This document shows, one piece after another, positions 1 to 64,000 of a stretch of DNA of 64,000 bases. Source of the stretch: Mesorhizobium sp. WSM4904 (GTDB lineage: Bacteria > Pseudomonadota > Alphaproteobacteria > Rhizobiales > Rhizobiaceae); assembly GCF_029674545.1 (NCBI RefSeq), contig NZ_CP121354.1, positions 3,729,001-3,793,000 on the forward strand, given 5' to 3'. Both the position numbers and the translations under genes were made by a program. The notes under the pieces were generated by a model. It saw only the letters and a list, made by a program, of their open reading frames with translations. It had not been told where the DNA came from and did not search any database. Numbering within the stretch: the stretch's first letter is position 1; every line of letters starts with the position of its first letter.

Positions 1-95
1 GACGTCGAGGCGTTGCAGCCGTGCAGAATTCTGCTCTGCTGCGCCCTTCGATCGAGGTCACGGAATGGATCCTCGGGTCTCCGCGACGGAGCTTC

Positions 96-126
96 GCTCC
101 TGCTCCGCCCGTGGATGACGAAGTTC
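96..126. repeat. short intergenic repeat, copy 1
   Basis: This stretch, reading GCTCCTGCTCCGCCCGTGG followed by ATGACGAAG, matches 38686-38716 at most positions. It lies in the gene-free first 163 bases. It looks like a worn copy of a rhizobial intergenic repeat. Nothing else is visible in bases 1-163. Confidence 0.4.
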
Positions 127-163
127 AGGCGCTGTCGCCAATCCCCAACGTCAGCGAGACGTC

Positions 164-583
164 CTAACCCGTCTCCCCGGCCTTCGGCCAATAGGTGCCG
201 AAGGACCAGACATTGCCTTCCGGGTCGAGGCAGATGAACTCGCGGCTGCCATAGTCGCGGTCGACCAGTTCCTGAATGATCTTGGCGCCGGCCTTCTTGG
301 CTTTGGCATAGGCGGCGTCGGCGTCATCGACGGCAATGTAGATCGACTTGCCGCCACTACCGCCCGGCTCGCCGACCATCTTGCCGTAGTCGTCGTCGCG
401 GGCCGTGCCGAGCATGATCATCGAGGAACCGAAGGTCAGCTCGGCGTGATGGACGAGGTCGCCCTCGCCATAGCGGGCGCGCACTTCGAAACCGAAGGCG
501 TCGCATAGCCAGTCGATGATCTTGGCCGCGTTCCTGTAGCGCAGGGCAGGATAGATACGGGGGGCTTCGGCTGCCGTTGGCAT
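164..583 (-). CDS. VOC family (glyoxalase/bleomycin-resistance-like) protein
   Basis: A 139-residue protein with the paired beta-alpha-beta-beta-beta layout of the vicinal oxygen chelate superfamily. It opens with a PRIYPALRYRNA strand, has a central DADAAYAKAKKAGA helix, and ends with the DPEGNVWSFGTYWP strand typical of PhnB/glyoxalase-like members. The open frame runs further upstream, but the ATG at 583 follows an AGGAGAT ribosome site at good spacing and removes a low-complexity extension. It lies 89 bases downstream of an AraC-type regulator on the same strand, so the two are probably co-transcribed. The substrate cannot be read from the sequence. Confidence 0.85.
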   Translation of the reverse strand: MPTAAEAPRIYPALRYRNAAKIIDWLCDAFGFEVRARYGEGDLVHHAELTFGSSMIMLGTARDDDYGKMVGEPGGSGGKSIYIAVDDADAAYAKAKKAGAKIIQELVDRDYGSREFICLDPEGNVWSFGTYWPKAGETG

Positions 584-672
584 GACAATCTCCTGTGCCG
601 GTTGATGAAAGCCAGTCTTAGCCAAGGCTGTTTCCGCGTCTTGAAGAAATGTTACCTCGCCGAGGCGAGCGC

Positions 673-1506
673 TTATGCCAGCGCGGCGAGCGCGGTTGGC
701 GTTTCGCCGGCGAACTGGGGGAATTCGCGCACCAGGTGCGCCTGGTCGGCATAGCCGCAATCGGCGGCGATGCCGGCCCAGTCGTCTTCCTGCCGCTTCG
801 ACAGCGAGAGCGCGTGGTTGAAGCGCACGATGCGCGACAGTGTCTTCGGGCCTATGCCGATCGCGTCGGAGAATTTGGCCGCCAGATGCTTGCGGCTCCA
901 GCCGATCTCTGCGGCAAGCGCCGAAATGCGGGTGCGGCCGCCCGATGCGATGACCGTCCGGTAGGCCCAGGCGACTTCGGGCGAAAGCGGATTCGCCTCG
1001 GCAAGCCGGCTGGTCACGAACCCCTCGGCAATTGCGAAGCGTGCGTCCCAGTTCCGCGCTTCGCCCAGCCGTTCGCGCAAGGCGATGCCTTCGAAGCCCA
1101 GCGCATCGTCGAGGTCGACCATGCGGTCCTTGAACTCGCTCATCGGCAGGCCGAAGAATTGCCTGGCGCCGAGCGGGGTGAAATTGACCTGAACGCAGCA
1201 GGCGCCGCCGAAGGATTCGATCACGACAGGACCGGCATAGAGGCCGGCGGCGAAGCTGGCGAAACGGTCATTGTCGCCGGGATCGCGGCCGAGTCCGATG
1301 GCGAAGGCCTCGGCAAAACTGATCACCAATGGCACGGTGAGCGAGGCATATTCGACGATGCGGAAATGGCCGGGCCATATCTCCCGATAGCCGCAGATAT
1401 CGGTGACAATGCCCGCCAGCAAGGCGGTGGGCTTACGCCGAACCATCTCGAAATGGAGGGCGGGAGAGCGATTGTCCTGCCGATGGCGCTCTGTCTCGTC
1501 GGACAT
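673..1506 (-). CDS. AraC-family transcriptional regulator
   Basis: A 277-residue protein. The C-terminal ~100 residues carry the two helix-turn-helix motifs of the AraC/XylS family (ISALAAEIGWSRKHLAAKF, then IAADCGYADQAHLVREF). The N-terminal part is a divergent ligand-sensing domain with no clear cupin signature. The gene is transcribed toward the VOC gene and probably controls it and itself. The effector is unknown. Length and domain order are normal for the family. Confidence 0.85.
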   Translation of the reverse strand: MSDETERHRQDNRSPALHFEMVRRKPTALLAGIVTDICGYREIWPGHFRIVEYASLTVPLVISFAEAFAIGLGRDPGDNDRFASFAAGLYAGPVVIESFGGACCVQVNFTPLGARQFFGLPMSEFKDRMVDLDDALGFEGIALRERLGEARNWDARFAIAEGFVTSRLAEANPLSPEVAWAYRTVIASGGRTRISALAAEIGWSRKHLAAKFSDAIGIGPKTLSRIVRFNHALSLSKRQEDDWAGIAADCGYADQAHLVREFPQFAGETPTALAALA

Positions 1507-1590
1507 GGCTCAAGCCTACCAGACCTTGCCTTCGAATCAAAAGCGCCCGGGCAGAGCCGGGCGCTTCGAGTTGCTGAGATCTGCCAGCCT

Positions 1591-1761
1591 TTATGCACCG
1601 CGCATCAGGCAGCCGGCGGCAAGCACGATATAGGCGATGAGCATGATCCAAACCGCCGCGAGAGGAATGAACGCAAGAAGGCCAAGAGCGGCGAGAAGGC
1701 CGATGATGGCGATGACCAACGAAACAATGAACACGATCTGGGTGGGCGCACTGAGATTCAT
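1591..1761 (-). CDS. small two-helix membrane protein, function unknown
   Basis: A 56-residue, strongly hydrophobic protein with two predicted membrane helices (about residues 10-28 and 33-51) joined by a short turn. The start at 1761 is chosen because a GGAGGGAC ribosome site precedes it; the open frame itself extends to 1824. It stands alone between the AraC regulator and the TauE/SafE exporter, all on the minus strand. I do not recognise a family with a known role. Confidence 0.65.
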   Translation of the reverse strand: MNLSAPTQIVFIVSLVIAIIGLLAALGLLAFIPLAAVWIMLIAYIVLAAGCLMRGA

Positions 1762-1813
1762 GTCTGGTCCCTCCAACATGATTCGCAACACTCGAATTCT
1801 ACCAGCAGGACTG

Positions 1814-2599
1814 TCACACACCAATTAGCTGGCGTAGGGGATTGGCCGGGTCGGCAAGCAGCTTTATCGCCAGCGCCACGCAAACGATCACCAGCAGCGG
1901 CTTGATCAGTTTGGCGCCGATCCTGATGGCGAGGCTGGCGCCGACGCGTGCGCCGAGAAACTGCGCCACGCCCATCATCAGACCGATCTTCCAGTAAACG
2001 ACGCCGACAGCGGCGAAGACGACGAAGCCGCCTATGTTGGAGGCGAAGTTGAGCAGCTTGGTGTGTGCCGTCGCCTTGAGCACGCCGTAACCGGCGAGCG
2101 CGACGAAGGCCAGCATGAGAAACGAACCCGTCCCCGGGCCGAACAGGCCGTCATAGAAGCCAATCGCCGGTACGATCGTCAGGCCGAACAGAAACGGAGA
2201 CAGGCGCTCGGCACGATCGACATCGCCCATGTTGGGCTTGAACGCAAAATAGAGAGCAATGGCGATCAGCAGGACCGGCAACAGAGCGCGCAGGAAATCG
2301 CCGGGCACGACCGTCGCCAGCAGGGCGCCGATGGCGCCGCCTACGAGCGCCAGCAGCGCGGAGGGGAGCTGGCGACGCAGATCGACCTGACCGTTCGCGG
2401 CATAATGGATGGTGGCCGAGCCGGAGCCGAACATGCCCTGCAGCTTATTGGTGCCGAGTGCCGCGACCGGTGAGAAGCCCGCGAGAAGCAGCGCCGGAAT
2501 CGTGATCAAGCCGCCGCCGCCAGCGATCGAATCGACAAAGCCCGCGGCGAAAGCGGCGGCGATCAGTATGAAGACGGACTGCAGGGTAAGGTCGATCAT
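1814..2599 (-). CDS. TauE/SafE-family membrane transporter (probable anion exporter)
   Basis: A 261-residue protein with about eight hydrophobic segments. The first helix is followed by the GFVDSIAGGGGLITIPALLL signature of the TauE/SafE (DUF81) family, and the second half repeats the motif as GFYDGLFGPGTGSF. Characterised relatives export sulfite, sulfoacetate or other organosulfur anions; the substrate here is unknown. The start at 2599 is where family similarity begins, but the ribosome site is weak and a longer start up to 2698 cannot be excluded. Confidence 0.85.
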   Translation of the reverse strand: MIDLTLQSVFILIAAAFAAGFVDSIAGGGGLITIPALLLAGFSPVAALGTNKLQGMFGSGSATIHYAANGQVDLRRQLPSALLALVGGAIGALLATVVPGDFLRALLPVLLIAIALYFAFKPNMGDVDRAERLSPFLFGLTIVPAIGFYDGLFGPGTGSFLMLAFVALAGYGVLKATAHTKLLNFASNIGGFVVFAAVGVVYWKIGLMMGVAQFLGARVGASLAIRIGAKLIKPLLVIVCVALAIKLLADPANPLRQLIGV

Positions 2600-2709
2600 C
2601 GGGCTGGGGGGCGAGGCGAGGAGGGAGCCGCAGCTTCCATCACGCTTGCCCAGTTTGCGCAAGACCGATTCCACGCTAACAATCAGGCGGAATCGCAAAG
2701 GGGAGGCTG

Positions 2710-3141
2710 ATGGCGATGGCGCTGCTCGATCAGATACGCTCGATCTTCGACGGCGACCCGGGCGTGCGCAAGGTGGCGGACGATCCGGTGCTGTCGGCGG
2801 AGCTTTTGATGCTGTTCCGCATGATCCTGGCCGACGGCTCGGTCTCCGAGAGCGAAATGGCAGCCTTCCGGCGCATCTGCAAGGAAGTCTTCGGTATTCA
2901 GGAATCCTCGATCGACAGCGTCATCGAATATCTCAACGATTACGGCTACGAGACCAACGGCTCGCAGGCGATCGCGCTGTTCCGCGACCTCGACGTCGAG
3001 CGGCGCAAGCTGCTCGCGCGCCACATGGCCGAGATCGCCAAGGCCGATTCCAAGCTCGCCGAGAGCGAGGTCAAGCTTCTGCGCCGCACGCTCGACCTGC
3101 TCGACATCAGCCCAGTCGATCTGGTCAAGCCGGAAAGCTGA
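2710..3141 (+). CDS. TerB-family (tellurite resistance TerB-like) protein
   Basis: A 143-residue, all-helical acidic protein. It has the TerB signature of ADGSVSESEMAAFRRI near residues 41-56 and a second acidic helix pair around MAEIAKADSKLAESE, both plausible metal-binding segments of the family. An AAAGGGGAGG ribosome site precedes the ATG. No other ter genes are nearby, so a tellurite role should not be assumed; solitary TerB-domain proteins are common in rhizobia. It is convergent with the ABC operon, 15 bases from its end. Confidence 0.8.
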   Translation: MAMALLDQIRSIFDGDPGVRKVADDPVLSAELLMLFRMILADGSVSESEMAAFRRICKEVFGIQESSIDSVIEYLNDYGYETNGSQAIALFRDLDVERRKLLARHMAEIAKADSKLAESEVKLLRRTLDLLDISPVDLVKPES

Positions 3142-3156
3142 GCGCGAACCGGCTGC

Positions 3157-4779
3157 TCAACCCTGTTCATGCATGCGCCGCGCGATCGCGCGGTGAAGGT
3201 CTGGCGCCGCCGCGACCAACGCCTGAGCCGATTCAGAGCGAGGATTGTCGAGCACATCGCTGGTCCGGCCGCGCTCGACGATCTTGCCTTCATGCATGAC
3301 CAGCACTTCATCCGACATGGCGCGGGCAACCGTCAGGTCGTGGGTGATGAAGAGATAGGCGATGCCGAGTTTCTGGTTGAGCTCGGCGAAAAGGTCGAGG
3401 ATCTGGGCGCGGATCGAGACGTCCAGCGCCGAGACCGGCTCGTCGGCCACCACCAGCTTTGGGCGGGTGATGATGGCGCGGGCGATCGACAGGCGCTGGC
3501 GCTGACCGCCCGAGAATTCATGCGGGTACTTATCCATGTCGCGTGGGCCAAGCCCGACCTCATGCAGCGCATTCGCGACAATCTCGCGGCGCTCGGCCCG
3601 GGCCGGCTGTTTTTCCAGAAGGTGCAGCGGTTCGGCCACCAGCTTCTCGACCTTCTGGCGCGGGTCGAAAGAGCCGTAGGGGTCCTGGAAAACCACCTGC
3701 AAGTCACGCCGGGCCGGCTTCAGCGCCGCCTCCGCCTTACCGGTGATGGTCTCGCCGCGAAAGCGGATCGCGCCCGCCGTCGGCCTGTCCAGCGCCAGGA
3801 TCATGCGGGCGAGGGTGGATTTGCCGCAGCCGGAGCGTCCGACGAGCGCAACAGACTGGGCGGGTTCGATAGTCAGCGAGACGTCGTCGACGGCGCGGAC
3901 CGGCTCCGCTGGTCGGAACAGGGATTTGCGCCGGCCCGGATAATCGCGGCTGACGTTTTCGACCTCGAGCAGCGGCTTTGCCGAGCCGGCAAGATGGGTC
4001 TTAGGCCGCGCCGGCACGTGCATGGAAGCCAGGGCCAGCTCGCGGGTGTAGGGGTGAAGCTGCGCCGACAGCGTGCGCGCGGTATCGCCGGCCTCCATCA
4101 CCTCGCCTTGCCGCAGGATGGTCAGGCGATCGGCCATCTCGGTCACCACCGCGAGGTCGTGCGAGATGAGCAGCAGGCCCATGCGGTTTTCGCGCACGAG
4201 ATCACGCAACAAGTCGAGAATCTGCGCCTGCAGCACAACGTCGAGCGCCGTCGTCGGCTCGTCGGCGATCAGGAGCTTCGGCTTCAGCGCGCAGGCAATC
4301 GCAATGACGACGCGCTGGCGCTGGCCGCCGGAGAGTTCGTGCGGGTAGCGCGACAGCGGGAACTTTGTCCCCGGCAAGCCGACCCGGTCGAGCATTTTTC
4401 GCGCCCGTTCCTCGGCTTCGGCGCGGCTCGTCTTGGTGTGCCAGCGGATGCCCTCGGCCACCTGCTCGCCGATCGTCTTGACCGGATTGAGCGCCGTCAT
4501 CGGCTCCTGGAAGACCATGCCGATGTCGTCGCCGCGCAGCGCGCACATCTGGTCCTCGCTCGCGGCCAGGAGGTCGATGCCATCGAAAGTGACGCGTCCG
4601 CTGGTGCGCGCCAGATGCGGCAGAAGGCGCATGACGGTCAGCGCCGTCATCGACTTGCCGGAGCCGGATTCGCCGACCAGGCCGACCACCTCGCCGGGCG
4701 CGATTGCGAGCCCGACCTCCTTCAGGATCGGCGTCTTGCCGATGGCCAGCGACAGGTTCTCGATCTCGAGCAGGCTCAT
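3157..4779 (-). CDS. ABC transporter ATP-binding protein with two fused nucleotide-binding domains (peptide/nickel type)
   Basis: A 540-residue protein made of two ATPase domains in tandem. Domain 1 (about 1-250) has Walker A GESGSGKS, signature LSGGQRQR and Walker B LLIADEP. Domain 2 (about 270-530) has Walker A GRSGCGKS, signature FSGGQRQR and Walker B LVVADEP. The layout is that of the fused DppDF/GsiA/YejF class that energises oligopeptide, glutathione or nickel uptake. It overlaps the permease gene by four bases and ends a five-gene minus-strand operon. Confidence 0.92.
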   Translation of the reverse strand: MSLLEIENLSLAIGKTPILKEVGLAIAPGEVVGLVGESGSGKSMTALTVMRLLPHLARTSGRVTFDGIDLLAASEDQMCALRGDDIGMVFQEPMTALNPVKTIGEQVAEGIRWHTKTSRAEAEERARKMLDRVGLPGTKFPLSRYPHELSGGQRQRVVIAIACALKPKLLIADEPTTALDVVLQAQILDLLRDLVRENRMGLLLISHDLAVVTEMADRLTILRQGEVMEAGDTARTLSAQLHPYTRELALASMHVPARPKTHLAGSAKPLLEVENVSRDYPGRRKSLFRPAEPVRAVDDVSLTIEPAQSVALVGRSGCGKSTLARMILALDRPTAGAIRFRGETITGKAEAALKPARRDLQVVFQDPYGSFDPRQKVEKLVAEPLHLLEKQPARAERREIVANALHEVGLGPRDMDKYPHEFSGGQRQRLSIARAIITRPKLVVADEPVSALDVSIRAQILDLFAELNQKLGIAYLFITHDLTVARAMSDEVLVMHEGKIVERGRTSDVLDNPRSESAQALVAAAPDLHRAIARRMHEQG

Positions 4780-5645
4780 CGCTGCCGCCGCGATTTCGGA
4801 TCGAGGATGTCGGCGATGCCGTCGCCGAGCAGATTGAGCCCAAGCACGGTGACGACGATCGCCATGCCGGGAAAGATCGCCATCCAGGGCGCCGTCACCA
4901 TGCGCGTCTGGGCGTCGAACAGCATGCGCCCCCAGCTCGGCATCGGCGGTTGCGCGCCGAGACCAACGTAGGAGAGGCCGGCTTCGGCAAGGATGCCGAG
5001 CGCAAACTGGATCGTGCCCTGGACCAGCAGCAGCGTCGCGATGTTGGGCAGGATGTGCTCGATGGTGATATGCGTCATGCCCTTGCCGGCGGCGCGCGCA
5101 GCGAGGATGAACTCGCGCGGCCAGATCGCCAGGCCACCCGCGCGAGCGACGCGGGCAAAGACTGGGACGTTGAAGATGCCGATGGCGATGATGGCGTTGA
5201 CGGCGCCGGGGCCGAAGATGGCGGTGATCATGATCGCCGAGAGCAGCGCAGGGAAGGCGAAGACGAGATCGTTGACGCGCATCAGCGCCTCGTCGGCAAT
5301 GCCGCCGCGCGCGGCGGCGAAAGCGCCGAGCGGCACGCCGACGCCTATGCCGATGCCGACCGCCACCAGTGCCACGGCGATCGAGTTGCGGGCGCCGACC
5401 ATGATCATCGACAGGATGTCGCGACCGAAGTGATCGGTGCCGAACCAGTGCGCCAGCGACGGCGCCTGCGTCTTGTCGGCGATCACCAGCTTGGTCACGT
5501 CATAGGGCGTCCAGACGAAGGACAGCAGCGCGACCGCGGCTACGATCAGGGTGATCGCGAAGCCGATCAGGAACGAGCGGTTGCGGAAGGCTTTGGCCAG
5601 AGCCCCGGCAAGGGTTTCCTCGGGCAACTCAACGCGCATCGTCAT
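4776..5645 (-). CDS. ABC transporter permease, DppC-type
   Basis: A 289-residue inner-membrane protein of the DppC/OppC type. There is one N-terminal membrane segment, a periplasmic part containing HWFGTDHFGRDILS, and then five more helices. The cytoplasmic coupling loop FILAARAAGKGMTHITIEHILPN... contains the EAA motif that docks on the ATPase. The start at 5645 overlaps the previous permease stop (ATGA), indicating translational coupling; a second ATG lies two codons in. It works with the 5642-6589 permease to form the channel. Confidence 0.9.
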   Translation of the reverse strand: MTMRVELPEETLAGALAKAFRNRSFLIGFAITLIVAAVALLSFVWTPYDVTKLVIADKTQAPSLAHWFGTDHFGRDILSMIMVGARNSIAVALVAVGIGIGVGVPLGAFAAARGGIADEALMRVNDLVFAFPALLSAIMITAIFGPGAVNAIIAIGIFNVPVFARVARAGGLAIWPREFILAARAAGKGMTHITIEHILPNIATLLLVQGTIQFALGILAEAGLSYVGLGAQPPMPSWGRMLFDAQTRMVTAPWMAIFPGMAIVVTVLGLNLLGDGIADILDPKSRRQR

Positions 5646-6589
5646 TGCCGGCCTCTCAGCCGCGGATCGACGACGGCATAGGAGAAGTCGACCAGCAGGT
5701 TGACGGCGATCACGGCGGCGACCAAGAGCATCACGACGCTCTCGACGACGATCAGGTCGCGCTGGGTGATGGCCTGGAACACCAGCCGGCCGAGACCAGG
5801 CAGATAGAAGACATTCTCGATGATGATGGTGCCGGCGAGCAGGAAGGCGAATTGCAGGCCGAGGATGGTGAGCACCGGGATCATGGCATTGCGCAGCGCG
5901 TGGCGCCAGAGCACGGCGCGGTAGGGCAGGCCCTTGGCGCGGGCGGTGCGGATATAGTCTTCGCTGAGCACCTCGATCAGTGCCGAGCGGGCGACCCGCG
6001 CGAGGATCGCCGCTTGCGGCAGGGCCAACGCCAAGGCAGGCAGCAGCAGCGACTTCAGCGCCGGCCAGATGCCGGCGCTCCAGCCGGGAAAGCCGCCGGC
6101 CGGCACCAGCCGCAGCCACACGGCGAAGAGGTAGATCAGCATCAGGGCGAACCAAAAGTTCGGCACGGCGACGCCGAGCTGCGCCGCACCCATCGCAAGC
6201 GCGTCGCCGGCCCGCCCCTGCCGGCTGGCCGAAAACACGCCGACCGGAATGGCTATGACGGTCGAGAGCGTCAGCGCGACCAGCGCCAGCGGCAGGGAAA
6301 CGACGACGCGCTCACGCACAAGGTCAATGACGGGAACCGAGTAGGTATAGGAGCGACCGAAATCGAGGCTGAGCAGCCCGCCCGCCCAGTGCAGGTAGCG
6401 CAGGACAAGCGGCGCATTCAGCCCCATCTGGTCGCGCAGCAGCTCGACCTGCTCGGTGCTGGCGTTGAAGCCCAGCATCAGGCGCGCGGGATCGCCGGGC
6501 AGGATCTCCATCACGGCGAACACCACCATCGAGGCCAACACCAGCGTGATGGCCGCGATGATGAGACGCTTGAGGAGGTAGGCGGTCAT
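5642..6589 (-). CDS. ABC transporter permease, DppB-type
   Basis: A 315-residue inner-membrane protein of the DppB/OppB type. It has an N-terminal membrane anchor (LLKRLIIAAITLVLASMVVF), the family's EILPGDPARLMLG segment, five further helices and an EAA-type loop (RTARAKGLPYRAVLWRHALRN). I start it at the ATG at 6589; a TTG at 6622 with an AAAGGCG ribosome-like site is an alternative adding 11 residues. It lies 50 bases after the binding-protein gene and overlaps the next permease by four bases. Confidence 0.9.
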   Translation of the reverse strand: MTAYLLKRLIIAAITLVLASMVVFAVMEILPGDPARLMLGFNASTEQVELLRDQMGLNAPLVLRYLHWAGGLLSLDFGRSYTYSVPVIDLVRERVVVSLPLALVALTLSTVIAIPVGVFSASRQGRAGDALAMGAAQLGVAVPNFWFALMLIYLFAVWLRLVPAGGFPGWSAGIWPALKSLLLPALALALPQAAILARVARSALIEVLSEDYIRTARAKGLPYRAVLWRHALRNAMIPVLTILGLQFAFLLAGTIIIENVFYLPGLGRLVFQAITQRDLIVVESVVMLLVAAVIAVNLLVDFSYAVVDPRLRGRQ

Positions 6590-6639
6590 GGGAGGTGGTG
6601 CCGCGCGACGGCTGGAGTGCAAGTTTCGCCTTTAGGCCG

Positions 6640-8118
6640 TCAATCCGTCCACTTCACCTTGGTGAGGTCGTTGGCCTGGATCGGGGCGTTCTCCCACAGG
6701 CCCTGCAGCTTGGCGTCCCAGACGCCGACCTTCGGCAGCTCGTAGAGGAAGCCGACCACGGCGTCGTCGGCGAGGATCTTCTGCGCTTCGCCGAGCAGTT
6801 GCTTGCGCTTGGCTTCGTCGGAGGTGAGGTTGAGGTCGGCGATGATCTTGTCGAAGGTCTGATTGTCGTAATTGAAGTAGTAGTCCTTGCGCGAATAGAT
6901 ACCGATGTCGTTCGGCTCGGTGTGGGACACGATCGTGAGGTCGTAGTCCTTCTTGGTGAAGACCTGATCGAGCCATTGCGCCCATTCGACCGGAATGATC
7001 TCCAGGTCGATGCCGACCTCGCGCAGCTCGGAGGCGATGATCTCGCCGCCAAGCCGCGCATAGGAAGGCGGCGGCAGCTTCAGCGTCGCCTTGAAGCCTT
7101 TTTCGAGGCCGGCCTCCTTCAGCAGTTCCTTGGCTTTGTCGACGTTGTGCGGATAGAGGCCGGTGAGATCGACATAGTCCTTGTTGGCCGGCGACATATG
7201 CGAGCCGATCGGCACGCCGAGACCGGCCGAGGCGCCGTCGATGATGGCCTTGCGGTCGAGCGCGAAGGAGATCGCCTGTCTGACCTGCAGCTTGTCGAAG
7301 GGCGGCTTCTTGTTGTTGATCGAAAGAATCGTCTCGCCTTCGGTGGAGCCGATCACGACCTTGAAACGCGGGTCGCCCTTGACCTGGGAAACGCTGTCGG
7401 GATCGAAGAAGGGAAAGGCCTGGATGTCGCCGGAAAGCAGCGCCGGCACAGCGGCGGCGGCGTCGGGCACGATGCGGAACTCGACCTTGTCGAGCGCAAC
7501 GGGCGCGCCCCAGTAGCTGTCCGACTTCACCAGCGAGATCGACGAGCCCTTGGCCCAGTTCTGGAACTTGAAGGGGCCGGTCCCAATCGGCTTTTCCTTG
7601 TTGGTGTCGGCGGATTTCGGCGACACGATCACCGCGTCGCCCCAGCCCATGTTGTAGAGGAAGGAGCCCTGCGGGTTCTTCAACGTCACCTTGACGGTGG
7701 CTGGATCGACGACGTCGACCTTGTCGATCTGCGCGAACAGCCCTTTCTGGGCATTGACCGAATTGTCGGCGCGAGCGCGGTCCAGGGAGAATTTCACGTC
7801 GTCGGCGCTGAAGCCGCTGCCATCGTGGAACTTCACGCCGGTGTGAAGCTTGAATGTGTAGGTCTTGCCGTCATCCGAGATGGTCCAGCTTTCGGCGAGG
7901 TCGGGCAGAACCTCGCCGTTGGGGCCAATGCGGGTGAGGCCTTCGAAGACATTGGCATAGAGCACCTCGTCGATCGCGGCGGCCGCGCCCGCGGTCGGAT
8001 CGAGATGCGGGGGTTCGAGCGGAATGCCGATGACGAGGTCGGTGCGCGCGGCAAACGCCAACGTGGCGGCGGCAAACGACAGCACGGCCGCGGCAAAAAT
8101 GGTCTTCCACAATTTCAT
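6640..8118 (-). CDS. ABC transporter periplasmic substrate-binding protein (peptide/nickel, family 5)
   Basis: A 492-residue secreted solute-binding protein. Residues 1-24 form a Sec signal peptide (MKLWKTIFAAAVLSFAAATL, cut after AFA). The mature part has the family-5 opening (IGIPLEPPHLDPTAGAAAAI), the motif LAESWTISDDGKTYTFKL, and the hallmark RQAISFALDRKAII. The start at 8118 follows a GGGAG ribosome site. It is the second gene of the M20-hydrolase/transporter operon, which suggests a peptide-like or N-acyl amino acid ligand. Confidence 0.9.
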   Translation of the reverse strand: MKLWKTIFAAAVLSFAAATLAFAARTDLVIGIPLEPPHLDPTAGAAAAIDEVLYANVFEGLTRIGPNGEVLPDLAESWTISDDGKTYTFKLHTGVKFHDGSGFSADDVKFSLDRARADNSVNAQKGLFAQIDKVDVVDPATVKVTLKNPQGSFLYNMGWGDAVIVSPKSADTNKEKPIGTGPFKFQNWAKGSSISLVKSDSYWGAPVALDKVEFRIVPDAAAAVPALLSGDIQAFPFFDPDSVSQVKGDPRFKVVIGSTEGETILSINNKKPPFDKLQVRQAISFALDRKAIIDGASAGLGVPIGSHMSPANKDYVDLTGLYPHNVDKAKELLKEAGLEKGFKATLKLPPPSYARLGGEIIASELREVGIDLEIIPVEWAQWLDQVFTKKDYDLTIVSHTEPNDIGIYSRKDYYFNYDNQTFDKIIADLNLTSDEAKRKQLLGEAQKILADDAVVGFLYELPKVGVWDAKLQGLWENAPIQANDLTKVKWTD

Positions 8119-8234
8119 CGCTGAACTCCCATTGCTCAAAATATGCTCAAGCCAGCGGATAGAAGCGTGATTTGGCCCGGGAGTAAATTGCGTTTCGTGC
8201 TGCCGGACAGCGCCAAGGGAAATGTTTTTCCGGA

Positions 8235-9512
8235 TCAGCCGGTCGCACCGCGCAGCAGCACGTTGAGGCCGATCGCCATCACCTTGGCCGATTCCACCAT
8301 GTCGGCGATGCCGACCCATTCGTCCGGCCGATGGGCAAGATCGAGAATGCCTGGGCCATAGGCGATGCAGTCGTAGATATGGCCGATGCGGGCGACGTGC
8401 TTCTGGTCGTAGGTGCCGGGCGAAATCACATAGTCGGGCTCGCGGTCGAAGACCTCCATGATGCCTTGTGCGACAGCCTTCACCACCGGTGCGTCGCGCT
8501 CCGTCATCAGCGGCAGAACTTCCATCAGGTCGCGGATCTCGTAGTCGAACTTCTTCCGCTCGCGCTTCAGCCGTTCGAGGATGCCCGTGACTTCGCCCTT
8601 GACGGCGGCGAGGTCCTCCTCGAGCAGGAAGCGGCGGTCGATGGTCAGCCGGCAGGAATCGGGAACATTGGGCGAGGGCAGGCCCGGCCTGAAATCCTCG
8701 GTCTGGCCGCCATGGATGGAATTGATGTTCATGGTCGAGCGCCGGGCGCCCTCGGGCACCACCGGCATGCGCGTCACCTTGCGGTCGAGCGCCGGGAACA
8801 GCTCGTCCTCGAAGGCCTGCAGCACGGCGCCCATATGGCGCACGGCGTTGTCGCCGAGGAACGGCATCGAACCATGCGCGATCTCGCCCTTGGTCTCGAT
8901 CTCGGCCCACCAGACGCCGCGATGGCCAAGGCAGATGCGATCCTTGTTGAGCGGCTCGGGAATGATGACGTGGTCGACCTTCGGCCTGGAGAAGTAGCCC
9001 AGCTTCGCCAGATGCGCGACGCCGCCGAAGCCGCCGGACTCCTCGTCGACGGTGCCTGAAATCTCGATGGCGCCGGAGAAGTCGGGATAGACCTCCATGA
9101 ACGCTTCCGCGGCGATGACGGAGGCGGCGAGCCCGCCTTTCATGTCGCAGGCGCCGCGGCCGTAAACCCGGCCGTCCTTCACCAGGCCGGCAAAGGGATC
9201 GACGGTCCAGCCTTCGCCCGCTTCGACCACGTCGATATGCGAATTGAAGTGCACGCAAGCACCGGGCGAGCGGCCGTCGAAACGGGCGACGACATTGACG
9301 CGCGGGTAGCGGTCGGTGTCGCCGGGCGTGCCCTCGGCGCGAATGAACTCGGCCTCGAAGCCGAGCTTTTCCAGCCGCGCGCCAAGATACTCGGCGCATG
9401 GCCGGTAGGCCTCGCCGGGGGGATTGACGGTCGGAAAGCGGATCAGGTCGGCGGCCAGCGCGACCAGGTCGTCGACCCGGTCGTCGACTGCCCGAAGGAG
9501 TCGTTCATTCAT
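8235..9512 (-). CDS. M20-family metallohydrolase (acetylornithine deacetylase/succinyl-diaminopimelate desuccinylase type)
   Basis: A 425-residue two-domain zinc hydrolase. The metal-site motifs are visible in order: FNSHIDVVEAGE, GRGACDMKGGLAAS, TVDEESGGFGG, and IPEPLNKDR. A dimerisation domain follows and a C-terminal HIYDCIAYGPG. Family members cleave amide bonds of N-acyl amino acids or small peptides. It is the first gene of the operon with a peptide-type ABC importer (116 bases to the binding-protein start), so it probably processes the imported compound in the cytoplasm. It is unlikely to be the biosynthetic ArgE/DapE. Start at MNERLL; the frame is open a further 12 codons. Confidence 0.85.
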   Translation of the reverse strand: MNERLLRAVDDRVDDLVALAADLIRFPTVNPPGEAYRPCAEYLGARLEKLGFEAEFIRAEGTPGDTDRYPRVNVVARFDGRSPGACVHFNSHIDVVEAGEGWTVDPFAGLVKDGRVYGRGACDMKGGLAASVIAAEAFMEVYPDFSGAIEISGTVDEESGGFGGVAHLAKLGYFSRPKVDHVIIPEPLNKDRICLGHRGVWWAEIETKGEIAHGSMPFLGDNAVRHMGAVLQAFEDELFPALDRKVTRMPVVPEGARRSTMNINSIHGGQTEDFRPGLPSPNVPDSCRLTIDRRFLLEEDLAAVKGEVTGILERLKRERKKFDYEIRDLMEVLPLMTERDAPVVKAVAQGIMEVFDREPDYVISPGTYDQKHVARIGHIYDCIAYGPGILDLAHRPDEWVGIADMVESAKVMAIGLNVLLRGATG

Positions 9513-9782
9513 CCGACGGATTGAAGAAGCAATGCCGCGGTTTTGCAAGCCGCCACTCGCTCACCGTCAAACAATAATCAGCCGAGCAATCATCCGTCAG
9601 GCTCAAAGGTTAAACCGTCGAGAGTGTGTGCCCTATCGGCAACCATGGCGGGAAAATCATTCAAATTCGCCGCATCGGATTGGCGGTTTCGTCAACGAGT
9701 GTGTGGTACTTAACGCACCTGCCGGCAAAATGATGGAAAAGAACCACGTGATGGCAAGGGGCAATCGAAGGGGTTTGATCGC

Positions 9783-10214
9783 ATGAAGAAGTCCGTTCTC
9801 ATGGCAGCCGTGCTGGCAACCGCGCTGCTTGGCACATCTTTTGCCGGCCGGGCGGCCTCGCTGGTCGCCAACATCGACGTTTCCACGCAGACGATGACCG
9901 TCAGCAAATATGGCCAGGTGCTCTACCGCTGGAACGTATCGACCGCGCGCAAGGGCTACTTCACGCCGCGCGGCAGCTACCGGCCGCAATGGACGGCGCG
10001 GATGTGGTACTCGCGCAAGTATGACAATTCGCCGATGCCGTATTCAGTGTTCTTCCACGGCGGCTACGCCATCCACGGCACCGGCGCGGTGAAATATCTC
10101 GGGCGGCCGGCCTCGCATGGTTGCGTGCGCCTGCACACGGCCAACGCCGCGACCTTCTACGCGATGGTCAGGGAAGTCGGCTACGGCAATACGCGGATCG
10201 TCGTGACGAACTGA
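9783..10214 (+). CDS. L,D-transpeptidase (YkuD family), periplasmic
   Basis: A 143-residue exported protein with a signal peptide (about residues 1-24, ending GRAAS). The YkuD catalytic motif is complete: His98 in YAIHGTG and Ser-His-Gly-Cys at 111-114 followed by VRLH, with Cys114 the nucleophile. Members make 3-3 peptidoglycan cross-links or attach proteins to peptidoglycan, and rhizobial genomes carry many paralogues. The protein is short, essentially the catalytic domain only. The 270 bases upstream hold no gene. Confidence 0.9.
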   Translation: MKKSVLMAAVLATALLGTSFAGRAASLVANIDVSTQTMTVSKYGQVLYRWNVSTARKGYFTPRGSYRPQWTARMWYSRKYDNSPMPYSVFFHGGYAIHGTGAVKYLGRPASHGCVRLHTANAATFYAMVREVGYGNTRIVVTN

Positions 10215-10230
10215 TCCGGTCTGGACAGTT

Positions 10231-10338
10231 GGTTAGGGCAGTTCATCGTTTCACGGAAACGCTGAACTGCCCTAACTATTTGTTTTCAAGCAATTCCGGA
10301 CGGAAAGCCGCCGCGCACTTTTCCTGGAATTGCTCTAA
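10231..10338. repeat. RIME-like palindromic intergenic repeat, family A copy 1
   Basis: Two hairpins in a row. The first pairs TTAGGGCAGTTCATCG with CGCTGAACTGCCCTAA; the second pairs AGCAATTCC with GGAATTGCT around GGACGGAAA. The second half is almost the same as 48280-48327, and the start of the first hairpin resembles 57629-57682. It sits between two converging genes and reaches to one base before the lpxXL stop, so it may serve as a two-way terminator. Confidence 0.8.
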
Positions 10339-10339
10339 A

Positions 10340-11332
10340 TTATTGGCCGGTTGTCTCTCTTGCATGCCCGCGCTTGCGCCGGCGGCCGCTCATCTCCCAG
10401 CGCTTGTGGAACCACATCCACTGTCCAGGATCCTCGCGCACCCAGCGCTCGACGACGTCGGCGAGCAGCTGGGTGGTGGCGTGGACGTCGACACTGCCGC
10501 CTCCGGTGCGCGGCAGCGTCAGCTTGTCTTCGATCTCGAGGCGGAACCGGTTTCCCGGCAACCTGACGCAGCGGGCCGGATAGACATCGCAGTCATAGTG
10601 GCGGGCGAGCATGCCCAGCACGGGATTGCTCTGGCAGGGGCGGCCGAAGAAGGTCGTTTCGACGCCGTTCGTGAATTTCTGGTCGACCAGCACGCCGATA
10701 TTGCCGCCGTTTTCCAGAATGGAGGCAAGGGCGAACGATGCGCCTGTCGAGGAGGGCAGCAAGCCTCCCATCGTCGAGCGGCGTGTCGAATGGATGTAGT
10801 CGGCGAGGTATGGATTGTTGGGCGGGCGAAACAGCGCCGTGATGTTCATGCCGAAGGTGGCGGCCGCCACCGGCAGCAGCTCGAAATTGCCGAGATGGCC
10901 CGTAAACAGGATATGCGGCTTCTTCTCGCCGGCGATCGCGACGAAATGGTCGATGCCGCGGACCTCGACCCGGCCCGGCTTGGTGGCGTTGGGATCGAAG
11001 TCGAACAAAGCATCGAGGAAGATATACTCGGCCGCCAGGCGAGCCATGTTGCCCCACATGTCGGACGCAATGGCCTCGATCTCGGCATCGCTCTTTTCCG
11101 GATAGGCGAGGCGCAGATTGTTGACCGCCACCCTATGCCGCCCGACCAGAGGCCCAATGCGGCGGGCGACGCGGTCGGCGAAGTTGAGCGCGCTGTCCGG
11201 CGGCAAAAGCCGCAGCAGGCCGATCATCGTCATGGCAAGCCGCGCGACCAGCCAGTGCTCCATCTGGCGCAGCCGCCGGCCGTAGCGGAACATGAAGTCC
11301 CGGCGGGCTTTCTTGAGCACCTTGCCGACCAT
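10340..11332 (-). CDS. lpxXL: very-long-chain lipid A acyltransferase LpxXL (HtrB/LpxL superfamily)
   Basis: A 330-residue lysophospholipid acyltransferase-family protein with one N-terminal membrane segment (LVARLAMTMIGLLRLLPP). The catalytic H-x4-E motif is present as GHLGNFE with His146 and Glu151. It should transfer the (omega-1)-hydroxylated very-long-chain acyl group from AcpXL to lipid A at the inner face of the cytoplasmic membrane. Six bases separate it from adh2XL, and it closes the acpXL-fabF2XL-fabF1XL-adh2XL cluster whose order matches Rhizobium and Sinorhizobium. The naming rests on that context. Confidence 0.88.
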   Translation of the reverse strand: MVGKVLKKARRDFMFRYGRRLRQMEHWLVARLAMTMIGLLRLLPPDSALNFADRVARRIGPLVGRHRVAVNNLRLAYPEKSDAEIEAIASDMWGNMARLAAEYIFLDALFDFDPNATKPGRVEVRGIDHFVAIAGEKKPHILFTGHLGNFELLPVAAATFGMNITALFRPPNNPYLADYIHSTRRSTMGGLLPSSTGASFALASILENGGNIGVLVDQKFTNGVETTFFGRPCQSNPVLGMLARHYDCDVYPARCVRLPGNRFRLEIEDKLTLPRTGGGSVDVHATTQLLADVVERWVREDPGQWMWFHKRWEMSGRRRKRGHARETTGQ

Positions 11333-11338
11333 CTTGTC

Positions 11339-12367
11339 CTAGGAAACGCGCAGGATGATCTTGCCGAAGACGTCGCGGCCTTCCATGCGCTTCAGCGCGG
11401 CGTCGATGTCGTCGAAGCCGACCTCGGTATCGATGACCGGGGCGACAAGGCCGGCCGCCATCTTCTGCATCGCATCGGCCATGTTCTCCATGCGGCAGCC
11501 GAAGGAGCCGAGCAGTTTCAGTTGTTGCTGGAAAAGCTGCATCAGGTTGACTTGCGTCGACACGCCGGACGTCGAGCCGCAGGTGACGAGACGCCCGCCA
11601 CGCTTCAAGGACAGCATCGAGCCGGCGAAGGTATCGGCGCCGACATGCTCGAACACGACATCGACGCCCTTCTTCTTCGTCAGCTTGCGCACGACGCCTT
11701 CGAAACGGTCCTCGCGGTAGTTGATAACATAGTCTGCGCCAAGCGCCTTCGCCTTGTCGATCTTGTCGTTCGAGCCGACTGTGGTGATGACCGTGCAGCC
11801 CATGCGCTTCGCCAGCTGGATGGCGGCGGTGCCGATGCCTGAGCCGCCGGCATGGACGAGGATGGTCTCGCCCGGTTCCAGCTTCGCATTGTCGAACAGC
11901 ATGTGCTCGACCGTGCCGAAGGTGACGGGCGCGACGGCGGCGCCGATTTCGGTGACCCCAGGGGGCGCGGGCACCAGGAGGCGGGCGGGCAGGTTGATCT
12001 TTTCCTGAGCGAAGCCGTCGAGATGAAAACCGTGGACGCCGGACACATGCTCGCAGAGATTGTCGCGGCCTTCCCGGCAGGCGCGGCAAAGCCCGCAGGT
12101 GCGCGCGCCATAAATCGACACCAACTGCCCCGGCAGAAGGTTGGAGACACCTGGTCCGACCGCCTCGACTTCACCGGAGGCCTCGGCGCCGACGACCAGC
12201 GGCAGCTTGCGCTTGGCGAAGGCCATGCCGCGCCAGCCCCAAACGTCGATGTGGTTGAGCGCCACCGCCCTTATGCGGAGCGTCACTTCGCCTAGCGATG
12301 GCGGCGGAGGAGGCAGCAGGTCCACCGTTTCAAGGCGGCGGTCCTCGATAAGTTGCAATGCGCGCAT
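11339..12367 (-). CDS. adh2XL: zinc-type alcohol dehydrogenase-like oxidoreductase of the very-long-chain lipid A cluster
   Basis: A 342-residue medium-chain dehydrogenase/reductase. The GroES-like N-terminal half has the structural-zinc cysteines CGLCRACREGRDNLC (about 97-111), and the Rossmann half has HAGGSGIGTAAIQLAKRMG. In rhizobia this gene always travels with acpXL, fabF1/2XL and lpxXL. Its exact step in making the 27-hydroxyoctacosanoate or similar chain is not settled; reduction of an enoyl or keto intermediate is likely. The start is ATG at 12367. Confidence 0.85.
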   Translation of the reverse strand: MRALQLIEDRRLETVDLLPPPPPSLGEVTLRIRAVALNHIDVWGWRGMAFAKRKLPLVVGAEASGEVEAVGPGVSNLLPGQLVSIYGARTCGLCRACREGRDNLCEHVSGVHGFHLDGFAQEKINLPARLLVPAPPGVTEIGAAVAPVTFGTVEHMLFDNAKLEPGETILVHAGGSGIGTAAIQLAKRMGCTVITTVGSNDKIDKAKALGADYVINYREDRFEGVVRKLTKKKGVDVVFEHVGADTFAGSMLSLKRGGRLVTCGSTSGVSTQVNLMQLFQQQLKLLGSFGCRMENMADAMQKMAAGLVAPVIDTEVGFDDIDAALKRMEGRDVFGKIILRVS

Positions 12368-12403
12368 TTGGCCTGTCGGTACTGTGGAAGCGGAAATGTC
12401 CGC

Positions 12404-12509
12404 TAAAGCGCGTCGCGCAGAAACGGATTCAGGCGTCGCGCTTTAGCTCTTTGTTTTGATGCATGTCGTTCTCCCAAAACCGCTGCGCACTTTTGGGCGA
12501 CATGCATTA
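12404..12509. repeat. RIME-like palindromic intergenic repeat, family B copy 1
   Basis: Two hairpins. TAAAGCGCGTCGCG pairs with the CGTCGCGCTTTA arm, and TGCATGTCG pairs with CGACATGCA around CCCAAAACCG...TTTTGGG. The right end runs into the stop codon of fabF1XL (12507-12509). A related copy lies at 22440-22524. It sits between adh2XL and fabF1XL inside an otherwise tight operon. Confidence 0.8.
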
Positions 12510-13778
12510 GACCGGTTCCCGCGCCATGACAAGGCAGGTGTTCTGGCCGCCGAAGCCGAAGGAATTCGACAGGACCGTGCCGACTTCGGCGCTGCGCTTC
12601 GCGTTCGGCACGACATCGAGCACGATTGCGGGATCGGGATTGTCGTAATTGATCGTCGGCGGAATGACGCTTTCGCGCATCGTCATCAGCGAGAATGCGG
12701 CCTCGACCGCGCCGGCGGCCGATAGCGTGTGGCCGATCATCGACTTGTTGGACGAGATCGGCATCGAGCCGATCCGCTCGCCGAAGACGGTCGACAGCGA
12801 CAGATGCTCCATCTTGTCGTTTTCCGGCGTCGAGGTGCCGTGAGCGTTGACGTAGTCGATCTCGTCTTCGCTGAGGCCCGCATCGGCAAGGGCGGCGCGC
12901 ACCGCTGCGATCGCCGGCGAAGCGTCGGGTTTGGAACGGGTGCGATGGAAATCGTCGGCCTTTTCACCACAGCCGCGCATGATGCCGAGGATGGTCGCGC
13001 CGCGGGCAAGGGCTGCCTCCAGCGACTCCAGCACCAGCGCGCCGGAGCCTTCCGCAAGGACGAAGCCGTCGCGGTCCTTGGAGAAGGGTTTTGACGCCTT
13101 CTCGGGAATGTCGTTGTGGGTGGAGAGCGCCGAGAGCAACGAGAAGCGGATCAGCGCCTCGGCCGTGGCTGAACCGTCGGCGCCGATCGACAGCGCCTTG
13201 TCGCACTCGCCGCGCCGGATCGCCTCGACGCCAAGCTGGATGGCAGTGGCGCCGGAAGCGCAAGCGGTCGACAGCGTGATCGGCAGGCCGCGCGTGCCGA
13301 AACGGTCGGCCAGGCGGTCGGCGATCGAGCCGAACTGCGTGGTCTCGAAGATGTCGAGCTCCTTCAACGCGCGAGCCACGCGCAGCAATCTCTCCGAACC
13401 GCTTTCCTTCTTGTCGGAATTATAGAGCGAGAAGCGGTCGGCCCAATCGAGCTCGACCGGCGGCGAGGCGAGAAACAGCGGTCCGCCGAAATCGCCGGAA
13501 TCGAGGCCTGCCTCCGACATCGCCTCCTGGGCCGCCGTCTCGGCCAGCTCGTAGGTGAGGGGACTCGCACCCTTGGAGCTCGACGGCAGAAAATCGACCA
13601 TGCCGGAGATGCGGGTGTTGAGGTGATCGACCGGAAAGCGGGTGATCGGATGGATGCCGGATCTGCCTGAGGTCAGCGCCGCCCAGTTATCGGTCTTGCC
13701 GACGCCCAGCGACGTGACGACGCCGATGCCGGTCACGGCAACGATCGGCCTGCCCATGTGATCGCGGAGATTGGCCAT
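12507..13778 (-). CDS. fabF1XL: 3-oxoacyl-ACP synthase FabF1XL (condensing enzyme for very-long-chain lipid A acyl group)
   Basis: A 423-residue KAS II-type ketosynthase with the complete catalytic triad. Cys173 lies in LSTACASGATAI, one His in NAHGTSTPENDKMEH, and the second in NKSMIGHTLSAAGAVE. It elongates AcpXL-bound chains toward C28. Seventeen bases separate it from fabF2XL upstream, so the pair is probably co-translated and may form a heterodimer. Its stop codon lies inside a palindromic repeat. Confidence 0.9.
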   Translation of the reverse strand: MANLRDHMGRPIVAVTGIGVVTSLGVGKTDNWAALTSGRSGIHPITRFPVDHLNTRISGMVDFLPSSSKGASPLTYELAETAAQEAMSEAGLDSGDFGGPLFLASPPVELDWADRFSLYNSDKKESGSERLLRVARALKELDIFETTQFGSIADRLADRFGTRGLPITLSTACASGATAIQLGVEAIRRGECDKALSIGADGSATAEALIRFSLLSALSTHNDIPEKASKPFSKDRDGFVLAEGSGALVLESLEAALARGATILGIMRGCGEKADDFHRTRSKPDASPAIAAVRAALADAGLSEDEIDYVNAHGTSTPENDKMEHLSLSTVFGERIGSMPISSNKSMIGHTLSAAGAVEAAFSLMTMRESVIPPTINYDNPDPAIVLDVVPNAKRSAEVGTVLSNSFGFGGQNTCLVMAREPV

Positions 13779-13795
13779 GTTTTTATTGCCTCGCT

Positions 13796-14983
13796 CTAAG
13801 CGGCTTTGATCAGCCCCAGGCCCTCGAATTGGTGATAGCCGATCGCCGTTGCAAGGACGGTCGTGGGGGCGCCTTCGAATGGCCGCTCGGCCGTGGCATC
13901 GAAGGCAGGATAACCGGCCTTGCGATCGACGGCGAGCGCGGCGAGCGCCACGGCGAAGGGGAACTGCGCTTCCTTCATGTGGCCAGTAAGCGTCGAGAAG
14001 GCGCGCACGGCAAGCGCCGGGTTGGCGTCGAGCGCCGCCTTTTCGGCCGCCGTGGCGGCATGGGCCCCCGAGGCGCCGGAAATGGTCAGCAACGCGCCAT
14101 CGGGCAGAGCCGCCTGCTTGAGCAGCGCGGCGATTTCGGCATTCAGCTCGCCGCGCCGGCGCCTGGCCCGGCCGGAAACCACGGGACCGAGCTCGGCGTA
14201 GATCTTGCGACCGCGGCTCATCGCGTGCTCGCGCTGTTCGAGCACAAGGAAGGCACCGCCCGAGCCGGTCACCACGCCGCCGCCTTCCGCCCCCTGCCGC
14301 TGCCAGACCGGCCTCCAGGGACCGCGGTGCAGATAGCCGGCGAGCTCGTAGCCCAGCAGCATGTCGGAATGTTCGGTCTGGAACGCGCCGCCGACCAGCA
14401 CATGCGTCGACTGGCCGGAACGGATGCGCGCGGCGGCCGTCTCGACGGCCGAGACGCCGGCGCCTTCCTCGCCCATGAAGGTGCGGGACGAGCCGGTGAC
14501 CTTGTGCACGATCGAGATGTTGCCGGCGAGCAGGTTCGAAAGCTGGGCGAGGAACAGCGTCGGCCGCAATTCGGTGGTCAGCTTCTCGTTGAGCAGCACG
14601 TCGCGGTCGTTGCGGCTCTCGGAAGCGGCGAGGATCGCGCCGTCGACGGCCTCGTCACGCTCGCCGCCGCCGGCCGCCACCACCATGTCCATGGTCGTGC
14701 TGAGCTCGTCATTGCCCTTGATGCCGGCATCGTCCAGCGCCAGGCCGGCAACATAGGTGCCAAGCCGCTGCCAGGTTTCCATCTGGCGCTGGTCGCCGCG
14801 CTTGGCGATCTGCAGGTTCCAGTCGATCTCGGGCAGGGGGTGGATGGTGTAGGGAGCGAAGCGGGTCGCATCGAGCACCGGCTCGATACCCGGCCGGGTC
14901 AGCTTCTGCCAATGCGCGTCCGGACCTTCTCCCAGCGAGGAGACAAGGCCGATGCCAGTGATGACGACGTCGTGGGAATTCAT
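13796..14983 (-). CDS. fabF2XL: ketosynthase-like FabF2XL lacking the catalytic cysteine
   Basis: A 395-residue thiolase-fold protein homologous to FabF. Where the active Cys should be (TACASG in the partner) it reads VTGSSRTFMGEEGAG (about 162-176), with no cysteine. The first catalytic His motif is also changed, to SGASGAHAATAAEKAAL. The second (LTGHMKEAQFPFAVALAAL) is kept. This resembles the chain-length-factor subunit of type II polyketide synthases, so I infer it is the non-condensing partner of FabF1XL. Naming comes from the acpXL cluster context. Confidence 0.82.
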   Translation of the reverse strand: MNSHDVVITGIGLVSSLGEGPDAHWQKLTRPGIEPVLDATRFAPYTIHPLPEIDWNLQIAKRGDQRQMETWQRLGTYVAGLALDDAGIKGNDELSTTMDMVVAAGGGERDEAVDGAILAASESRNDRDVLLNEKLTTELRPTLFLAQLSNLLAGNISIVHKVTGSSRTFMGEEGAGVSAVETAAARIRSGQSTHVLVGGAFQTEHSDMLLGYELAGYLHRGPWRPVWQRQGAEGGGVVTGSGGAFLVLEQREHAMSRGRKIYAELGPVVSGRARRRRGELNAEIAALLKQAALPDGALLTISGASGAHAATAAEKAALDANPALAVRAFSTLTGHMKEAQFPFAVALAALAVDRKAGYPAFDATAERPFEGAPTTVLATAIGYHQFEGLGLIKAA

Positions 14984-15020
14984 AGGCGGCCGTTGCGGGT
15001 CAGGTTGCTTCCGATTTTGC

Positions 15021-15068
15021 GCATGATCCTTTCCGAAAATCGTTGCCGATTTTCGGGGTCATGCGCTG
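15021..15068. repeat. RIME-like palindrome in the place normally held by fabZXL
   Basis: A near-perfect hairpin: GCGCATGATCC then TTTCCGAAAATCG, a four-base turn, CGATTTTCGG and GGTCATGCGC. It fills most of the 113-base gap between acpXL and fabF2XL. Sequences of this CATGATCC/CCGAAAA kind are common mobile palindromes in rhizobial genomes. Confidence 0.75.
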
Positions 15069-15096
15069 GGCACATCAAGACCACGCCCGGGCCGTC

Positions 15097-15378
15097 TCAG
15101 GCGGCCTTGGCCGCGACCAGCGCGTCGATCTTGGCGCAGAGGTTCTTCATGACGAAGTAGTCGTCGGTCGAGGCCTTGCCGTCATTGACCTCCTGCGTCC
15201 ACTTCTCAAGCGGCACCTTGATGCCGAATTCCTTGTCGATGGCAAAGACGATGTCGAGGAAATCGAGGCTGTCGATACCGAGATCGTCAATGGTGTGGCT
15301 TTCGGGCGTGATGGTGTCGATATCGATCTCGCTGGTGTCGGCAATGATCTTGGCGACTTTCTCGAACGTCGTGGACAA
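15097..15378 (-). CDS. acpXL: acyl carrier protein AcpXL for very-long-chain lipid A acyl groups
   Basis: A 93-residue acidic carrier protein. The 4'-phosphopantetheine attachment motif is [12 protein letters not shown], with the modified serine at about residue 37. The conserved AcpXL tail [28 protein letters not shown] separates it from the housekeeping AcpP. It carries the growing C28 hydroxy-acyl chain used by LpxXL. The apparent start codon is TTG at 15378, preceded by AGGAAG; no in-frame ATG lies nearby. It is the first gene of the cluster. Confidence 0.95.
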
Positions 15379-15506
15379 GGGCTCTTCCTTCGGTTGCGGG
15401 CGGAATCTGTCCGCATCTTGTTTGGGCGCTGTCTAATCGGTTTTTCCGGGCAGGAAAAGGCCGAATGCACGGCGCGCAGATGGGATGCCGGCTTTCGGAA
15501 CGCAAG

Positions 15507-15535
15507 AAGGGCCGCCGGTCGGCCCGGCGGCCCTT
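15507..15535 (-). terminator. GC-rich hairpin after slipin
   Basis: AAGGGCCGCCGG and CCGGCGGCCCTT pair perfectly (12 bp) around a five-base loop, 20 bases past the slipin stop. On the minus strand it is followed by only a weak T-rich stretch, so it may need help or act as an mRNA end stabiliser. Confidence 0.6.
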
Positions 15536-15555
15536 CCCGTTAACCTTAAGTCAGC

Positions 15556-16596
15556 TCAGCTCTCGCGGAGCTTGACCAGGTCGTTGAGCAGCCCGCCCGT
15601 ACCGTTATGGACGGTCAGGCGCTCGACCTTGCCGGCGATGGCTTCGAGAGCCACCTCGGCCTGCTTCTCGGCCGAAACCACCTGGTTGAGGATTTCGCGC
15701 ATCTCGCCCGGCAGGATGACATCCTTGAGCGCGATATCGCTGACCTCGAGGCCGATCGCGGCCATGTCGGCACGGACCTTGGCCGCCGCCTCCTCGTCGA
15801 CCGTCACCTTCTTGTCGAGGATCTGGTCGAGCGTGAGCGCGCCAAGCGTCTTGCGGAAGGCGTACTGCAGGGCGCGGTAGAGGGCTTCCGAGAAGTCCTT
15901 CACCGTGCTCACCGCCGTCACCGGATCGACGACCCGGTATTCGGCGACGATGTTGACGCGGATCGTCACGCGATCCTTGGTCAGCATTTCCTGCCCGGCG
16001 ACATCAAGCGACTGCCGCTTGAGGTCGACGACCTTCACCTGGACCATGCGCCCGACGTTCCAGAAGGCGTGCACGCCCGCGACAAGCGCGCGGGTGTAGA
16101 CGCCGTCCACGAACAGCAGCCCGACCTGGCCGTCCGTGACCGGATGGAGGAACATGTGTTCCGTCTTCCGGGCCTGGCCGATCCGGCGCATCAAGGCCGG
16201 ATCGACGGCCAGATCGGCCGCCGTGTCGACGGACGTCACCTTCCACGGGCCGGCATCCGTCCACAGCACGAGTTTGCGGTCCGGAGCAAGAACGGCATGG
16301 AGGACGCCGTCGCGCTCGATCACGGCAATGTCGGCGCGCCCGGTGCGAACGACCGTGAAGTGACGCGCGGCCACATCCGGGAGCTTGTCGAACAATGCCT
16401 TCTCGTATGCCGAAACGAATTCCGGGTTCTTCAGGTCGTGCCTGGAGACTTCCAGGTTGCCGCGCCGGTTAGCGAGCCAATGTTCGCCCGGCATCAGGAC
16501 AGCCTGGATCTCGCCCTTGTAGAGGGCGATGGCACGTTCGTTTTCCTTCACGAGGACGCGCTGGCGTCCAAGTAGCTTTTCGAGAATGGTCTTCAT
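15556..16596 (-). CDS. slipin / SPFH (Band-7, stomatin-like) protein
   Basis: A 346-residue protein. A divergent N-terminal region of about 150 residues (MKTILEKLLGRQRVLVKENERAIALYKGEI) precedes the SPFH domain. That domain has KRQSLDVAGQEMLTKDRVTI and the conserved end ALTLDQILDKK...VKDVILP-type segment, followed by a coiled tail (REILNQVVSAEKQAEVALEA). There is no obvious membrane helix. The start at 16596 follows an AGGAG ribosome site; the frame stays open to 16920 without a plausible start signal. The gene lies downstream of two tRNA-like elements on the same strand, an association worth testing. Slipins scaffold membrane-associated complexes; the client is unknown. Confidence 0.85.
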   Translation of the reverse strand: MKTILEKLLGRQRVLVKENERAIALYKGEIQAVLMPGEHWLANRRGNLEVSRHDLKNPEFVSAYEKALFDKLPDVAARHFTVVRTGRADIAVIERDGVLHAVLAPDRKLVLWTDAGPWKVTSVDTAADLAVDPALMRRIGQARKTEHMFLHPVTDGQVGLLFVDGVYTRALVAGVHAFWNVGRMVQVKVVDLKRQSLDVAGQEMLTKDRVTIRVNIVAEYRVVDPVTAVSTVKDFSEALYRALQYAFRKTLGALTLDQILDKKVTVDEEAAAKVRADMAAIGLEVSDIALKDVILPGEMREILNQVVSAEKQAEVALEAIAGKVERLTVHNGTGGLLNDLVKLRES

Positions 16597-16926
16597 TGTC
16601 TTCACTCCTGTCGGGCATGGCCCCATGCGAGGCGTCACGTCATGCGTCGATCGTCCTTTCGTTTCTCGTTTCAACTCCCGGCACGAATGATCCGGAGACC
16701 GGTGGCATCGCCAGGCGGCGGGCTTTCGGGAGCGGATCGCGGGGCGGCGAAGCGGGCGCCGGAAGCCGAAGCTTCCTTGCCGGCCGCGTCGCGCCTTGAT
16801 CGTCACCGCGGGCCTGGCCGCGAGCCGACGGCGCAGGACATCGCCGTCCGGCGAGGCCGATGCCTTGCCGTCCTTGAAGTCCTCGCATTCCGGTCCCCGG
16901 ACCGTTTTGGATAACACCACCTGAAG
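16597..16926 (-). other. 330-base slipin leader without a convincing gene
   Basis: Between the tRNA-like RNA and slipin lie 330 bases of GC-rich sequence. Frames are open on both strands but composition is arginine/alanine-rich and no ribosome site supports a start, so I call no gene. If slipin is expressed from a promoter ahead of the tRNA-like elements, this would be its 5' leader. Confidence 0.5.
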
Positions 16927-16943
16927 GTGTCGGCTTATCAGGC

Positions 16944-17016
16944 CGTTGGAGAAGGATTCGAACCTTCGACAGTCAGATTATGAGTCTGATGCTCTAACCA
17001 ATTGAGCTATCCGTGT
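16944..17016 (-). tRNA. tRNA-Met(CAU)-like module with defective acceptor stem
   Basis: D-stem GCTC/GAGC with loop AATTGGTTA, anticodon stem TCAGA/TCTGA with a regular seven-base loop CTCATAA (anticodon CAU at 16982-16980), a five-base variable loop, and T-arm GAAGG-TTCGAAT-CCTTC are all canonical. The acceptor is not: ACACGGA against TCCAACG pairs at only the three inner positions, and no CCA end follows. I read it as a tRNA mimic or decayed tRNA rather than a working tRNA-Met. Confidence 0.55.
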
Positions 17017-17017
17017 C

Positions 17018-17082
17018 GTGGGTGTGGGAATCGAACCCTGCCTCCGGACCCAAATCCGGCGCTCTCCATAAGCTACACCCGC
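17018..17082 (-). tRNA. tRNA-Pro(UGG)-like degenerate module
   Basis: The acceptor arms GCGGGTG and CACCCAC pair at six of seven positions. The D-arm GCTT/GAGC has a loop of only five bases, the anticodon arm CCGGA/TCCGG encloses six bases (TTTGGG, anticodon UGG if read as Pro), and the T-arm has just three firm pairs around TTCGATT. It lies one base before the CAU module. The shortened loops argue against a working tRNA. Confidence 0.45.
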
Positions 17083-17293
17083 AAGTCCCGACACTCCAAA
17101 ACGGCGCCGTACACAACGCGGCAAAGCCGTCTGCGCGGGCGGAGGCGAAAGCTCCAACCGTTGTGCTCGCTTCGGTTTTCGTGACCGGGAGCGCGCCTTT
17201 AGACCCTGCGACGGGTTGTCGCAAGCGGCATTGTTGCGGCGGATTCGCGGCTTCTTTCGGTTGTTGCATTTCGGCAACGATTGCGTGTACCGA

Positions 17294-17307
17294 TGTACCA
17301 TGGTACA
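17294..17307. promoter_or_regulatory. perfect 14-bp palindrome over the start codon of the RHH gene
   Basis: TGTACCATGGTACA is its own reverse complement and contains the ATG at 17300. A further TGTACC lies eight bases upstream (17286-17291), giving a tandem half-site array. This is a good candidate operator for autoregulation by the ribbon-helix-helix protein that starts inside it. Confidence 0.5.
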
Positions 17308-17581
17308 AAAGGCCATGATTGTAGAACGTGTTCAGACCGGGGTTCGCCTGGAAAAGAGGTTGGTGAAGGTGCTCAAGGCGCTTGCAGAGCATCGCGACAT
17401 GAGCCTTGGCGATCTCATCGAGGGCATCGTGCTGCACGCCTTCGAAGGCCAGGCGCCGTTCTCGCCGGCAACCTTGGAAACGATTGATCAGCTGAAGCGC
17501 ATCTACGGGCTGGAGCTCGGCGCGACGGACAGCCATCGCCTCGTGGAAACGACTGGGAAAGCCGATGACGAACCATCTTGA
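17300..17581 (+). CDS. small ribbon-helix-helix-like DNA-binding protein
   Basis: A 93-residue protein. Residues about 10-40 (RVQTGVRLEKRLVKVLKALA, then MSLGDLIEGIVLH) look like the strand-helix-helix of Arc/CopG-type repressors. The ATG at 17300 lies inside a perfect palindrome; an alternative ATG lies five codons on. The gene overlaps the following SRPBCC gene by 17 bases, so the two are translationally linked. It diverges from the tRNA-like RNA and slipin. The target is unknown; autoregulation is inferred. Confidence 0.7.
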   Translation: MVQKAMIVERVQTGVRLEKRLVKVLKALAEHRDMSLGDLIEGIVLHAFEGQAPFSPATLETIDQLKRIYGLELGATDSHRLVETTGKADDEPS

Positions 17582-18032
17582 GCGCAACCACAGCATTTTC
17601 CTTGCCGGACCGGTCGAACGCGTCTTCCCGTTGTTCACGCCGATCGGGGAAACGCTGTGGGTCGACGGCTGGGATCCGGAGTTTCTGCATCCGCAGGATG
17701 GGGAGACGCGCCGTGGCATGGTCTTCCGGACCAGCCATGGCGACGAGACCACGCTCTGGGCCTGCACGGATTGGGAGCCTGAGGCGCATCGAGTGCGCTA
17801 TGCCAGGGTGACGCCGGATTCGCGTTTCGGATTTGTCGAGGTGGCCTGCCGCCAGGCCGGCACCGGAGGCACACAGGTGTCGATCGCCTATACGCTCACA
17901 GCCTTGAACGAGGCGGGACGGTCATATCTGTTCGAGCTGACGGAGGATGCGTTCGAGCGCATGATCGAAGGCTGGAAGGTCCGCATCGACGCATGGCTGC
18001 TGGAGAATGCGTCGGCCGACCTGGCCAGCTAG
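17565..18032 (+). CDS. SRPBCC (START-like) family protein
   Basis: A 155-residue helix-grip-fold protein beginning NHSIFLAGPVERVFPLFTPIGE, where the first strand and pocket helices of polyketide-cyclase/START-like proteins occur. It continues with LWVDGWDPEFLHP and ends in a long helix (TEDAFERMIEGWKVRIDAWLL). Members bind hydrophobic ligands. It overlaps the upstream RHH gene by 17 bases and ends four bases into the convergent phosphatase gene. The ligand is unknown. Confidence 0.75.
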   Translation: MTNHLERNHSIFLAGPVERVFPLFTPIGETLWVDGWDPEFLHPQDGETRRGMVFRTSHGDETTLWACTDWEPEAHRVRYARVTPDSRFGFVEVACRQAGTGGTQVSIAYTLTALNEAGRSYLFELTEDAFERMIEGWKVRIDAWLLENASADLAS

Positions 18033-18577
18033 AACGTAACCCGGCCGAGCACCTTGAGGCCGTCGCCCTCCGGCGCCACAACCACTGCCTCGCCCTCGCG
18101 CGGCGCGATGCCGGTGAGCGCCTCGATGTTTTCCAGATGCGTGACCAGCACGAGATTGTCGGAACCGGAATATCCGCGGATCTCCTTCATCACCGCCTCC
18201 AGCTGGGCAGCCTTCTCAGCCGGATCGGTCTTGACCAGGTCGAGCGGTGCAAAAGGTTCGGGTTCGGCCTCGAAAGCGATGCGGGCGGTATCGAGGCAGC
18301 GGCAGTAACGGCTGGAGAGCACGCGCTCGATCGGGGCAGCGCGCGCCGCGAAGAGGGCGCCGATGCGGCTTGATTGCTGCTTGCCGCGTTCCGACAGGTT
18401 GAGCTGGGTGGCGCAATTGCCGATGTCGAAATTCGCCGGGTCGGTATTGCCGGTGACGAAGGCATGGCGAAGCAGCACGACATGGCCGCCATCGCGCAGC
18501 AGCGCCCAGCCCGCGTCGGTCGCGTGGGCGAGCGTAGGAACAGCAAGCAGGAAAAGCGCCAGGGCAAGTCGCAGCAT
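18029..18577 (-). CDS. exported histidine phosphatase-family protein
   Basis: A 182-residue protein with a signal peptide (MLRLALALFLLAVPTLAHAT). The histidine phosphatase (phosphoglycerate mutase-like) signature LLRHAFVTG replaces the usual RHG with RHA, and the second His lies in LVTHLENIEAL. These fit the branch 1 phosphatase fold. The start at 18577 is chosen because it opens the signal peptide; the frame continues upstream to 18694. Its substrate is unknown. Confidence 0.8.
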   Translation of the reverse strand: MLRLALALFLLAVPTLAHATDAGWALLRDGGHVVLLRHAFVTGNTDPANFDIGNCATQLNLSERGKQQSSRIGALFAARAAPIERVLSSRYCRCLDTARIAFEAEPEPFAPLDLVKTDPAEKAAQLEAVMKEIRGYSGSDNLVLVTHLENIEALTGIAPREGEAVVVAPEGDGLKVLGRVTF

Positions 18578-18741
18578 CAGAAGTCCTTGAGACGGCCCGA
18601 GAGACCCCGGGTCCGATTGGCATATAGGAATCGCAAAGCGAGCCGAAAAACAAGCTGAGGACCCGGCGGATGGGGAAGCCAGCCCCGATTGCACCGCGAT
18701 CGGGGCTCGCCTATGACGAGAAAAATGTCTCTGCCCCGAAA

Positions 18742-19692
18742 ATGACCCCGCTCACCGAAACCGTCCTCTTCGTATTCAGCCTCGTCGCGCTCGGCTATCT
18801 GGCCGGGTTCGCCGGTTATCTGAGGCCGGCAAGCGGCGAGGGCATCTCCGAATTCGCAGTCAACGTGGCGATGCCGCTGCTGTTGTTCCAGACGATGGTG
18901 AAGTCCGATTTCCACGGCGTGGCGCCGTGGTCGCTATGGGGCGCCTATTTTGCGGCGGTCGCCGTCACCTGGACCGCAGGTCATCTGGTCACGACGCGCG
19001 TCTTCGGCCGGGACGCCCGCGCCGGCGTCGTCGGCGGTGTCTCCTCGGCTTATTCCAATGTCGTGCTGCTCGGCGCCCCCTTCATCCTCGGCATTTTTGG
19101 TCAAAGCGGCTTCGAGGTGCTGTCGCTGCTGGTCTCGGTTCACCTGCCGATCATGATGATGGCCTCGATCGTGCTGTTCGAGATGTTCGGCCGCGGCGGC
19201 GACGAGCAAGTGCATCCGCTGCGCGTCATCAGGAATTTTCTCAGGCGGCTGTTCGTCAACCCGCTGATCGTCGGCATTCTGGCGGGGCTCGCCTGGCGCT
19301 TCACCGGCGCGCCGCTGCCGGCGCTGATCGGGCGGCTGGTCGACGCGCTGGCCGACACGGCCGGGCCGGTGGCGCTCTTTGCGATGGGCCTCAGCCTGCG
19401 CCGCTTCGGCATTTCCGGCAACGTCCGGCCGGCGCTCGCGCTGTCGGTACTGAAACTCTTCCTGATGCCGGCCCTGGTGCTCCTCCTGGTCTGGCTGCTC
19501 GGCCTGCCGCCGCTGACGGCAAAGGTTGCGGTGGTGGTGGCGGCGCTGCCCTCCGGCATCAATTCCTATCTCATCGCCGTCCAGTTCAGCACCGGCCAGG
19601 CGCTGGCCTCGAACCAGATGACAATCGCCACCGCGAGCGCGGTGCTGACCACGTCCTTCTGGCTGACGGTGGTCGTCCACGTTTTCGGCTGA
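18742..19692 (+). CDS. AEC-family auxin-efflux-carrier-like transporter
   Basis: A 316-residue membrane protein with about ten helices in two halves, the AEC/BASS-like fold. Typical positions include SSAYSNVVLLGAPFILGIFG in the first half and ALPSGINSYLIAVQF in the second. Bacterial members export or import dicarboxylates such as malate and malonate. The start MTPLTETVLF at 18742 is preferred over an upstream in-frame start at 18670, which would add a hydrophilic leader. It stands alone. Confidence 0.85.
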   Translation: MTPLTETVLFVFSLVALGYLAGFAGYLRPASGEGISEFAVNVAMPLLLFQTMVKSDFHGVAPWSLWGAYFAAVAVTWTAGHLVTTRVFGRDARAGVVGGVSSAYSNVVLLGAPFILGIFGQSGFEVLSLLVSVHLPIMMMASIVLFEMFGRGGDEQVHPLRVIRNFLRRLFVNPLIVGILAGLAWRFTGAPLPALIGRLVDALADTAGPVALFAMGLSLRRFGISGNVRPALALSVLKLFLMPALVLLLVWLLGLPPLTAKVAVVVAALPSGINSYLIAVQFSTGQALASNQMTIATASAVLTTSFWLTVVVHVFG

Positions 19693-19853
19693 CAGGGGGC
19701 AGGCGCTCGCTTTTGCTGGCCCAACCCCTATATGCCATCTTGTGATTGCTTGCAGGGCTTTCCCTAGGTAAGAGCATTGCGCCAGCGTGCGGCCCTGCAC
19801 GCCTATCGAATATCCAGAAAAACGGCCGATCAGCGCGCCGAACGGAGGCCACC

Positions 19854-21311
19854 ATGCTTCAGAAAACCAGTCATTTCATGCGCCAGGCCAATCTCATCAA
19901 CGGCGAATGGGTGAAAGCCGACAGCGGCCAGACCATCGACGTCAACAACCCGGCTACGGGCCTCAAGATCGGCACGGTGCCGAAGGCCGGCAAGGCCGAG
20001 ACCCGCCGCGCCATCGAGGCCGCCGAGGAAGCCTTCAAGACCTGGCGCAAGACCACCGCGCTCGAACGTTCGAAGCTCTTGCGCAAGCTGCATGACGCGA
20101 TGATGGACAATCAGGACGTTCTGGCCGAGCTGCTCACCATCGAGCAGGGTAAGTCGCTGTTCGAGTCCAAGGGCGAGATCGGCTCGGCTGCGGGCTATAT
20201 CCTCTGGTTCGCCGAGGAAGGCCGGCGTGTCTATGGCGACATCGTGCCGTCGCCGTGGGGCGACCGCCGCATCCTGGTGACCAAGGAGCCGGTCGGCGTC
20301 ATCGCCGCCATCACGCCCTGGAATTTCCCGTCCTCGATGCTTGCCCGCAAGATCGGCCCGGCGCTTGCCGCCGGCTGCACGACCGTGGTCAAGCCGGCTT
20401 CGCAGACGCCTTATTCGGGCCTCGCCTGGGGCGCGCTCGCCGAAGAGGTCGGTTTCCCCAAGGGCGTCGTCAACATCCTGACCGGCTCGGCCGGCGAGAT
20501 CGGCGACGAGCTCTGCACCAATCCGCTGGTCAAGAAGATCACCTTCACCGGCTCGACCGAAGTCGGCAAGATCCTGATCCAGAAGTCGGCCTCGACGGTC
20601 AAGAAAGTGTCGATGGAACTCGGCGGCAATGCGCCGTTCCTGGTCTTCGACGACGCCGATGTCGATCGTGCGGTCGCCGGAGCCATCACCGCCAAATACC
20701 GCAATTCCGGCCAGACCTGCGTCTGCACCAACCGCTTCCTCGTGCAGGCCGGCATCTATGACAAGTTCGTCGAGAAGCTCGCCGCCGCCAGCAACAACCT
20801 GAAGGTCGGCTCCGGGCTGGAGGAAGGCGTGCAGCAGGGACCGCTGATCGACGAGAAGGCGGTCGAGAAGGTCGAGGAGCTGATCGCCGATGCGACGTCC
20901 AAGGGCGGCAAGATCGTCGCCGGCGGCAAGCGCCATGCGCTCGGCGGCTCGTTCTTCCAGCCGACGGTGATCGCCGAGGCCACGCCGAAGATGCGCTTCA
21001 TGAAGGAGGAAATCTTCGGACCGGTCGCGCCGGTGTTCAAGTTCGAGACCGAGGAAGAGGCGATCGCTCTGGCCAACGACACAGAGTTCGGCCTCGCCTC
21101 CTATTTCTACACCGGCGATCTCGGCCGCGCCTTCCGGGTGATGGAAGGTCTGAAATACGGCATGGTCGGTGTCAATGAAGGGCTGATCACCACGCCCGAG
21201 GCGCCGTTCGGCGGCGTCAAGGAATCCGGTCTCGGCCGCGAAGGCGGGCATCAGGGCATCGAGGACTATCTCGACACCAAATATGCCTGCTTCGGCGGCC
21301 TCGGCCTCTGA
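19854..21311 (+). CDS. gabD: NAD(P)-dependent succinate-semialdehyde dehydrogenase
   Basis: A 485-residue aldehyde dehydrogenase. The general-base glutamate lies in MELGGNAPF and the nucleophile Cys289 in NSGQTCVCTNR, with Cys291 two residues on as in bacterial GabD enzymes, where this pair can be redox-sensitive. The cofactor pocket has the ITPWNFP motif. It would oxidise succinate semialdehyde to succinate at the end of GABA breakdown. The ATG at 19854 follows GGAGG. There is no gabT neighbour. Other semialdehydes are possible substrates. Confidence 0.9.
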   Translation: MLQKTSHFMRQANLINGEWVKADSGQTIDVNNPATGLKIGTVPKAGKAETRRAIEAAEEAFKTWRKTTALERSKLLRKLHDAMMDNQDVLAELLTIEQGKSLFESKGEIGSAAGYILWFAEEGRRVYGDIVPSPWGDRRILVTKEPVGVIAAITPWNFPSSMLARKIGPALAAGCTTVVKPASQTPYSGLAWGALAEEVGFPKGVVNILTGSAGEIGDELCTNPLVKKITFTGSTEVGKILIQKSASTVKKVSMELGGNAPFLVFDDADVDRAVAGAITAKYRNSGQTCVCTNRFLVQAGIYDKFVEKLAAASNNLKVGSGLEEGVQQGPLIDEKAVEKVEELIADATSKGGKIVAGGKRHALGGSFFQPTVIAEATPKMRFMKEEIFGPVAPVFKFETEEEAIALANDTEFGLASYFYTGDLGRAFRVMEGLKYGMVGVNEGLITTPEAPFGGVKESGLGREGGHQGIEDYLDTKYACFGGLGL

Positions 21312-21327
21312 CAACCATCCATGGAAC

Positions 21328-21351
21328 AGGGCGGGCGGATTGGCCTGCCCT
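21328..21351 (+). terminator. possible hairpin after gabD
   Basis: AGGGCGGG and CCTGCCCT can pair (seven pairs plus one wobble) around an eight-base loop, 17 bases past the gabD stop. There is no T-tract, so this is only a candidate. Confidence 0.3.
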
Positions 21352-21413
21352 TGCCGGACGAGACGCAGCCGGCCTAAATCCACGGATCATGAAGCGAGGT
21401 TTCGGGCACTGCG

Positions 21414-22442
21414 ATGAAGGACGGCGAGGTCTTCGGCACGACGCAAGCGGGCGAGGCCGTTCGCCGCTTCACCATCAGGGGCGGCGGCCTCACCGCCAGT
21501 ATCATCGGGCTCGGCGCGATCATCCAGGACCTGCGGCTCTCCGGCCACGATGCGCCGCTGGTGCTGGGCTACGACCGGTTCGAGCCCTATGAGACCGACC
21601 GCGCCTATTTCGGCGCCGTGGTCGGCCGCTTCGCCAACCGCATCCGCGACGGCCGCTTCACCATCGCCGGCAAACGCTACCAGACGGACCGCAATTTTCT
21701 CGCCAAGCATACGCTGCATGGCGGCTCGGAAGGCTATTTCCACCGGCCGTGGACGGTCTCGCTGCACGGCCGCGATTTCGTAACGCTGACGCTGCACGAT
21801 CCCGACGGCACGATGGGCTTTCCCGGCGCGCTGGACGTCACCTGCACCTACCGGCTGAAGATCCCCGGCACGCTCAGCATGGAGCTGACCGCGACCTGCG
21901 AGGAGCCGACGCTCTGCAATCTGGCGCAGCACTCCTACTTCAATCTCGACGACGGCGGCGCCGGCGACATCCTCGACCACCGGCTGATGCTCAATGCCGG
22001 CGCCTATACGCCGGTCGACAGCGAGATGATCCCGACCGGCGCGGTGAAGCCGGTCGACGGCACGCCCTACGACTTCCGACAGGCGCGGCTGCTGCGCATG
22101 GAAACGGAAGGGGAGCAGCTTCCTTACGACCTGAATTACTGCCTCGCCTCCAGCCGTGGACCGCTCCATCAGGCGGCCTGGGTGCAGGGCGCCAGTTCCG
22201 GCGTCGAGATGGAGGTCTGGACCACCGAGCCTGGCCTGCAGCTCTATATCGGCCAGTATGTCGCGCCATCATCGCCTGGGCTGGATGGCCGCCTCTACAA
22301 GCCGTTTTCCGGTTTCTGCCTCGAAGCACAGACATGGCCGGATGCGCCGAACAGGCCCTATTTCCCGCAGGCCACATTGTGGCCTGGCCAGATCTACCAC
22401 CAGGTGACGGAATACAGGTTCCGCCTGCCACAGCTCGTCTAA
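21414..22442 (+). CDS. galM: aldose 1-epimerase (mutarotase)
   Basis: A 342-residue galactose mutarotase-like beta-sandwich protein. Family marks are FGAVVGRFANRI near residues 64-75, KHTLHGGSEGYFHR with the catalytic-type His, LAQHSYFNLDDGG, and the late acid-base Glu in FSGFCLEAQTWPDA. It interconverts alpha and beta anomers of aldoses. It faces the 2-keto-3-deoxygluconate-type kinase gene end to end, which hints at sugar or sugar-acid use. Its stop codon is the first three bases of a palindromic repeat. Confidence 0.88.
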   Translation: MKDGEVFGTTQAGEAVRRFTIRGGGLTASIIGLGAIIQDLRLSGHDAPLVLGYDRFEPYETDRAYFGAVVGRFANRIRDGRFTIAGKRYQTDRNFLAKHTLHGGSEGYFHRPWTVSLHGRDFVTLTLHDPDGTMGFPGALDVTCTYRLKIPGTLSMELTATCEEPTLCNLAQHSYFNLDDGGAGDILDHRLMLNAGAYTPVDSEMIPTGAVKPVDGTPYDFRQARLLRMETEGEQLPYDLNYCLASSRGPLHQAAWVQGASSGVEMEVWTTEPGLQLYIGQYVAPSSPGLDGRLYKPFSGFCLEAQTWPDAPNRPYFPQATLWPGQIYHQVTEYRFRLPQLV

Positions 22443-22524
22443 AGCGCGTCGCGATCTTTCAGATTCGCGCCATGCGCTTTAGGTTTCTGATTTCACGCAT
22501 CCCACTTTCGGGAGACATGATTTA
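22440..22524. repeat. RIME-like palindromic intergenic repeat, family B copy 2
   Basis: TAAAGCGCGTCGC pairs with the ATGCGCTTTA arm, then a second hairpin around CCCACTTTCGGGAGACATGATTTA. It is clearly related to 12404-12509. It supplies the stop codons of both converging genes (22440-22442 for the epimerase, 22522-22524 for the kinase). Confidence 0.78.
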
Positions 22525-23442
22525 GCCTTCAAAGGCTGTTCTTAGAATCTCGAAGGGCGCCAGAGCGCCGCGCACCTGAACGACGGCTGCAGCCACGCGA
22601 TGCGCGCGCCGAACCGCGTCGGCGGGCGCATGGCCGGCAAGGCGCGCGGCGAGATAGCCGCCGTTGAAGGAATCGCCGGCGCCGGTGGTGTCGACGGGCG
22701 TGGCGACATGCACGGCGTCGACTGTTTCCGAGACGCCGTGCACGGCAATCAATGCCGGCTGCTCGCCATTCTTGACGACGACTTCGCCAAGCCGCTTGCC
22801 AAGCCGCTCGGCGGTCGCCTGCGGTGTCCCATCGCCGAACAGCATTTGTTCGTCCGGGAATGTGGGCAGCGCAATATCGGCGACGGCGAGCGCTCCCAGG
22901 ATCGCAGCCTGCGCGGTTTCACGGCTTGACCAGAGCCTGGGACGGTAGTTTGGGTCGAAGGCGACGAGCGAGCCCGCCGAGCGGGCGGCTGCGATGGTCG
23001 CAAGCAGGGTCTTGCGCGCCGCGTCGTCCAGAATTGCCAGGGTGATTCCGGAAAAATAGACAAGCGCTTGGTTTTCAAGGCTTTTGGCAAGTGCCGCCGG
23101 ATCGGAGGCGAGCTGGCGCGCTGCTGCGTCGCTTCGCCAATAGGTGAAGGCGCGCTCGGCTCCGGTGAGCGTGATGGCGTAGAGCCCGGGCCTGGCGCCG
23201 GCAATGACCGGACTGTTGCCGATGCCGATGCCGTTTTGGGCGAAGAAGCCGATCTGATCGCGCGAGAAAGGGTCGTCGCCGAAGGCCGACACATAGGTCG
23301 CCGGCCGGTCCGGGCTCAGCGCATGCAGCGCCCACAGCGTGTTGAAGGTGTCGCCGGCAAAGCCCATGCGCCAATTTGGGCCGCTCTGGCCCGACAGTTC
23401 CAGCATGCACTCGCCGATCGACGCGATACCATTGGCTTCCAT
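22522..23442 (-). CDS. kdgK: PfkB-family carbohydrate kinase, probable 2-keto-3-deoxygluconate kinase
   Basis: A 306-residue ribokinase-like kinase. The N-terminal GECMLELSG and MGFAGDTFNTLWAL, the middle DPNYRPRLW, and the C-terminal catalytic DTTGAGDSFNGG (with the base aspartate and anion hole) are all present. The ECMLE...AGDTFNTA pattern is typical of KdgK, which phosphorylates 2-keto-3-deoxygluconate to KDPG. A strong AGGAGG site precedes the ATG. No KDPG aldolase gene is in the window, so the substrate call is by similarity. Confidence 0.8.
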   Translation of the reverse strand: MEANGIASIGECMLELSGQSGPNWRMGFAGDTFNTLWALHALSPDRPATYVSAFGDDPFSRDQIGFFAQNGIGIGNSPVIAGARPGLYAITLTGAERAFTYWRSDAAARQLASDPAALAKSLENQALVYFSGITLAILDDAARKTLLATIAAARSAGSLVAFDPNYRPRLWSSRETAQAAILGALAVADIALPTFPDEQMLFGDGTPQATAERLGKRLGEVVVKNGEQPALIAVHGVSETVDAVHVATPVDTTGAGDSFNGGYLAARLAGHAPADAVRRAHRVAAAVVQVRGALAPFEILRTAFEG

Positions 23443-23552
23443 GCGGTTAGTCCTCCTAAAGCTCTGGTGCTGTAGCTTTTTGCGAGCGGCAGCGCCATGC
23501 TTGGCTCGGGCCGTTTTTTGCGCCAGAAGCGATTTCCCACAAGTGGGGTGGG

Positions 23553-24041
23553 ATGCTGCACCCAGCCCGCGACGTTATCAGCCGAAGAGGAACCGGTTTG
23601 GCATCGATATGGCGTTACATTCTTGCGGGTCTCGGTCTGGCTGCCTTGCTCGTCGGCATCCTGGCGGTCGTCTATCTGACGGCGCCGCATTCGGTGCCAG
23701 GTCCCGACACGTCGCGTTCGAAGAGGACGGCGAGCGGCCTGTTCGTCGCCAGCTTCGAGCCGGAACGCGGCGTCATTCGACAAGGCGAGCTGCAGTCCTG
23801 GCTGCTGACGCTGAAAACCGCCGCCGGCGCCCCGGTGGAAGGTGCCGCGATCACCATTTCGGGCGGCATGCCGCAGCACAATCACGGCCTGCCGACCAGT
23901 CCGCAGGCGACCGACTATCTGGGCGAAGGACGCTACCGCATCGACGGCGTCAAATTCACCATGAGCGGCTGGTGGCAGCTGCGCTTCGCCATCTCGGCGG
24001 CGGCGGGTTCCGATTCCGTCGTCTTCAACATCGTGTTGTGA
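23553..24041 (+). CDS. FixH/YtkA-like membrane-anchored protein with a Met/His motif
   Basis: A 162-residue protein: a short N-terminus, one membrane helix (about residues 21-43), and a periplasmic beta-rich domain of the FixH/YtkA-like type. That domain contains GGMPQHNHGLPT (Met106, His109, His111), which could bind copper. A TTG at 23598 with a GAAGAGG upstream is an alternative start. It is seven bases before a di-heme peroxidase gene, so the two are co-transcribed. The exact role is unknown. Confidence 0.7.
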   Translation: MLHPARDVISRRGTGLASIWRYILAGLGLAALLVGILAVVYLTAPHSVPGPDTSRSKRTASGLFVASFEPERGVIRQGELQSWLLTLKTAAGAPVEGAAITISGGMPQHNHGLPTSPQATDYLGEGRYRIDGVKFTMSGWWQLRFAISAAAGSDSVVFNIVL

Positions 24042-24048
24042 GTGGCCG

Positions 24049-25254
24049 ATGAGGCGTCTTGCCCGCGTCGCAAGCCTGGCCGCTCTTGCCGCGCTCGCCT
24101 TGCTTGGCGGCTGCGGCAAGCCTGAGTTCAGCGATGCCGAGAAGAAGACCATCGCCTCGCTGGCGCTGAACACGCTGCCGGCACTGAAATCTGACACCAC
24201 GAACCAGTATGCGAACGTGCCGGCCGCGGCTGCGCTCGGATCGACATTGTTCTTCGATGTCGGCATGAGCCGCGACGGCACGGTGTCCTGCTCGACCTGC
24301 CACAAGATCGACCGCCAGTTCCAGGACGACCTGCCGCAAGCGGTCGGGGTGGGCCGCACCAATCGGCGCACCATGCCGCTGGCCGGCGTGGCGCGCGATC
24401 CATGGTTTTTCTGGGACGGGCGGCGCGACAGCCTTTGGGCGCAGGCCCTGACGCCGCTCGAAAATCCGCTGGAGCAGGCCGGCAACCGCGCCGCTTTCGC
24501 GCATTATATCAAGAACCGGTTCGGCGAGCGCTACGAGCGCATCTTCGGGCCGCTGCCCGATCTCTCGACTGTGCCGGCCAATGCCAGCCCGCTCGGCACC
24601 GATGCGGAGAAGGCGGCGTGGAACGCCATGCCGGCCGGCCAGCAAGAGGACGTCAACCGCGTCTTCGCCAATATCGGCAAGGCGATCGCGGCCTTCGAGC
24701 GATCGATCGAGCCTGAGCAGACGCGCTTCGACCGCTTCGCCATCGATCTTGCGACCGGCGCCAAGCCGCAGGGTGATGCTTCCTTCTCGGCAGAAGAGAT
24801 CCTCGGGCTGAAGCTGTTCGTCGGCAAGGCCAATTGCGTGACCTGCCACAACGGCCCGCGCTTTACCGACAATGCTTTCCACAACACTGGCGTGCCGCCG
24901 GTCAGGGATCTGCCGCCGGATCGCGGCCGGGTCGATGCTGTAGCCCAGGTCCAGGCCGATCCGTTCAACTGCTTCGGTAAGTTCCGTGACGGAGACGCCA
25001 GCGCCTGCCGAGAGTTGCGTTTCATGGTGAAGGACGGGCAGCAGCTGGTGCGCGCCTATAAGACGCCGTCGCTGCGAGGCGCGGCTGCCCGCGCGCCTTA
25101 CATGCATGCCGGGCAGTTCTCTTCGCTCGAACAAGTCGTCGCGCACTATTCGAAGGCGCCGGCTGCCGTCGAGGGCGTTTCGGAGGTCCATCCGCTCGAT
25201 CTTTCCGACCATGAGCGGGCGGCGCTGGTGGCATTTTTGAAAACGCTTGATTGA
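24049..25254 (+). CDS. lipoprotein di-heme cytochrome c peroxidase / MauG-family protein
   Basis: A 401-residue protein with a lipoprotein signal (lipobox LLGGC, Cys22), so it is probably anchored in the periplasm. Two heme c sites are visible, CSTCH at 81-85 and CVTCH at 263-267. Surrounding motifs match the bacterial CcpA/MauG family (FWDGRRDSLWAQALTPLENP; YKTPSLRGAAARAPYMHAGQ). It may reduce hydrogen peroxide or oxidise a partner protein. The FixH-like gene lies directly upstream. Confidence 0.88.
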   Translation: MRRLARVASLAALAALALLGGCGKPEFSDAEKKTIASLALNTLPALKSDTTNQYANVPAAAALGSTLFFDVGMSRDGTVSCSTCHKIDRQFQDDLPQAVGVGRTNRRTMPLAGVARDPWFFWDGRRDSLWAQALTPLENPLEQAGNRAAFAHYIKNRFGERYERIFGPLPDLSTVPANASPLGTDAEKAAWNAMPAGQQEDVNRVFANIGKAIAAFERSIEPEQTRFDRFAIDLATGAKPQGDASFSAEEILGLKLFVGKANCVTCHNGPRFTDNAFHNTGVPPVRDLPPDRGRVDAVAQVQADPFNCFGKFRDGDASACRELRFMVKDGQQLVRAYKTPSLRGAAARAPYMHAGQFSSLEQVVAHYSKAPAAVEGVSEVHPLDLSDHERAALVAFLKTLD

Positions 25255-25312
25255 TCCATTTAGCAGTCGATAGCGGTCGAAAGAATATTGCAAAAAAGGT
25301 ATATTTTGTTCA

Positions 25313-25637
25313 ATGGGCTGGGTGGTGGAATTCCTCCAACGTCAATGTGAGGCAGGAGCTTGAGGCTCAACCCAAAGATATTCTCGCCAGCTTCCTGCAG
25401 ATATCGCGTCTGATCGAGGCGCATGGCTTGCAGAAAGTCCACGAGCCCTATGTGAAGCATCTGGAGGGCCGGCTCTGGGAAATGCGGATAAAAGGCCGCG
25501 ATGGTATCGCACGCGCGGTCTACGTGACCGCAGCCGAGCGGCATGTCGTCGTCGTGCGGGTGTTCACCAAGAAGGCTCAGAAGACCCCGCGAAGCGAGAT
25601 CGAGCTGGCTCTGAAGCGAGCAAAGGAGGTTCTATGA
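25313..25637 (+). CDS. RelE/ParE-superfamily (HigB, phage Gp49-like) toxin, 5' end probably frameshifted
   Basis: The main frame, from about 25344 to 25637, encodes VRQELEAQPKDILASFLQIS through HLEGRLWEMRIKGRDGIARA to FTKKAQKTPRSEIELALKRA, a clear Gp49/HigB toxin. These act as ribosome-dependent mRNA interferases. The expected first strand (MGWVVEFL) is encoded from the ATG at 25313 but in another frame. One extra base within 25337-25343 would explain this exactly. Without it translation from 25313 stops after 16 codons; in-frame GTG (25347) or TTG (25251) starts are poor substitutes. It overlaps the antitoxin gene by four bases. Confidence 0.75.
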
Positions 25638-25948
25638 GCCGGAAAGCAATCCCTGTCGAGGAAGCTGCGAAAGACTGGCTCAAGGATCCGGAATTCGTCG
25701 CCGAATACGAGGCGCTGGAAGAGGAGTTCGCGCTCGCCGAGGCCTTGATAAAGGCTCGCGGTGAAGCCGATATGACACAGGAAGAGGTTGCCGCCGCCAT
25801 GGGAACAACGCAGGCCGTGATTGCCCGCTTGGAGAGCGGCCGGAACATGCCTTCGACCAGAACCTTGCAGCGCTTTGCCAAAGCAACTGGATCGAAGTTG
25901 CGCATCAGCTTCGAGCCCGGCAAACCAAAGTCGCGCGCCGGTCACTGA
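25634..25948 (+). CDS. XRE-family antitoxin (HigA-like)
   Basis: A 104-residue protein. An N-terminal helical part (EEFALAEALIKARGEADM) leads to a helix-turn-helix TQEEVAAAMGTTQAVIARLE at about 48-67, then RNMPSTRTLQRFAKATGSKL, the usual end of HigA-type antitoxins. It overlaps the toxin stop by four bases (ATGA), the normal coupling of higBA operons where the toxin comes first. It would neutralise the toxin and repress the operon. Its stop codon directly abuts the stop of putR. Confidence 0.85.
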   Translation: MSRKAIPVEEAAKDWLKDPEFVAEYEALEEEFALAEALIKARGEADMTQEEVAAAMGTTQAVIARLESGRNMPSTRTLQRFAKATGSKLRISFEPGKPKSRAGH

Positions 25949-26401
25949 CTACCTATCCTTCACCGTCTCCATCGCCACGAAGGTCGAGGTCTGCGCAACG
26001 TGCGGCAGAGCCGAGATGCGCTCGCCGAGCACGCGGCGATAGGCGGCGATGTCGGTGGTGCGGACTTTCAGCAGATAATCGAAGCTCGATGCCATCATGT
26101 GGCATTGCTCGATTTCCGGCACGCCCTGCACCGCGCGGTTGAAAGCGTCGAGCGCGGCCGAGCGCGTATCGGAAAGCTTCACCTGCACGAAGGCGACATG
26201 GCCTTCGCCCATGCGCTCGCGGTCGATGATGGCGCGGTAGCCTCTTATATAGCCGTCCTTCTCCAGCCGCTTCACCCGCGCCTGCACCGGCGTCTTCGAC
26301 AGACCGACCTTCAAAGCCAGTTCCGACATGGAAAGCCTGCCGTCGCGCCCGAGCGCGGACAGGATGTTGCGATCTATGCGGTCCAATTGGTCTTCGATCA
26401 T
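25949..26401 (-). CDS. putR: Lrp/AsnC-family regulator of proline catabolism, PutR
   Basis: A 150-residue Lrp-type protein with an N-terminal winged helix (IDRNILSALGRDGRLSMSEL then VGLSKTPVQARVKRLEKDGY) and a C-terminal RAM ligand-binding domain (CHMMASSFDYLLKVRTTDI). It diverges from putA, which fits PutR of Agrobacterium and other alphaproteobacteria, a proline-responsive activator of putA. A 20-bp perfect palindrome between the two genes is its likely site. The ligand, proline, is inferred. Confidence 0.88.
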   Translation of the reverse strand: MIEDQLDRIDRNILSALGRDGRLSMSELALKVGLSKTPVQARVKRLEKDGYIRGYRAIIDRERMGEGHVAFVQVKLSDTRSAALDAFNRAVQGVPEIEQCHMMASSFDYLLKVRTTDIAAYRRVLGERISALPHVAQTSTFVAMETVKDR

Positions 26402-26439
26402 CGATGCGGTGGTCTAAATGACAGGAAATATATCCACAT

Positions 26440-26459
26440 GATAGTTCGATCGAACTATC
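26440..26459. promoter_or_regulatory. probable PutR operator, perfect 20-bp palindrome
   Basis: GATAGTTCGATCGAACTATC is a perfect palindrome located 38 bases ahead of putR and 106 bases ahead of putA. Lrp-family regulators bind AT-containing dyads of this kind. Its place in the shared promoter region makes it the obvious PutR site. Confidence 0.7.
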
Positions 26460-26565
26460 CTGTCAATTTCTTTGGACCGATCGGAGTCTGCAGCTATGCT
26501 AGCTTGCGTCATTCGGTCCGGCGACCGCCAGACCGCTCGCTAACGCTTGCTTTCATGGACCCGAC

Positions 26566-29500
26566 ATGCCGCTTGACGCCATCCGCCAGCAGATCCGCGC
26601 CAACTACATGCCCGACGAAGACGAGGCGGTGAAGCGATTGTCTGCGGCGGCCGGGCTTTCGGCGGAAGAGCGCAAGGCGATCTCGGCCCGGGCGGCCGAC
26701 CTGGTGCGCGCGGTGCGCGGCTCATCGGACCCTCGGTTGATGGAGGTTTTCCTCTCGGCCTACGGCCTGTCGACCAAGGAAGGCGTGGCGCTGATGTGTC
26801 TGGCCGAAGCGCTGCTGCGCGTGCCCGACGCCGAGACGATGGACGATCTCATCGCCGACAAGATCGCGCCGCATGACTGGTCGGCGCATTCGGGCAGCTC
26901 GAGCTCCATTTTCGTCAACGCCTCGACCTGGGCGCTGATGCTGACCGGCCGCGTGCTCGACGAAGGCGAGGGCGGCATCGAAGGCACGCTGCGCGCCATG
27001 GTGAGAAGGCTCGGCGAGCCGGTTATCCGCAAAGCCGTTGCGGCGGCGATGCGTGAGATGGGCGAGCAGTTCGTCCTCGGCCGCACCATCGCCGAGGCCG
27101 TCAGGCGCGGCCGACCGATGACACAGAAGGGCTATCTCTATTCCTTCGACATGCTGGGCGAGGCGGCACGCACCGAGGCCGATGCGCTGCGCTATCACAA
27201 GGCCTATGCCGACGCGATTTCCTCGCTCGACGCCGGCTCCAACGGACCCGACATCCGCTACAATCACGGCATTTCGGTCAAGCTCTCCGCGTTGCATCCG
27301 CGCTACGAGGTGGCGCAGAAGGAGAAGATGCTGCCGGTAATGGCCGAGCGGCTTCTGTCGCTGGCGCTTGCCGCGCGGCATTCGCGCATGGGCCTCAACA
27401 TCGACGCGGAGGAGGCTGACCGGCTCGATCTGTCGCTCGACGTCATCGAACGTGTGCTGGCCGAGCCGGAGCTTGCCGGCTGGGACGGTTTCGGCGTCGT
27501 CGTTCAGGCCTATGGCCCGCGCGCGGCCTTCGTCATCGACTGGCTCTACGCGCTCGCCAAGAAATACAACCGCAACATCATGGTGCGGCTGGTGAAGGGC
27601 GCCTATTGGGACACCGAGATCAAGCGGGCGCAGACGCTCGGGCTCGCCGGCTATCCGGTCTTCACGCGCAAGACCAACACCGACGTCTCGTATCTGGCCT
27701 GCGCGCGAAAACTGCTGTCGATGACCGACCGCGTCTATCCGCAATTCGCCACGCACAATGCGCACACGGTCGCCGCCATCCTGTCGATGGCGAAGGATCG
27801 CGATTCCTTCGAGTTCCAGCGCCTGCACGGTATGGGCGAATCCCTGCACGAGACGGTGCGCAAATCCGAAAGTACCCGCTGCCGCATCTACGCGCCGGTC
27901 GGCGCGCATTCCGACCTGCTCGCCTATCTGGTGCGACGGCTCTTGGAAAATGGCGCCAACTCGTCCTTCGTGCATCAGTTGACCGACGAGGAGGTCGAGC
28001 CGGAGCAGATCGCCCGGGATCCACTCGAGGCCGTCGAGAAACAGGGTCCCGCCGCCAATCCCGCGATCGCGCGTCCCGCCGCAATCTTCGGCGCCGGCCG
28101 GCGCAATTCCAAAGGCTTCGACATCAGCGACTCGGTGACGCTCGCAGCCATCGACAGGGCGAGGGCTGAGTTCTCCGGTACGGACCGCTGGCATGCCAAA
28201 CCTGTCACGCGCGCCGCCGGCTACGGCAAGCAGCGCCAGATCGTCAATCCGGCCAAGCCCGCCGAAATCGTCGGCACCGTGCATGAGGCGGCGGCCAAGC
28301 AGGTGGCGACCGCCGTGCGCATCGCCGTCGACGCGCAGCCGGCCTGGGCAAGACGCCCGGTTGCCGGGCGCGCCGCGATCCTCAACCGCGCCGCCGATCT
28401 CTACGAGGCCAACGCCGCCGAGTTCTTCGCGCTCGCAACGCGAGAGGCCGGCAAGTCGCTGGCCGACGGTGTCGCAGAGGTGCGAGAGGCGGTCGACTTC
28501 CTGCGCTATTACGCCGCCGAGGCGGCGAATGCCGAGGCGGGCACCGAAGCGCGCGGCGCGATCGTCTGCATCTCGCCCTGGAATTTCCCGCTGGCGATCT
28601 TCACCGGCCAGATCGCTGCGGCGCTGGTCACCGGCAATTCGGTGATCGCCAAGCCCGCCGAGCAGACGCCGCTGATCGCGTTCCGCGCTGTCGAGATGCT
28701 GCGCGAGGCCGGTGTGCCGGAGGACGTCATCCAGCTTCTGCCGGGCGACGGTCCGTCGGTCGGCGCGCCGCTCACCGCTGATCCGCGCATCGCCGGCGTG
28801 TGCTTCACCGGCTCGACCGAGGTGGCCAAGCTGATCGAGAAGCAACTGGCCGAGACGGCGGCGCCCGACGCCATGCTGATCGCCGAAACCGGCGGGCTAA
28901 ACGCCATGATCGTCGACTCCACCGCGCTGCCCGAGCAGGCGGTGCGCGACATCCTTGCGTCCGCCTTCCAGAGTGCCGGCCAGCGCTGCTCGGCGCTGCG
29001 CGTGCTCTATGTCCAGAAGGATGTCGAGAAGAAGATGCTGGAGATGCTGAAGGGCGCGATGGAAGCGCTCAATGTCGGCGATCCCTGGGTGATCTCGACC
29101 GATGTCGGCCCGGTCATCGATGACGAGGCGCAGGCCTCGATCAGCGATTATTGCACGAAGAAGGGGCTGGAAGGCCGGCTGATCGCCAAGCTGGAGGCGC
29201 CGAAGAACGGCCGCTTCGTCGCGCCGCATGTCTTCCGCGTCAAGGGCATCGAAGAGATGGAGCGCGAGGTGTTCGGCCCGGTGCTGCATGTCGCGACCTT
29301 CGACGCCGACGACATCGACGCGGTGATTGCCGCCATCAACCGCAAGGGCTACGGCCTGACCTTCGGCCTGCATACCCGCATCGAGGGCCGCGTCCAACAT
29401 TTCGTCGACGGCATCCATGCTGGCAACATCTATGTCAACCGCAACCAGATCGGTGCTGTCGTCGGCTCGCAGCCTTTCGGCGGCGAGGGTCTATCGGGCA

Positions 29501-30174
29501 CCGGACCGAAAGCCGGCGGGCCGCATTACCTGCGCCGTTTCCGGAAGGGACCGGAAGCCGGCACGGAGGTTGGCGAAGGCCATAAGGTCACCGCCACCGA
29601 ACTCGCCGACAATGTGCCGGATCCGACTTTTGGCGGCTGGTCGACACGGCCGGATCGCGTGGCGATCCTGCGAAAGCATCTGCGCGGCAAGGGTGCTGCG
29701 GCGATTGCGGCGGCTGCGAGCCTCGATTTCGGGCAGGTCGACCTGCCCGGCCCGACCGGCGAGGCCAACACGCTGTCGCTGGCGCCGCGCGGGCGGGTGC
29801 TCTGCCTCGGACCGGATGCCGACACGCTGCTTGCACAAACGATCCAGGCTTTAGCCGCCGGCAATGCCGTTCTGGCGGTGGCGCCCGGCGCGCCGGCAGC
29901 GCTGTCGGCGCTGACCGGCAAGGGGCTGCCGCTCGCGGCGATCGACGGCCGGCCCGATCCCGTCGAGGCGCGGTCGCTGCGCGTCGACGTCGTCGCTTTC
30001 TCCGGCATGCCGGAGGCGGCGCGCGTCGTGCGCAAGGTGATCGCCGAGCGCGCCGGGCCGATAGTGCCGCTGGTCAGCGAGGTGCTCAACCCGGCGGCCT
30101 ACGCCCATGAGCGCGCCGTCTGCGTCGACACGACGGCGGCCGGCGGCAATGCCAGCCTGCTTGCGGCCGCATAG
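26566..30174 (+). CDS. putA: bifunctional proline dehydrogenase / delta-1-pyrroline-5-carboxylate dehydrogenase PutA
   Basis: A 1202-residue bifunctional enzyme. The FAD-dependent proline dehydrogenase barrel fills roughly residues 180-450 (YNHGISVKLSALHPRYE, GLNIDAEEADRLDLSL, VRLVKGAYWDTEIK, ATHNAHTVAAI). The P5C dehydrogenase part follows (about 560-1020) with SPWNFPLAIF, the base in ETGGLNAMIV, and nucleophile Cys808 in SAGQRCSALR. A C-terminal domain of ~180 residues ends the protein. There is no N-terminal ribbon-helix-helix domain, so it is a non-regulatory PutA, consistent with a separate putR. It converts proline to glutamate. Confidence 0.95.
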   Translation: MPLDAIRQQIRANYMPDEDEAVKRLSAAAGLSAEERKAISARAADLVRAVRGSSDPRLMEVFLSAYGLSTKEGVALMCLAEALLRVPDAETMDDLIADKIAPHDWSAHSGSSSSIFVNASTWALMLTGRVLDEGEGGIEGTLRAMVRRLGEPVIRKAVAAAMREMGEQFVLGRTIAEAVRRGRPMTQKGYLYSFDMLGEAARTEADALRYHKAYADAISSLDAGSNGPDIRYNHGISVKLSALHPRYEVAQKEKMLPVMAERLLSLALAARHSRMGLNIDAEEADRLDLSLDVIERVLAEPELAGWDGFGVVVQAYGPRAAFVIDWLYALAKKYNRNIMVRLVKGAYWDTEIKRAQTLGLAGYPVFTRKTNTDVSYLACARKLLSMTDRVYPQFATHNAHTVAAILSMAKDRDSFEFQRLHGMGESLHETVRKSESTRCRIYAPVGAHSDLLAYLVRRLLENGANSSFVHQLTDEEVEPEQIARDPLEAVEKQGPAANPAIARPAAIFGAGRRNSKGFDISDSVTLAAIDRARAEFSGTDRWHAKPVTRAAGYGKQRQIVNPAKPAEIVGTVHEAAAKQVATAVRIAVDAQPAWARRPVAGRAAILNRAADLYEANAAEFFALATREAGKSLADGVAEVREAVDFLRYYAAEAANAEAGTEARGAIVCISPWNFPLAIFTGQIAAALVTGNSVIAKPAEQTPLIAFRAVEMLREAGVPEDVIQLLPGDGPSVGAPLTADPRIAGVCFTGSTEVAKLIEKQLAETAAPDAMLIAETGGLNAMIVDSTALPEQAVRDILASAFQSAGQRCSALRVLYVQKDVEKKMLEMLKGAMEALNVGDPWVISTDVGPVIDDEAQASISDYCTKKGLEGRLIAKLEAPKNGRFVAPHVFRVKGIEEMEREVFGPVLHVATFDADDIDAVIAAINRKGYGLTFGLHTRIEGRVQHFVDGIHAGNIYVNRNQIGAVVGSQPFGGEGLSGTGPKAGGPHYLRRFRKGPEAGTEVGEGHKVTATELADNVPDPTFGGWSTRPDRVAILRKHLRGKGAAAIAAAASLDFGQVDLPGPTGEANTLSLAPRGRVLCLGPDADTLLAQTIQALAAGNAVLAVAPGAPAALSALTGKGLPLAAIDGRPDPVEARSLRVDVVAFSGMPEAARVVRKVIAERAGPIVPLVSEVLNPAAYAHERAVCVDTTAAGGNASLLAAA

Positions 30175-30215
30175 CGGCAGCGAAGATTATCAACGGCTCC
30201 CCGCGACAGCGGCGG

Positions 30216-30530
30216 TCAGGCGCCTTCGACGACCGAAAAACCCTCGAATTGAGGATGGCCGAGATAGTGCACCTTCGAGGTGCCGGCGTTGCGGTGGGCG
30301 GCGCGAAAATTCTCCGACTTCGTCCAGGCGACAAAGTCATCCTGGCTCGCCCAGACCGTGTGCGAGGCGAACAGCGTGTAGCCTTCGGTCTCGTTGACCG
30401 GACCGCGCAGCAGGTGGAATTCCCGAAAACCTTTCATGTCGGAGAGGCTGGAGTCGCGGTTCTTCCAGACGTCCTCGAAGACTTCTTCCGAGCCGTTCTG
30501 GACCTTGAAGCGGTTCATGGCGATGTACAT
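30216..30530 (-). CDS. hmuQ: heme-degrading monooxygenase of the HmuQ/IsdG-like (ABM) family
   Basis: A 104-residue dimeric alpha-beta barrel (antibiotic biosynthesis monooxygenase fold) protein starting MYIAMNRFKVQNGSEEVFED. It continues with FREFHLLRGP and HTVWASQDDFVAWTKSENF, as in Bradyrhizobium HmuQ/HmuD, which open the heme ring and release iron. The His in NFRAAHRNAG is a plausible heme ligand. It is the last gene of the receptor-tonB operon. The function is by similarity plus location. Confidence 0.82.
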   Translation of the reverse strand: MYIAMNRFKVQNGSEEVFEDVWKNRDSSLSDMKGFREFHLLRGPVNETEGYTLFASHTVWASQDDFVAWTKSENFRAAHRNAGTSKVHYLGHPQFEGFSVVEGA

Positions 30531-30588
30531 TGGTATTCCTTTCGAAATGGATGAATCCTGACGGGTTAAGACGGCTTCAGCGGTGGGC

Positions 30589-31677
30589 CTAAAAGGGCCC
30601 GATCCGCGCTTTGAACAGCCAACTTGACCTTCCGGTCTCGGGTGGAATGGGAGGGAAGGGGGCCTGCTTGCGCACCAGCGTCAGGGCGAATTCATCGAGC
30701 TCGGCAGACCCTGAGCTTTCGGCGAGCTGCAAGTCGCTGATGCTGCCGTCGGCCCCGACGATGAAGACCACCCTGGCATTGTTGCGAGCCTTGGCCTGGA
30801 CCGATTTCGAAACGCGACGGTTGGCGCGGGCAAGCTTCTTTTGAATTTCGCCACTGTAGCGGGATTCCAGGGCGTTGCCGGCGGCGGCCTTTACCTTGCC
30901 CCTGCTGGCGATGACCGGCGCATCGCGCGCATCGCCATCCGCTGTTTCCGCGCCGCGCGTTTCAACGGGTTGGCCTGACCCTGCCGATCCGGCTCGCGCT
31001 ACGGCCGGGGCCGGCGGTTGCTCGGGCTCGGCGGGGCGCGCTTCGGCGCTTCGAGGTTCGATCGCGGCTGTCGGATCGCTGTCCTTGGGAACACTCTGAT
31101 CGGCCTGGCGCGGCGCGGCGGTCGCCAGGATATCCGGCGTGGGGGTTGGCTCTTTGACGGCTTCTGGCTTGGGCTGAGACGTCACCGGTTCGCTTGCCGG
31201 TTGCGGCGCTTCGGCTGGCGGAGTCGGCTCTACGGCCCGCGGTTTCACCGGTTGCGGATCCGGCACCAAGGTTACATCCACCGCGCCGGACGCGGCGTCA
31301 TTCAAGGCGCTGCCCTGGGCGTTGGCGCCTGACTGGTCGGTGCCCTCGGCCTGGATCGCGTCTTGAGAGTCGAATGTTCCGGCGGGCGCGATCAGAAACG
31401 CCGCCGCCACGGCGCCATGGAGCAGGCCGGAGGCGACGATGGCCACTGGCCATTTGCGCGGCCCGGCCGTTTGCCGCGGCTGCACAAGCTGCTCGGCCGG
31501 CGTGACCGCCAATTCGCTGCCTGCGTCGGAGAGGTGATCGATGTCCTGCATATCTGGCGCCGAGACCTGCCGCGCGCGATAGGGAGTTGTCAAATCAAGA
31601 TCGGTTGCCGCCCATGGCAGCGTGCCGGGAGCGGGCCATGCCATGGTGTCCTGCGGGAGGGCCAGATGCAGTCCCAT
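30589..31677 (-). CDS. tonB: TonB-family energy-transducing protein
   Basis: A 362-residue protein: cytoplasmic N-terminus (about 1-65), one membrane helix (WPVAIVASGLLHGAVAAAFL), a long Pro/Ala/Glu-rich periplasmic spacer, and a C-terminal TonB domain (residues about 270-362: YSGEIQKKLARANRRV, NARVVFIVGADGSISDLQL, FPPIP). It would pass proton-motive force to the heme receptor upstream. It begins two bases after the preceding gene's stop. Neither exbB nor exbD is present here. An internal Met at residue 12 is an alternative start. Confidence 0.88.
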   Translation of the reverse strand: MGLHLALPQDTMAWPAPGTLPWAATDLDLTTPYRARQVSAPDMQDIDHLSDAGSELAVTPAEQLVQPRQTAGPRKWPVAIVASGLLHGAVAAAFLIAPAGTFDSQDAIQAEGTDQSGANAQGSALNDAASGAVDVTLVPDPQPVKPRAVEPTPPAEAPQPASEPVTSQPKPEAVKEPTPTPDILATAAPRQADQSVPKDSDPTAAIEPRSAEARPAEPEQPPAPAVARAGSAGSGQPVETRGAETADGDARDAPVIASRGKVKAAAGNALESRYSGEIQKKLARANRRVSKSVQAKARNNARVVFIVGADGSISDLQLAESSGSAELDEFALTLVRKQAPFPPIPPETGRSSWLFKARIGPF

Positions 31678-31679
31678 CT

Positions 31680-32144
31680 CTATACACCAAATGCGATGCC
31701 GGTCTTGGTCGAGGTTTTCAGACCGCGCATGCAAGCCGCTGGATCGACGCCGGTGCCGACGCATTCCGTCGCGCTGTTGATCAGCACGCGGCCGATCTTT
31801 CCGCAATCGGCGCCGGCGAGGTCGAAGCGGGTGACCTTCGTCTTGCCGGCCGGCAGATCCTTGAAGTCGAGCACGGTGAGGCGATCGACAACGCCGACCT
31901 CGTTGAACAGCGCGATCTCGAAAGCCGCCTTCGAGAGGTCGGCGCCGAGCGCGTTGTTGACGACGAAGGCCAGCCGGCAGCCCTTGTCGGAGGGCTGCGC
32001 GGCGTTGAGCTCCAGGTTCAATGTCGGAACTGGGGCCTGAACCGAGGCCGGTGCCGGCGTGGACTGGGCCCACGCCGGCGCCGGGCCGAGCGACACCGCC
32101 AGCGCCGAGGTCAAGAGACGAAGCGATGTCGTTGAGCGTGGCAT
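31680..32144 (-). CDS. exported protein of unknown function in the heme receptor operon
   Basis: A 154-residue protein with a signal peptide (cut after APAWAQ) and a compact beta-rich domain. Four cysteines are spaced as GCRL, ADCGK, TECVG and ACMRG, likely forming two periplasmic disulfides. It lies six bases after the receptor gene and two before tonB, so it belongs to the heme-uptake operon. I do not recognise a characterised family. A role in receptor assembly or heme handling is a guess from position. Confidence 0.72.
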   Translation of the reverse strand: MPRSTTSLRLLTSALAVSLGPAPAWAQSTPAPASVQAPVPTLNLELNAAQPSDKGCRLAFVVNNALGADLSKAAFEIALFNEVGVVDRLTVLDFKDLPAGKTKVTRFDLAGADCGKIGRVLINSATECVGTGVDPAACMRGLKTSTKTGIAFGV

Positions 32145-32150
32145 GTCCGG

Positions 32151-34340
32151 TCAGCCTCCGAAGCGCATGGTTGCCGCCAGCTTCAGGGTGACGCCGGGTT
32201 CGTAGAGAACCGCGGTCGTGCTTCCGTTGAGCGGGTTGGTGTATTTGACGTCGAACAGATTGTCGGCACGGAAGTCGACCTTGAGATTGTCGGTCGCCTG
32301 GTAGCTCGCGAAGGCATTGACCAGCGTATAGTCCTTGGCCACCGGATTGCCCCTGGGCTTGCCGTTGTACTGCACTTCGCCGCCGACGATGAGCTTGTCT
32401 TCGAGGAAACGGAGACCGAGCTGCGCCGTCACCTGCGAAGAAGGGATGCTGGCGAGGTCGGCCCGCTCGCCTTCATAAGAGATGGTGTGGCCGTTGATGA
32501 TCGAGGCCGAGAGGCCGGCAAAGCCCCAGCCGGCGTCGTAGACGCTTTCCAGCTCGAAGCCGTTGATCTTGGCCTTGGCAAAATTCTGGTACTGGAAGCA
32601 GATCGGGATGCCCGGGCCGAACGGGCAGCCGCTGGTCGGATCGAAGGCCGAGAGCGTGACGCCGTCGATATAGTCCTCGACATTGCTGTTGAAGTAGGCG
32701 GCCTTGAGCCGCAGCGCATCGCCGGCCTCGAGAATATCGTTCTGCTTGTAGTTGACACCGAACTCGACGGTCTTGCCCGTTTCCGGCTTGAGATTGGGGT
32801 TGGGCAGGAACGGGAAGGTGACGCCGGCGGGGTGATTGCCACTGATCAGCGTCTCCGTCAGTGAGGGTGACCGGTAGCCTTCCGCGTAGGTGCCATAGAA
32901 CTGCAGGCCCGCGAGGGCAGCGCTTTCGAAAGGCGAGACGCCGACGGTGATGCGCGGCGACAGCCTGTCACCCGATGTCTCGTGGTCGGAGTCCTTCAGG
33001 CTGTAATTGTCGTAGCGCAGGCCGGCGATGATCTCGAGCCATTCCCAGGTCAGCTTGTCCTGGATGTAGGCGCCGGAGACGTTGCGCTTGCCCGACGGCG
33101 TGTAGAAGCTGTCGCCACCGGCCGTGCCGCCGGTCTCGACGTCATCGCCGACCCAGTCGCCGCCATAGGTCAGCTCATGCGCGATGCCGGCGGTCTCGAA
33201 GCGCGACGTATTCCAGATGTCGATGCCGGTCGTCCCGACATCGAAGGTCGACAGCGAGCCGGCGGGCAGCACCACGGGCAGACCCGTGCTGGGGTCGAAC
33301 CGGTTCTGCGGAACGAGCGTCGTCAGATCGAGGTTGGTCTTGTTGTAGGAGGCGTTGATGTGGAGATCGAGCCAGCTCTTGGCATCGTCGGTGATGTTGT
33401 AGCGGGCGGTGAAGGTGTTCGACTTGAGGTCGACATCGTTGGCGGGAACGCCGCTGCTGGTCTCCGTCCAGCCGTCGCTCGAGCCGACCCAGCCGAGTTT
33501 CAGCTCACTGTTTTCGCTCGGACGAATGGTGGTCTTGAGCAGACCGCTCAGCACATCGAAGCCGGTGCCGGCCACGGTGTCGCCGCCGCCATTCTTGTAG
33601 TCGCCGTAGTCGCGATAGACGATGTTGCCCAGAACATCCCAGTTCTCGTTGAAGCGGTAGGCGCCGCTGGCGCTGGTGGTCCAGCCCTTGCCGTTGCTTT
33701 CATAGCGGCCGGTAACGGAGGCGGCCCAGCTTTCCTCCGGCTTGAGGAAATCCTCGGCATCCTTGGTGTCGAAGAAGACGACGCCGCCGATGGCGCCGGA
33801 GCCATAGGTGTTGGCGACCGGGCCGCGGATCACGTCGACCGATTTGATGAGCTCGGGATCGACATAGAAGGTCGACTGCGTGCCGTGGTCGGAGCGCTGG
33901 AAGTCCTGCCTGGCGCCGTCGACGATCACCGCGACGCGGCCGAAATCCTGCAGGCCGCGGATGTTGATGCTGGAGCTGACGCGCCGCGCGTCGGCCTGGA
34001 CGGCGACTCCCGGAACGCCGAGCAGCATTTCGTTCGGCGTCGTCGCCATGCGGCGGTCGAGCTGTTCCCTATCGACATGGCTGGCCGATGCCAGCGACTG
34101 GATCGCCGTTTCGCCAGTGCGGCTGATGACCAGAATCTTGTCGAGCAGGGTCGAATCGCCTGCAGGCTTCTCGTCAGTCTTCTTTGCTTGATCCGTCTGC
34201 TGGTCAGCCGCCGGCTGCGTGGCCTGTTGCGCTTTGGCCGCCGGCATGCCGAGCGCGATTGCCGCAGCGCCGGCAAGCAGCGCCGCCATTCCCTTCGCCA
34301 TCGACCGATCTGTCGGCCGTCCCCAATTCACCAACCCCAT
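32151..34340 (-). CDS. hmuR: TonB-dependent heme/hemoglobin outer-membrane receptor
   Basis: A 729-residue receptor. A signal peptide ends near PAAKAQ. The plug domain has LLDKILVISRTGETAIQS (TonB-box region) and SSINIRGLQDFGRVAVIVDG. The barrel has the heme-receptor landmark NPNL in FLPNPNLKPETGKTVEFGVN, with YAEGYRSPSLTET just before where FRAP normally is. It ends in an aromatic-free MRFGG. It imports heme across the outer membrane using TonB. The promoter region upstream holds two iron-box-like sites and is shared with hemP-hmuSTUV. The gene name is by analogy with HmuR/BhuR. Confidence 0.9.
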   Translation of the reverse strand: MGLVNWGRPTDRSMAKGMAALLAGAAAIALGMPAAKAQQATQPAADQQTDQAKKTDEKPAGDSTLLDKILVISRTGETAIQSLASASHVDREQLDRRMATTPNEMLLGVPGVAVQADARRVSSSINIRGLQDFGRVAVIVDGARQDFQRSDHGTQSTFYVDPELIKSVDVIRGPVANTYGSGAIGGVVFFDTKDAEDFLKPEESWAASVTGRYESNGKGWTTSASGAYRFNENWDVLGNIVYRDYGDYKNGGGDTVAGTGFDVLSGLLKTTIRPSENSELKLGWVGSSDGWTETSSGVPANDVDLKSNTFTARYNITDDAKSWLDLHINASYNKTNLDLTTLVPQNRFDPSTGLPVVLPAGSLSTFDVGTTGIDIWNTSRFETAGIAHELTYGGDWVGDDVETGGTAGGDSFYTPSGKRNVSGAYIQDKLTWEWLEIIAGLRYDNYSLKDSDHETSGDRLSPRITVGVSPFESAALAGLQFYGTYAEGYRSPSLTETLISGNHPAGVTFPFLPNPNLKPETGKTVEFGVNYKQNDILEAGDALRLKAAYFNSNVEDYIDGVTLSAFDPTSGCPFGPGIPICFQYQNFAKAKINGFELESVYDAGWGFAGLSASIINGHTISYEGERADLASIPSSQVTAQLGLRFLEDKLIVGGEVQYNGKPRGNPVAKDYTLVNAFASYQATDNLKVDFRADNLFDVKYTNPLNGSTTAVLYEPGVTLKLAATMRFGG

Positions 34341-34423
34341 GTCCCAGCTCCAAATTTTCAGGCTCGATGCTGGCTGGCGCGGGGCTCGCTCGCATTTTTG
34401 ATCACATCCGGCGTCTTAAATGT

Positions 34424-34438
34424 TGACTCATTTAGTCC
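34424..34438. promoter_or_regulatory. near-match iron-responsive (IRO) box
   Basis: TGACTCATTTAGTCC follows TGA-N9-TCA with one mismatch at the end. It lies 23 bases upstream of the perfect box, in the promoter region shared by the two heme operons. Secondary RirA site, by inference. Confidence 0.45.
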
Positions 34439-34460
34439 AGTAATGCACGACTAGTAAACA

Positions 34461-34475
34461 TGATTATTCGAGTCA
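34461..34475. promoter_or_regulatory. perfect iron-responsive (IRO) box, probable RirA site
   Basis: TGATTATTCGAGTCA matches the TGA-N9-TCA consensus exactly. It lies 65 bases ahead of hemP and 121 bases ahead of the receptor gene. rirA itself is 4 kb away in the same locus, so repression of both operons when iron is plentiful is likely. Confidence 0.72.
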
Positions 34476-34539
34476 AGAATTGAATCGGCATTTTACGAGG
34501 CGCCTGCCAGGTGGCCGGCACAGGAAAGGACCGAACGAG

Positions 34540-34746
34540 ATGAACACGTACAATCCCAACGACTTCCGCTATCGCGTCCGCCGTTCAGACGACACGCCAA
34601 CGCGATTCGAGCGCGTGCCGATGGCGGTGCGCACGCTCTCCAGCAACACACTGTTCCAGGGCGAGCACGAGATCGGCATCGAGCATCACGGCGCGCTCTA
34701 CCGCCTCAAGATCACCCGCCAGGGCAAGCTGATCCTCAACAAGTAA
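34540..34746 (+). CDS. hemP: hemin uptake protein HemP
   Basis: A 68-residue basic protein whose last part, LFQGEHEIGIEHHGALYRLK then ITRQGKLILNK, is the diagnostic HemP/HmuP motif. In related bacteria HmuP acts as a co-activator needed for heme receptor expression. The start at 34540 gives the normal length; an upstream in-frame start at 34480 would overlap the promoter region. It is the first gene of the hemP-hmuSTUV operon. Confidence 0.9.
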   Translation: MNTYNPNDFRYRVRRSDDTPTRFERVPMAVRTLSSNTLFQGEHEIGIEHHGALYRLKITRQGKLILNK

Positions 34747-34794
34747 GCGCGGCCAGCGGGCGGCCGCCAAACAGAGCAGACAGGAAGTGGGCAG

Positions 34795-35859
34795 GTGGAC
34801 GACATGGACCAGCGCGTGAAGCCGTCGCCGGACGAGATCCGGCGGGCGCGGGAAGACAATCCGAAGCTGCGAGAGCGTGATCTTGCGGCCCAACTCGGCA
34901 TTTCGGAAGCCGAGCTGGTCTCGGCGCATTGCGGCCAAGGCGCCGTGCGCGTCGAGCCGCGCGTCAACGATCTGCTGACCGGCCTCGAAGCGGTCGGCGA
35001 GGTGATGGCGCTGACCCGCAACGAGAGCGCCGTGCACGAGAAGATCGGCGTCTATGACAAGATCGTCACCGGCAACCACAATGCCATGGTGCTTGGCGAG
35101 AACATCGACCTGCGCATCTTCCCGAAGATGTGGGTACACGGTTTTGCCGTCGAAAAGCGCGACGGCGGCGAGATCCGCCGCAGCCTGCAGTTCTTCGATG
35201 CGGCCGGCGAGGCGGTGCACAAGGTGCATCTGCGGCCAGCGTCGAACCTCTACGCCTACCAGAAGCTGGTGGCGGACCTCGAAGCGTCGAACCAAGAACC
35301 AAGCGTCACAATCACCCCAAGAGCGCCGGAAGGCGAAGTGGAAGGCTCGGTTGCGACGATCGACGACCTGCGCGACCGCTGGAGCCGGATGACCGACGTG
35401 CATCAGTTCTTCGGCATGCTGAAGACGCTGAAGCTCAGCCGCCGCGAGGCGGTGCGCATGGTCGGCCAGGACTATGCCTGGCTGCTCGACAACGATGCCG
35501 TCGGCGCCATGTTCCACCACGCCGCCGAAGACGAGATGCCGATCATGTGCTTCGTCGGAAACCGCGGCTGCATCCAGATCCATTCCGGACCGATCAAGTC
35601 GGTCAAGCCGATGGGGCCGTGGATCAACGTGCTGGACGAGACCTTCCACCTGCATCTCAGGACCGATCACATCCAAGAAGTCTGGGCGGTGCGCAAGCCA
35701 ACCAAGGACGGCCATGTCACCTCGCTCGAAGCCTATGACGCCAAGGGCGGCATGATCATCCAGTTCTTCGGCAAGCGCCACGAAGGCGAGGGCGAGCGGG
35801 AAGACTGGCGCTTCCTCGCCGAGAACCTGCGCCGCATTCCCAGCCCGACCGCTGCATGA
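34795..35859 (+). CDS. hmuS: hemin-degrading/transfer factor HmuS
   Basis: A 354-residue cytoplasmic protein made of two repeated HemS/ChuX-like halves. The halves can be seen in the paired FPKMWVHGFAV / LDETFHLHLRTDH and FFDAAGEAVHKVH / SLEAYDAKGGMI segments. HemS-type proteins receive heme from the importer and may degrade it. The GTG at 34795 has an AGGAAG site; an ATG at 34804 is an alternative. It ends overlapping hmuT by four bases. Confidence 0.9.
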   Translation: MDDMDQRVKPSPDEIRRAREDNPKLRERDLAAQLGISEAELVSAHCGQGAVRVEPRVNDLLTGLEAVGEVMALTRNESAVHEKIGVYDKIVTGNHNAMVLGENIDLRIFPKMWVHGFAVEKRDGGEIRRSLQFFDAAGEAVHKVHLRPASNLYAYQKLVADLEASNQEPSVTITPRAPEGEVEGSVATIDDLRDRWSRMTDVHQFFGMLKTLKLSRREAVRMVGQDYAWLLDNDAVGAMFHHAAEDEMPIMCFVGNRGCIQIHSGPIKSVKPMGPWINVLDETFHLHLRTDHIQEVWAVRKPTKDGHVTSLEAYDAKGGMIIQFFGKRHEGEGEREDWRFLAENLRRIPSPTAA

Positions 35860-36764
35860 GGCAAGGCCCGATGTGTGTTGTCTTCCGTTTCCGCTCGGCG
35901 CTTGCGCTGATGTTTGGCGTGCTGCTTGCTTTCACCGCTCTGCCTGCCGGAGCCGGTGAAAACACGGCCGTCTTCTCGGATACGTCGCGGATCGCTTCGA
36001 TCGGCGGCTCGATCACCGAGATCGTCTACGCGCTTGGCGAGGAAGGCCATCTCGTCGCCCGCGATTCAACCAGCTCTTTCCCGCAGGCCGCGCTCAAGCT
36101 GCCCAATGTCGGCTACATGCGTGCGCTGTCGCCGGAGGGCGTGCTCTCGGTCAATCCAAGCGGAATCCTGGCGCTGCATGGCAGCGGCCCGAAGGAAGCG
36201 GTCGATGTGCTGAAAAAGTCGAGCGTGCCCTTCATCGAGGTGCCCGAGCGCTACAGCCGTGAAGGCATCCTCGAAAAGATCCGCATCATCGGCAAGGCGC
36301 TGGGCGTCGACGCCAAGGCCGAGAAACTGGCGACCGAGATGGATGCGAAGCTGAAGTCGGCAGAGAAGCAGACGGCTTCGATCAAGGAGCGCAAGCGCAT
36401 CCTGTTCGTGCTGTCGACGCAGGGTGGCAAGATCCTGGCCGCCGGCAGCGACACCGCCGGCGACGGCATCATCAAGCTCGCCGGCGCGGTCAACGCGGTC
36501 GACGGCTTCTCCGGCTACAAGCAGATGTCGGACGAGGCGATCGTCACCGCCAGGCCGGATGTGATCCTGACGATGAAGAACGCCGGGCCGCCAATCTCGG
36601 AGGACGAGCTGTTTGCCAATCCGTCGATCGCCTCGACGCCCGCAGGCGCCGCCCGCAAGGTGATCGGTATGGACGGCGGCTATCTGCTGGGTTTCGGGCC
36701 GCGCACGGCCGAAGCCATCCACGATCTCGCCGTCTCGCTCTACGGCAGCCAGGTCACGGACTGA
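35856..36764 (+). CDS. hmuT: periplasmic heme-binding protein HmuT
   Basis: A 302-residue class III binding protein with a signal peptide (cut near LPAGAGE). RIASIGGSITEIVYALGEEG opens the first lobe, a long backbone helix follows, and the second lobe includes AVDGFSGYKQMSDEAIV and ARPDVILTM. The conserved Tyr in PERYSREGIL may be the heme ligand. It delivers heme to HmuUV and overlaps hmuS by four bases (ATGA). Confidence 0.9.
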   Translation: MRQGPMCVVFRFRSALALMFGVLLAFTALPAGAGENTAVFSDTSRIASIGGSITEIVYALGEEGHLVARDSTSSFPQAALKLPNVGYMRALSPEGVLSVNPSGILALHGSGPKEAVDVLKKSSVPFIEVPERYSREGILEKIRIIGKALGVDAKAEKLATEMDAKLKSAEKQTASIKERKRILFVLSTQGGKILAAGSDTAGDGIIKLAGAVNAVDGFSGYKQMSDEAIVTARPDVILTMKNAGPPISEDELFANPSIASTPAGAARKVIGMDGGYLLGFGPRTAEAIHDLAVSLYGSQVTD

Positions 36765-36770
36765 GCGGCC

Positions 36771-37871
36771 ATGGCCGAACAGTCGATTGCCGGTCCGGCA
36801 GGTGGGGCGATGGCATCCGCCGGCGACCGATCGGCACGGGCAAGGGTCGTCATCCTGCTTTTGTCGCTTGCGCTTGCGCTGTCCGTGTTCCTCTCGCTGA
36901 TCTCGGGCGCTTCGGACGCGTCCGCCGTCCGAGTCATTCGTGACTGGCTCACGGGAGCCGTGCCAGTCGATGCGGCGCTCGCCGCCCGCGATCAGTTGAT
37001 CGTCTTCGACATTCGCATGCCGCGCGTCCTGCTTGGCGTGCTGGTCGGCGCCGCTCTCGCCGTTTCCGGCGCGGTAATGCAGGGCCTGTTCCGCAATCCG
37101 CTTGCCGATCCCGGCCTGATCGGCGTCTCTGCCGGATCGAGCCTTGGCGCGGTAGCGATCATCGTGCTCGGCAGGACCTGGCTCGCACCTGTCACGCTCG
37201 CTCTCGGCTCGCTCGCCTTGCCGCTGGCGGCTTTCTTCGGTGGCTTGGCGGTGACATTGTTGCTTTACGCCATCGCGACGCGTCAGGGCCGGACATCGGT
37301 TGCCACGATGCTGCTCGCGGGCCTCGCCATCGCCGCCCTTGCCATGGCGCTCACCGGCATCCTGATCTTCATGGCCGACGACCGGCAGTTGCGCGACCTG
37401 ACCTTCTGGCAACTCGGCTCGCTTGCCGGCGCGACATGGCCGAAGATCGGCACCGTCGGCCCGGTAATCGTACTGGCACTGTCCGCGATGCCGCTCCTGT
37501 CGCGGGGCCTCAACGCGCTGGCGCTCGGCGAGGCAACCGCCGGCCATCTCGGCATCCCGGTGCAGCGGCTGAAATACACGGCCATCGTCGGGGTTTCGGC
37601 GGCGGTCGGCGCGTCGGTTGCCGTCAGCGGCGGCATCGGCTTCATCGGCATCGTCGTGCCGCATCTCTTGCGTCTGGCGATCGGTCCCGACAACCGCTAC
37701 CTTTTGCCGGCCTCGGCCTTGCTCGGCGCCTCGCTGCTGCTGCTCGCCGACGCGGTCGCCCGCACGATCGTCGCTCCGGCCGAGCTGCCGATCGGCATCG
37801 TCACGGCAGTGACCGGTGCGCCGTTCTTCCTGTGGATACTGCTGCGCAGGCGCGGCATCGTCGATTTGTGA
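36771..37871 (+). CDS. hmuU: heme ABC transporter permease HmuU (FecCD family)
   Basis: A 366-residue permease with about ten membrane helices. FecCD signatures are RMPRVLLGVLVGAALAVSGA, GLFRNPLADPGLIGVSAGSS, and GGIGFIGIVVPHLLRLAIGP. Its dimer forms the inner-membrane heme channel with HmuV. It starts six bases after hmuT and ends seven bases before hmuV. Confidence 0.92.
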   Translation: MAEQSIAGPAGGAMASAGDRSARARVVILLLSLALALSVFLSLISGASDASAVRVIRDWLTGAVPVDAALAARDQLIVFDIRMPRVLLGVLVGAALAVSGAVMQGLFRNPLADPGLIGVSAGSSLGAVAIIVLGRTWLAPVTLALGSLALPLAAFFGGLAVTLLLYAIATRQGRTSVATMLLAGLAIAALAMALTGILIFMADDRQLRDLTFWQLGSLAGATWPKIGTVGPVIVLALSAMPLLSRGLNALALGEATAGHLGIPVQRLKYTAIVGVSAAVGASVAVSGGIGFIGIVVPHLLRLAIGPDNRYLLPASALLGASLLLLADAVARTIVAPAELPIGIVTAVTGAPFFLWILLRRRGIVDL

Positions 37872-37878
37872 GCTGTCC

Positions 37879-38667
37879 ATGATCGATGCACGCGACATCT
37901 CGGTGGCGATCGGCAACAAGCGCATCGTATCCCATGTCGATTTCACGGCGCCGCCGGGCGAGGTGACGACAATCGTCGGACCGAACGGCTCGGGCAAGAC
38001 GACGCTCCTCAAGGCACTGACGGGCGAGATCGCCTATACCGGCACGGTCACGCTCAACGGCCGCGATCTATCGACCATGAAACCGGTCGAGGCGGCGACG
38101 CAGCGCGCCGTGCTGCCGCAGTCGACCAGTCTGTCCTTTCCGTTCACTGTGCGTGAGATCGTTCGCCTCGGCATGATCGGAGGCCGTTCGGGCGTGCTTC
38201 CCGGCGAGGATGCGCGCCTGCCTGAGCGAGCGCTGGCGCGTGTCGATCTCGACGGTTTTGCCGGGCGCTTCTACCAGGAACTTTCCGGAGGCGAGCAGCA
38301 GCGTGTGCAGCTTGCGCGCGTGCTGTGCCAGGTCTGGACGCCGGTGCTGGAGGGCAGGCCGCGCTATCTCTTTCTCGACGAGCCGGTTTCCAGCCTCGAC
38401 GTCAAGCACCAGCTCATCATCATGGACATCGCGCGCGATTTCGCCCGGCGAGGCGGCGGCGTGGTGGCGATCCTGCACGACCTCAACCTGACGGCAATGT
38501 ATGCCGACCGCATCTCAGTGCTGCATCGCGGCCAAGTGGCGGCTGCCGGTTCGCCGAAAGACGTGCTCAACGACGAATTGATCGAAAAGGTCTTCGACTG
38601 CCGCCTCAAGGTCGGCGTGCTGCCTTCGGCAAGCGTGCCGTTCGTGCTGCCGCAATCGGCGGCTTAG
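37879..38667 (+). CDS. hmuV: heme ABC transporter ATP-binding protein HmuV
   Basis: A 262-residue ATPase. Walker A GPNGSGKTT, signature LSGGEQQRVQLARVL, Walker B YLFLDEPVSSLDVKHQ and the switch His in AILHDLNL are all intact. It powers HmuU. The ATG at 37879 is chosen because it opens the conserved first strand (MIDARDISVAI). It ends the operon and faces rirA end to end, about 115 bases away. Confidence 0.92.
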   Translation: MIDARDISVAIGNKRIVSHVDFTAPPGEVTTIVGPNGSGKTTLLKALTGEIAYTGTVTLNGRDLSTMKPVEAATQRAVLPQSTSLSFPFTVREIVRLGMIGGRSGVLPGEDARLPERALARVDLDGFAGRFYQELSGGEQQRVQLARVLCQVWTPVLEGRPRYLFLDEPVSSLDVKHQLIIMDIARDFARRGGGVVAILHDLNLTAMYADRISVLHRGQVAAAGSPKDVLNDELIEKVFDCRLKVGVLPSASVPFVLPQSAA

Positions 38668-38685
38668 GCGTAGCTGCGTCGCTGC

Positions 38686-38716
38686 GCTCCTCGCTCCGCC
38701 TGTGAATGACCAAGTC
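38686..38716. repeat. short intergenic repeat, copy 2
   Basis: GCTCCTCGCTCCGCCTGTG then AATGACCAAG matches bases 96-126 with a few changes. It lies in the 115-base gap between the converging hmuV and rirA genes. Confidence 0.4.
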
Positions 38717-38782
38717 ATGGACGGCGGCGCGCCCGGGAAGCCGTGGGCGGCGGCGCCCTCGAAAACCGAGCCCAGGGTTCGA

Positions 38783-39244
38783 TTACGCCGCCGGAGCGCG
38801 CTGCTCCAACAGGTCGATGCCAAGCAGGTGGCGCACGTTCGGGCGAGCCGCGACGAGGTCGGCGATCGTGTAGCGGGAGAGCACGGCGAAGAAGGCGTTG
38901 AGCGCCTCGCGCAGCGCCGAATTCAACGCGCAGCTGTCAACCAGCGGGCATTCGGCGGCGTCGTTCTCGAAGCATTCGGCCATGGCGAAGCTCTCTTCCG
39001 TGACGCGCACCACATCGAACAGGCTGATCTGCTCGGCCGGGCGGCCGAGCCTCACGCCGCCGTTCCTGCCGCGCACGGTCTCGACCAAGCCTGCTTCGAC
39101 CAGCGGCTGCAGGATCTTGAACAGGAACAGCTCCGAAACCGAGTAGGCGGCGGCGATCTCGGGGATACGGCTCAGCCTGTCGGTGTTCGCAGCGCAGTAC
39201 ATCAGTATGCGCATCGCATAGTTGGTCTGGCGCGTGAGCCGCAT
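38783..39244 (-). CDS. rirA: iron-responsive regulator RirA (Rrf2 family)
   Basis: A 153-residue Rrf2-type winged-helix protein starting MRLTRQTNYAMRILMYCAAN. The recognition region is VSELFLFKILQPLVEAGLVE, then RGRNGGVRLGRP. Three cysteines in MAECFENDAAECPLVDSCAL match the iron-sulfur ligand spacing of RirA. RirA represses iron and heme uptake genes when its cluster is loaded. Its position at the end of the heme locus is fitting. A dyad at 39293-39303 lies in its promoter. Confidence 0.93.
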   Translation of the reverse strand: MRLTRQTNYAMRILMYCAANTDRLSRIPEIAAAYSVSELFLFKILQPLVEAGLVETVRGRNGGVRLGRPAEQISLFDVVRVTEESFAMAECFENDAAECPLVDSCALNSALREALNAFFAVLSRYTIADLVAARPNVRHLLGIDLLEQRAPAA

Positions 39245-39292
39245 GGTATCCTCGCGAAAATATTAGCTTGAGCCGAATATGGCCCATAGTTT

Positions 39293-39303
39293 GGAACAAT
39301 TCC
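39293..39303. promoter_or_regulatory. 11-bp dyad upstream of rirA
   Basis: GGAACAATTCC is a dyad (GGAA-N3-TTCC) 49 bases ahead of the rirA start, in the divergent gap shared with the DUF445 gene. It could be a regulator site; this rests on symmetry alone. Confidence 0.35.
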
Positions 39304-39456
39304 AGACTGGACCGCCACATAGCTGAATAATCGTGTCAACTTTTTGTGCATGCCGGTGCGCATGGCCGGCCCGATATGCCTCATACGCTTTGAGCGGGCG
39401 TTTCGCCGGCGCAGGCACTAGATAAGTCCGGGTGCAAAATAGGAAACGGCCTTTCC

Positions 39457-40752
39457 ATGTCACGATCAGCTCCGGCCCTCGCGCCGGTTCGATTCGACGC
39501 CGATGCGCAGGCAAAGCTCTCGGCATTGCGGCGGACCAAGATCATCGCCGCGACCGCGCTCGCTTTGTGTGTCCTCGTCTTCTCACTCGCCAAGTCTTTC
39601 CAGGGCAATCATCCCTGGCTCGGCTTCGTCGCCGCCTTTGCCGAGGCGGCGATCATAGGCGGGCTCGCTGATTGGTATGCGGTCGTCGCGCTGTTCAGGC
39701 GGCCGCTCGGCCTGCCGATCCCGCATACCGCCATCATCCCGGAAAACCAGCACCGCATAGCCGACAATCTCGGCCGTTTCATCGAGGCCAATTTCCTCGC
39801 GCCGGAGCCGGTGCGGGAAAAGCTCTCCGAGGTCGACTTTGCAGCTCTCGTCGCCGACTGGCTGGCCGATGCCGAACGCGCCGCCGACTTGTCGCGGTTC
39901 GTCGCCCGGCTGGTGCCGCAGACACTTGCCGCGGTGGAACAGTCCGGGCTGCGCGACTTCGTCACCAGCCGCATGCTGGAGCAGATCGAGAAGGTGCCGC
40001 TGGCGCCGCTTGCCGCCGACCTGTTGTCGGCGCTCACCGACGACCGTCGTCATCAGAAGCTGTTCGACGAGTTCACCAGGGTTGTCGGGCGTTTCCTGAA
40101 CGACGAGAAGGCCCTGGCGACGATGCGCGAGAAGATCCGCGAGGAACTGCCGTCGCTGTTCAACCTGTTTCGTGCCGACGCCTATCTCCTGAAGAAGATC
40201 GTCGCTTCGGCCGGGTCGCTGCTGGAGGAGGTGCGGGCCGATCCCGATCATCCGATGCGCGGCGAATTCGACCGTTTCGCGCTCGGGTTCATCGAGCAGC
40301 TACGGACGTCGAAGCAATATGCAAGACGCGCCGAGAAGCTGAAGCGCGATTTCCTTGGCCGTCCGGAAGTCAGGGCGCTGGCCGGCGACACGTGGGCAAG
40401 CATGCGCCTGTTCATCGAGCAGGACGCCAAGGCGCCCAATTCGATGATCCGCGAGCATCTTGCCAACATGTTCGTCGAGGTCGGCCGGCATCTGGCCGAC
40501 GATGCGCAGATCAGGGCCGACATGAACCAGGGCTTCGTCGTCGCGCTCGCCTCCTTCGTCGAAAGCCAGAAGAGGGGCGTATCGAAATTCATCGCCGACC
40601 AGGTCAAGCGCTGGGACCTGGCCCAGTTGACGCGCCTGATCGAGATGAACATCGGCAGGGACCTGCAATATATCCGCTTCAACGGCATGGTGATCGGCGG
40701 CCTGGCCGGTTTGGTGCTCTATACGGCCGAGCGGCTGTTTCTCCTCAATTGA
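39457..40752 (+). CDS. DUF445-family membrane protein
   Basis: A 431-residue protein with a hydrophobic N-terminal pair of helices (TALALCVLVFSLAKSF, FVAAFAEAAIIGGLADWYAVVALF), a long helical soluble region, and a C-terminal membrane anchor (MVIGGLAGLVLYTAERLF). The motif GGLADWYAVVALFRRPLGLPIPHTAIIP is the DUF445/YjiN hallmark. No biochemical role is established. The spacing upstream (212 bases) is shared with the divergent rirA. The phasin gene follows after 68 bases. Confidence 0.85.
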   Translation: MSRSAPALAPVRFDADAQAKLSALRRTKIIAATALALCVLVFSLAKSFQGNHPWLGFVAAFAEAAIIGGLADWYAVVALFRRPLGLPIPHTAIIPENQHRIADNLGRFIEANFLAPEPVREKLSEVDFAALVADWLADAERAADLSRFVARLVPQTLAAVEQSGLRDFVTSRMLEQIEKVPLAPLAADLLSALTDDRRHQKLFDEFTRVVGRFLNDEKALATMREKIREELPSLFNLFRADAYLLKKIVASAGSLLEEVRADPDHPMRGEFDRFALGFIEQLRTSKQYARRAEKLKRDFLGRPEVRALAGDTWASMRLFIEQDAKAPNSMIREHLANMFVEVGRHLADDAQIRADMNQGFVVALASFVESQKRGVSKFIADQVKRWDLAQLTRLIEMNIGRDLQYIRFNGMVIGGLAGLVLYTAERLFLLN

Positions 40753-40820
40753 CGCGGGCCGGGCGCGCACTATTCTCCCTAGCGGGCGCCGCAAAAGGCG
40801 GCAGATCGGGAGGCGACGAT

Positions 40821-41249
40821 ATGGCAAGACGACCGGAATCCGACTCTTTCCTCGACATCTTCAGCAGGTTCGGCCGCGACCTGAAGCTGCCCAAGGTCGA
40901 CGTTCAGGCGATCCTCGATCATCACCGCAAGAATCTCGAGGCTCTGGAGAAGTCGGCCAGGGCAAGTGCCGCCGGCGCGTCGTCCGTTCTGTCGAGGCAG
41001 CACGAAATGGTGCAGGAAGCGCTCAGCGAAATCACCCGGATGGCACAGAGCTACCAGGCCCCGGGCAATCCGCAGCAATTGATGACAAAGCAGGTGGATT
41101 TCGCCAGGAAATCCTTCGAGACAACGCTGAAGAATGCCGGCGAGGTCGCCGACCTGGTCCGGAAGTCCGGCACCGAATCGATCGAAATCCTGCGCGACAG
41201 GATCAAGGACGCGATGGCGGAAATCCGGGCAGGCTACGACGGCAAGTGA
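40821..41249 (+). CDS. phasin-family protein
   Basis: A 142-residue amphipathic helical protein. QAILDHHRKNLEALEKSARA, REVQEALSEITRMAQ-like and KSFETTLKNAGEVADLVRKS segments match the phasin_2/PhaP family that coats polyhydroxyalkanoate granules. A GGGAGG ribosome site lies ahead of the ATG. The neighbouring MaoC-type hydratase supports a link with PHA metabolism, but no PHA synthase is in the window. Confidence 0.8.
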   Translation: MARRPESDSFLDIFSRFGRDLKLPKVDVQAILDHHRKNLEALEKSARASAAGASSVLSRQHEMVQEALSEITRMAQSYQAPGNPQQLMTKQVDFARKSFETTLKNAGEVADLVRKSGTESIEILRDRIKDAMAEIRAGYDGK

Positions 41250-41448
41250 GCCATCCGGTTTCCAGTATTTCCGAATCGGGTTCGTGCGTTGAACAACCGG
41301 AGCGCGGGGCTGCGCGTTTCCTGCCAGCCGTAAAACCGTCAACTCCAGGAGCGAAATCGCGTCTAGGCGTGAAATCGCCGCGCCGCGAATTGACAGGAGC
41401 CGCCGGTTCATGGTCGGGAGACTGGCAGAAGCCACCAGGAAAGCAGGA

Positions 41449-41946
41449 ATGACGGAAAATCGGCCGAGAACGCCGCCGACCTTCGAACAGTTGCGGACAA
41501 TGGCCGGCCAGGAGATCGGCGTGTCGGACTGGACGACGGTCGACCAGCAGCGCATCGACCAGTTCGCCGAATGCACGGGCGACCATCAGTGGATCCATGT
41601 CGATCCGGAGCGTGCGAAACGACAGAGCCCGTTCCGCACCACGATCGGGCATGGCTATCTGACGCTGTCGATCATCGGAGCATTGGCGCTCGAGATGGGC
41701 ATCGTGCCGGAAAACACCCAGGCCGCCTTCAACTATGGCTTCGACAAGGTGCGTTTCCTGGCGCCGGTGAAGTCCGGCGCGCGCATCAGGCTGCGCACGA
41801 CGCTGCTTTCCATGGAGGACCGCGGTCCCGGCCAGTATCTGATGAAGGCCGCGAACACCGTCGAGATCGAAGGCGAGCAGAAGCCGGCGCTGACCGCCGA
41901 GACGCTGGTGATGATGTATGAGCGCCGCAAACGGGCAGGCGCATAA
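41449..41946 (+). CDS. MaoC-like (R)-specific hydratase/dehydratase
   Basis: A 165-residue hot-dog-fold protein. The hydratase motif is present as FAECTGDHQWIHVDPE, with Asp and His in D-x4-H spacing, followed by FRTTIGHGYLTLS. Relatives include PhaJ (R-enoyl-CoA hydratase feeding PHA) and NodN. The start at MTENRP follows AGCAGGA; an in-frame start 13 codons earlier is possible. The phasin gene next door makes a PhaJ-like role plausible. The 199 bases upstream hold no other gene. Confidence 0.8.
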   Translation: MTENRPRTPPTFEQLRTMAGQEIGVSDWTTVDQQRIDQFAECTGDHQWIHVDPERAKRQSPFRTTIGHGYLTLSIIGALALEMGIVPENTQAAFNYGFDKVRFLAPVKSGARIRLRTTLLSMEDRGPGQYLMKAANTVEIEGEQKPALTAETLVMMYERRKRAGA

Positions 41947-41955
41947 CGTCTGCAG

Positions 41956-43392
41956 CTATTCAGGTGATGCCCGCCTGTGATGCGCTTTGCCGCGGGACGC
42001 CGCCATTGCGCTCTCAAGCACCCTGAAGATGTGCTCATCCCCGCACTGGGCAACGTTGAAGCGCATGAAGCGGCCGGCGGTGTGCGACAGGCTGAAGGCG
42101 TTGCCGGGCGCCAGCACGACATTGGCCGAAAGCGCATGGCGCGCGACATCGGCGGCGTCGATATCGTCGGGGAGGCGGCACCAGAGGAACATGCCGGCAG
42201 GCTGGTCGATCCAGGGTACGATGCCCATCGCCTTCAGCCGGCCGGCGGCCTCGGCCATGGCGCGCGACAGGCGGGTGCGCAATTGATCGACGTGCTTGCG
42301 GTAGCTGCCGTCCTTCAACAGGGTCAGCACCAGTTCGGCGGACAGCCGCGCACCGCCGAATGTCGTGGCGATCTTGAGATCGGTCAGGCCTTCCATCCAG
42401 TCGGGTGGCGCTGCGATGAAGCCGCAGCGCACCGAGGCCGACAGCGTCTTGGAGAAGGAACCGATCTGGACGACGCGCTGCAACCCGTCGAAGGCCGCGA
42501 GCCTTGGGGCAGGGCTATGCTCGAAGTCGGCGAAAATATCGTCCTCGACGATGGTGAGGTCCGCCTGGTCGGCAAGCTTCAGGAGCCGATGCGCGGTGAC
42601 CGGCGACAGGATCGCGCCCGTCGGGTTGTGGATGCCGGAATTGGTGATGTAGAGGCGTGGCCGGTGCTCGGCGAGCGCCTCGGCGAAGAGTTCGATGTCC
42701 GGTCCCGAAGGTGTGTAAGGCACGCCGACGACCTTGGCCTGGTGGGCGCGCAACAGCGCGTGAAAGTTGAAATAGCAGGGATCGTCGACCAGGACCGCAT
42801 CGCCGGGCTCGATCAGGAAGCGACACAGAAGATCGATCGCCTGGGTGCCACAATCGGTTAACATGATTTGGTCGGGCGAAACCTCGATGCCGTGACCGGC
42901 CATGCGCCTTGCCAGCAATTGGCGTAAAGGCGGCAGGCCGAGCGGCGTGCCGTAATCGGCAAGCGCCACGTCGTCCGCGCGGGCGGCGGTGCGCAGAGCC
43001 CGGCGCAAGGCGGCCTGCGGCATCCAGGACGCCGGCAGCCAGCCGCAGCCAGGTTTCAGCATCTCACCTGCTTCCAGCGATTGCCTGGAAACCCAGAGTG
43101 GGTCGACGGCGCGGTCAAGCCGAGGGCCGATCTCGGCCAGCGACAATGGCGCAAGCTGGCCGGCGGCATAGAAACCGGAGCCCGGGCGCGAACGGATCGT
43201 GCCTTCCGCCGCGAGGCGCTCATAGGCTTCGACCACAGTCGACTTCGAAACCTGCATGGATTTGGCCATGGCCCGTATCGACGGCAGGCGGGCTCCCGGT
43301 GTCAGCGTGCGCGCCGCGATCCGCTGGCGGATCACCGCCATGACGGTTTCGACGAGAGTGGCGCCACTGGCATTTGGGCCGGATACGTCCAT
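41956..43392 (-). CDS. MocR-type regulator: GntR winged helix fused to an aminotransferase-like domain
   Basis: A 478-residue protein. The GntR-type winged helix is at residues 5-75 (RIAARTLTPGARLPSIRAMA, QVSKSTVVEAYERLAAEGTI), joined to a fold-type I PLP domain. The Schiff-base lysine lies in GSFSKTLSASVRCGF, with YITNSGIHNPTG and VEDDIFADF for cofactor contacts. It is divergent from a DMT exporter, which it probably controls in response to an amine or amino acid. The start at 43392 has GGGGAAG; a Met seven codons earlier is possible. Confidence 0.88.
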   Translation of the reverse strand: MDVSGPNASGATLVETVMAVIRQRIAARTLTPGARLPSIRAMAKSMQVSKSTVVEAYERLAAEGTIRSRPGSGFYAAGQLAPLSLAEIGPRLDRAVDPLWVSRQSLEAGEMLKPGCGWLPASWMPQAALRRALRTAARADDVALADYGTPLGLPPLRQLLARRMAGHGIEVSPDQIMLTDCGTQAIDLLCRFLIEPGDAVLVDDPCYFNFHALLRAHQAKVVGVPYTPSGPDIELFAEALAEHRPRLYITNSGIHNPTGAILSPVTAHRLLKLADQADLTIVEDDIFADFEHSPAPRLAAFDGLQRVVQIGSFSKTLSASVRCGFIAAPPDWMEGLTDLKIATTFGGARLSAELVLTLLKDGSYRKHVDQLRTRLSRAMAEAAGRLKAMGIVPWIDQPAGMFLWCRLPDDIDAADVARHALSANVVLAPGNAFSLSHTAGRFMRFNVAQCGDEHIFRVLESAMAASRGKAHHRRASPE

Positions 43393-43427
43393 CTGTACTT
43401 CCCCGCGGACCATTACAGTTTTGTGGA

Positions 43428-43443
43428 ATTGTACCCCATTGTC
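43428..43443. promoter_or_regulatory. direct repeat in the MocR/exporter promoter
   Basis: ATTGTACCCCATTGTC holds ATTGT twice, ten bases (one helical turn) apart. MocR proteins often bind direct repeats in the shared divergent region. Candidate operator only. Confidence 0.35.
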
Positions 43444-43494
43444 TCTGGCAATGCCATGTGCCGCACCAGTACGGAAGCGCAAACGGAGCGGATG

Positions 43495-44388
43495 ATGGAC
43501 AAGAGTTTCAACGGCTGGCTCAACGGCTTCATCGGCGTGCTGATCTTCAGCGGCTCGCTGCCGGCGACGCGCGTGGCGGTGGTGGATTTCGACCCGACCT
43601 TCCTGACATCGGCCCGCGCCGCGATCGCCGGCCTGCTCGGGATCGCGATGCTGTTCCTGTTCCGCGAGAAGCGACCGGCGCGAGGCGATCTGGTTTCGCT
43701 CGTAGTCGTCGCGCTGGGCGTCGTGGTCGGCTTTCCCTTGCTGACCGCGCTGGCGTTGAAGCACGTCACCGCTGCGCATTCCATTATCTTCGTCGGCCTG
43801 CTGCCGCTGGCGACCGCGATCTTCGGCGTGCTGCGCGGCGGCGACCGTCCGCGCCCGGCCTTCTGGTTGTTTTCATGCCTGGGCAGCGCGCTCGTCGCGG
43901 GTTTTGCCTTGTCGCAAGGCGTGACCGCGTCACCGGTCGGCGACGGCTTGATGCTTGCCGCCATCATCGCCTGCGGGCTGGGCTACGCCGAGGGCGCGGC
44001 GCTATCGCGCAAGCTCGGCGGCTGGCAGGTGATCTGCTGGGCGCTAGCGCTGTCGCTGCCGGTCATGCTGGCGCTGAGTCTTGCGACGCTGCCGCCGTCC
44101 TTCGCCAGCGTTGGCTCCGGCGCGTGGATCGGTCTCGCTTACGTCTCGCTGTTCAGCATGCTGATCGGCTTCGTGTTCTGGTATCGCGGCCTGGCGCAGG
44201 GCGGCATCGCCGCCGTCGGGCAGTTGCAGCTCTTGCAACCCTTCTTCGGCCTGGCGCTGGCGGCAACGCTGCTGCATGAGCGGGTCAGCCCATTGATGGT
44301 GGTCGTCACGCTTGGAGTGGTGGTGTGCGTGTTCGGGGCGAAGAAGTTTGCAAAGCCGGGTCCGCCATTGCGCGCAGCCGAGCGATGA
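43495..44388 (+). CDS. DMT-superfamily (EamA) exporter
   Basis: A 297-residue membrane protein with ten helices in two EamA repeats (first repeat near SFNGWLNGFIGVLIFSGSLP, second near GLMLAAIIACGLGYAEGAAL). The end motif LLQPFFGLALAATLLHERVS is typical. It probably exports an amino acid or related metabolite. The ATG at 43495 is six bases past GGAG; two in-frame ATGs lie at 43456 and 43492. It diverges from the MocR gene. Confidence 0.87.
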   Translation: MDKSFNGWLNGFIGVLIFSGSLPATRVAVVDFDPTFLTSARAAIAGLLGIAMLFLFREKRPARGDLVSLVVVALGVVVGFPLLTALALKHVTAAHSIIFVGLLPLATAIFGVLRGGDRPRPAFWLFSCLGSALVAGFALSQGVTASPVGDGLMLAAIIACGLGYAEGAALSRKLGGWQVICWALALSLPVMLALSLATLPPSFASVGSGAWIGLAYVSLFSMLIGFVFWYRGLAQGGIAAVGQLQLLQPFFGLALAATLLHERVSPLMVVVTLGVVVCVFGAKKFAKPGPPLRAAER

Positions 44389-44404
44389 GGGCGTTGCTTC
44401 CTGT

Positions 44405-45445
<1,041 letters not shown>

Positions 45446-45500
45446 GGGAGTGCTTTCATATGTTTCAGTTCAAAAGACAGTACGGGTGAGGTGTCCGAAG

Positions 45501-45980
45501 CTAAGTTGGCGATGGTGGTTGGTCGAGAAGTGGCTGCCGCTTGCGAAACCACTCGTCGGCTTCGGCGTCCCAGGGCCATATGCCCGAGGTATTCGGATAC
45601 ACGAGTTGCATGACGCGGAAATCCGCACCGTCGTAGAACCAGATGTCCCAACCGAAATGTTCGGGATATTGGTCCGGATGAACGGAGCCGAACTGACAGT
45701 CAAAGCCGCCGCCCAGGAAACCTGACGCTCGCTGTCCGATGCCGAACTTTTCGCCGTTTCGCACCCGCCGGCAATATTCGTTGATGATGCTTTGGGAAAG
45801 CTCTGGTTTCAGCCCGATAATGACCAATTCGGGAACCTTGAAATTGTGCTCTATGCCGACCGAATAGGCGAACGGCGGATGCTCGTCTTCTGCCAAGACA
45901 TACAAGATGTGGCAGCCATACGCCTCAATGTCGGCGAGCGCCTTTGCCTCGTCTGCATCCTTGGCTTCTCTATTCGGCAT
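45501..45980 (-). CDS. DUF4262-domain protein
   Basis: A 159-residue protein with HILYVLAEDEHPPFAYSVG and LSQSIINEYCRRVRNGEKF, the pattern of DUF4262, whose biochemical role is unknown. The frame is open upstream to 46187, but similarity begins at the ATG at 45980. It overlaps the end of the isomerase gene by 11 bases, so it forms the tail of that operon. Confidence 0.75.
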   Translation of the reverse strand: MPNREAKDADEAKALADIEAYGCHILYVLAEDEHPPFAYSVGIEHNFKVPELVIIGLKPELSQSIINEYCRRVRNGEKFGIGQRASGFLGGGFDCQFGSVHPDQYPEHFGWDIWFYDGADFRVMQLVYPNTSGIWPWDAEADEWFRKRQPLLDQPPSPT

Positions 45981-46620
45981 CGATCTGGTTCTGCGGTGCC
46001 GCCTTCTGGAAGGCGGGAAGCGCCATGCAGGCGGCGTGGATGCGCGAGATCTCCGGGTAGGGCGCCATGTCGATGCCGAAGCGGGCGTTGTTGGTGACCT
46101 GGGCGGCAAGGCAGATGTCGGCGAGCCCCGGTGTCTCGCCATGGCAGAATGTGCCGGTCTCAGGCGACGAAGCCAGCAGCTTTTCAAGCGGCTGGAAGCC
46201 TTCGTTCACCCAGTGCCGGAACCAATTGACGACGTCGTCGTCGCCGGCGCCGAACAAGCTGCGCAGCGAGGTCAGCACACGCAGATTGTTCACCGGATGG
46301 ATGTCGCAGGCAATCATCTGCGCCAGCATCCTGACGCGGGCGCGCCCCAGCGCATCCTTGGGCAGCAGCGGCGGCTCCGGCACCGTCTCGTCGAGATATT
46401 CGATGATCGCCAGCGACTGGGTCAACAGTGTGCCGTCGTCCAGCACCAGCGCCGGCACCAGGCCCTGCGGGTTGACCGCGAGATAAGCGGGCTCGAGATG
46501 TTCGCCATGGCGCAGATGGTGCGGCACATAGGTGTAGCTCAGCCCTTTCATCTCCAGCGCGATCCGCACCCTGTAGGAGGTGGAGGAGCGGTAGTAGTTA
46601 TGAAGGACGAGATCGCTCAT
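45970..46620 (-). CDS. maiA: maleylacetoacetate / maleylpyruvate isomerase (zeta-class GST)
   Basis: A 216-residue glutathione S-transferase with the zeta-class active-site motif SSTSYRVRIALEMKGL (residues 12-27). LTQSLAIIEYLDE contacts glutathione, and TPGLADICLAAQV is in the C-terminal domain. It uses glutathione to isomerise maleylacetoacetate or maleylpyruvate. The fumarylacetoacetase-family gene is four bases upstream. Whether the pair serves tyrosine/homogentisate or gentisate breakdown cannot be read, since the ring-cleaving dioxygenase is absent. Confidence 0.88.
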   Translation of the reverse strand: MSDLVLHNYYRSSTSYRVRIALEMKGLSYTYVPHHLRHGEHLEPAYLAVNPQGLVPALVLDDGTLLTQSLAIIEYLDETVPEPPLLPKDALGRARVRMLAQMIACDIHPVNNLRVLTSLRSLFGAGDDDVVNWFRHWVNEGFQPLEKLLASSPETGTFCHGETPGLADICLAAQVTNNARFGIDMAPYPEISRIHAACMALPAFQKAAPQNQIDAE

Positions 46621-46624
46621 CGGA

Positions 46625-47344
<720 letters not shown>

Positions 47345-47529
47345 GAATCGTCCGCACCTTCGGCCGATTTCGACGGGCGGGCAAGGCTCTATGACCTCGA
47401 ACACATTGGCCCTGTCGTTTCAGTGACAATGCCGTGTAGTTGGGCGATATACTATTTGCCAATAAGCTGACCATGGTCACGGGACTATCCTGTGCCCGAC
47501 AAAACCGAACCAATGCCCGAACTTGTGCA

Positions 47530-48213
47530 ATGACCGCCGTCAACGAGCGCGCCCGCTTCCTGATCATTGACGACCATCCGCTGTTTCGCGAGGCGCTGCA
47601 TAGCGCCGTGCAGATGGCGTATCCGGATGTCGACACTGTCGAGGCGCGCTCGATCGCCGAAGCGATCGATCTTCTCGCCGACGCAAAGCCATTCGACTTG
47701 GCGCTTCTCGACTTGAGCATGCCCGACGTGCACGGCTTCGAAGGACTGCTGCAGCTCAGGACCCGTTATCCGCGCCTGCCGGTGGTGATCGTTTCGGGCT
47801 ATGAGGAACCCAAGATCATCTCCGAGGCGCTTTCCTACGGCGCCGCGGGTTTCATCCCGAAATCGGCAAGGAAAAGCGATCTCGCCGCCGCCATCCGCTC
47901 GGTGATGGACGGCGCGGTCTATGTGCCGGAAAATTACGAAGGCCAGTCGCCGGACGCCGACAGCACCGACCGCGCCGACATGGTACAGCGGCTGGCGACG
48001 CTGACGCCGCAGCAACTGAGGGTTTTGCAAATGCTGCGCCAGGGCATGCTCAACAAGCAGATCGCCTATGAGCTGCAGGTGGGCGAGACCACGGTCAAGG
48101 CGCACGTCTCGGAAATCCTGCGCAAGCTCAACGTCTACAGCCGCACGCAGGCGGTGATCGAGGTATCGAAGCTGGACAATGCGGAGCTGTTCAGGGATCA
48201 GACCGGGTTTTGA
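47530..48213 (+). CDS. LuxR/NarL-family response regulator
   Basis: A 227-residue two-domain regulator. The receiver has IIDDHPLFREAL, phospho-acceptor Asp61 in LLDLSMPD, and the switch residues VVIVSG and FIPKSA. The NarL-type helix-turn-helix is LTPQQLRVLQMLRQGMLNKQ then VGETTVKAHVSEILRKLNVY. It converges on a hybrid kinase/FIST operon, as in the Pseudomonas NosP-NahK neighbourhood where a similar regulator is encoded close by. I infer it is the output partner. The start at 47530 is chosen as the domain begins there. Confidence 0.88.
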   Translation: MTAVNERARFLIIDDHPLFREALHSAVQMAYPDVDTVEARSIAEAIDLLADAKPFDLALLDLSMPDVHGFEGLLQLRTRYPRLPVVIVSGYEEPKIISEALSYGAAGFIPKSARKSDLAAAIRSVMDGAVYVPENYEGQSPDADSTDRADMVQRLATLTPQQLRVLQMLRQGMLNKQIAYELQVGETTVKAHVSEILRKLNVYSRTQAVIEVSKLDNAELFRDQTGF

Positions 48214-48224
48214 GCGTAGTTTCT

Positions 48225-48329
48225 ATAGCGGTTCACCGTTTCACGGAAACGGCGAACCGCTCTATCTCTTTGTTTTGACGCAATTCCGGACGGAAAACCG
48301 TTACACACTTTTCCTGGAATTGCTCTAAG
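48225..48329. repeat. RIME-like palindromic intergenic repeat, family A copy 2
   Basis: ATAGCGGTTCACCGTTTC pairs with GAAACGGCGAACCGCTCTAT, then GCAATTCC pairs with GGAATTGC around GGACGGAAAACCG. The second hairpin is nearly identical to 10289-10336. It lies between the converging response regulator and kinase genes and includes the kinase stop codon (48325-48327). Confidence 0.82.
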
Positions 48330-49665
48330 CCAGCAGATGCGCCAACAGCGCGCGCAGCTGCGCGGGCTTCAGAGGTTTGCGCATGAGCTCGATGCCGGCG
48401 GCGCGGGCGGCCTTGGCGACGAGCTCCGAGCCGTCTGCCGTGACGATCAGCGCCGGCACGGGGCGACCGAGATAGTCGCGCACTTCGGCGATGGTTGCGG
48501 TGCCGAGATCGCCACCGTCAAGATGCTGGTCGGCGATGACGATGTCGGGCACCCAGTCGGTATCGCCGATCAGGTCGAGAGCGTCGTCCGTCGAGGTAGC
48601 GGCACGTACCAGGCACTGCCAGCGCTCGAGCAGCGAGGTCATGGCGCTCAGCACGTCGGTGTCGTTCTCGACCAGCAGCACCTTGGTGCCGAACAGGCCG
48701 TAGCCGCGCGGCCGCTCCATGTCGGCGGCGCCTGCGGCCGGCTCGGCTGCGGCGCTCATGCCGACCGGCACGTCGATGTGGAAGATCGTGCCGCGCCCGA
48801 CCTTTGAGGAGAAGGTGACGGGGTGGCCGAGTGCGGCCGCCATGCGGCGCACGATCGCCAGGCCGAGGCCCAGCCCGCCCGCAAGTCCTGCCTCGGTCAG
48901 GGTCGAGATGCCGCGATGGAACTCCTCGAACACCGCCTCGCGCTGGTCGTCGGGAATGCCGCAGCCGGTGTCGGCGACGTCGATGCGGATGATGTCACCG
49001 CGATGCCTGGTGCCGACCAGCACGCCGCCGGAGCGGGTGTAGCGCAGCGCGTTAGAGAGGATGTTTTGCAGGATACGGCGCAGCAACGTACGGTCGGAAC
49101 GCACGACGACATTGACCGGCCGGAATTTCAGCGACAGGCCCTTGTTCTGCGCCTCAGGCAGGAAATCCGAGCGCAGCGAGGAAAACAGCGCCTCCAGGCT
49201 GACGTCGACGATTTCCGGCTGGACCACGCCGGCGTCGAGCTTGGAGATGTCGAGCAGCGTGCGCAGCAGGTCTTCCATCGTCTCCAGCGAGCGCTCGACC
49301 TGCCGCACCAGTTTCTTGCCTTCCGCACTGGTCTGCACTTCGGCGAGCGCCGAGACCGACAGGTGCGCGGCGTTGAGCGGTTGCAGCACGTCGTGGCTGG
49401 CGGCGGCGAGGAACCTGGTCTTGGAAAGATTCGCCAGCTCGGCATTTTCCTTTGCCGCGCTGAGCTCGATGTTCGACCGCTCGAGCCGGCGCAGCGTCGT
49501 ATGCAACTCCTCGGTGCGGGTGCGCACCTGGTTCTCCAGCGAGATCGCGGTCTGGAACAAAGAGAAGGCGTTGACCTGCTGGTCCATCGAACGTTCGACG
49601 CGGCTGACGAGAGCGGCGTTGATCTTCTTCAGCTTCTCGAGGTCGTCGATATCGCGAAGCGGCAT
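48325..49665 (-). CDS. hybrid histidine kinase with no sensor domain of its own (NahK-like)
   Basis: A 446-residue kinase. An N-terminal coiled coil (residues 1-80) leads into HisKA with phospho-His91 in AAASHDVLQPLNAA, the ATPase boxes N (LQNILSNALRYT), G1 (DTGCGIPDD) and G2 (GLGLGLAI), then a C-terminal receiver (residues about 327-446, likely Asp379 in IADQHLDGG). There is no membrane or PAS domain. The FIST gene is six bases upstream, so FIST is the likely input. The architecture matches the NahK/ErcS' type. Confidence 0.9.
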   Translation of the reverse strand: MPLRDIDDLEKLKKINAALVSRVERSMDQQVNAFSLFQTAISLENQVRTRTEELHTTLRRLERSNIELSAAKENAELANLSKTRFLAAASHDVLQPLNAAHLSVSALAEVQTSAEGKKLVRQVERSLETMEDLLRTLLDISKLDAGVVQPEIVDVSLEALFSSLRSDFLPEAQNKGLSLKFRPVNVVVRSDRTLLRRILQNILSNALRYTRSGGVLVGTRHRGDIIRIDVADTGCGIPDDQREAVFEEFHRGISTLTEAGLAGGLGLGLAIVRRMAAALGHPVTFSSKVGRGTIFHIDVPVGMSAAAEPAAGAADMERPRGYGLFGTKVLLVENDTDVLSAMTSLLERWQCLVRAATSTDDALDLIGDTDWVPDIVIADQHLDGGDLGTATIAEVRDYLGRPVPALIVTADGSELVAKAARAAGIELMRKPLKPAQLRALLAHLLA

Positions 49666-49671
49666 GGCGGT

Positions 49672-50928
49672 TCACTCGGCCGCCCGACGCTCACCGAAGG
49701 CGATGCCGGTGAAGGTCTGGTTGAGATGCATCGAGCGGTATTGCTCGCCATAGGTGCCGAAGCCGATGACGTTGTTGGTCCGGTAGAGCTCGGAAATATC
49801 GCGGAAGACCTGGCGGTTGCGCGCGTCGAGCCGGCGCAGCACGCAGTCGAAGCCAAGCACCATGTCGATACCGCCGAGCTTGCGCTCGACATCCAGCAAG
49901 GCGGCGCGAGTCGCTTCGACCATGTTCTTGGGCTGGGCGATGGATAGAACGACGCCGTCGTCGATGGCGCAGAAGAAGGACAGCGAGCCGTCGGCATGCA
50001 TCCGCTGGATCGAGCGGCAGTAATATTCGCCGCCCACCTTCACCACGACGGGGTGCGAGGCAAAGCTTAAGGGTGTCAGCATCTGCGGCACGATGCCGAC
50101 GGAGGCGGCATATTCCTCCGCAGCGTTGGTGGCGTTGAATTCGCGCACGATGCGGTGGTCGGGATCAGATTGAGTGACCACCAGCTTCTCGTCGGTGGGA
50201 ATGAAATTGTCGGTCTTGAAGACGTGGAAGGGAATCTCGGTCGCGATCAGCACGACGATGGCGCTGTCGGAAGCGACCTTGCCGTTCGAGATCAGACTGG
50301 TGGTCTCGAATTTCAGGTTATCGCCGGCCGAACCGCCGATCAGCGGAATGTCGTCCAACCCCCAGTGGATGGCCGAGGTCACCGCTTCCTCGGCATAGGA
50401 CAGCCCGTCGATAAAGCAGAGCGCGAAAGTGTCTTTGGCCCGCCCAGGTCCGACACGGTTGCGCAGCGAACGTCTCAGCTCGGCAACCTCGCCGGTAATC
50501 CGGTCCATGCTCGACGAAGAGAGGTTGTCGACCATGATGCTTGCCGTCGAAAAGGACGCGGTAGGAAGCAGCAGTGCAAGGACATGGCCTTCCTCGAGGC
50601 CCTGAGGGGTGATTTCACCGGCGGTCGAGCAGCCGGCATAGTCAAGCGAGGGTGCATGTGTCTTGAGCGCTTCCGACAGGCCGGCCGCATCGACGAGGCT
50701 CTGGGAAAAGAAAAGCAACGCAAAGCCGGCGTCCATGGCTGCGGCCTCCGTCGCGACCATCCGGGCGAAAGCGTTCGCGTCGGGCTCATCCGTGGTGAGC
50801 GCCGAAAGGCCGCAAGCATAGCGCGTCCGTGAACTGGCCAGCGACTTCCTCCCTGCATTTCCTCCGACGCTTTTTTGTGTGCGTTCAGCGCGCTTGCGTC
50901 GAAAGGCATTGTTGTCTTCAACCGTCAT
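49672..50928 (-). CDS. FIST-domain sensor protein (NosP-like)
   Basis: A 418-residue protein with FIST_N (about 50-240: DYAGCSTAGEITPQGLEEG, PLIGGSAGDNLKFETTSL) followed by FIST_C (about 245-410: FSFFCAIDDGVVLSIAQ-like segment, DMVLGFDCVLRR, IGFGTYGEQYRSMHLN). In Pseudomonas and Vibrio, FIST protein NosP binds heme and senses nitric oxide, inhibiting its partner kinase. The next gene here is such a kinase. The start is uncertain; ATG at 50928 gives a basic leader of ~40 residues with no strong ribosome site. Confidence 0.85.
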   Translation of the reverse strand: MTVEDNNAFRRKRAERTQKSVGGNAGRKSLASSRTRYACGLSALTTDEPDANAFARMVATEAAAMDAGFALLFFSQSLVDAAGLSEALKTHAPSLDYAGCSTAGEITPQGLEEGHVLALLLPTASFSTASIMVDNLSSSSMDRITGEVAELRRSLRNRVGPGRAKDTFALCFIDGLSYAEEAVTSAIHWGLDDIPLIGGSAGDNLKFETTSLISNGKVASDSAIVVLIATEIPFHVFKTDNFIPTDEKLVVTQSDPDHRIVREFNATNAAEEYAASVGIVPQMLTPLSFASHPVVVKVGGEYYCRSIQRMHADGSLSFFCAIDDGVVLSIAQPKNMVEATRAALLDVERKLGGIDMVLGFDCVLRRLDARNRQVFRDISELYRTNNVIGFGTYGEQYRSMHLNQTFTGIAFGERRAAE

Positions 50929-51123
50929 TTTGGCAATGGGCGGGCCTCGTGCTGCGTGACCGAAAGTACAATATGCGGAGTTTCGGACGAACTGCATTCT
51001 CGCAGCGTGGCGCTTTGGGGGCACTTCTTCCGGTGCATTATACGGTATAGGAATAGCGGATAGCCGGGGCAGCCGGGCAATAACCCGCGCCGGGACTACC
51101 AAGGTAATACCTAGGGAGGATTC
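50929..51123. other. divergent promoter region of the FIST/kinase and molybdenum hydroxylase operons
   Basis: These 195 bases separate the FIST gene from the hydroxylase operon. The part near 51030-51060 is AT-richer (TATACGGTATAGGAATAG) and may hold the hydroxylase promoter, and CTAGGGAGG ahead of 51124 is its ribosome site. No clear operator dyad is visible. Confidence 0.45.
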
Positions 51124-51624
<501 letters not shown>

Positions 51625-51712
51625 TAGGGAGTAAGGGAATAGGGGAGTAAGGGAGTAAGCAACTTGGCGCTTATTTCCTACCCCCTTACTCCCCTACTGC
51701 CCTATTCCCCTA
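51625..51712. repeat. large inverted repeat of 8-base units in the coxS-coxL gap
   Basis: The left arm reads TAGGGAGTAAGGGAATAG and continues with two further GGGAGTAA units. The right arm carries the complementary TTACTCCC/CTATTCCCC units plus one extra unit. The arms can pair imperfectly over 36-44 bases around a loop ending TTGGC. It begins one base after the coxS stop and ends 19 bases before coxL, leaving only the GGAGGAA ribosome site. Confidence 0.85.
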
Positions 51713-51731
51713 AATTCCGGAGGAATTTCTA

Positions 51732-54080
<2,349 letters not shown>

Positions 54081-54081
54081 A

Positions 54082-54177
54082 AGAGCGAATAGCGAATAGG
54101 GAGTAGCGAATAGAGGAAAAGCGCGATGCGAAGGGATGGGTCCTATTCGCTATTCGCTACTCGCTATTCGCTTTTTT
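54082..54177. repeat. large inverted repeat of 7-base units in the coxL-coxM gap
   Basis: The left arm (54084-54113) is GCGAATA GCGAATA GGGAGTA GCGAATA plus G, and the right arm (54142-54171) is the complement with one changed unit. They form a nearly perfect 30-base stem around a 28-base loop, and the right arm ends in CTTTTTT. It starts two bases after the coxL stop and ends 19 bases before coxM. Confidence 0.88.
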
Positions 54178-54196
54178 CCCGAAGGGAGGAAGACAA

Positions 54197-54994
54197 ATGT
54201 ACTCAGTCAACTACCATCGCGCCGCCTCGGTCTCCGACGCCGCCAAGCTGTTGAAGAGCGGCGATGCCAAGCTGCTCTCCGGCGGCATGACGCTGATCCC
54301 CGCCATGAAGACGCGGCTTGCAGCGCCCTCCGACCTTGTCGACGTGTCGAGGCTGAAGGAACTGCAGGGCGTCAAGGTGTCCGGCAAGACGGTCACCATC
54401 GGTGCTGCGACGACGCATTATGAGGTCTCTGCCGACGAGAAGCTGAAGAAGGCCTGCCCGGCGCTCGCGCATATGGCCTCGCTGATCGGCGATCCGGCGG
54501 TACGCTACAAGGGCACGATCGGCGGCTCGATCGCCAACAACGATCCGGCGGCCGACTATCCGGCGGCGCTGCTGGCGTTGGGAGCGACCATCGTCACCAA
54601 CAAGCGCGAGATCGCCGCCGACAAATTCTTCAAGGGCCTGTTCGAAACGGCGCTGAAGGACGGCGAGATCATCACGGCGGTGACCTTCACTGCGCCCGCC
54701 AAGGCCGCCTACCAGAAATTCCGCAACCCGGCATCGCGCTACGCGATCGTCGGGGTGTTCGTGACCAAGGGCAAGGATGGCGTGCGGGCAGCAGTGACCG
54801 GCGCCGGCGACGACGGCGTCTTCCGTTCCAAGGAAATCGAGGCGGCGCTGGCGAAGAATTTCGACGCCTCAGCGCTCGATGGCGTCAAAATCTCCGCCAA
54901 GGGTTTGATGAGCGACATCCATGCTTCCGCCGACTACCGCGCCAATCTGATCGCAGTGATGGCGAAGCGCGCGGTGAGCGCGGCCAACGCCTGA
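54197..54994 (+). CDS. coxM: molybdenum hydroxylase FAD-binding subunit (CoxM-like)
   Basis: A 265-residue flavoprotein subunit. The FAD contacts are LLSGGMTLIPAMKTRL and GTIGGSIANNDPAADYPA, both standard for the CoxM/XdhB family; the end has KFRNPASRYAIVGVFVTK. It takes electrons from the [2Fe-2S] subunit to the acceptor. A GGGAGG ribosome site precedes the ATG. It is the last gene of the operon, followed by a strong terminator. Confidence 0.92.
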   Translation: MYSVNYHRAASVSDAAKLLKSGDAKLLSGGMTLIPAMKTRLAAPSDLVDVSRLKELQGVKVSGKTVTIGAATTHYEVSADEKLKKACPALAHMASLIGDPAVRYKGTIGGSIANNDPAADYPAALLALGATIVTNKREIAADKFFKGLFETALKDGEIITAVTFTAPAKAAYQKFRNPASRYAIVGVFVTKGKDGVRAAVTGAGDDGVFRSKEIEAALAKNFDASALDGVKISAKGLMSDIHASADYRANLIAVMAKRAVSAANA

Positions 54995-55016
54995 ACACTC
55001 CGTCCTGAACGAAAGG

Positions 55017-55041
55017 AAGGGCCGCCGTAGCGGCCCTTTTT
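55017..55041 (+). terminator. rho-independent terminator after the hydroxylase operon
   Basis: GGGCCGC (55019-55025) and GCGGCCC (55030-55036) pair around CGTA and are followed by five T residues, 24 bases past the coxM stop. It is the clearest intrinsic terminator in the window. Confidence 0.88.
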
Positions 55042-55198
55042 CCTGTGTATTCGCAACTGGTTGGCCGGAATTACCTGAGAATTCACGTCTTCGCACTTGC
55101 ACAAGATTATCCCGCATTGCAAAATAAATGCGGCGGGAAACGGAGCGGTTCCGGGCGCGGCTGTCCGTGCCGGGGCTTCGAGTTGCGAAGGGACGGGT

Positions 55199-56221
55199 AT
55201 GACCGACATCTCCGCGACGGCCGGTGTCCTGCCACGGGCCGCAGCCGACAGAGCGGCACGGACAAGGCTGGCCTATCTCGACGGCTGGCGCGGCCTGTCG
55301 ATCGCACTGGTGCTGATCGGCCATTTCTTTCCCGTCCCCGGCATCAATCTCGGTGTCTTGGGCGTCGAGTTCTTCTTCGTGCTCAGCGGCCGGCTGATGG
55401 GCGAGATCCTGTTCATCGAGCGCTTTCCGCTGAAGAAATTCTTCAAGCGCCGGTTCTCGCGCATCTATCCGGCACTGCTGGTGTTCGTGATTGCCGCCAT
55501 GATCGGCCTTTCGGGCACCTTCATCGCCTTCAAATGGAAGGCGGCGCTGACGGCGCTGACCTTCACCTACAACTATGCCGGCATTCTCGTTAACCGCGCC
55601 GGCGCGCTCGACCATATCTGGTCGCTCGCCATCGAGGAGCATTCTTATGTCATCCTGGCGCTGATCAGCGTGGTGGTGGCAGGGCGCGCCACTGTCGTAC
55701 GGCTGCTTGTGGCATTGTCGCTGCTGGCAATGGCCAACGGCGCCATCTCCTACTGGCTTCTCGGCATGGACTACGAGACCAGCTACTGGCGCACCGACGT
55801 GCATATCGCCTCGATCCTGCTTTCGGCGGCGATCTGCCTGCTCAAGGCCGATGGACGGCTGCCGGCATTCCTCAGGAACCAGCATGTGGCGCTGGCGGCG
55901 GCCGCGGGCGCGGTCCTGCTGTTCCTCGATCCGGTGTCGACGCCCGTGCATTATCTACTGGGCGTGCCGTTGCTCGCGCTCGCCGTCAACACGCTCGACT
56001 TCGCCGGTGGCTATCTGACCGGATTGCTGTCATCGCGGCCGATGGTGATGCTGGGGCTGTGGTCCTACTCGCTCTATCTCTGGCAGCAGCCCTTCTACAA
56101 ATTCGTCTACGATCGGGACGTCACACCGATCCCGATGCTGGCCGCGGTCTTCGCCTGCGCGCTGGCAAGCTACTACATCGTCGAAAAACCCGCCCGCGGC
56201 TGGCTCAACCGCAACTGGTGA
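55199..56221 (+). CDS. membrane acyltransferase (OafA/acyltransferase-3 family)
   Basis: A 340-residue membrane protein with about ten helices. The family start RLAYLDGWRGLSIALVLIGH contains the catalytic-type His, FFVLSGRLMGEILFIER follows, and RRFSRIYPALLVF is the conserved loop. Such enzymes acetylate or succinylate surface polysaccharides at the periplasmic side. The ATG at 55199 follows GGGACGGG; an upstream in-frame ATG at 55097 gives an unlikely leader. It stands alone. Confidence 0.87.
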   Translation: MTDISATAGVLPRAAADRAARTRLAYLDGWRGLSIALVLIGHFFPVPGINLGVLGVEFFFVLSGRLMGEILFIERFPLKKFFKRRFSRIYPALLVFVIAAMIGLSGTFIAFKWKAALTALTFTYNYAGILVNRAGALDHIWSLAIEEHSYVILALISVVVAGRATVVRLLVALSLLAMANGAISYWLLGMDYETSYWRTDVHIASILLSAAICLLKADGRLPAFLRNQHVALAAAAGAVLLFLDPVSTPVHYLLGVPLLALAVNTLDFAGGYLTGLLSSRPMVMLGLWSYSLYLWQQPFYKFVYDRDVTPIPMLAAVFACALASYYIVEKPARGWLNRNW

Positions 56222-56278
56222 GCAGAGCCCGTCCATTCCGATAAATCGGGATCGTTCCTTTCGGGATCATGCTCCAGG

Positions 56279-56767
56279 TCAAGCCGCCTTGCCGGTCTTC
56301 CGCGCGGCGAGATAGCGGCGAAGGCCGGCTTCGCCGCGCGGAGTGGTCCAGCGGTGGTTCCAGGCAAAGGCCGGCCTGAGCAGGGGCGCGAGGAGTTTGA
56401 GGATCGGCCTTTCCACGATAACCTGCCAAGTGAGCTTCACATGCGTGCCGGTTCCGGACGGCGACAGTTCGGCCCGCCACAGGCCATCGAAATCGCCGAA
56501 GGTCTTCACCACTACCAGCCTGCCCGGCTCGAGCTCGGCGGCCTCGATGATGAAGTTCAGCTCGTAGGGCAGGGCGCCTCGCGCCCTGGCTCTCGCCCGC
56601 GATCCGACGACGCCCTTGCCTCTTTTGTCCAGCGGCTCGACTTCCTTGTAGGCATCGCCCCACCAGAGCGGTAGCAATTCGGCGTCGGACAAAACGTCCC
56701 ACACTTCCTGCGGCGTCCCTTCCGGGATGTCCCAGCTCTCGTCGAAACGGAAGACGTTGCTCGGCAT
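56279..56767 (-). CDS. SRPBCC-family protein
   Basis: A 162-residue helix-grip protein: [20 protein letters not shown] begins the first strand and pocket helices, [17 protein letters not shown] follows, and [19 protein letters not shown] forms the strand hairpin. It looks like the polyketide-cyclase/dehydrase (COG3832/DUF-type) group. It diverges from a methyltransferase gene. Ligand unknown. Confidence 0.75.
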
Positions 56768-56964
56768 GACGGTCGCCCCCCTTGTGGCGAAAAACCGCTT
56801 ACATTAGCGGCGACTGTTTTATCGTGCTAGCGCCTCTCGCTGCCAGGGAGCGTTTTCCGTTCTTTTGAAATCGAAAAACTCACTCCGACTGTTTTGTTTC
56901 GATTAGATTTGGCTGCAAAATGCCCTAGTTGATTTACTCGCCCCAATGCACTTCAAGAACCCGC

Positions 56965-57630
56965 ATGAGCAAGCCTGATCCCGACGAAGTCTCCCGTCAA
57001 TTGGCTGCCCGATCGCTCGCCAACGACGATCCGACCGGCTGGTTTGAGGAGCTCTATCGCGCCGCGGAAGCCGGCGAGGCACAGGTGCCATGGGAGCGGG
57101 CAGCCCCCAATGCATTGCTTGCCGAATGGTTGGCCAGCAGCGATGGCCATGGCAAGCGCGCCGTCGTCGTCGGTTTTGGCACTGGCCAGGATTCAGAGTT
57201 CATCGCCTCTGTCGGCTATGACACCACTGCCTTCGAGGTTGCCGCCACCGCTGTCTCGGCTGTGCGGCGGCGTTTTCCGAATTCGAGGGTCGACTATGCC
57301 AAGGCCGATCTCCTCGCCCTGCCGGCTCAGTGGGTCGGCCGCTTCGATCTCGTCGTCGAGTGCCTCACCGTGCAGTCTCTGCCGCGCCCGCTACGCGCCC
57401 AGGCAATCGCTGCCGTTGTGAGCCTCCTCGCTCCGGGCGGCAGGCTGATCGTTATCGCCACCTCGATGTCCCCCTGCGGCGACATGAACGCAGGTCCGCC
57501 TTGGCCGCTGACCGAAGCCGAGATCGGCATATTCAGCAAGCCCGGAATCACTATCGTGAGACAGGAACATTTCCCCTTCGCGGACGGCTTTGGACGGTGG
57601 CGCATCGAGTTCGCGCGTGAAAGTCTGTAG
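56965..57630 (+). CDS. SAM-dependent class I methyltransferase
   Basis: A 221-residue protein with a Rossmann methyltransferase core. KRAVVVGFGTGQDSEFIAS (motif I), DTTAFEVAATAV (acidic turn), DYAKADLLALPAQW and FDLVVECLTVQSL (motif IV region), and LLAPGGRLIVIATS (motif post-II) are seen. The glycine pattern in motif I is slightly unusual (GFGTGQD). Thiopurine or small-molecule methylation is possible. Start at MSKPDPD; an upstream in-frame start would add 12 residues. Confidence 0.82.
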   Translation: MSKPDPDEVSRQLAARSLANDDPTGWFEELYRAAEAGEAQVPWERAAPNALLAEWLASSDGHGKRAVVVGFGTGQDSEFIASVGYDTTAFEVAATAVSAVRRRFPNSRVDYAKADLLALPAQWVGRFDLVVECLTVQSLPRPLRAQAIAAVVSLLAPGGRLIVIATSMSPCGDMNAGPPWPLTEAEIGIFSKPGITIVRQEHFPFADGFGRWRIEFARESL

Positions 57631-57682
57631 AGCGGTTCAGCTTTTCGCGGAATCGCTACTGCAGTTTCCTGAAATTGCCCTA
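57629..57682. repeat. partial family A palindromic repeat
   Basis: AGAGCGGTTCAGCTTTTCGCGG and the later CAGTTTCCTGAAATTGCCCTA resemble the two halves of the family A repeats at 10231 and 48225, but shortened. It overlaps the stop codon of the methyltransferase and the stop of the GNAT gene, again lying at converging gene ends. Confidence 0.55.
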
Positions 57683-58192
57683 GCTGGTGACGGGTTTGGC
57701 GTAGTAGCGCACCGACTTCTTGCCACCATGGATCACGGCATCGCCCACCTCTGTGAAGCCGAGCGCGGCGTGGAAGGCATCCGAGGCAGGGTTCGGCGGA
57801 TCGGCATTGACCTCGCAGGTGACGATCGTGTGGCCGGCGCGCCGGACATGCTCGAACAGATCCTCGTAGAGGCGGCTTGCATGGCCGCGGCCGCGCGCTT
57901 CGGCGGCGACCACCACTCGGTCGACATAGACGAAGCGCGGATAGCGCTCGCGGAACCACACAAAATTCGGGCTGTCGTAGCGGGCGTCCTGATCGAAGCA
58001 CATGATGAAAGCTTCGAGCGCGCCGATGCGGCGCGTGTAGAATGCCTGTCCGATCAGGAACGACAACCGGTCCGGCTCCAGCCAGGACAATTCGGCGGCA
58101 TGCTCGTTGTTGAGAACGAGAATGGCCGCCTCGTCGGCGGGTGAGACGCGTTCGATCGGCGGCCTATCCTTCGACATAGTCAGTTCCGGCAT
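57680..58192 (-). CDS. GNAT-family N-acetyltransferase
   Basis: A 170-residue protein with VDRVVVAAEARGRGHASRLY, the acetyl-CoA pyrophosphate loop R-G-x-G-x-A, followed by NPASDAFHAALGFTEVGDAV, the usual C-terminal strand-helix pair of GNATs. The start (ATG at 58192) overlaps the stop of cutC by one base (TGATG), so the pair is translationally coupled. An inner ATG (MSKDRPP) is possible. The substrate is unknown. Confidence 0.85.
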   Translation of the reverse strand: MPELTMSKDRPPIERVSPADEAAILVLNNEHAAELSWLEPDRLSFLIGQAFYTRRIGALEAFIMCFDQDARYDSPNFVWFRERYPRFVYVDRVVVAAEARGRGHASRLYEDLFEHVRRAGHTIVTCEVNADPPNPASDAFHAALGFTEVGDAVIHGGKKSVRYYAKPVTS

Positions 58193-58953
58193 CAGGCCCT
58201 CGCGGCCGCGATCGTCGCCGCCACCAGGGCCTCGTCGGTCACCGTATTGCGGTATTCGCGATCGAGATCGTTGCCGCCCATGCCGACATGCGGATTGCGG
58301 TAGCGCATGGCGCTCGGCACGTCGGCGAGAGCGGCGAAATGCATTTCTCGCAACCCGGTTCGTTTGCCGACTTCACCTATGTTGTCGGGCGCCAGCGCGC
58401 CGCAACCGAGGATGATGATGCGTTCGCCGGCCTGGCGAACGAGCCGCGCCAGCAGGGTGACGCCTTCCAGCGCCGTATCGCGCTGGCCGCTGGTCAGCAC
58501 ACGGCCGACCTTGCAGCGGATCAGCGCTTCGAGTGCCTCGGCCGGATCACGCGTCATGTCGAAGGCGCGATGGCAGGTGACGTTGAGCGGGGCGGCGGCG
58601 CGCACCAGTTCGCTCATGCGCGCCTCGTCGATGGCGCCGTCGGCGGTCAGGCAGCCAACGACGACGCCCGCCACGCCAAGGTCGCGCAGGGCTTCAACAT
58701 CGGCGAGCATCGACCGGTATTCGGCCTCGCTATAGAGAAAATCGCCGCCGCGCGGACGCACGATGACATGGAATGGGATGGTCGCGCGTTCGAGCGCGGC
58801 GCGCACCGTGCCGAGGCTCGGTGTTATGCCGCCTTCCACGAGGCTGGCGCAGAGTTCGACCCGGTCGGCGCCGGCGGCCTGCGCGGCAAGCAGCCCGTCA
58901 ATGCCTTCGACGCAGATTTCGATCAGGGGTTTTGGGGCGTCGGTCACCGGCAT
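58192..58953 (-). CDS. cutC: CutC-family protein (putative copper homeostasis)
   Basis: A 253-residue TIM-barrel protein with the CutC signatures LIEICVEGIDGLLAAQAAGA, DRVELCASLVEGGITPS, and PFHVIVRPRGGDFLYSE, plus VTCHRAFDM and LTSGQRDTALEG. CutC was linked to copper handling in E. coli, but its activity remains disputed. Start at MPVTDAPKP; the frame stays open upstream. It is coupled to the GNAT gene. Confidence 0.9.
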   Translation of the reverse strand: MPVTDAPKPLIEICVEGIDGLLAAQAAGADRVELCASLVEGGITPSLGTVRAALERATIPFHVIVRPRGGDFLYSEAEYRSMLADVEALRDLGVAGVVVGCLTADGAIDEARMSELVRAAAPLNVTCHRAFDMTRDPAEALEALIRCKVGRVLTSGQRDTALEGVTLLARLVRQAGERIIILGCGALAPDNIGEVGKRTGLREMHFAALADVPSAMRYRNPHVGMGGNDLDREYRNTVTDEALVAATIAAARA

Positions 58954-59062
58954 CCATCCATGTTGAAGAGAGAGCGCAGCCCTAGCATTGGGGTGATTGC
59001 GGCGAAAGGCGCATCGATCGGTCCAGCACTGGAGCATGTCACGTCCAGGCGTCCAAAGACCG

Positions 59063-59090
59063 TTGACATCAATAACTCTATGGTTATAAA
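59063..59090 (+). promoter_or_regulatory. sigma-70-like promoter with ArsR-type operator
   Basis: TTGACA (59063-59068), a 16-base spacer and TATAAA (59085-59090) make an unusually good consensus promoter. Inside it, ATAAC (59072-59076) and GTTAT (59083-59087) form the ATAAC-N6-GTTAT dyad typical of ArsR-family operators of ArsR/SRPBCC operons. CTATGG and CCATAG flank the -10 as well. Confidence 0.6.
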
Positions 59091-59236
59091 TAAATCCATA
59101 GCTGACAGGTTATTGATCGGGTGGGCGAATCCGCGAAGGAGAGCTTTGAGCCCGGCCAGAGATCCCTGCAACAGCCTGGCAGCGGCATGTCTTGGCTCTT
59201 GAGACATTGTTGGAGAAACCGGACAAGGAGGATGCA
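59081..59236 (+). pseudogene. probable remnant of an ArsR-family repressor gene
   Basis: From the ATG at 59081 the frame reads MVINKSIADRLLIGWANPRR and on through RALS. This matches the start of ArsR proteins paired with SRPBCC genes (DRVFxALADPTRRAxL). It stops near 59200. In another frame just upstream of the SRPBCC gene, TAWQRHVLALETLLEKPDK resembles the ArsR C-terminus. The central helix-turn-helix is missing, so an internal deletion with frameshift is inferred. The usual ArsR operator and promoter remain in place. Confidence 0.42.
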
Positions 59237-59692
59237 GTGAATGACATCGGAGAAAGAACGATGGCAACCGAGACCAAATCGATCCTTGTCGAGCGGCTCC
59301 TTCCGCACGCGGTCGACAAGGTGTGGCGCGCGCTGACGTCTCCGCACCTGGTCGCCGAGTGGCTGATGGAGAACGATTTTGAACCCATTGAAGGCCACCA
59401 TTTCACTTTCAGCGCGAAGCCGGTGCCCGGCTGGTCAGGCGTGGTCAACTGCGTGGTGCTGAAGGTCTCGCCACCGCGTCTGCTCGTCTACAGCTGGGGC
59501 GACGGAAGTGAGTCCGACAGCGGCTTGAAGACCATTGTGACTTGGTCACTGACGCCCGAGGGGCCGTCCACGCGGGTGCGGATGGAGCAATCCGGTTTCA
59601 GGCCGCAAGACGAGCCCGGCTACAAAGGCATGGGAAGCGGTTGGCCACGCATCCTGGAGCGGCTCGAGCAAGTCGCGGCTGGGCAGGGCTGA
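59237..59692 (+). CDS. AHSA1/SRPBCC-domain protein
   Basis: A 151-residue activator-of-Hsp90-like (AHSA1/START) protein beginning SILVERLLPHAVDKVWRALT after its leader. HLVAEWLMENDF follows, and the closing helix is GSGWPRILERLEQV. It fits the ArsR-paired SRPBCC group. Two starts are well supported: GTG at 59237 with AAGGAGG, and ATG at 59261 with GGAG. An ArsR-type operator and a decayed arsR lie upstream, so it may now be constitutive. Ligand unknown. Confidence 0.82.
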   Translation: MNDIGERTMATETKSILVERLLPHAVDKVWRALTSPHLVAEWLMENDFEPIEGHHFTFSAKPVPGWSGVVNCVVLKVSPPRLLVYSWGDGSESDSGLKTIVTWSLTPEGPSTRVRMEQSGFRPQDEPGYKGMGSGWPRILERLEQVAAGQG

Positions 59693-59798
59693 CATTTCCG
59701 GCGTTGCGCCTGCCGAAGGCGCGCAACAGCAAACCAGACCTGAACCCTGATGTAGCGCATTCCAGGGCTTGTAAAGACACGTCCAAAGGAGATGGACT

Positions 59799-60254
59799 AT
59801 GGAAGCCAGATTGAAGAACCCGGTGATGCTCATCCCCGGCGCCCTGCAGGCGCTGCTGGCGCTGGACAAATCGACCGAAGCCGCCGAGCTGCCCCATGTG
59901 ACACGCAAGCTCATCCACCTGCGCGCCAGCCAGATCAACGCCTGCAGCGTCTGCGTCGACATGCACGCGCGCGAGCTCAAGAAGGCCGGCGAGAAGGACG
60001 AGCGGATCTTTGCCGTATCCGCTTGGCGGGAAACGCCCTACTTCACCGGCGCGGAGCGCGCCGCCCTGGCGCTGACGGAGGCCGCGACGCGATTGGCCGA
60101 CCGCTCGGACGCCGTGCCCGACGACGTCTGGGACGAGGCAGCTCGCCACTATGACGACAAGGCGCTTGCCGCGCTGGTGATCCAGATCGCGCTGATCAAC
60201 GCCTTCAACCGCCTGAACGCGCCGACCCGGCAGCCGGTGGGCGCCTGGGGCTGA
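59799..60254 (+). CDS. carboxymuconolactone decarboxylase (CMD/AhpD-like) family protein
   Basis: A 151-residue helical protein with the AhpD-type redox motif: CSVC in INACSVCVDMHARELKKAG, with His six residues on. WRETPYFTGAERAALALTEA is the standard family segment. CMD-fold proteins of this kind are peroxidase-like rather than true decarboxylases. A strong AAAGGAG site precedes the ATG. The AHSA1/SRPBCC gene is just upstream (106 bases). Confidence 0.88.
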   Translation: MEARLKNPVMLIPGALQALLALDKSTEAAELPHVTRKLIHLRASQINACSVCVDMHARELKKAGEKDERIFAVSAWRETPYFTGAERAALALTEAATRLADRSDAVPDDVWDEAARHYDDKALAALVIQIALINAFNRLNAPTRQPVGAWG

Positions 60255-60318
60255 CATGGATGATCGGGCGTCCGCCTTGGGGCGGCGCCCGACCGCGGAC
60301 AGCCGAGCCGTTGCCTGG

Positions 60319-60750
60319 CTACTGCTTCAAGATCGTATTCTTGGCGCCTTGTTCGACCTGGTCGATCACCAGGAGCTTCACCGGATCGGTGCCGATATTG
60401 GTGGCCTGGTGCCATTGCCCGATCATCTCGACGATGAAATCGCCGGTCTTGTAGGTGTTGCTGCTGCCGGTCTCGACATTGGTGACCTTGAGCGTGCCTG
60501 CCTCGACATAGGCGTAACGCGGGAAGGGGTGCTTGTGGACCGGGAGCGTCGCGCCGGGCGCGATCTGATAGGCTGAAACCTGAACATCGACATTCTTCTG
60601 CGGCAGCGTGATTGGCTGGCCGGAAGCGGTCGTCGTCTTGGACGCCAGCGGCGTCACCACGACAGGTGTGCCGGAACTGTCCAGCGCGTTGGCGGTGCCC
60701 GAAGAAAGCGCTGCTGCCAGGAGCAGCGCCGATGCCAGGACATTGCGCAC
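60319..60750 (-). CDS. exported cupin-domain protein
   Basis: A 143-residue protein with a signal peptide (RNVLASALLLAAALSSGTAN). The single cupin domain has HKHPFPRYAYVEAG as its first metal motif and a later HQATNIG. GTG at 60750 is preferred as start because GGGAGGAA precedes it; the frame is open upstream to 60873. It probably binds a metal in the periplasm. Its role is unknown. Confidence 0.78.
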   Translation of the reverse strand: MRNVLASALLLAAALSSGTANALDSSGTPVVVTPLASKTTTASGQPITLPQKNVDVQVSAYQIAPGATLPVHKHPFPRYAYVEAGTLKVTNVETGSSNTYKTGDFIVEMIGQWHQATNIGTDPVKLLVIDQVEQGAKNTILKQ

Positions 60751-61020
60751 GATTTCCTCCCAAAATGGTCGGCAGAATCGCGCAGGCCTCATCCGCGCGC
60801 AAGTGGGAGGCGGCATGATCAGATCGTGCCCAAGCCCTGCTGGCGATCCTTGAACGGTGCCGGCCATCGCCACGCGCCAGGTTCTTGATACACCGGATTC
60901 ATCCCCTAATTATTCCGTGGGCGCCGTAGTCGCGGATTGCTTGGGGGCAGCGACGGTTTGCGACGTTCTGACCGCTTGTCGCGGAAGGACGGCCGGGCCG
61001 ACGCAACTTTGGAGGCTCCC

Positions 61021-61659
61021 GTGCGTCGATTCCCTCGATCCAGCTTGGCATATTTCGCATTCGCTTGCTCGATCGCGATGGCTTGCGCGGGGCCAGCAGC
61101 CGGCGGCCCGCGCGGCGGAGGGCATGACGCTGGCGACCATCAAGGCGATGGCGGCAATCATGACGAAGGCGGCAACGGCGGCCCGCACAAAGGACCTGCC
61201 GGCGATCCCGTCGGCGACATTAGCGACCCGTTGTCGAACGATCCGCCGCCGAACGATGACGGGATCAGCACCACTACAACGGCGGCAGCACCGTCAACTC
61301 CAGCCGCCACTGCCGACCCGCCCGCAGGCGGCGGACATTCGCTCGACCTTCCGCTCGCCTTGCAGCCTGCCGAAGGCGGCATTGTTCCACCAGCGGTTCA
61401 TCCAATCGAAGTGCTGCCGGGCGTCCCGGATAGCGTCGTTCGCGCCTGCCATGACGCGGTCGTGCAGGCCGCCGCCTCATTTGGCGCGATCAGTGTGGGC
61501 GTCAGCAGCGCAGGTTCCATACATCGGTTAAGCCGGACTAAGATGTCGGCCCCGATTCAGGTCAGCATCGACTATGTGCGCGACGGCAACGTCGAGACGC
61601 GTCAGGCGGCGATCGGATGCGAATTGAACGCTAAAGGCAACGTGATCGGCCTGACATAG
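61021..61659 (+). CDS. secreted Gly/Asp/His-rich protein of unknown function
   Basis: A 212-residue protein. A signal peptide (about residues 1-25) leads into a low-complexity Gly/His/Asp/Pro-rich stretch (GGGHDAGDHQGDGGNHDEGG) and a Thr/Ala/Pro stretch. A C-terminal ~70-residue domain follows, with one Cys in VVRACHDAVVQAAASFGA and one in AAIGCELNAKGNVIGL, likely a disulfide. GTG at 61021 follows GGAGG. The first part might bind metal ions; nothing else is known. Confidence 0.68.
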   Translation: MRRFPRSSLAYFAFACSIAMACAGPAAGGPRGGGHDAGDHQGDGGNHDEGGNGGPHKGPAGDPVGDISDPLSNDPPPNDDGISTTTTAAAPSTPAATADPPAGGGHSLDLPLALQPAEGGIVPPAVHPIEVLPGVPDSVVRACHDAVVQAAASFGAISVGVSSAGSIHRLSRTKMSAPIQVSIDYVRDGNVETRQAAIGCELNAKGNVIGLT

Positions 61660-61760
61660 CGTACGGCCACGTCGTGGCCTTTCCCTGCCTTCGCCGTGTT
61701 GCGAGAGGGGCGCGGCAAAGACCAGAGCCTTTACCGTGGGCCCGTGAAGTCGTCTGGAAC

Positions 61761-63941
61761 TCAGTCCAACGTCGGGCGGCTCGGCCGGAGGGAAAACGGA
61801 AGCGTGATAGAACGCACGCGGATCACCCGCGAATTGCGAACTTTGTTGCGCGCAGTCTTCTGGCTGACAGCCTTTACCTTGCCTGCGCCGGCCGATGCGC
61901 GGCCAGAGCGCGGCTTCAGCGGCGGATCAATCTGTGCTTCGCGGCTTTCGGCCCTGAGCTTGTCATTATCCGCGCGCACTGCGGCCAGCTCGCGGGCGAG
62001 AGAAACAGTCGCTTCACGTTGGTTTTCCAGAGCCTCCTTGAGCCTGATGGCTGCCTGCCCCAAAAGGTCTCGGGCTGCGTCGCGCTCGAGGCGGGCTTTG
62101 TCGAGGTCCTCCTGGGCCGAAACTGCCGAAGCGCGTTCTCGCCCCAGAGCCTGCGCCGTCTCGGTTGCAGTCTGCTCGGCATGCTCTCTCGCCGAGACGG
62201 CCCTGGCTCGTTCTTGTACAGCTGCATCGCGCTCGATGCGGGTTTTGTCGAGGTCCTTCTGGGTCGAGGCTGCTGAAGCGCGTTCTCGTGCCAGGACCCG
62301 CGCCGCCTCGGCCGCGGTCTGCTCGGCACGCTCTGTTGCCGAGACGGCCCTGGCTCGTTCTTGTACAGCTGCATCGCGCTCGATGCGGGCTTTGTCGAGG
62401 TCCTTCTGGGTCGAGGCTGCTGAAGCGCGTTCTCGTGCCAGGACCCGCGCCGCCTCGGCCGCGGTCTGCTCGGCACGCTCTGTTGCTGAGACAGCCTTGG
62501 CTCGCTCCTGGTCAGCCGCGTCGCGCTCGACGCGAGCTTCGTTGAGATCCTTGCGGATCGAAGCCGTTGCAGCCTGTTCCCGTGCCAGGGCCTGCGCCGT
62601 CTCGGCCGCGGTCTGCTCGACACGCTCTGTTGCCGAGACCGCCTTGGCTCGCTCCTGGTCAGCCGCGTCGCGCTCGACGCGAGCTTTGTTGAGATCCTCG
62701 CGGATCGAAGCTGTTGCAGCCTGTTCCCGTGCCAGGGCCTGCGCCGTCTCGACCGCGGTCTGCTCAACCTGCTCCCGCGTTGTGGCTGCACCGGTCCGTT
62801 CCCGCTCGGCCGTGTCCGCGACCGCGGCCTTGGACAGCTCCATTGCGGCGATGTCGCCACGAAGGTCCTTCGATTTCCGGCGTTCCTCGTCAAGCATTCC
62901 GCTCGCTTGCGCCAGCGAAGCCTCGGCCTTGGCGCGATCCTGGGCGGCCTTGGCCTCAAGCTGTTCAATTTGCGCCCGCGCTTGCGATAGGTCTCGCGCC
63001 ATCCGTTCGGTTTGCTGACGCTCCAGGCGAGCAGCGGGCATCTGTATGAATGCGTAGTTGAGGGTCTGGCCCGCCAGCGCGCGGGCGTCTTGCGCAATTC
63101 GCCGCAATGCGTCGAGCGTGTGGGCTGCCGCGAGTTCGTTGCGCAAACGCTCCTCGCTGGCTTTGCCGGCGGCTGCCATGCTTGTCCTCAGCGCGTCGAT
63201 CTGCTTGCGCGACTCGGAGAGCGCGCTCTGCAGAGAGGCGCTCCTGGCACGCTCTTCTTCCGCAGCTTGGTGCTCCTGGCTGGCCAATTCCCTCGCAGCG
63301 GATGCCTGAGCAAGAGCCGCCTCGACTTGCGCCTTGGCGGCCGTAGGATCCGGTCCAGGCAATTCGACATTCGTGCGCCCATCTTCCTGGGCTGGTTCAT
63401 GCACACCTGACGCAGCATTTGCCGGAAGCTCGACGGGGCGCGAAGGATCGGGATGGTCCAGGACCTGCGAAATGATGGGGACGTTCTCGACCAAGTTTTG
63501 TCTCGTCATCGCGTAACCGAGCGGCACGGCCAGACAGATTGCGGCAACACCCAGGCGTAACGCGACACTCGTTGGCCTGTGAACGCGGGGAGGCGAGGCC
63601 ATAGCGAAGCTGGTCGCCGAAGCGAAAGCATTGGGCTGCACCCCAGGCGGGCTCTCGCCTGCCTCGGACGTCGTGTCGAAATCGAAATACTCGTTTCGCA
63701 ACCCGGACTGCCGATCGTCGAGATCATCCTGAGGTCTGCCATCAGGGGCCGGGGGCACGGCAGCCTGGGACGAAGCAGGCTTGGCTGCAAGGTCGGCCGG
63801 GCGGTCCCAAGCCCAAGAAGCCTCATCGAGGGGAGTAATCCTGCTTTCGCTCAGGTACGCATTTGGTATCGCGTGCCGTCGCATAGCGATGAGGATGCGC
63901 CGGAGTACGAGACAGACGCCTATCAAGACAAATATCGTCAT
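61761..63941 (-). CDS. membrane-anchored coiled-coil protein with 49-residue tandem repeats
   Basis: A 726-residue protein. A hydrophobic N-terminus (MTIFVLIGVCLVLRRILIAM) and a second helix (about 126-145) flank a Pro/Asp-rich region. The rest is a long coiled coil. Residues about 388-633 hold five tandem units of exactly 49 residues (7 heptads), each like TERAEQTAAEAARVLARERA then ASTQKDLDKARIERDAAVQE. The basic tail is rich in Arg/Lys. I do not recognise the family. It may be a structural or spacer protein between the cytoplasmic membrane and another layer. The gene may be length-variable. Confidence 0.78.
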   Translation of the reverse strand: MTIFVLIGVCLVLRRILIAMRRHAIPNAYLSESRITPLDEASWAWDRPADLAAKPASSQAAVPPAPDGRPQDDLDDRQSGLRNEYFDFDTTSEAGESPPGVQPNAFASATSFAMASPPRVHRPTSVALRLGVAAICLAVPLGYAMTRQNLVENVPIISQVLDHPDPSRPVELPANAASGVHEPAQEDGRTNVELPGPDPTAAKAQVEAALAQASAARELASQEHQAAEEERARSASLQSALSESRKQIDALRTSMAAAGKASEERLRNELAAAHTLDALRRIAQDARALAGQTLNYAFIQMPAARLERQQTERMARDLSQARAQIEQLEAKAAQDRAKAEASLAQASGMLDEERRKSKDLRGDIAAMELSKAAVADTAERERTGAATTREQVEQTAVETAQALAREQAATASIREDLNKARVERDAADQERAKAVSATERVEQTAAETAQALAREQAATASIRKDLNEARVERDAADQERAKAVSATERAEQTAAEAARVLARERASAASTQKDLDKARIERDAAVQERARAVSATERAEQTAAEAARVLARERASAASTQKDLDKTRIERDAAVQERARAVSAREHAEQTATETAQALGRERASAVSAQEDLDKARLERDAARDLLGQAAIRLKEALENQREATVSLARELAAVRADNDKLRAESREAQIDPPLKPRSGRASAGAGKVKAVSQKTARNKVRNSRVIRVRSITLPFSLRPSRPTLD
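62044..62778 (-). repeat. five tandem 147-bp repeats inside the coiled-coil gene
   Basis: The units start at about 62044, 62191, 62338, 62485 and 62632. The second and third differ at only one of 147 bases (T/C at about 62242/62389, changing Thr to Ala). The fourth and fifth are also very similar to each other, and the first is the most divergent. Confidence 0.88.
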
Positions 63942-64000
63942 CCCGCCCAGGAGGGCGAGATCCGTGTTATCTGCGTAAATTCCGGCAAGATGATTTGACA

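Follow-up and report, generated by a model that had tools for sequence, protein, structure and literature searches.

A structured leader RNA with tandem tRNA-like modules upstream of slipin genes

Why should two tRNA-like sequences lie side by side just ahead of a slipin gene? The question arises in Mesorhizobium sp. WSM4904, within the window analyzed here, a stretch of 64,000 nt. The roles of the slipin family are, to our knowledge, mostly unknown. The initial annotation placed the whole feature at 16927..17094 and read it as a bipartite tRNA mimic closed by a stem between its two ends. These coordinates turn out to be too narrow. The feature is a structured leader of about 600 nt upstream of slipin, and the tandem tRNA-like pair is only its middle.

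Layout of the leader and its tie to slipin

The leader extends on the minus strand from about 17190 to the slipin start at 16596. Read 5' to 3', it contains a 5' domain, two tRNA-like modules, hairpins, a 3' domain of about 210 nt and a two-codon minigene, followed by slipin itself; 21 leaders compared by eye share this layout. The slipin gene (15556..16596, minus strand) encodes an SPFH/Band-7 protein of 346 aa (PF01145, 8.4e-29), and genes for an acyl carrier protein and a ketoacyl synthase lie downstream of it. Relative to six aligned relatives, the protein has a 35-residue in-frame gap near its C-terminal end.

A promoter-like stretch, TTGCGA ... GTCTAAAGG (17196..17224, minus strand), precedes the leader, and similar stretches can be seen by eye upstream of the leaders of relatives. 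Because a generic sigma-70 scan gave no match at this stretch, we regard the promoter, picked out by eye, as putative. A gene divergent to the leader (17216-17581) weakly matches the ribbon-helix-helix family PF13467, with 24.1 bits where 25 are needed; its product could regulate the leader.

In the 5' domain (17101..17190, minus strand), the hairpin GGAG-CTTTCG-CTCC is accompanied by another that ends near GTGTACGG. It is kept in Mesorhizobium, with means of 1.2 and 1.3 steps in the first two 40-nt blocks and 3.3 in the next, and is recognizable by eye in several loci of other classes. A covariance model of this domain retained only 3 base pairs and was not used. In Rfam, tRNA is the sole family above threshold within the leader, the 5' and 3' domains giving no match that reaches it. 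The most conserved leader block in Mesorhizobium is the last 40 nt before slipin (16597-16636, mean 0.7 steps), where a GCATGG/CCATGC hairpin is visible by eye.

This element goes with slipin. A DNA search of 41 genomes, 25 of them from the window's genus, found the tandem element in 13 of those 25 and, in diverged form, in a single genome from another family of the same order. Slipin (E up to 1e-40) and the RNA are both present in 12 of the 25 genus genomes and both absent from 12. In the remaining genome, G018, the RNA sits at the end of a contig and no slipin was found. Past the 3' hairpin, its leader gives way to unrelated sequence (locus L031, 11436-11464), possibly through insertion of a mobile element. 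Of 398 genomes searched across the phylum, 23 have slipin (E up to 1e-60).

Genome contigs were also searched with a slipin profile, and the best 80 of 99 relatives were kept (L044-L123); they come from Mesorhizobium, Roseibium, Stappia, Novosphingobium, Sphingopyxis, Oricola and others. A set of further leaders (L149-L165) comprises 14 from other classes and 3 that are alphaproteobacterial. With a strict parser that requires a T-arm, an anticodon arm and a D-arm together, 96 of 98 slipin leaders, those of the best 80 of 99 relatives included, proved to contain one or more modules, compared with 8 of 2011 control windows taken from these loci. By set, the counts are 62/62 for Mesorhizobium (window included), 18/19 for other alphaproteobacterial leaders and 16/17 for the further leaders; at least two modules were parsed in 51, 15 and 7 leaders of these sets, respectively, and in 3 of the 2011 controls. 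Two leaders cut by contig ends (L050 and L147) are left out of the module, loop and structure counts and kept in the minigene count, and loci L001-L043 and L124-L146, which partly overlap the counted sets, are uncounted. Alignment A6 has 27 rows; 12 loci gave no anchor for it, and two further anchors were corrected by hand. One leader from a genome of another class (L161) has three tRNA-like modules in a row.

The tRNA-like modules, the 3' structures and the minigene

The two adjacent tRNA-like modules of the initial annotation are real. On the minus strand, the Rfam tRNA model (RF00005) matches module 2 at 16948-17012 with 57.6 bits (E 8.3e-10) and module 1 (17014..17082) at 17017-17082 with 41.8 bits (E 1.8e-5). 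The sole ARAGORN call is module 1 (17015-17083), with an anticodon that is not assignable; neither ARAGORN nor Rfam reports a tmRNA in the window. By eye, module 1 has six of seven acceptor pairs (GCGGGTG/CACCCAC, one C-A mismatch), D- and anticodon arms, and a T-stem of just 3 pairs, whereas module 2 has D-, anticodon and T-arms and a 3-bp acceptor remnant. The poor acceptor pairing first ascribed to both modules is accordingly a property of module 2 only. Similarly, one of the two proposed anticodons, CAU, sits in a 7-nt loop, but the other, UGG, is no proper anticodon because it falls in a loop of 6 nt (17049-17054). The lack of CCA after either module, also noted at the outset, is correct for the window and does not extend to relatives: CCA follows module 1 in 65 of 80 alphaproteobacterial rows, and where the window has GACA most relatives have NCCA.

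These 80 rows are the window and 79 of the loci L044-L123 (without L050), and the statistics below describe that set. The arms of both modules and the 3' hairpin are paired in 95.8% of cells. They contain 29 double-changed pairs, compared with 14.2 after shuffling (0 of 500), where the shuffles ignore kinship. Sliding the structure along the alignment leaves at most 51% paired, a control flattered because the module structure had been read from member sequences. As an RNA, the leader is conserved and covarying, has several domains and carries two tRNA-like modules.

Could the modules simply be two decaying tRNA genes, or an ordinary tRNA operon that happens to precede slipin? Rfam scores both as tRNA, and ARAGORN agrees on module 1. 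However, neither combines a 7-bp acceptor with a 7-nt loop carrying U33, as module 1 has the short loop and module 2 the short acceptor. The module 1 loop is short in 66 of 80 rows (6 nt in 51, 5 nt in 15) and has 7 nt in the other 14, and U33 is present in 71 of 87 seven-nt module 2 loops, having been lost in 16. All 43 host tRNAs read from the window genome, in contrast, encode both U33 and CCA. The 5' strand of module 2 also overlaps the module 1 CCA in the alignment of 80 rows, inspected by eye, and the module 2 stems are fixed in 62 species while its loops change. An ordinary tRNA pair was rejected on the changing anticodons, the module 1 loop sizes and the loss of U33, and we regard it as highly improbable. 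On this point the earlier view, that these are tRNA mimics and not two ordinary tRNAs, stands.

The proposed 7-bp stem between the ends fares differently. Its flanks, GTGTCGG (17094-17088) and CCGACAC (16933-16927), are exact complements in the window, as had been claimed. Over the 80 rows, 70.6% of its cells are paired, compared with 65.1 in shuffles; the inner four pairs hold at 83%, but the outer three fall to 53%. The stem exceeds slid controls, and it exceeds shuffles in percentage paired, covariation score and cells with double changes (31 versus 18.2), yet its 6 double-changed pairs (5.6 shuffled) and 14 further pair types (14.4 shuffled) match the shuffle level. Counted as double-changed pairs, compensatory change in relatives, suggested at the outset as a check on the stem, is in excess for the modules with the 3' hairpin and not for the stem. 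A local 3' hairpin, CGGC-CTGATAA-GCCG (16931..16945, minus strand), uses the 3' strand of the proposed stem and competes with it. It is 81.9% paired, with double changes in four of five pairs (80 rows). Its columns 221-239 covary (UA 50, CG 18, other 10), and column 30, the supposed closing-stem partner, is mostly U (UA 52, UG 17, CG 2, other 9). The 7-bp stem does not hold up as a conserved feature, and a bipartite tRNA mimic closed by it is very hard to credit. Because the inner four pairs are so often kept, there is room for a switch between the local hairpin and the closing stem, which the sequences make possible.

Next to this hairpin, a second small one (CACC/GGTG, 16918..16929, minus strand) was found by RNAalifold, with compensatory changes in pairs 252-267 to 255-264; some rows lack it (e.g., L106 and L108). 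The 3' structured domain follows (16691..16901, minus strand), closed by a long-range helix of 12 bp between TCCGGGGACCGG (16890-16901) and CCGGTCTCCGGA (16691-16702). Its strands are TCCGGGGACTGG/CCAGTCCCCGGA in 19 leaders and CCGG versions in 16 and 14. Other genera have other sequences, with the strands changing in step, and the helix is weak in L105, L107 and L121; the search behind these counts had no shuffled control, and a few Mesorhizobium leaders had a different best pair. RNAalifold proposes 70 pairs for the 3' region, with 82.8% paired compared with 71.2% shuffled and 41 double-changed pairs compared with 31.3 (0 of 500), in an alignment of 21 of 26 prepared rows. L060, L087, L099, L105 and L107 were omitted from it for brevity, L105 and L107 after their weak helix match was known, and L121, also weak, was never included.

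Most alphaproteobacterial leaders also carry a two-codon minigene before slipin. In the window it reads ATG-ACG-TGA (16635..16643, minus strand), preceded by a Shine-Dalgarno-like GAAAGGA (16654..16660, minus strand). Within -75 to -15 relative to slipin, a Shine-Dalgarno-like stretch followed by ATG or GTG, one sense codon and a stop occurs in 62 of 63 Mesorhizobium leaders, 18 of 20 other alphaproteobacterial leaders and 1 of the 17 further leaders (L159, alphaproteobacterial); even without the Shine-Dalgarno condition, the motif appears in only 4 of 729 background windows. No minigene was found in the 14 loci outside the class or in two of the three further alphaproteobacterial loci. Start and stop are almost fixed (steps of 0, 1, 0 for ATG and 0, 0, 0 for TGA), and the sense codon varies (1, 7, 10). 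In Mesorhizobium it is mostly ACG (38), ACT (12) or AGT (9); elsewhere CCT, ACG, TCT and others are used.

These features invite a purely regulatory reading, in which a processed tRNA-like domain (through RNase P, modification or cleavage) would set slipin translation in cis. It would act by way of the 3' domain and the minigene, with the 3' GCCRAC switching between the local hairpin and the upstream GTYGG. The fixed start and stop around a variable sense codon agree with such a sensor, as does the retention of the inner closing-stem pairs, and a two-codon mini-ORF acts in cis on txe (PMC8708949). A pure cis sensor has no need of a changing anticodon, however, and the 14 loci outside the class manage without a minigene. 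We consider this reading unlikely.

Rapid turnover of the anticodon loops

In the modules the stems remain those of a tRNA. The anticodon loops change very rapidly and nevertheless stay close to the loops of real tRNAs. In module 2 the loop is CTCATAA in the window (16978..16984, minus strand; anticodon CAT, 16980-16982) and is hypervariable by Fitch steps. On the slipin tree, none of the ten bases in the module 2 anticodon stem changes among 62 Mesorhizobium leaders, and the seven loop columns take 15, 8, 22, 22, 9, 7 and 5 steps. When the tree is built from the ketoacyl synthase gene downstream, the loop columns take 15, 8, 21, 20, 10, 7 and 5. The 21 and 20 steps of positions 34 and 35 on that tree can be set against slipin third codon positions, which average 4.46 steps (n = 378) and reach 20 in only 2 of 378, bearing in mind that step counts take gaps as states and that third codon positions are not strictly neutral. 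Some D-loop columns, with up to 16 steps, and one T-loop column, with 20, are fast as well.

Nine anticodons occur among 61 seven-nt Mesorhizobium loops: CAT in 22, GTT in 18, TAG in 6, TGT in 5, TTT and GAG in 3 each, ACG in 2, and GAT and TAT once each. The anticodon is therefore not constant even among close relatives. It has changed at least 27 times on the tree of these 61 leaders, only slightly fewer than with shuffled labels (mean 33.7, minimum 29 in 500). The loop differs in 6 of the 14 leader pairs whose slipin genes are at least 97% identical, the closest such pair being 99.0% identical.

Despite this rate, the loops do not wander far from tRNA. The parser recovered a module 2 anticodon arm in 92 of 98 leaders (none in L104, L105, L109, L111, L152 and L165), five of the 92 loops not being 7 nt long. 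The parsed leaders yield 33 distinct seven-nt loops, 26 of which differ at no more than one position from some tRNA loop among the 43 read from the window's genome, compared with 18.2 after column shuffling (p 0.0005). Exact matches number 7 compared with 4.0 expected (p 0.07), which is not clearly above chance.

What could drive such change? Constraint on the loop may have relaxed, the site may be a mutational hot spot, or sequence may be exchanged with tRNA genes. Simple drift predicts neither the rate of the loops nor their likeness to tRNA, and exchange with tRNA genes might give both. Both are also predicted if the modules act as bait for nucleases that attack the anticodon loops of tRNAs, such as toxins, colicins and phage-triggered anticodon nucleases. 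Each species would display the loop of whichever tRNA is attacked, and the loops would therefore diversify. On being made or cut, the bait RNA may absorb the nuclease, signal damage, or both. Membrane slipin oligomers would hold the RNA, and RtcB, KptA or a nucleotidyltransferase, where present, would act on its ends. Through the minigene, translation of slipin may be coupled to ribosomes that initiate and terminate within two codons, and slipin output would therefore depend on the state of the leader. This mechanism of a tRNA-mimicking bait is our inference from sequence, and the step from bait to slipin, with the part given to the minigene, is likewise conjectural. As a whole we give about an even chance to the statement that the element is the leader of the kind of slipin found elsewhere in Rtc loci and that its modules are anticodon-nuclease bait.

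A more specific version deserves a tentative mention and is, in our judgment, possible without being probable. Here the bait would be genetically encoded and interchangeable: its loops would change in an arms race with the nucleases that cut anticodons, much as receptor loops of immune proteins diversify, and cutting or occupation would be read out in cis through the minigene, raising the membrane scaffold. If this version is true, RNA damage would be sensed even in bacteria that have neither RtcR nor RtcB.

RNA-repair neighborhoods and relation to known systems

RtcB is found in all 14 loci retrieved from outside the class, with RtcR in 7 and RtcA in 6 of them (tblastn, 99 loci); in L153 and L165 RtcB lies upstream of slipin. 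Among the best 80 of 99 relatives, tblastn found no RtcB, RtcR, RtcA or KptA in L044-L103, and KptA/Tpt1 beside slipin in 4 of the 20 loci L104-L123. Neighbor calls were checked by Pfam in six examples. In these four loci (L104, L107, L109 and L111; three Roseibium, one Stappia) the gene for KptA/Tpt1, an RNA 2'-phosphotransferase whose role in bacteria is, as far as we know, unclear, comes after slipin. The window genome has KptA elsewhere and no RtcB, and because RtcB is absent we do not term its locus an RNA-repair operon.

Sigma-54 sites scoring 11/12 are found at five loci outside the class (L152, L160, L162, L163 and L164) and in E. coli (L210) and Citrobacter (L211), compared with none of 796 control windows at 11 and 7 at 10. 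The best score among 54 Mesorhizobium leaders is 9/12, and with no RtcR in L044-L103 these leaders do not look like part of an RtcR regulon. A nucleotidyltransferase gene comes after slipin in both E. coli and Citrobacter, and Citrobacter also has rtcR annotated before slipin. ARAGORN finds no module in either leader; by eye, a T-arm-like half seems to remain. At least 80% of the query is present in 1621 of 5426 E. coli genomes.

Nuclease bait would fit RNA-repair neighborhoods, in which RtcR answers tRNA fragments: according to Hughes 2020 (PMC7790460), 5' tRNA fragments whose ends carry a cyclic phosphate activate RtcR. Several observations count against the bait. Besides the unremarkable number of exact loop matches, the anticodon loop appears unneeded in E. 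coli and Citrobacter, since ARAGORN sees no module there. Inside the genus, neither repair gene is associated with the element: of 15 carriers, 3 have RtcB and 2 have KptA; of 12 non-carriers, 3 have RtcB and 3 have KptA; and 6 further carriers have RtcB in one case and KptA in none. Bait alone does not require the fast D-loop and T-loop columns. The wider scheme also has to accommodate the absence of the minigene outside the class and two RtcR loci, L161 and L165, in which the scan found no sigma-54 site. For YrlA, Hughes 2020 (PMC7790460) suggests that the tRNA-like domain may be a competitive inhibitor of the nuclease, which speaks for bait, and detected no YrlA fragments, which counts against it.

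The leader might instead be a scaffold. Excised or read through, it would play for slipin the structural part that Y RNA plays for Ro60, with modules serving in folding, modification or docking and an anticodon loop free to drift. Its coupling to slipin speaks for this, as do a covarying 3' domain far bigger than bait requires and the E. coli slipin, whose leader lacks a module visible to ARAGORN; Burroughs and Aravind are said to have proposed something of the kind in 2016. Drift, on the other hand, leaves unexplained both the loops that stay near tRNA (26 of 33) and rates above nearly all third codon positions. We take the scaffold to be a possibility that falls short of likely. The nuclease bait would account for these last two observations, and it would tie slipin to tRNA damage, adding a conserved two-codon minigene as a possible regulatory device. 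With its tRNA body kept and its loop changed between close species, the leader may be a readable record of the tRNAs under attack and, in soil symbionts that are harmless, a test object for decoys of anticodon nucleases. It bears on what RNA-repair loci repair and defend against.

How does the leader relate to systems already described? Among the papers listed on slipin/SPFH, Rtc and RNA repair, no title or abstract opening describes it. The initial annotation had likened it to Y RNAs. That idea is right in spirit, because relatives outside the class sit with RtcB and often with RtcR and RtcA, but membership was rejected, the YrlA model (RF02553) scoring 20 bits against a threshold of 69. The YrlA/YrlB RNAs of rsr-yrlBA-rtcBA operons share with the leader a tRNA-mimicking RNA in an RtcR/RtcB neighborhood. 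They differ from the window's leader, which has slipin downstream and two modules and falls below that threshold. The RtcR-RtcBA operon is approached most closely in 7 loci outside the class where rtcR, slipin and rtcB occur together within the stretch retrieved, 5 of them with an 11/12 sigma-54 site; the missing RtcB of the window genome and the 9/12 ceiling of Mesorhizobium leaders set the present locus apart. Elsewhere, PaFlo8 of P. aeruginosa is located in an rtc locus (PMC13086221), and in Anabaena loss of TrcR raises both the slipin alr0740 and rtcB (PMC10272220). The axe-txe minigene is likewise a two-codon mini-ORF upstream of a gene, acting in cis on its expression (PMC8708949), whereas the one described here is kept in most alphaproteobacterial leaders, has a variable sense codon and stands behind a large structured RNA. 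tmRNA also unites a tRNA-like part with a very short reading frame in one RNA; in the leader, unlike in tmRNA, the minigene lies far 3', beside slipin, and the element does not end in the module CCA.

The closest known relative comes from an RNA-repair context, in which Burroughs and Aravind (2016) reportedly described SPFH/Band-7 modules with "a novel tRNA-like molecule". In that system, RNA-repair loci reportedly pair a Band-7/slipin protein with its own tRNA-like noncoding RNA; the leader likewise has an adjacent slipin gene (PF01145) and a tRNA-like RNA supported by RF00005 matches and covariation. We file it as a variant of this Band-7-linked tRNA-like RNA. The present leaders document tandem modules with fast loops, 5' and 3' domains, a minigene, and carriers that have no RtcB.
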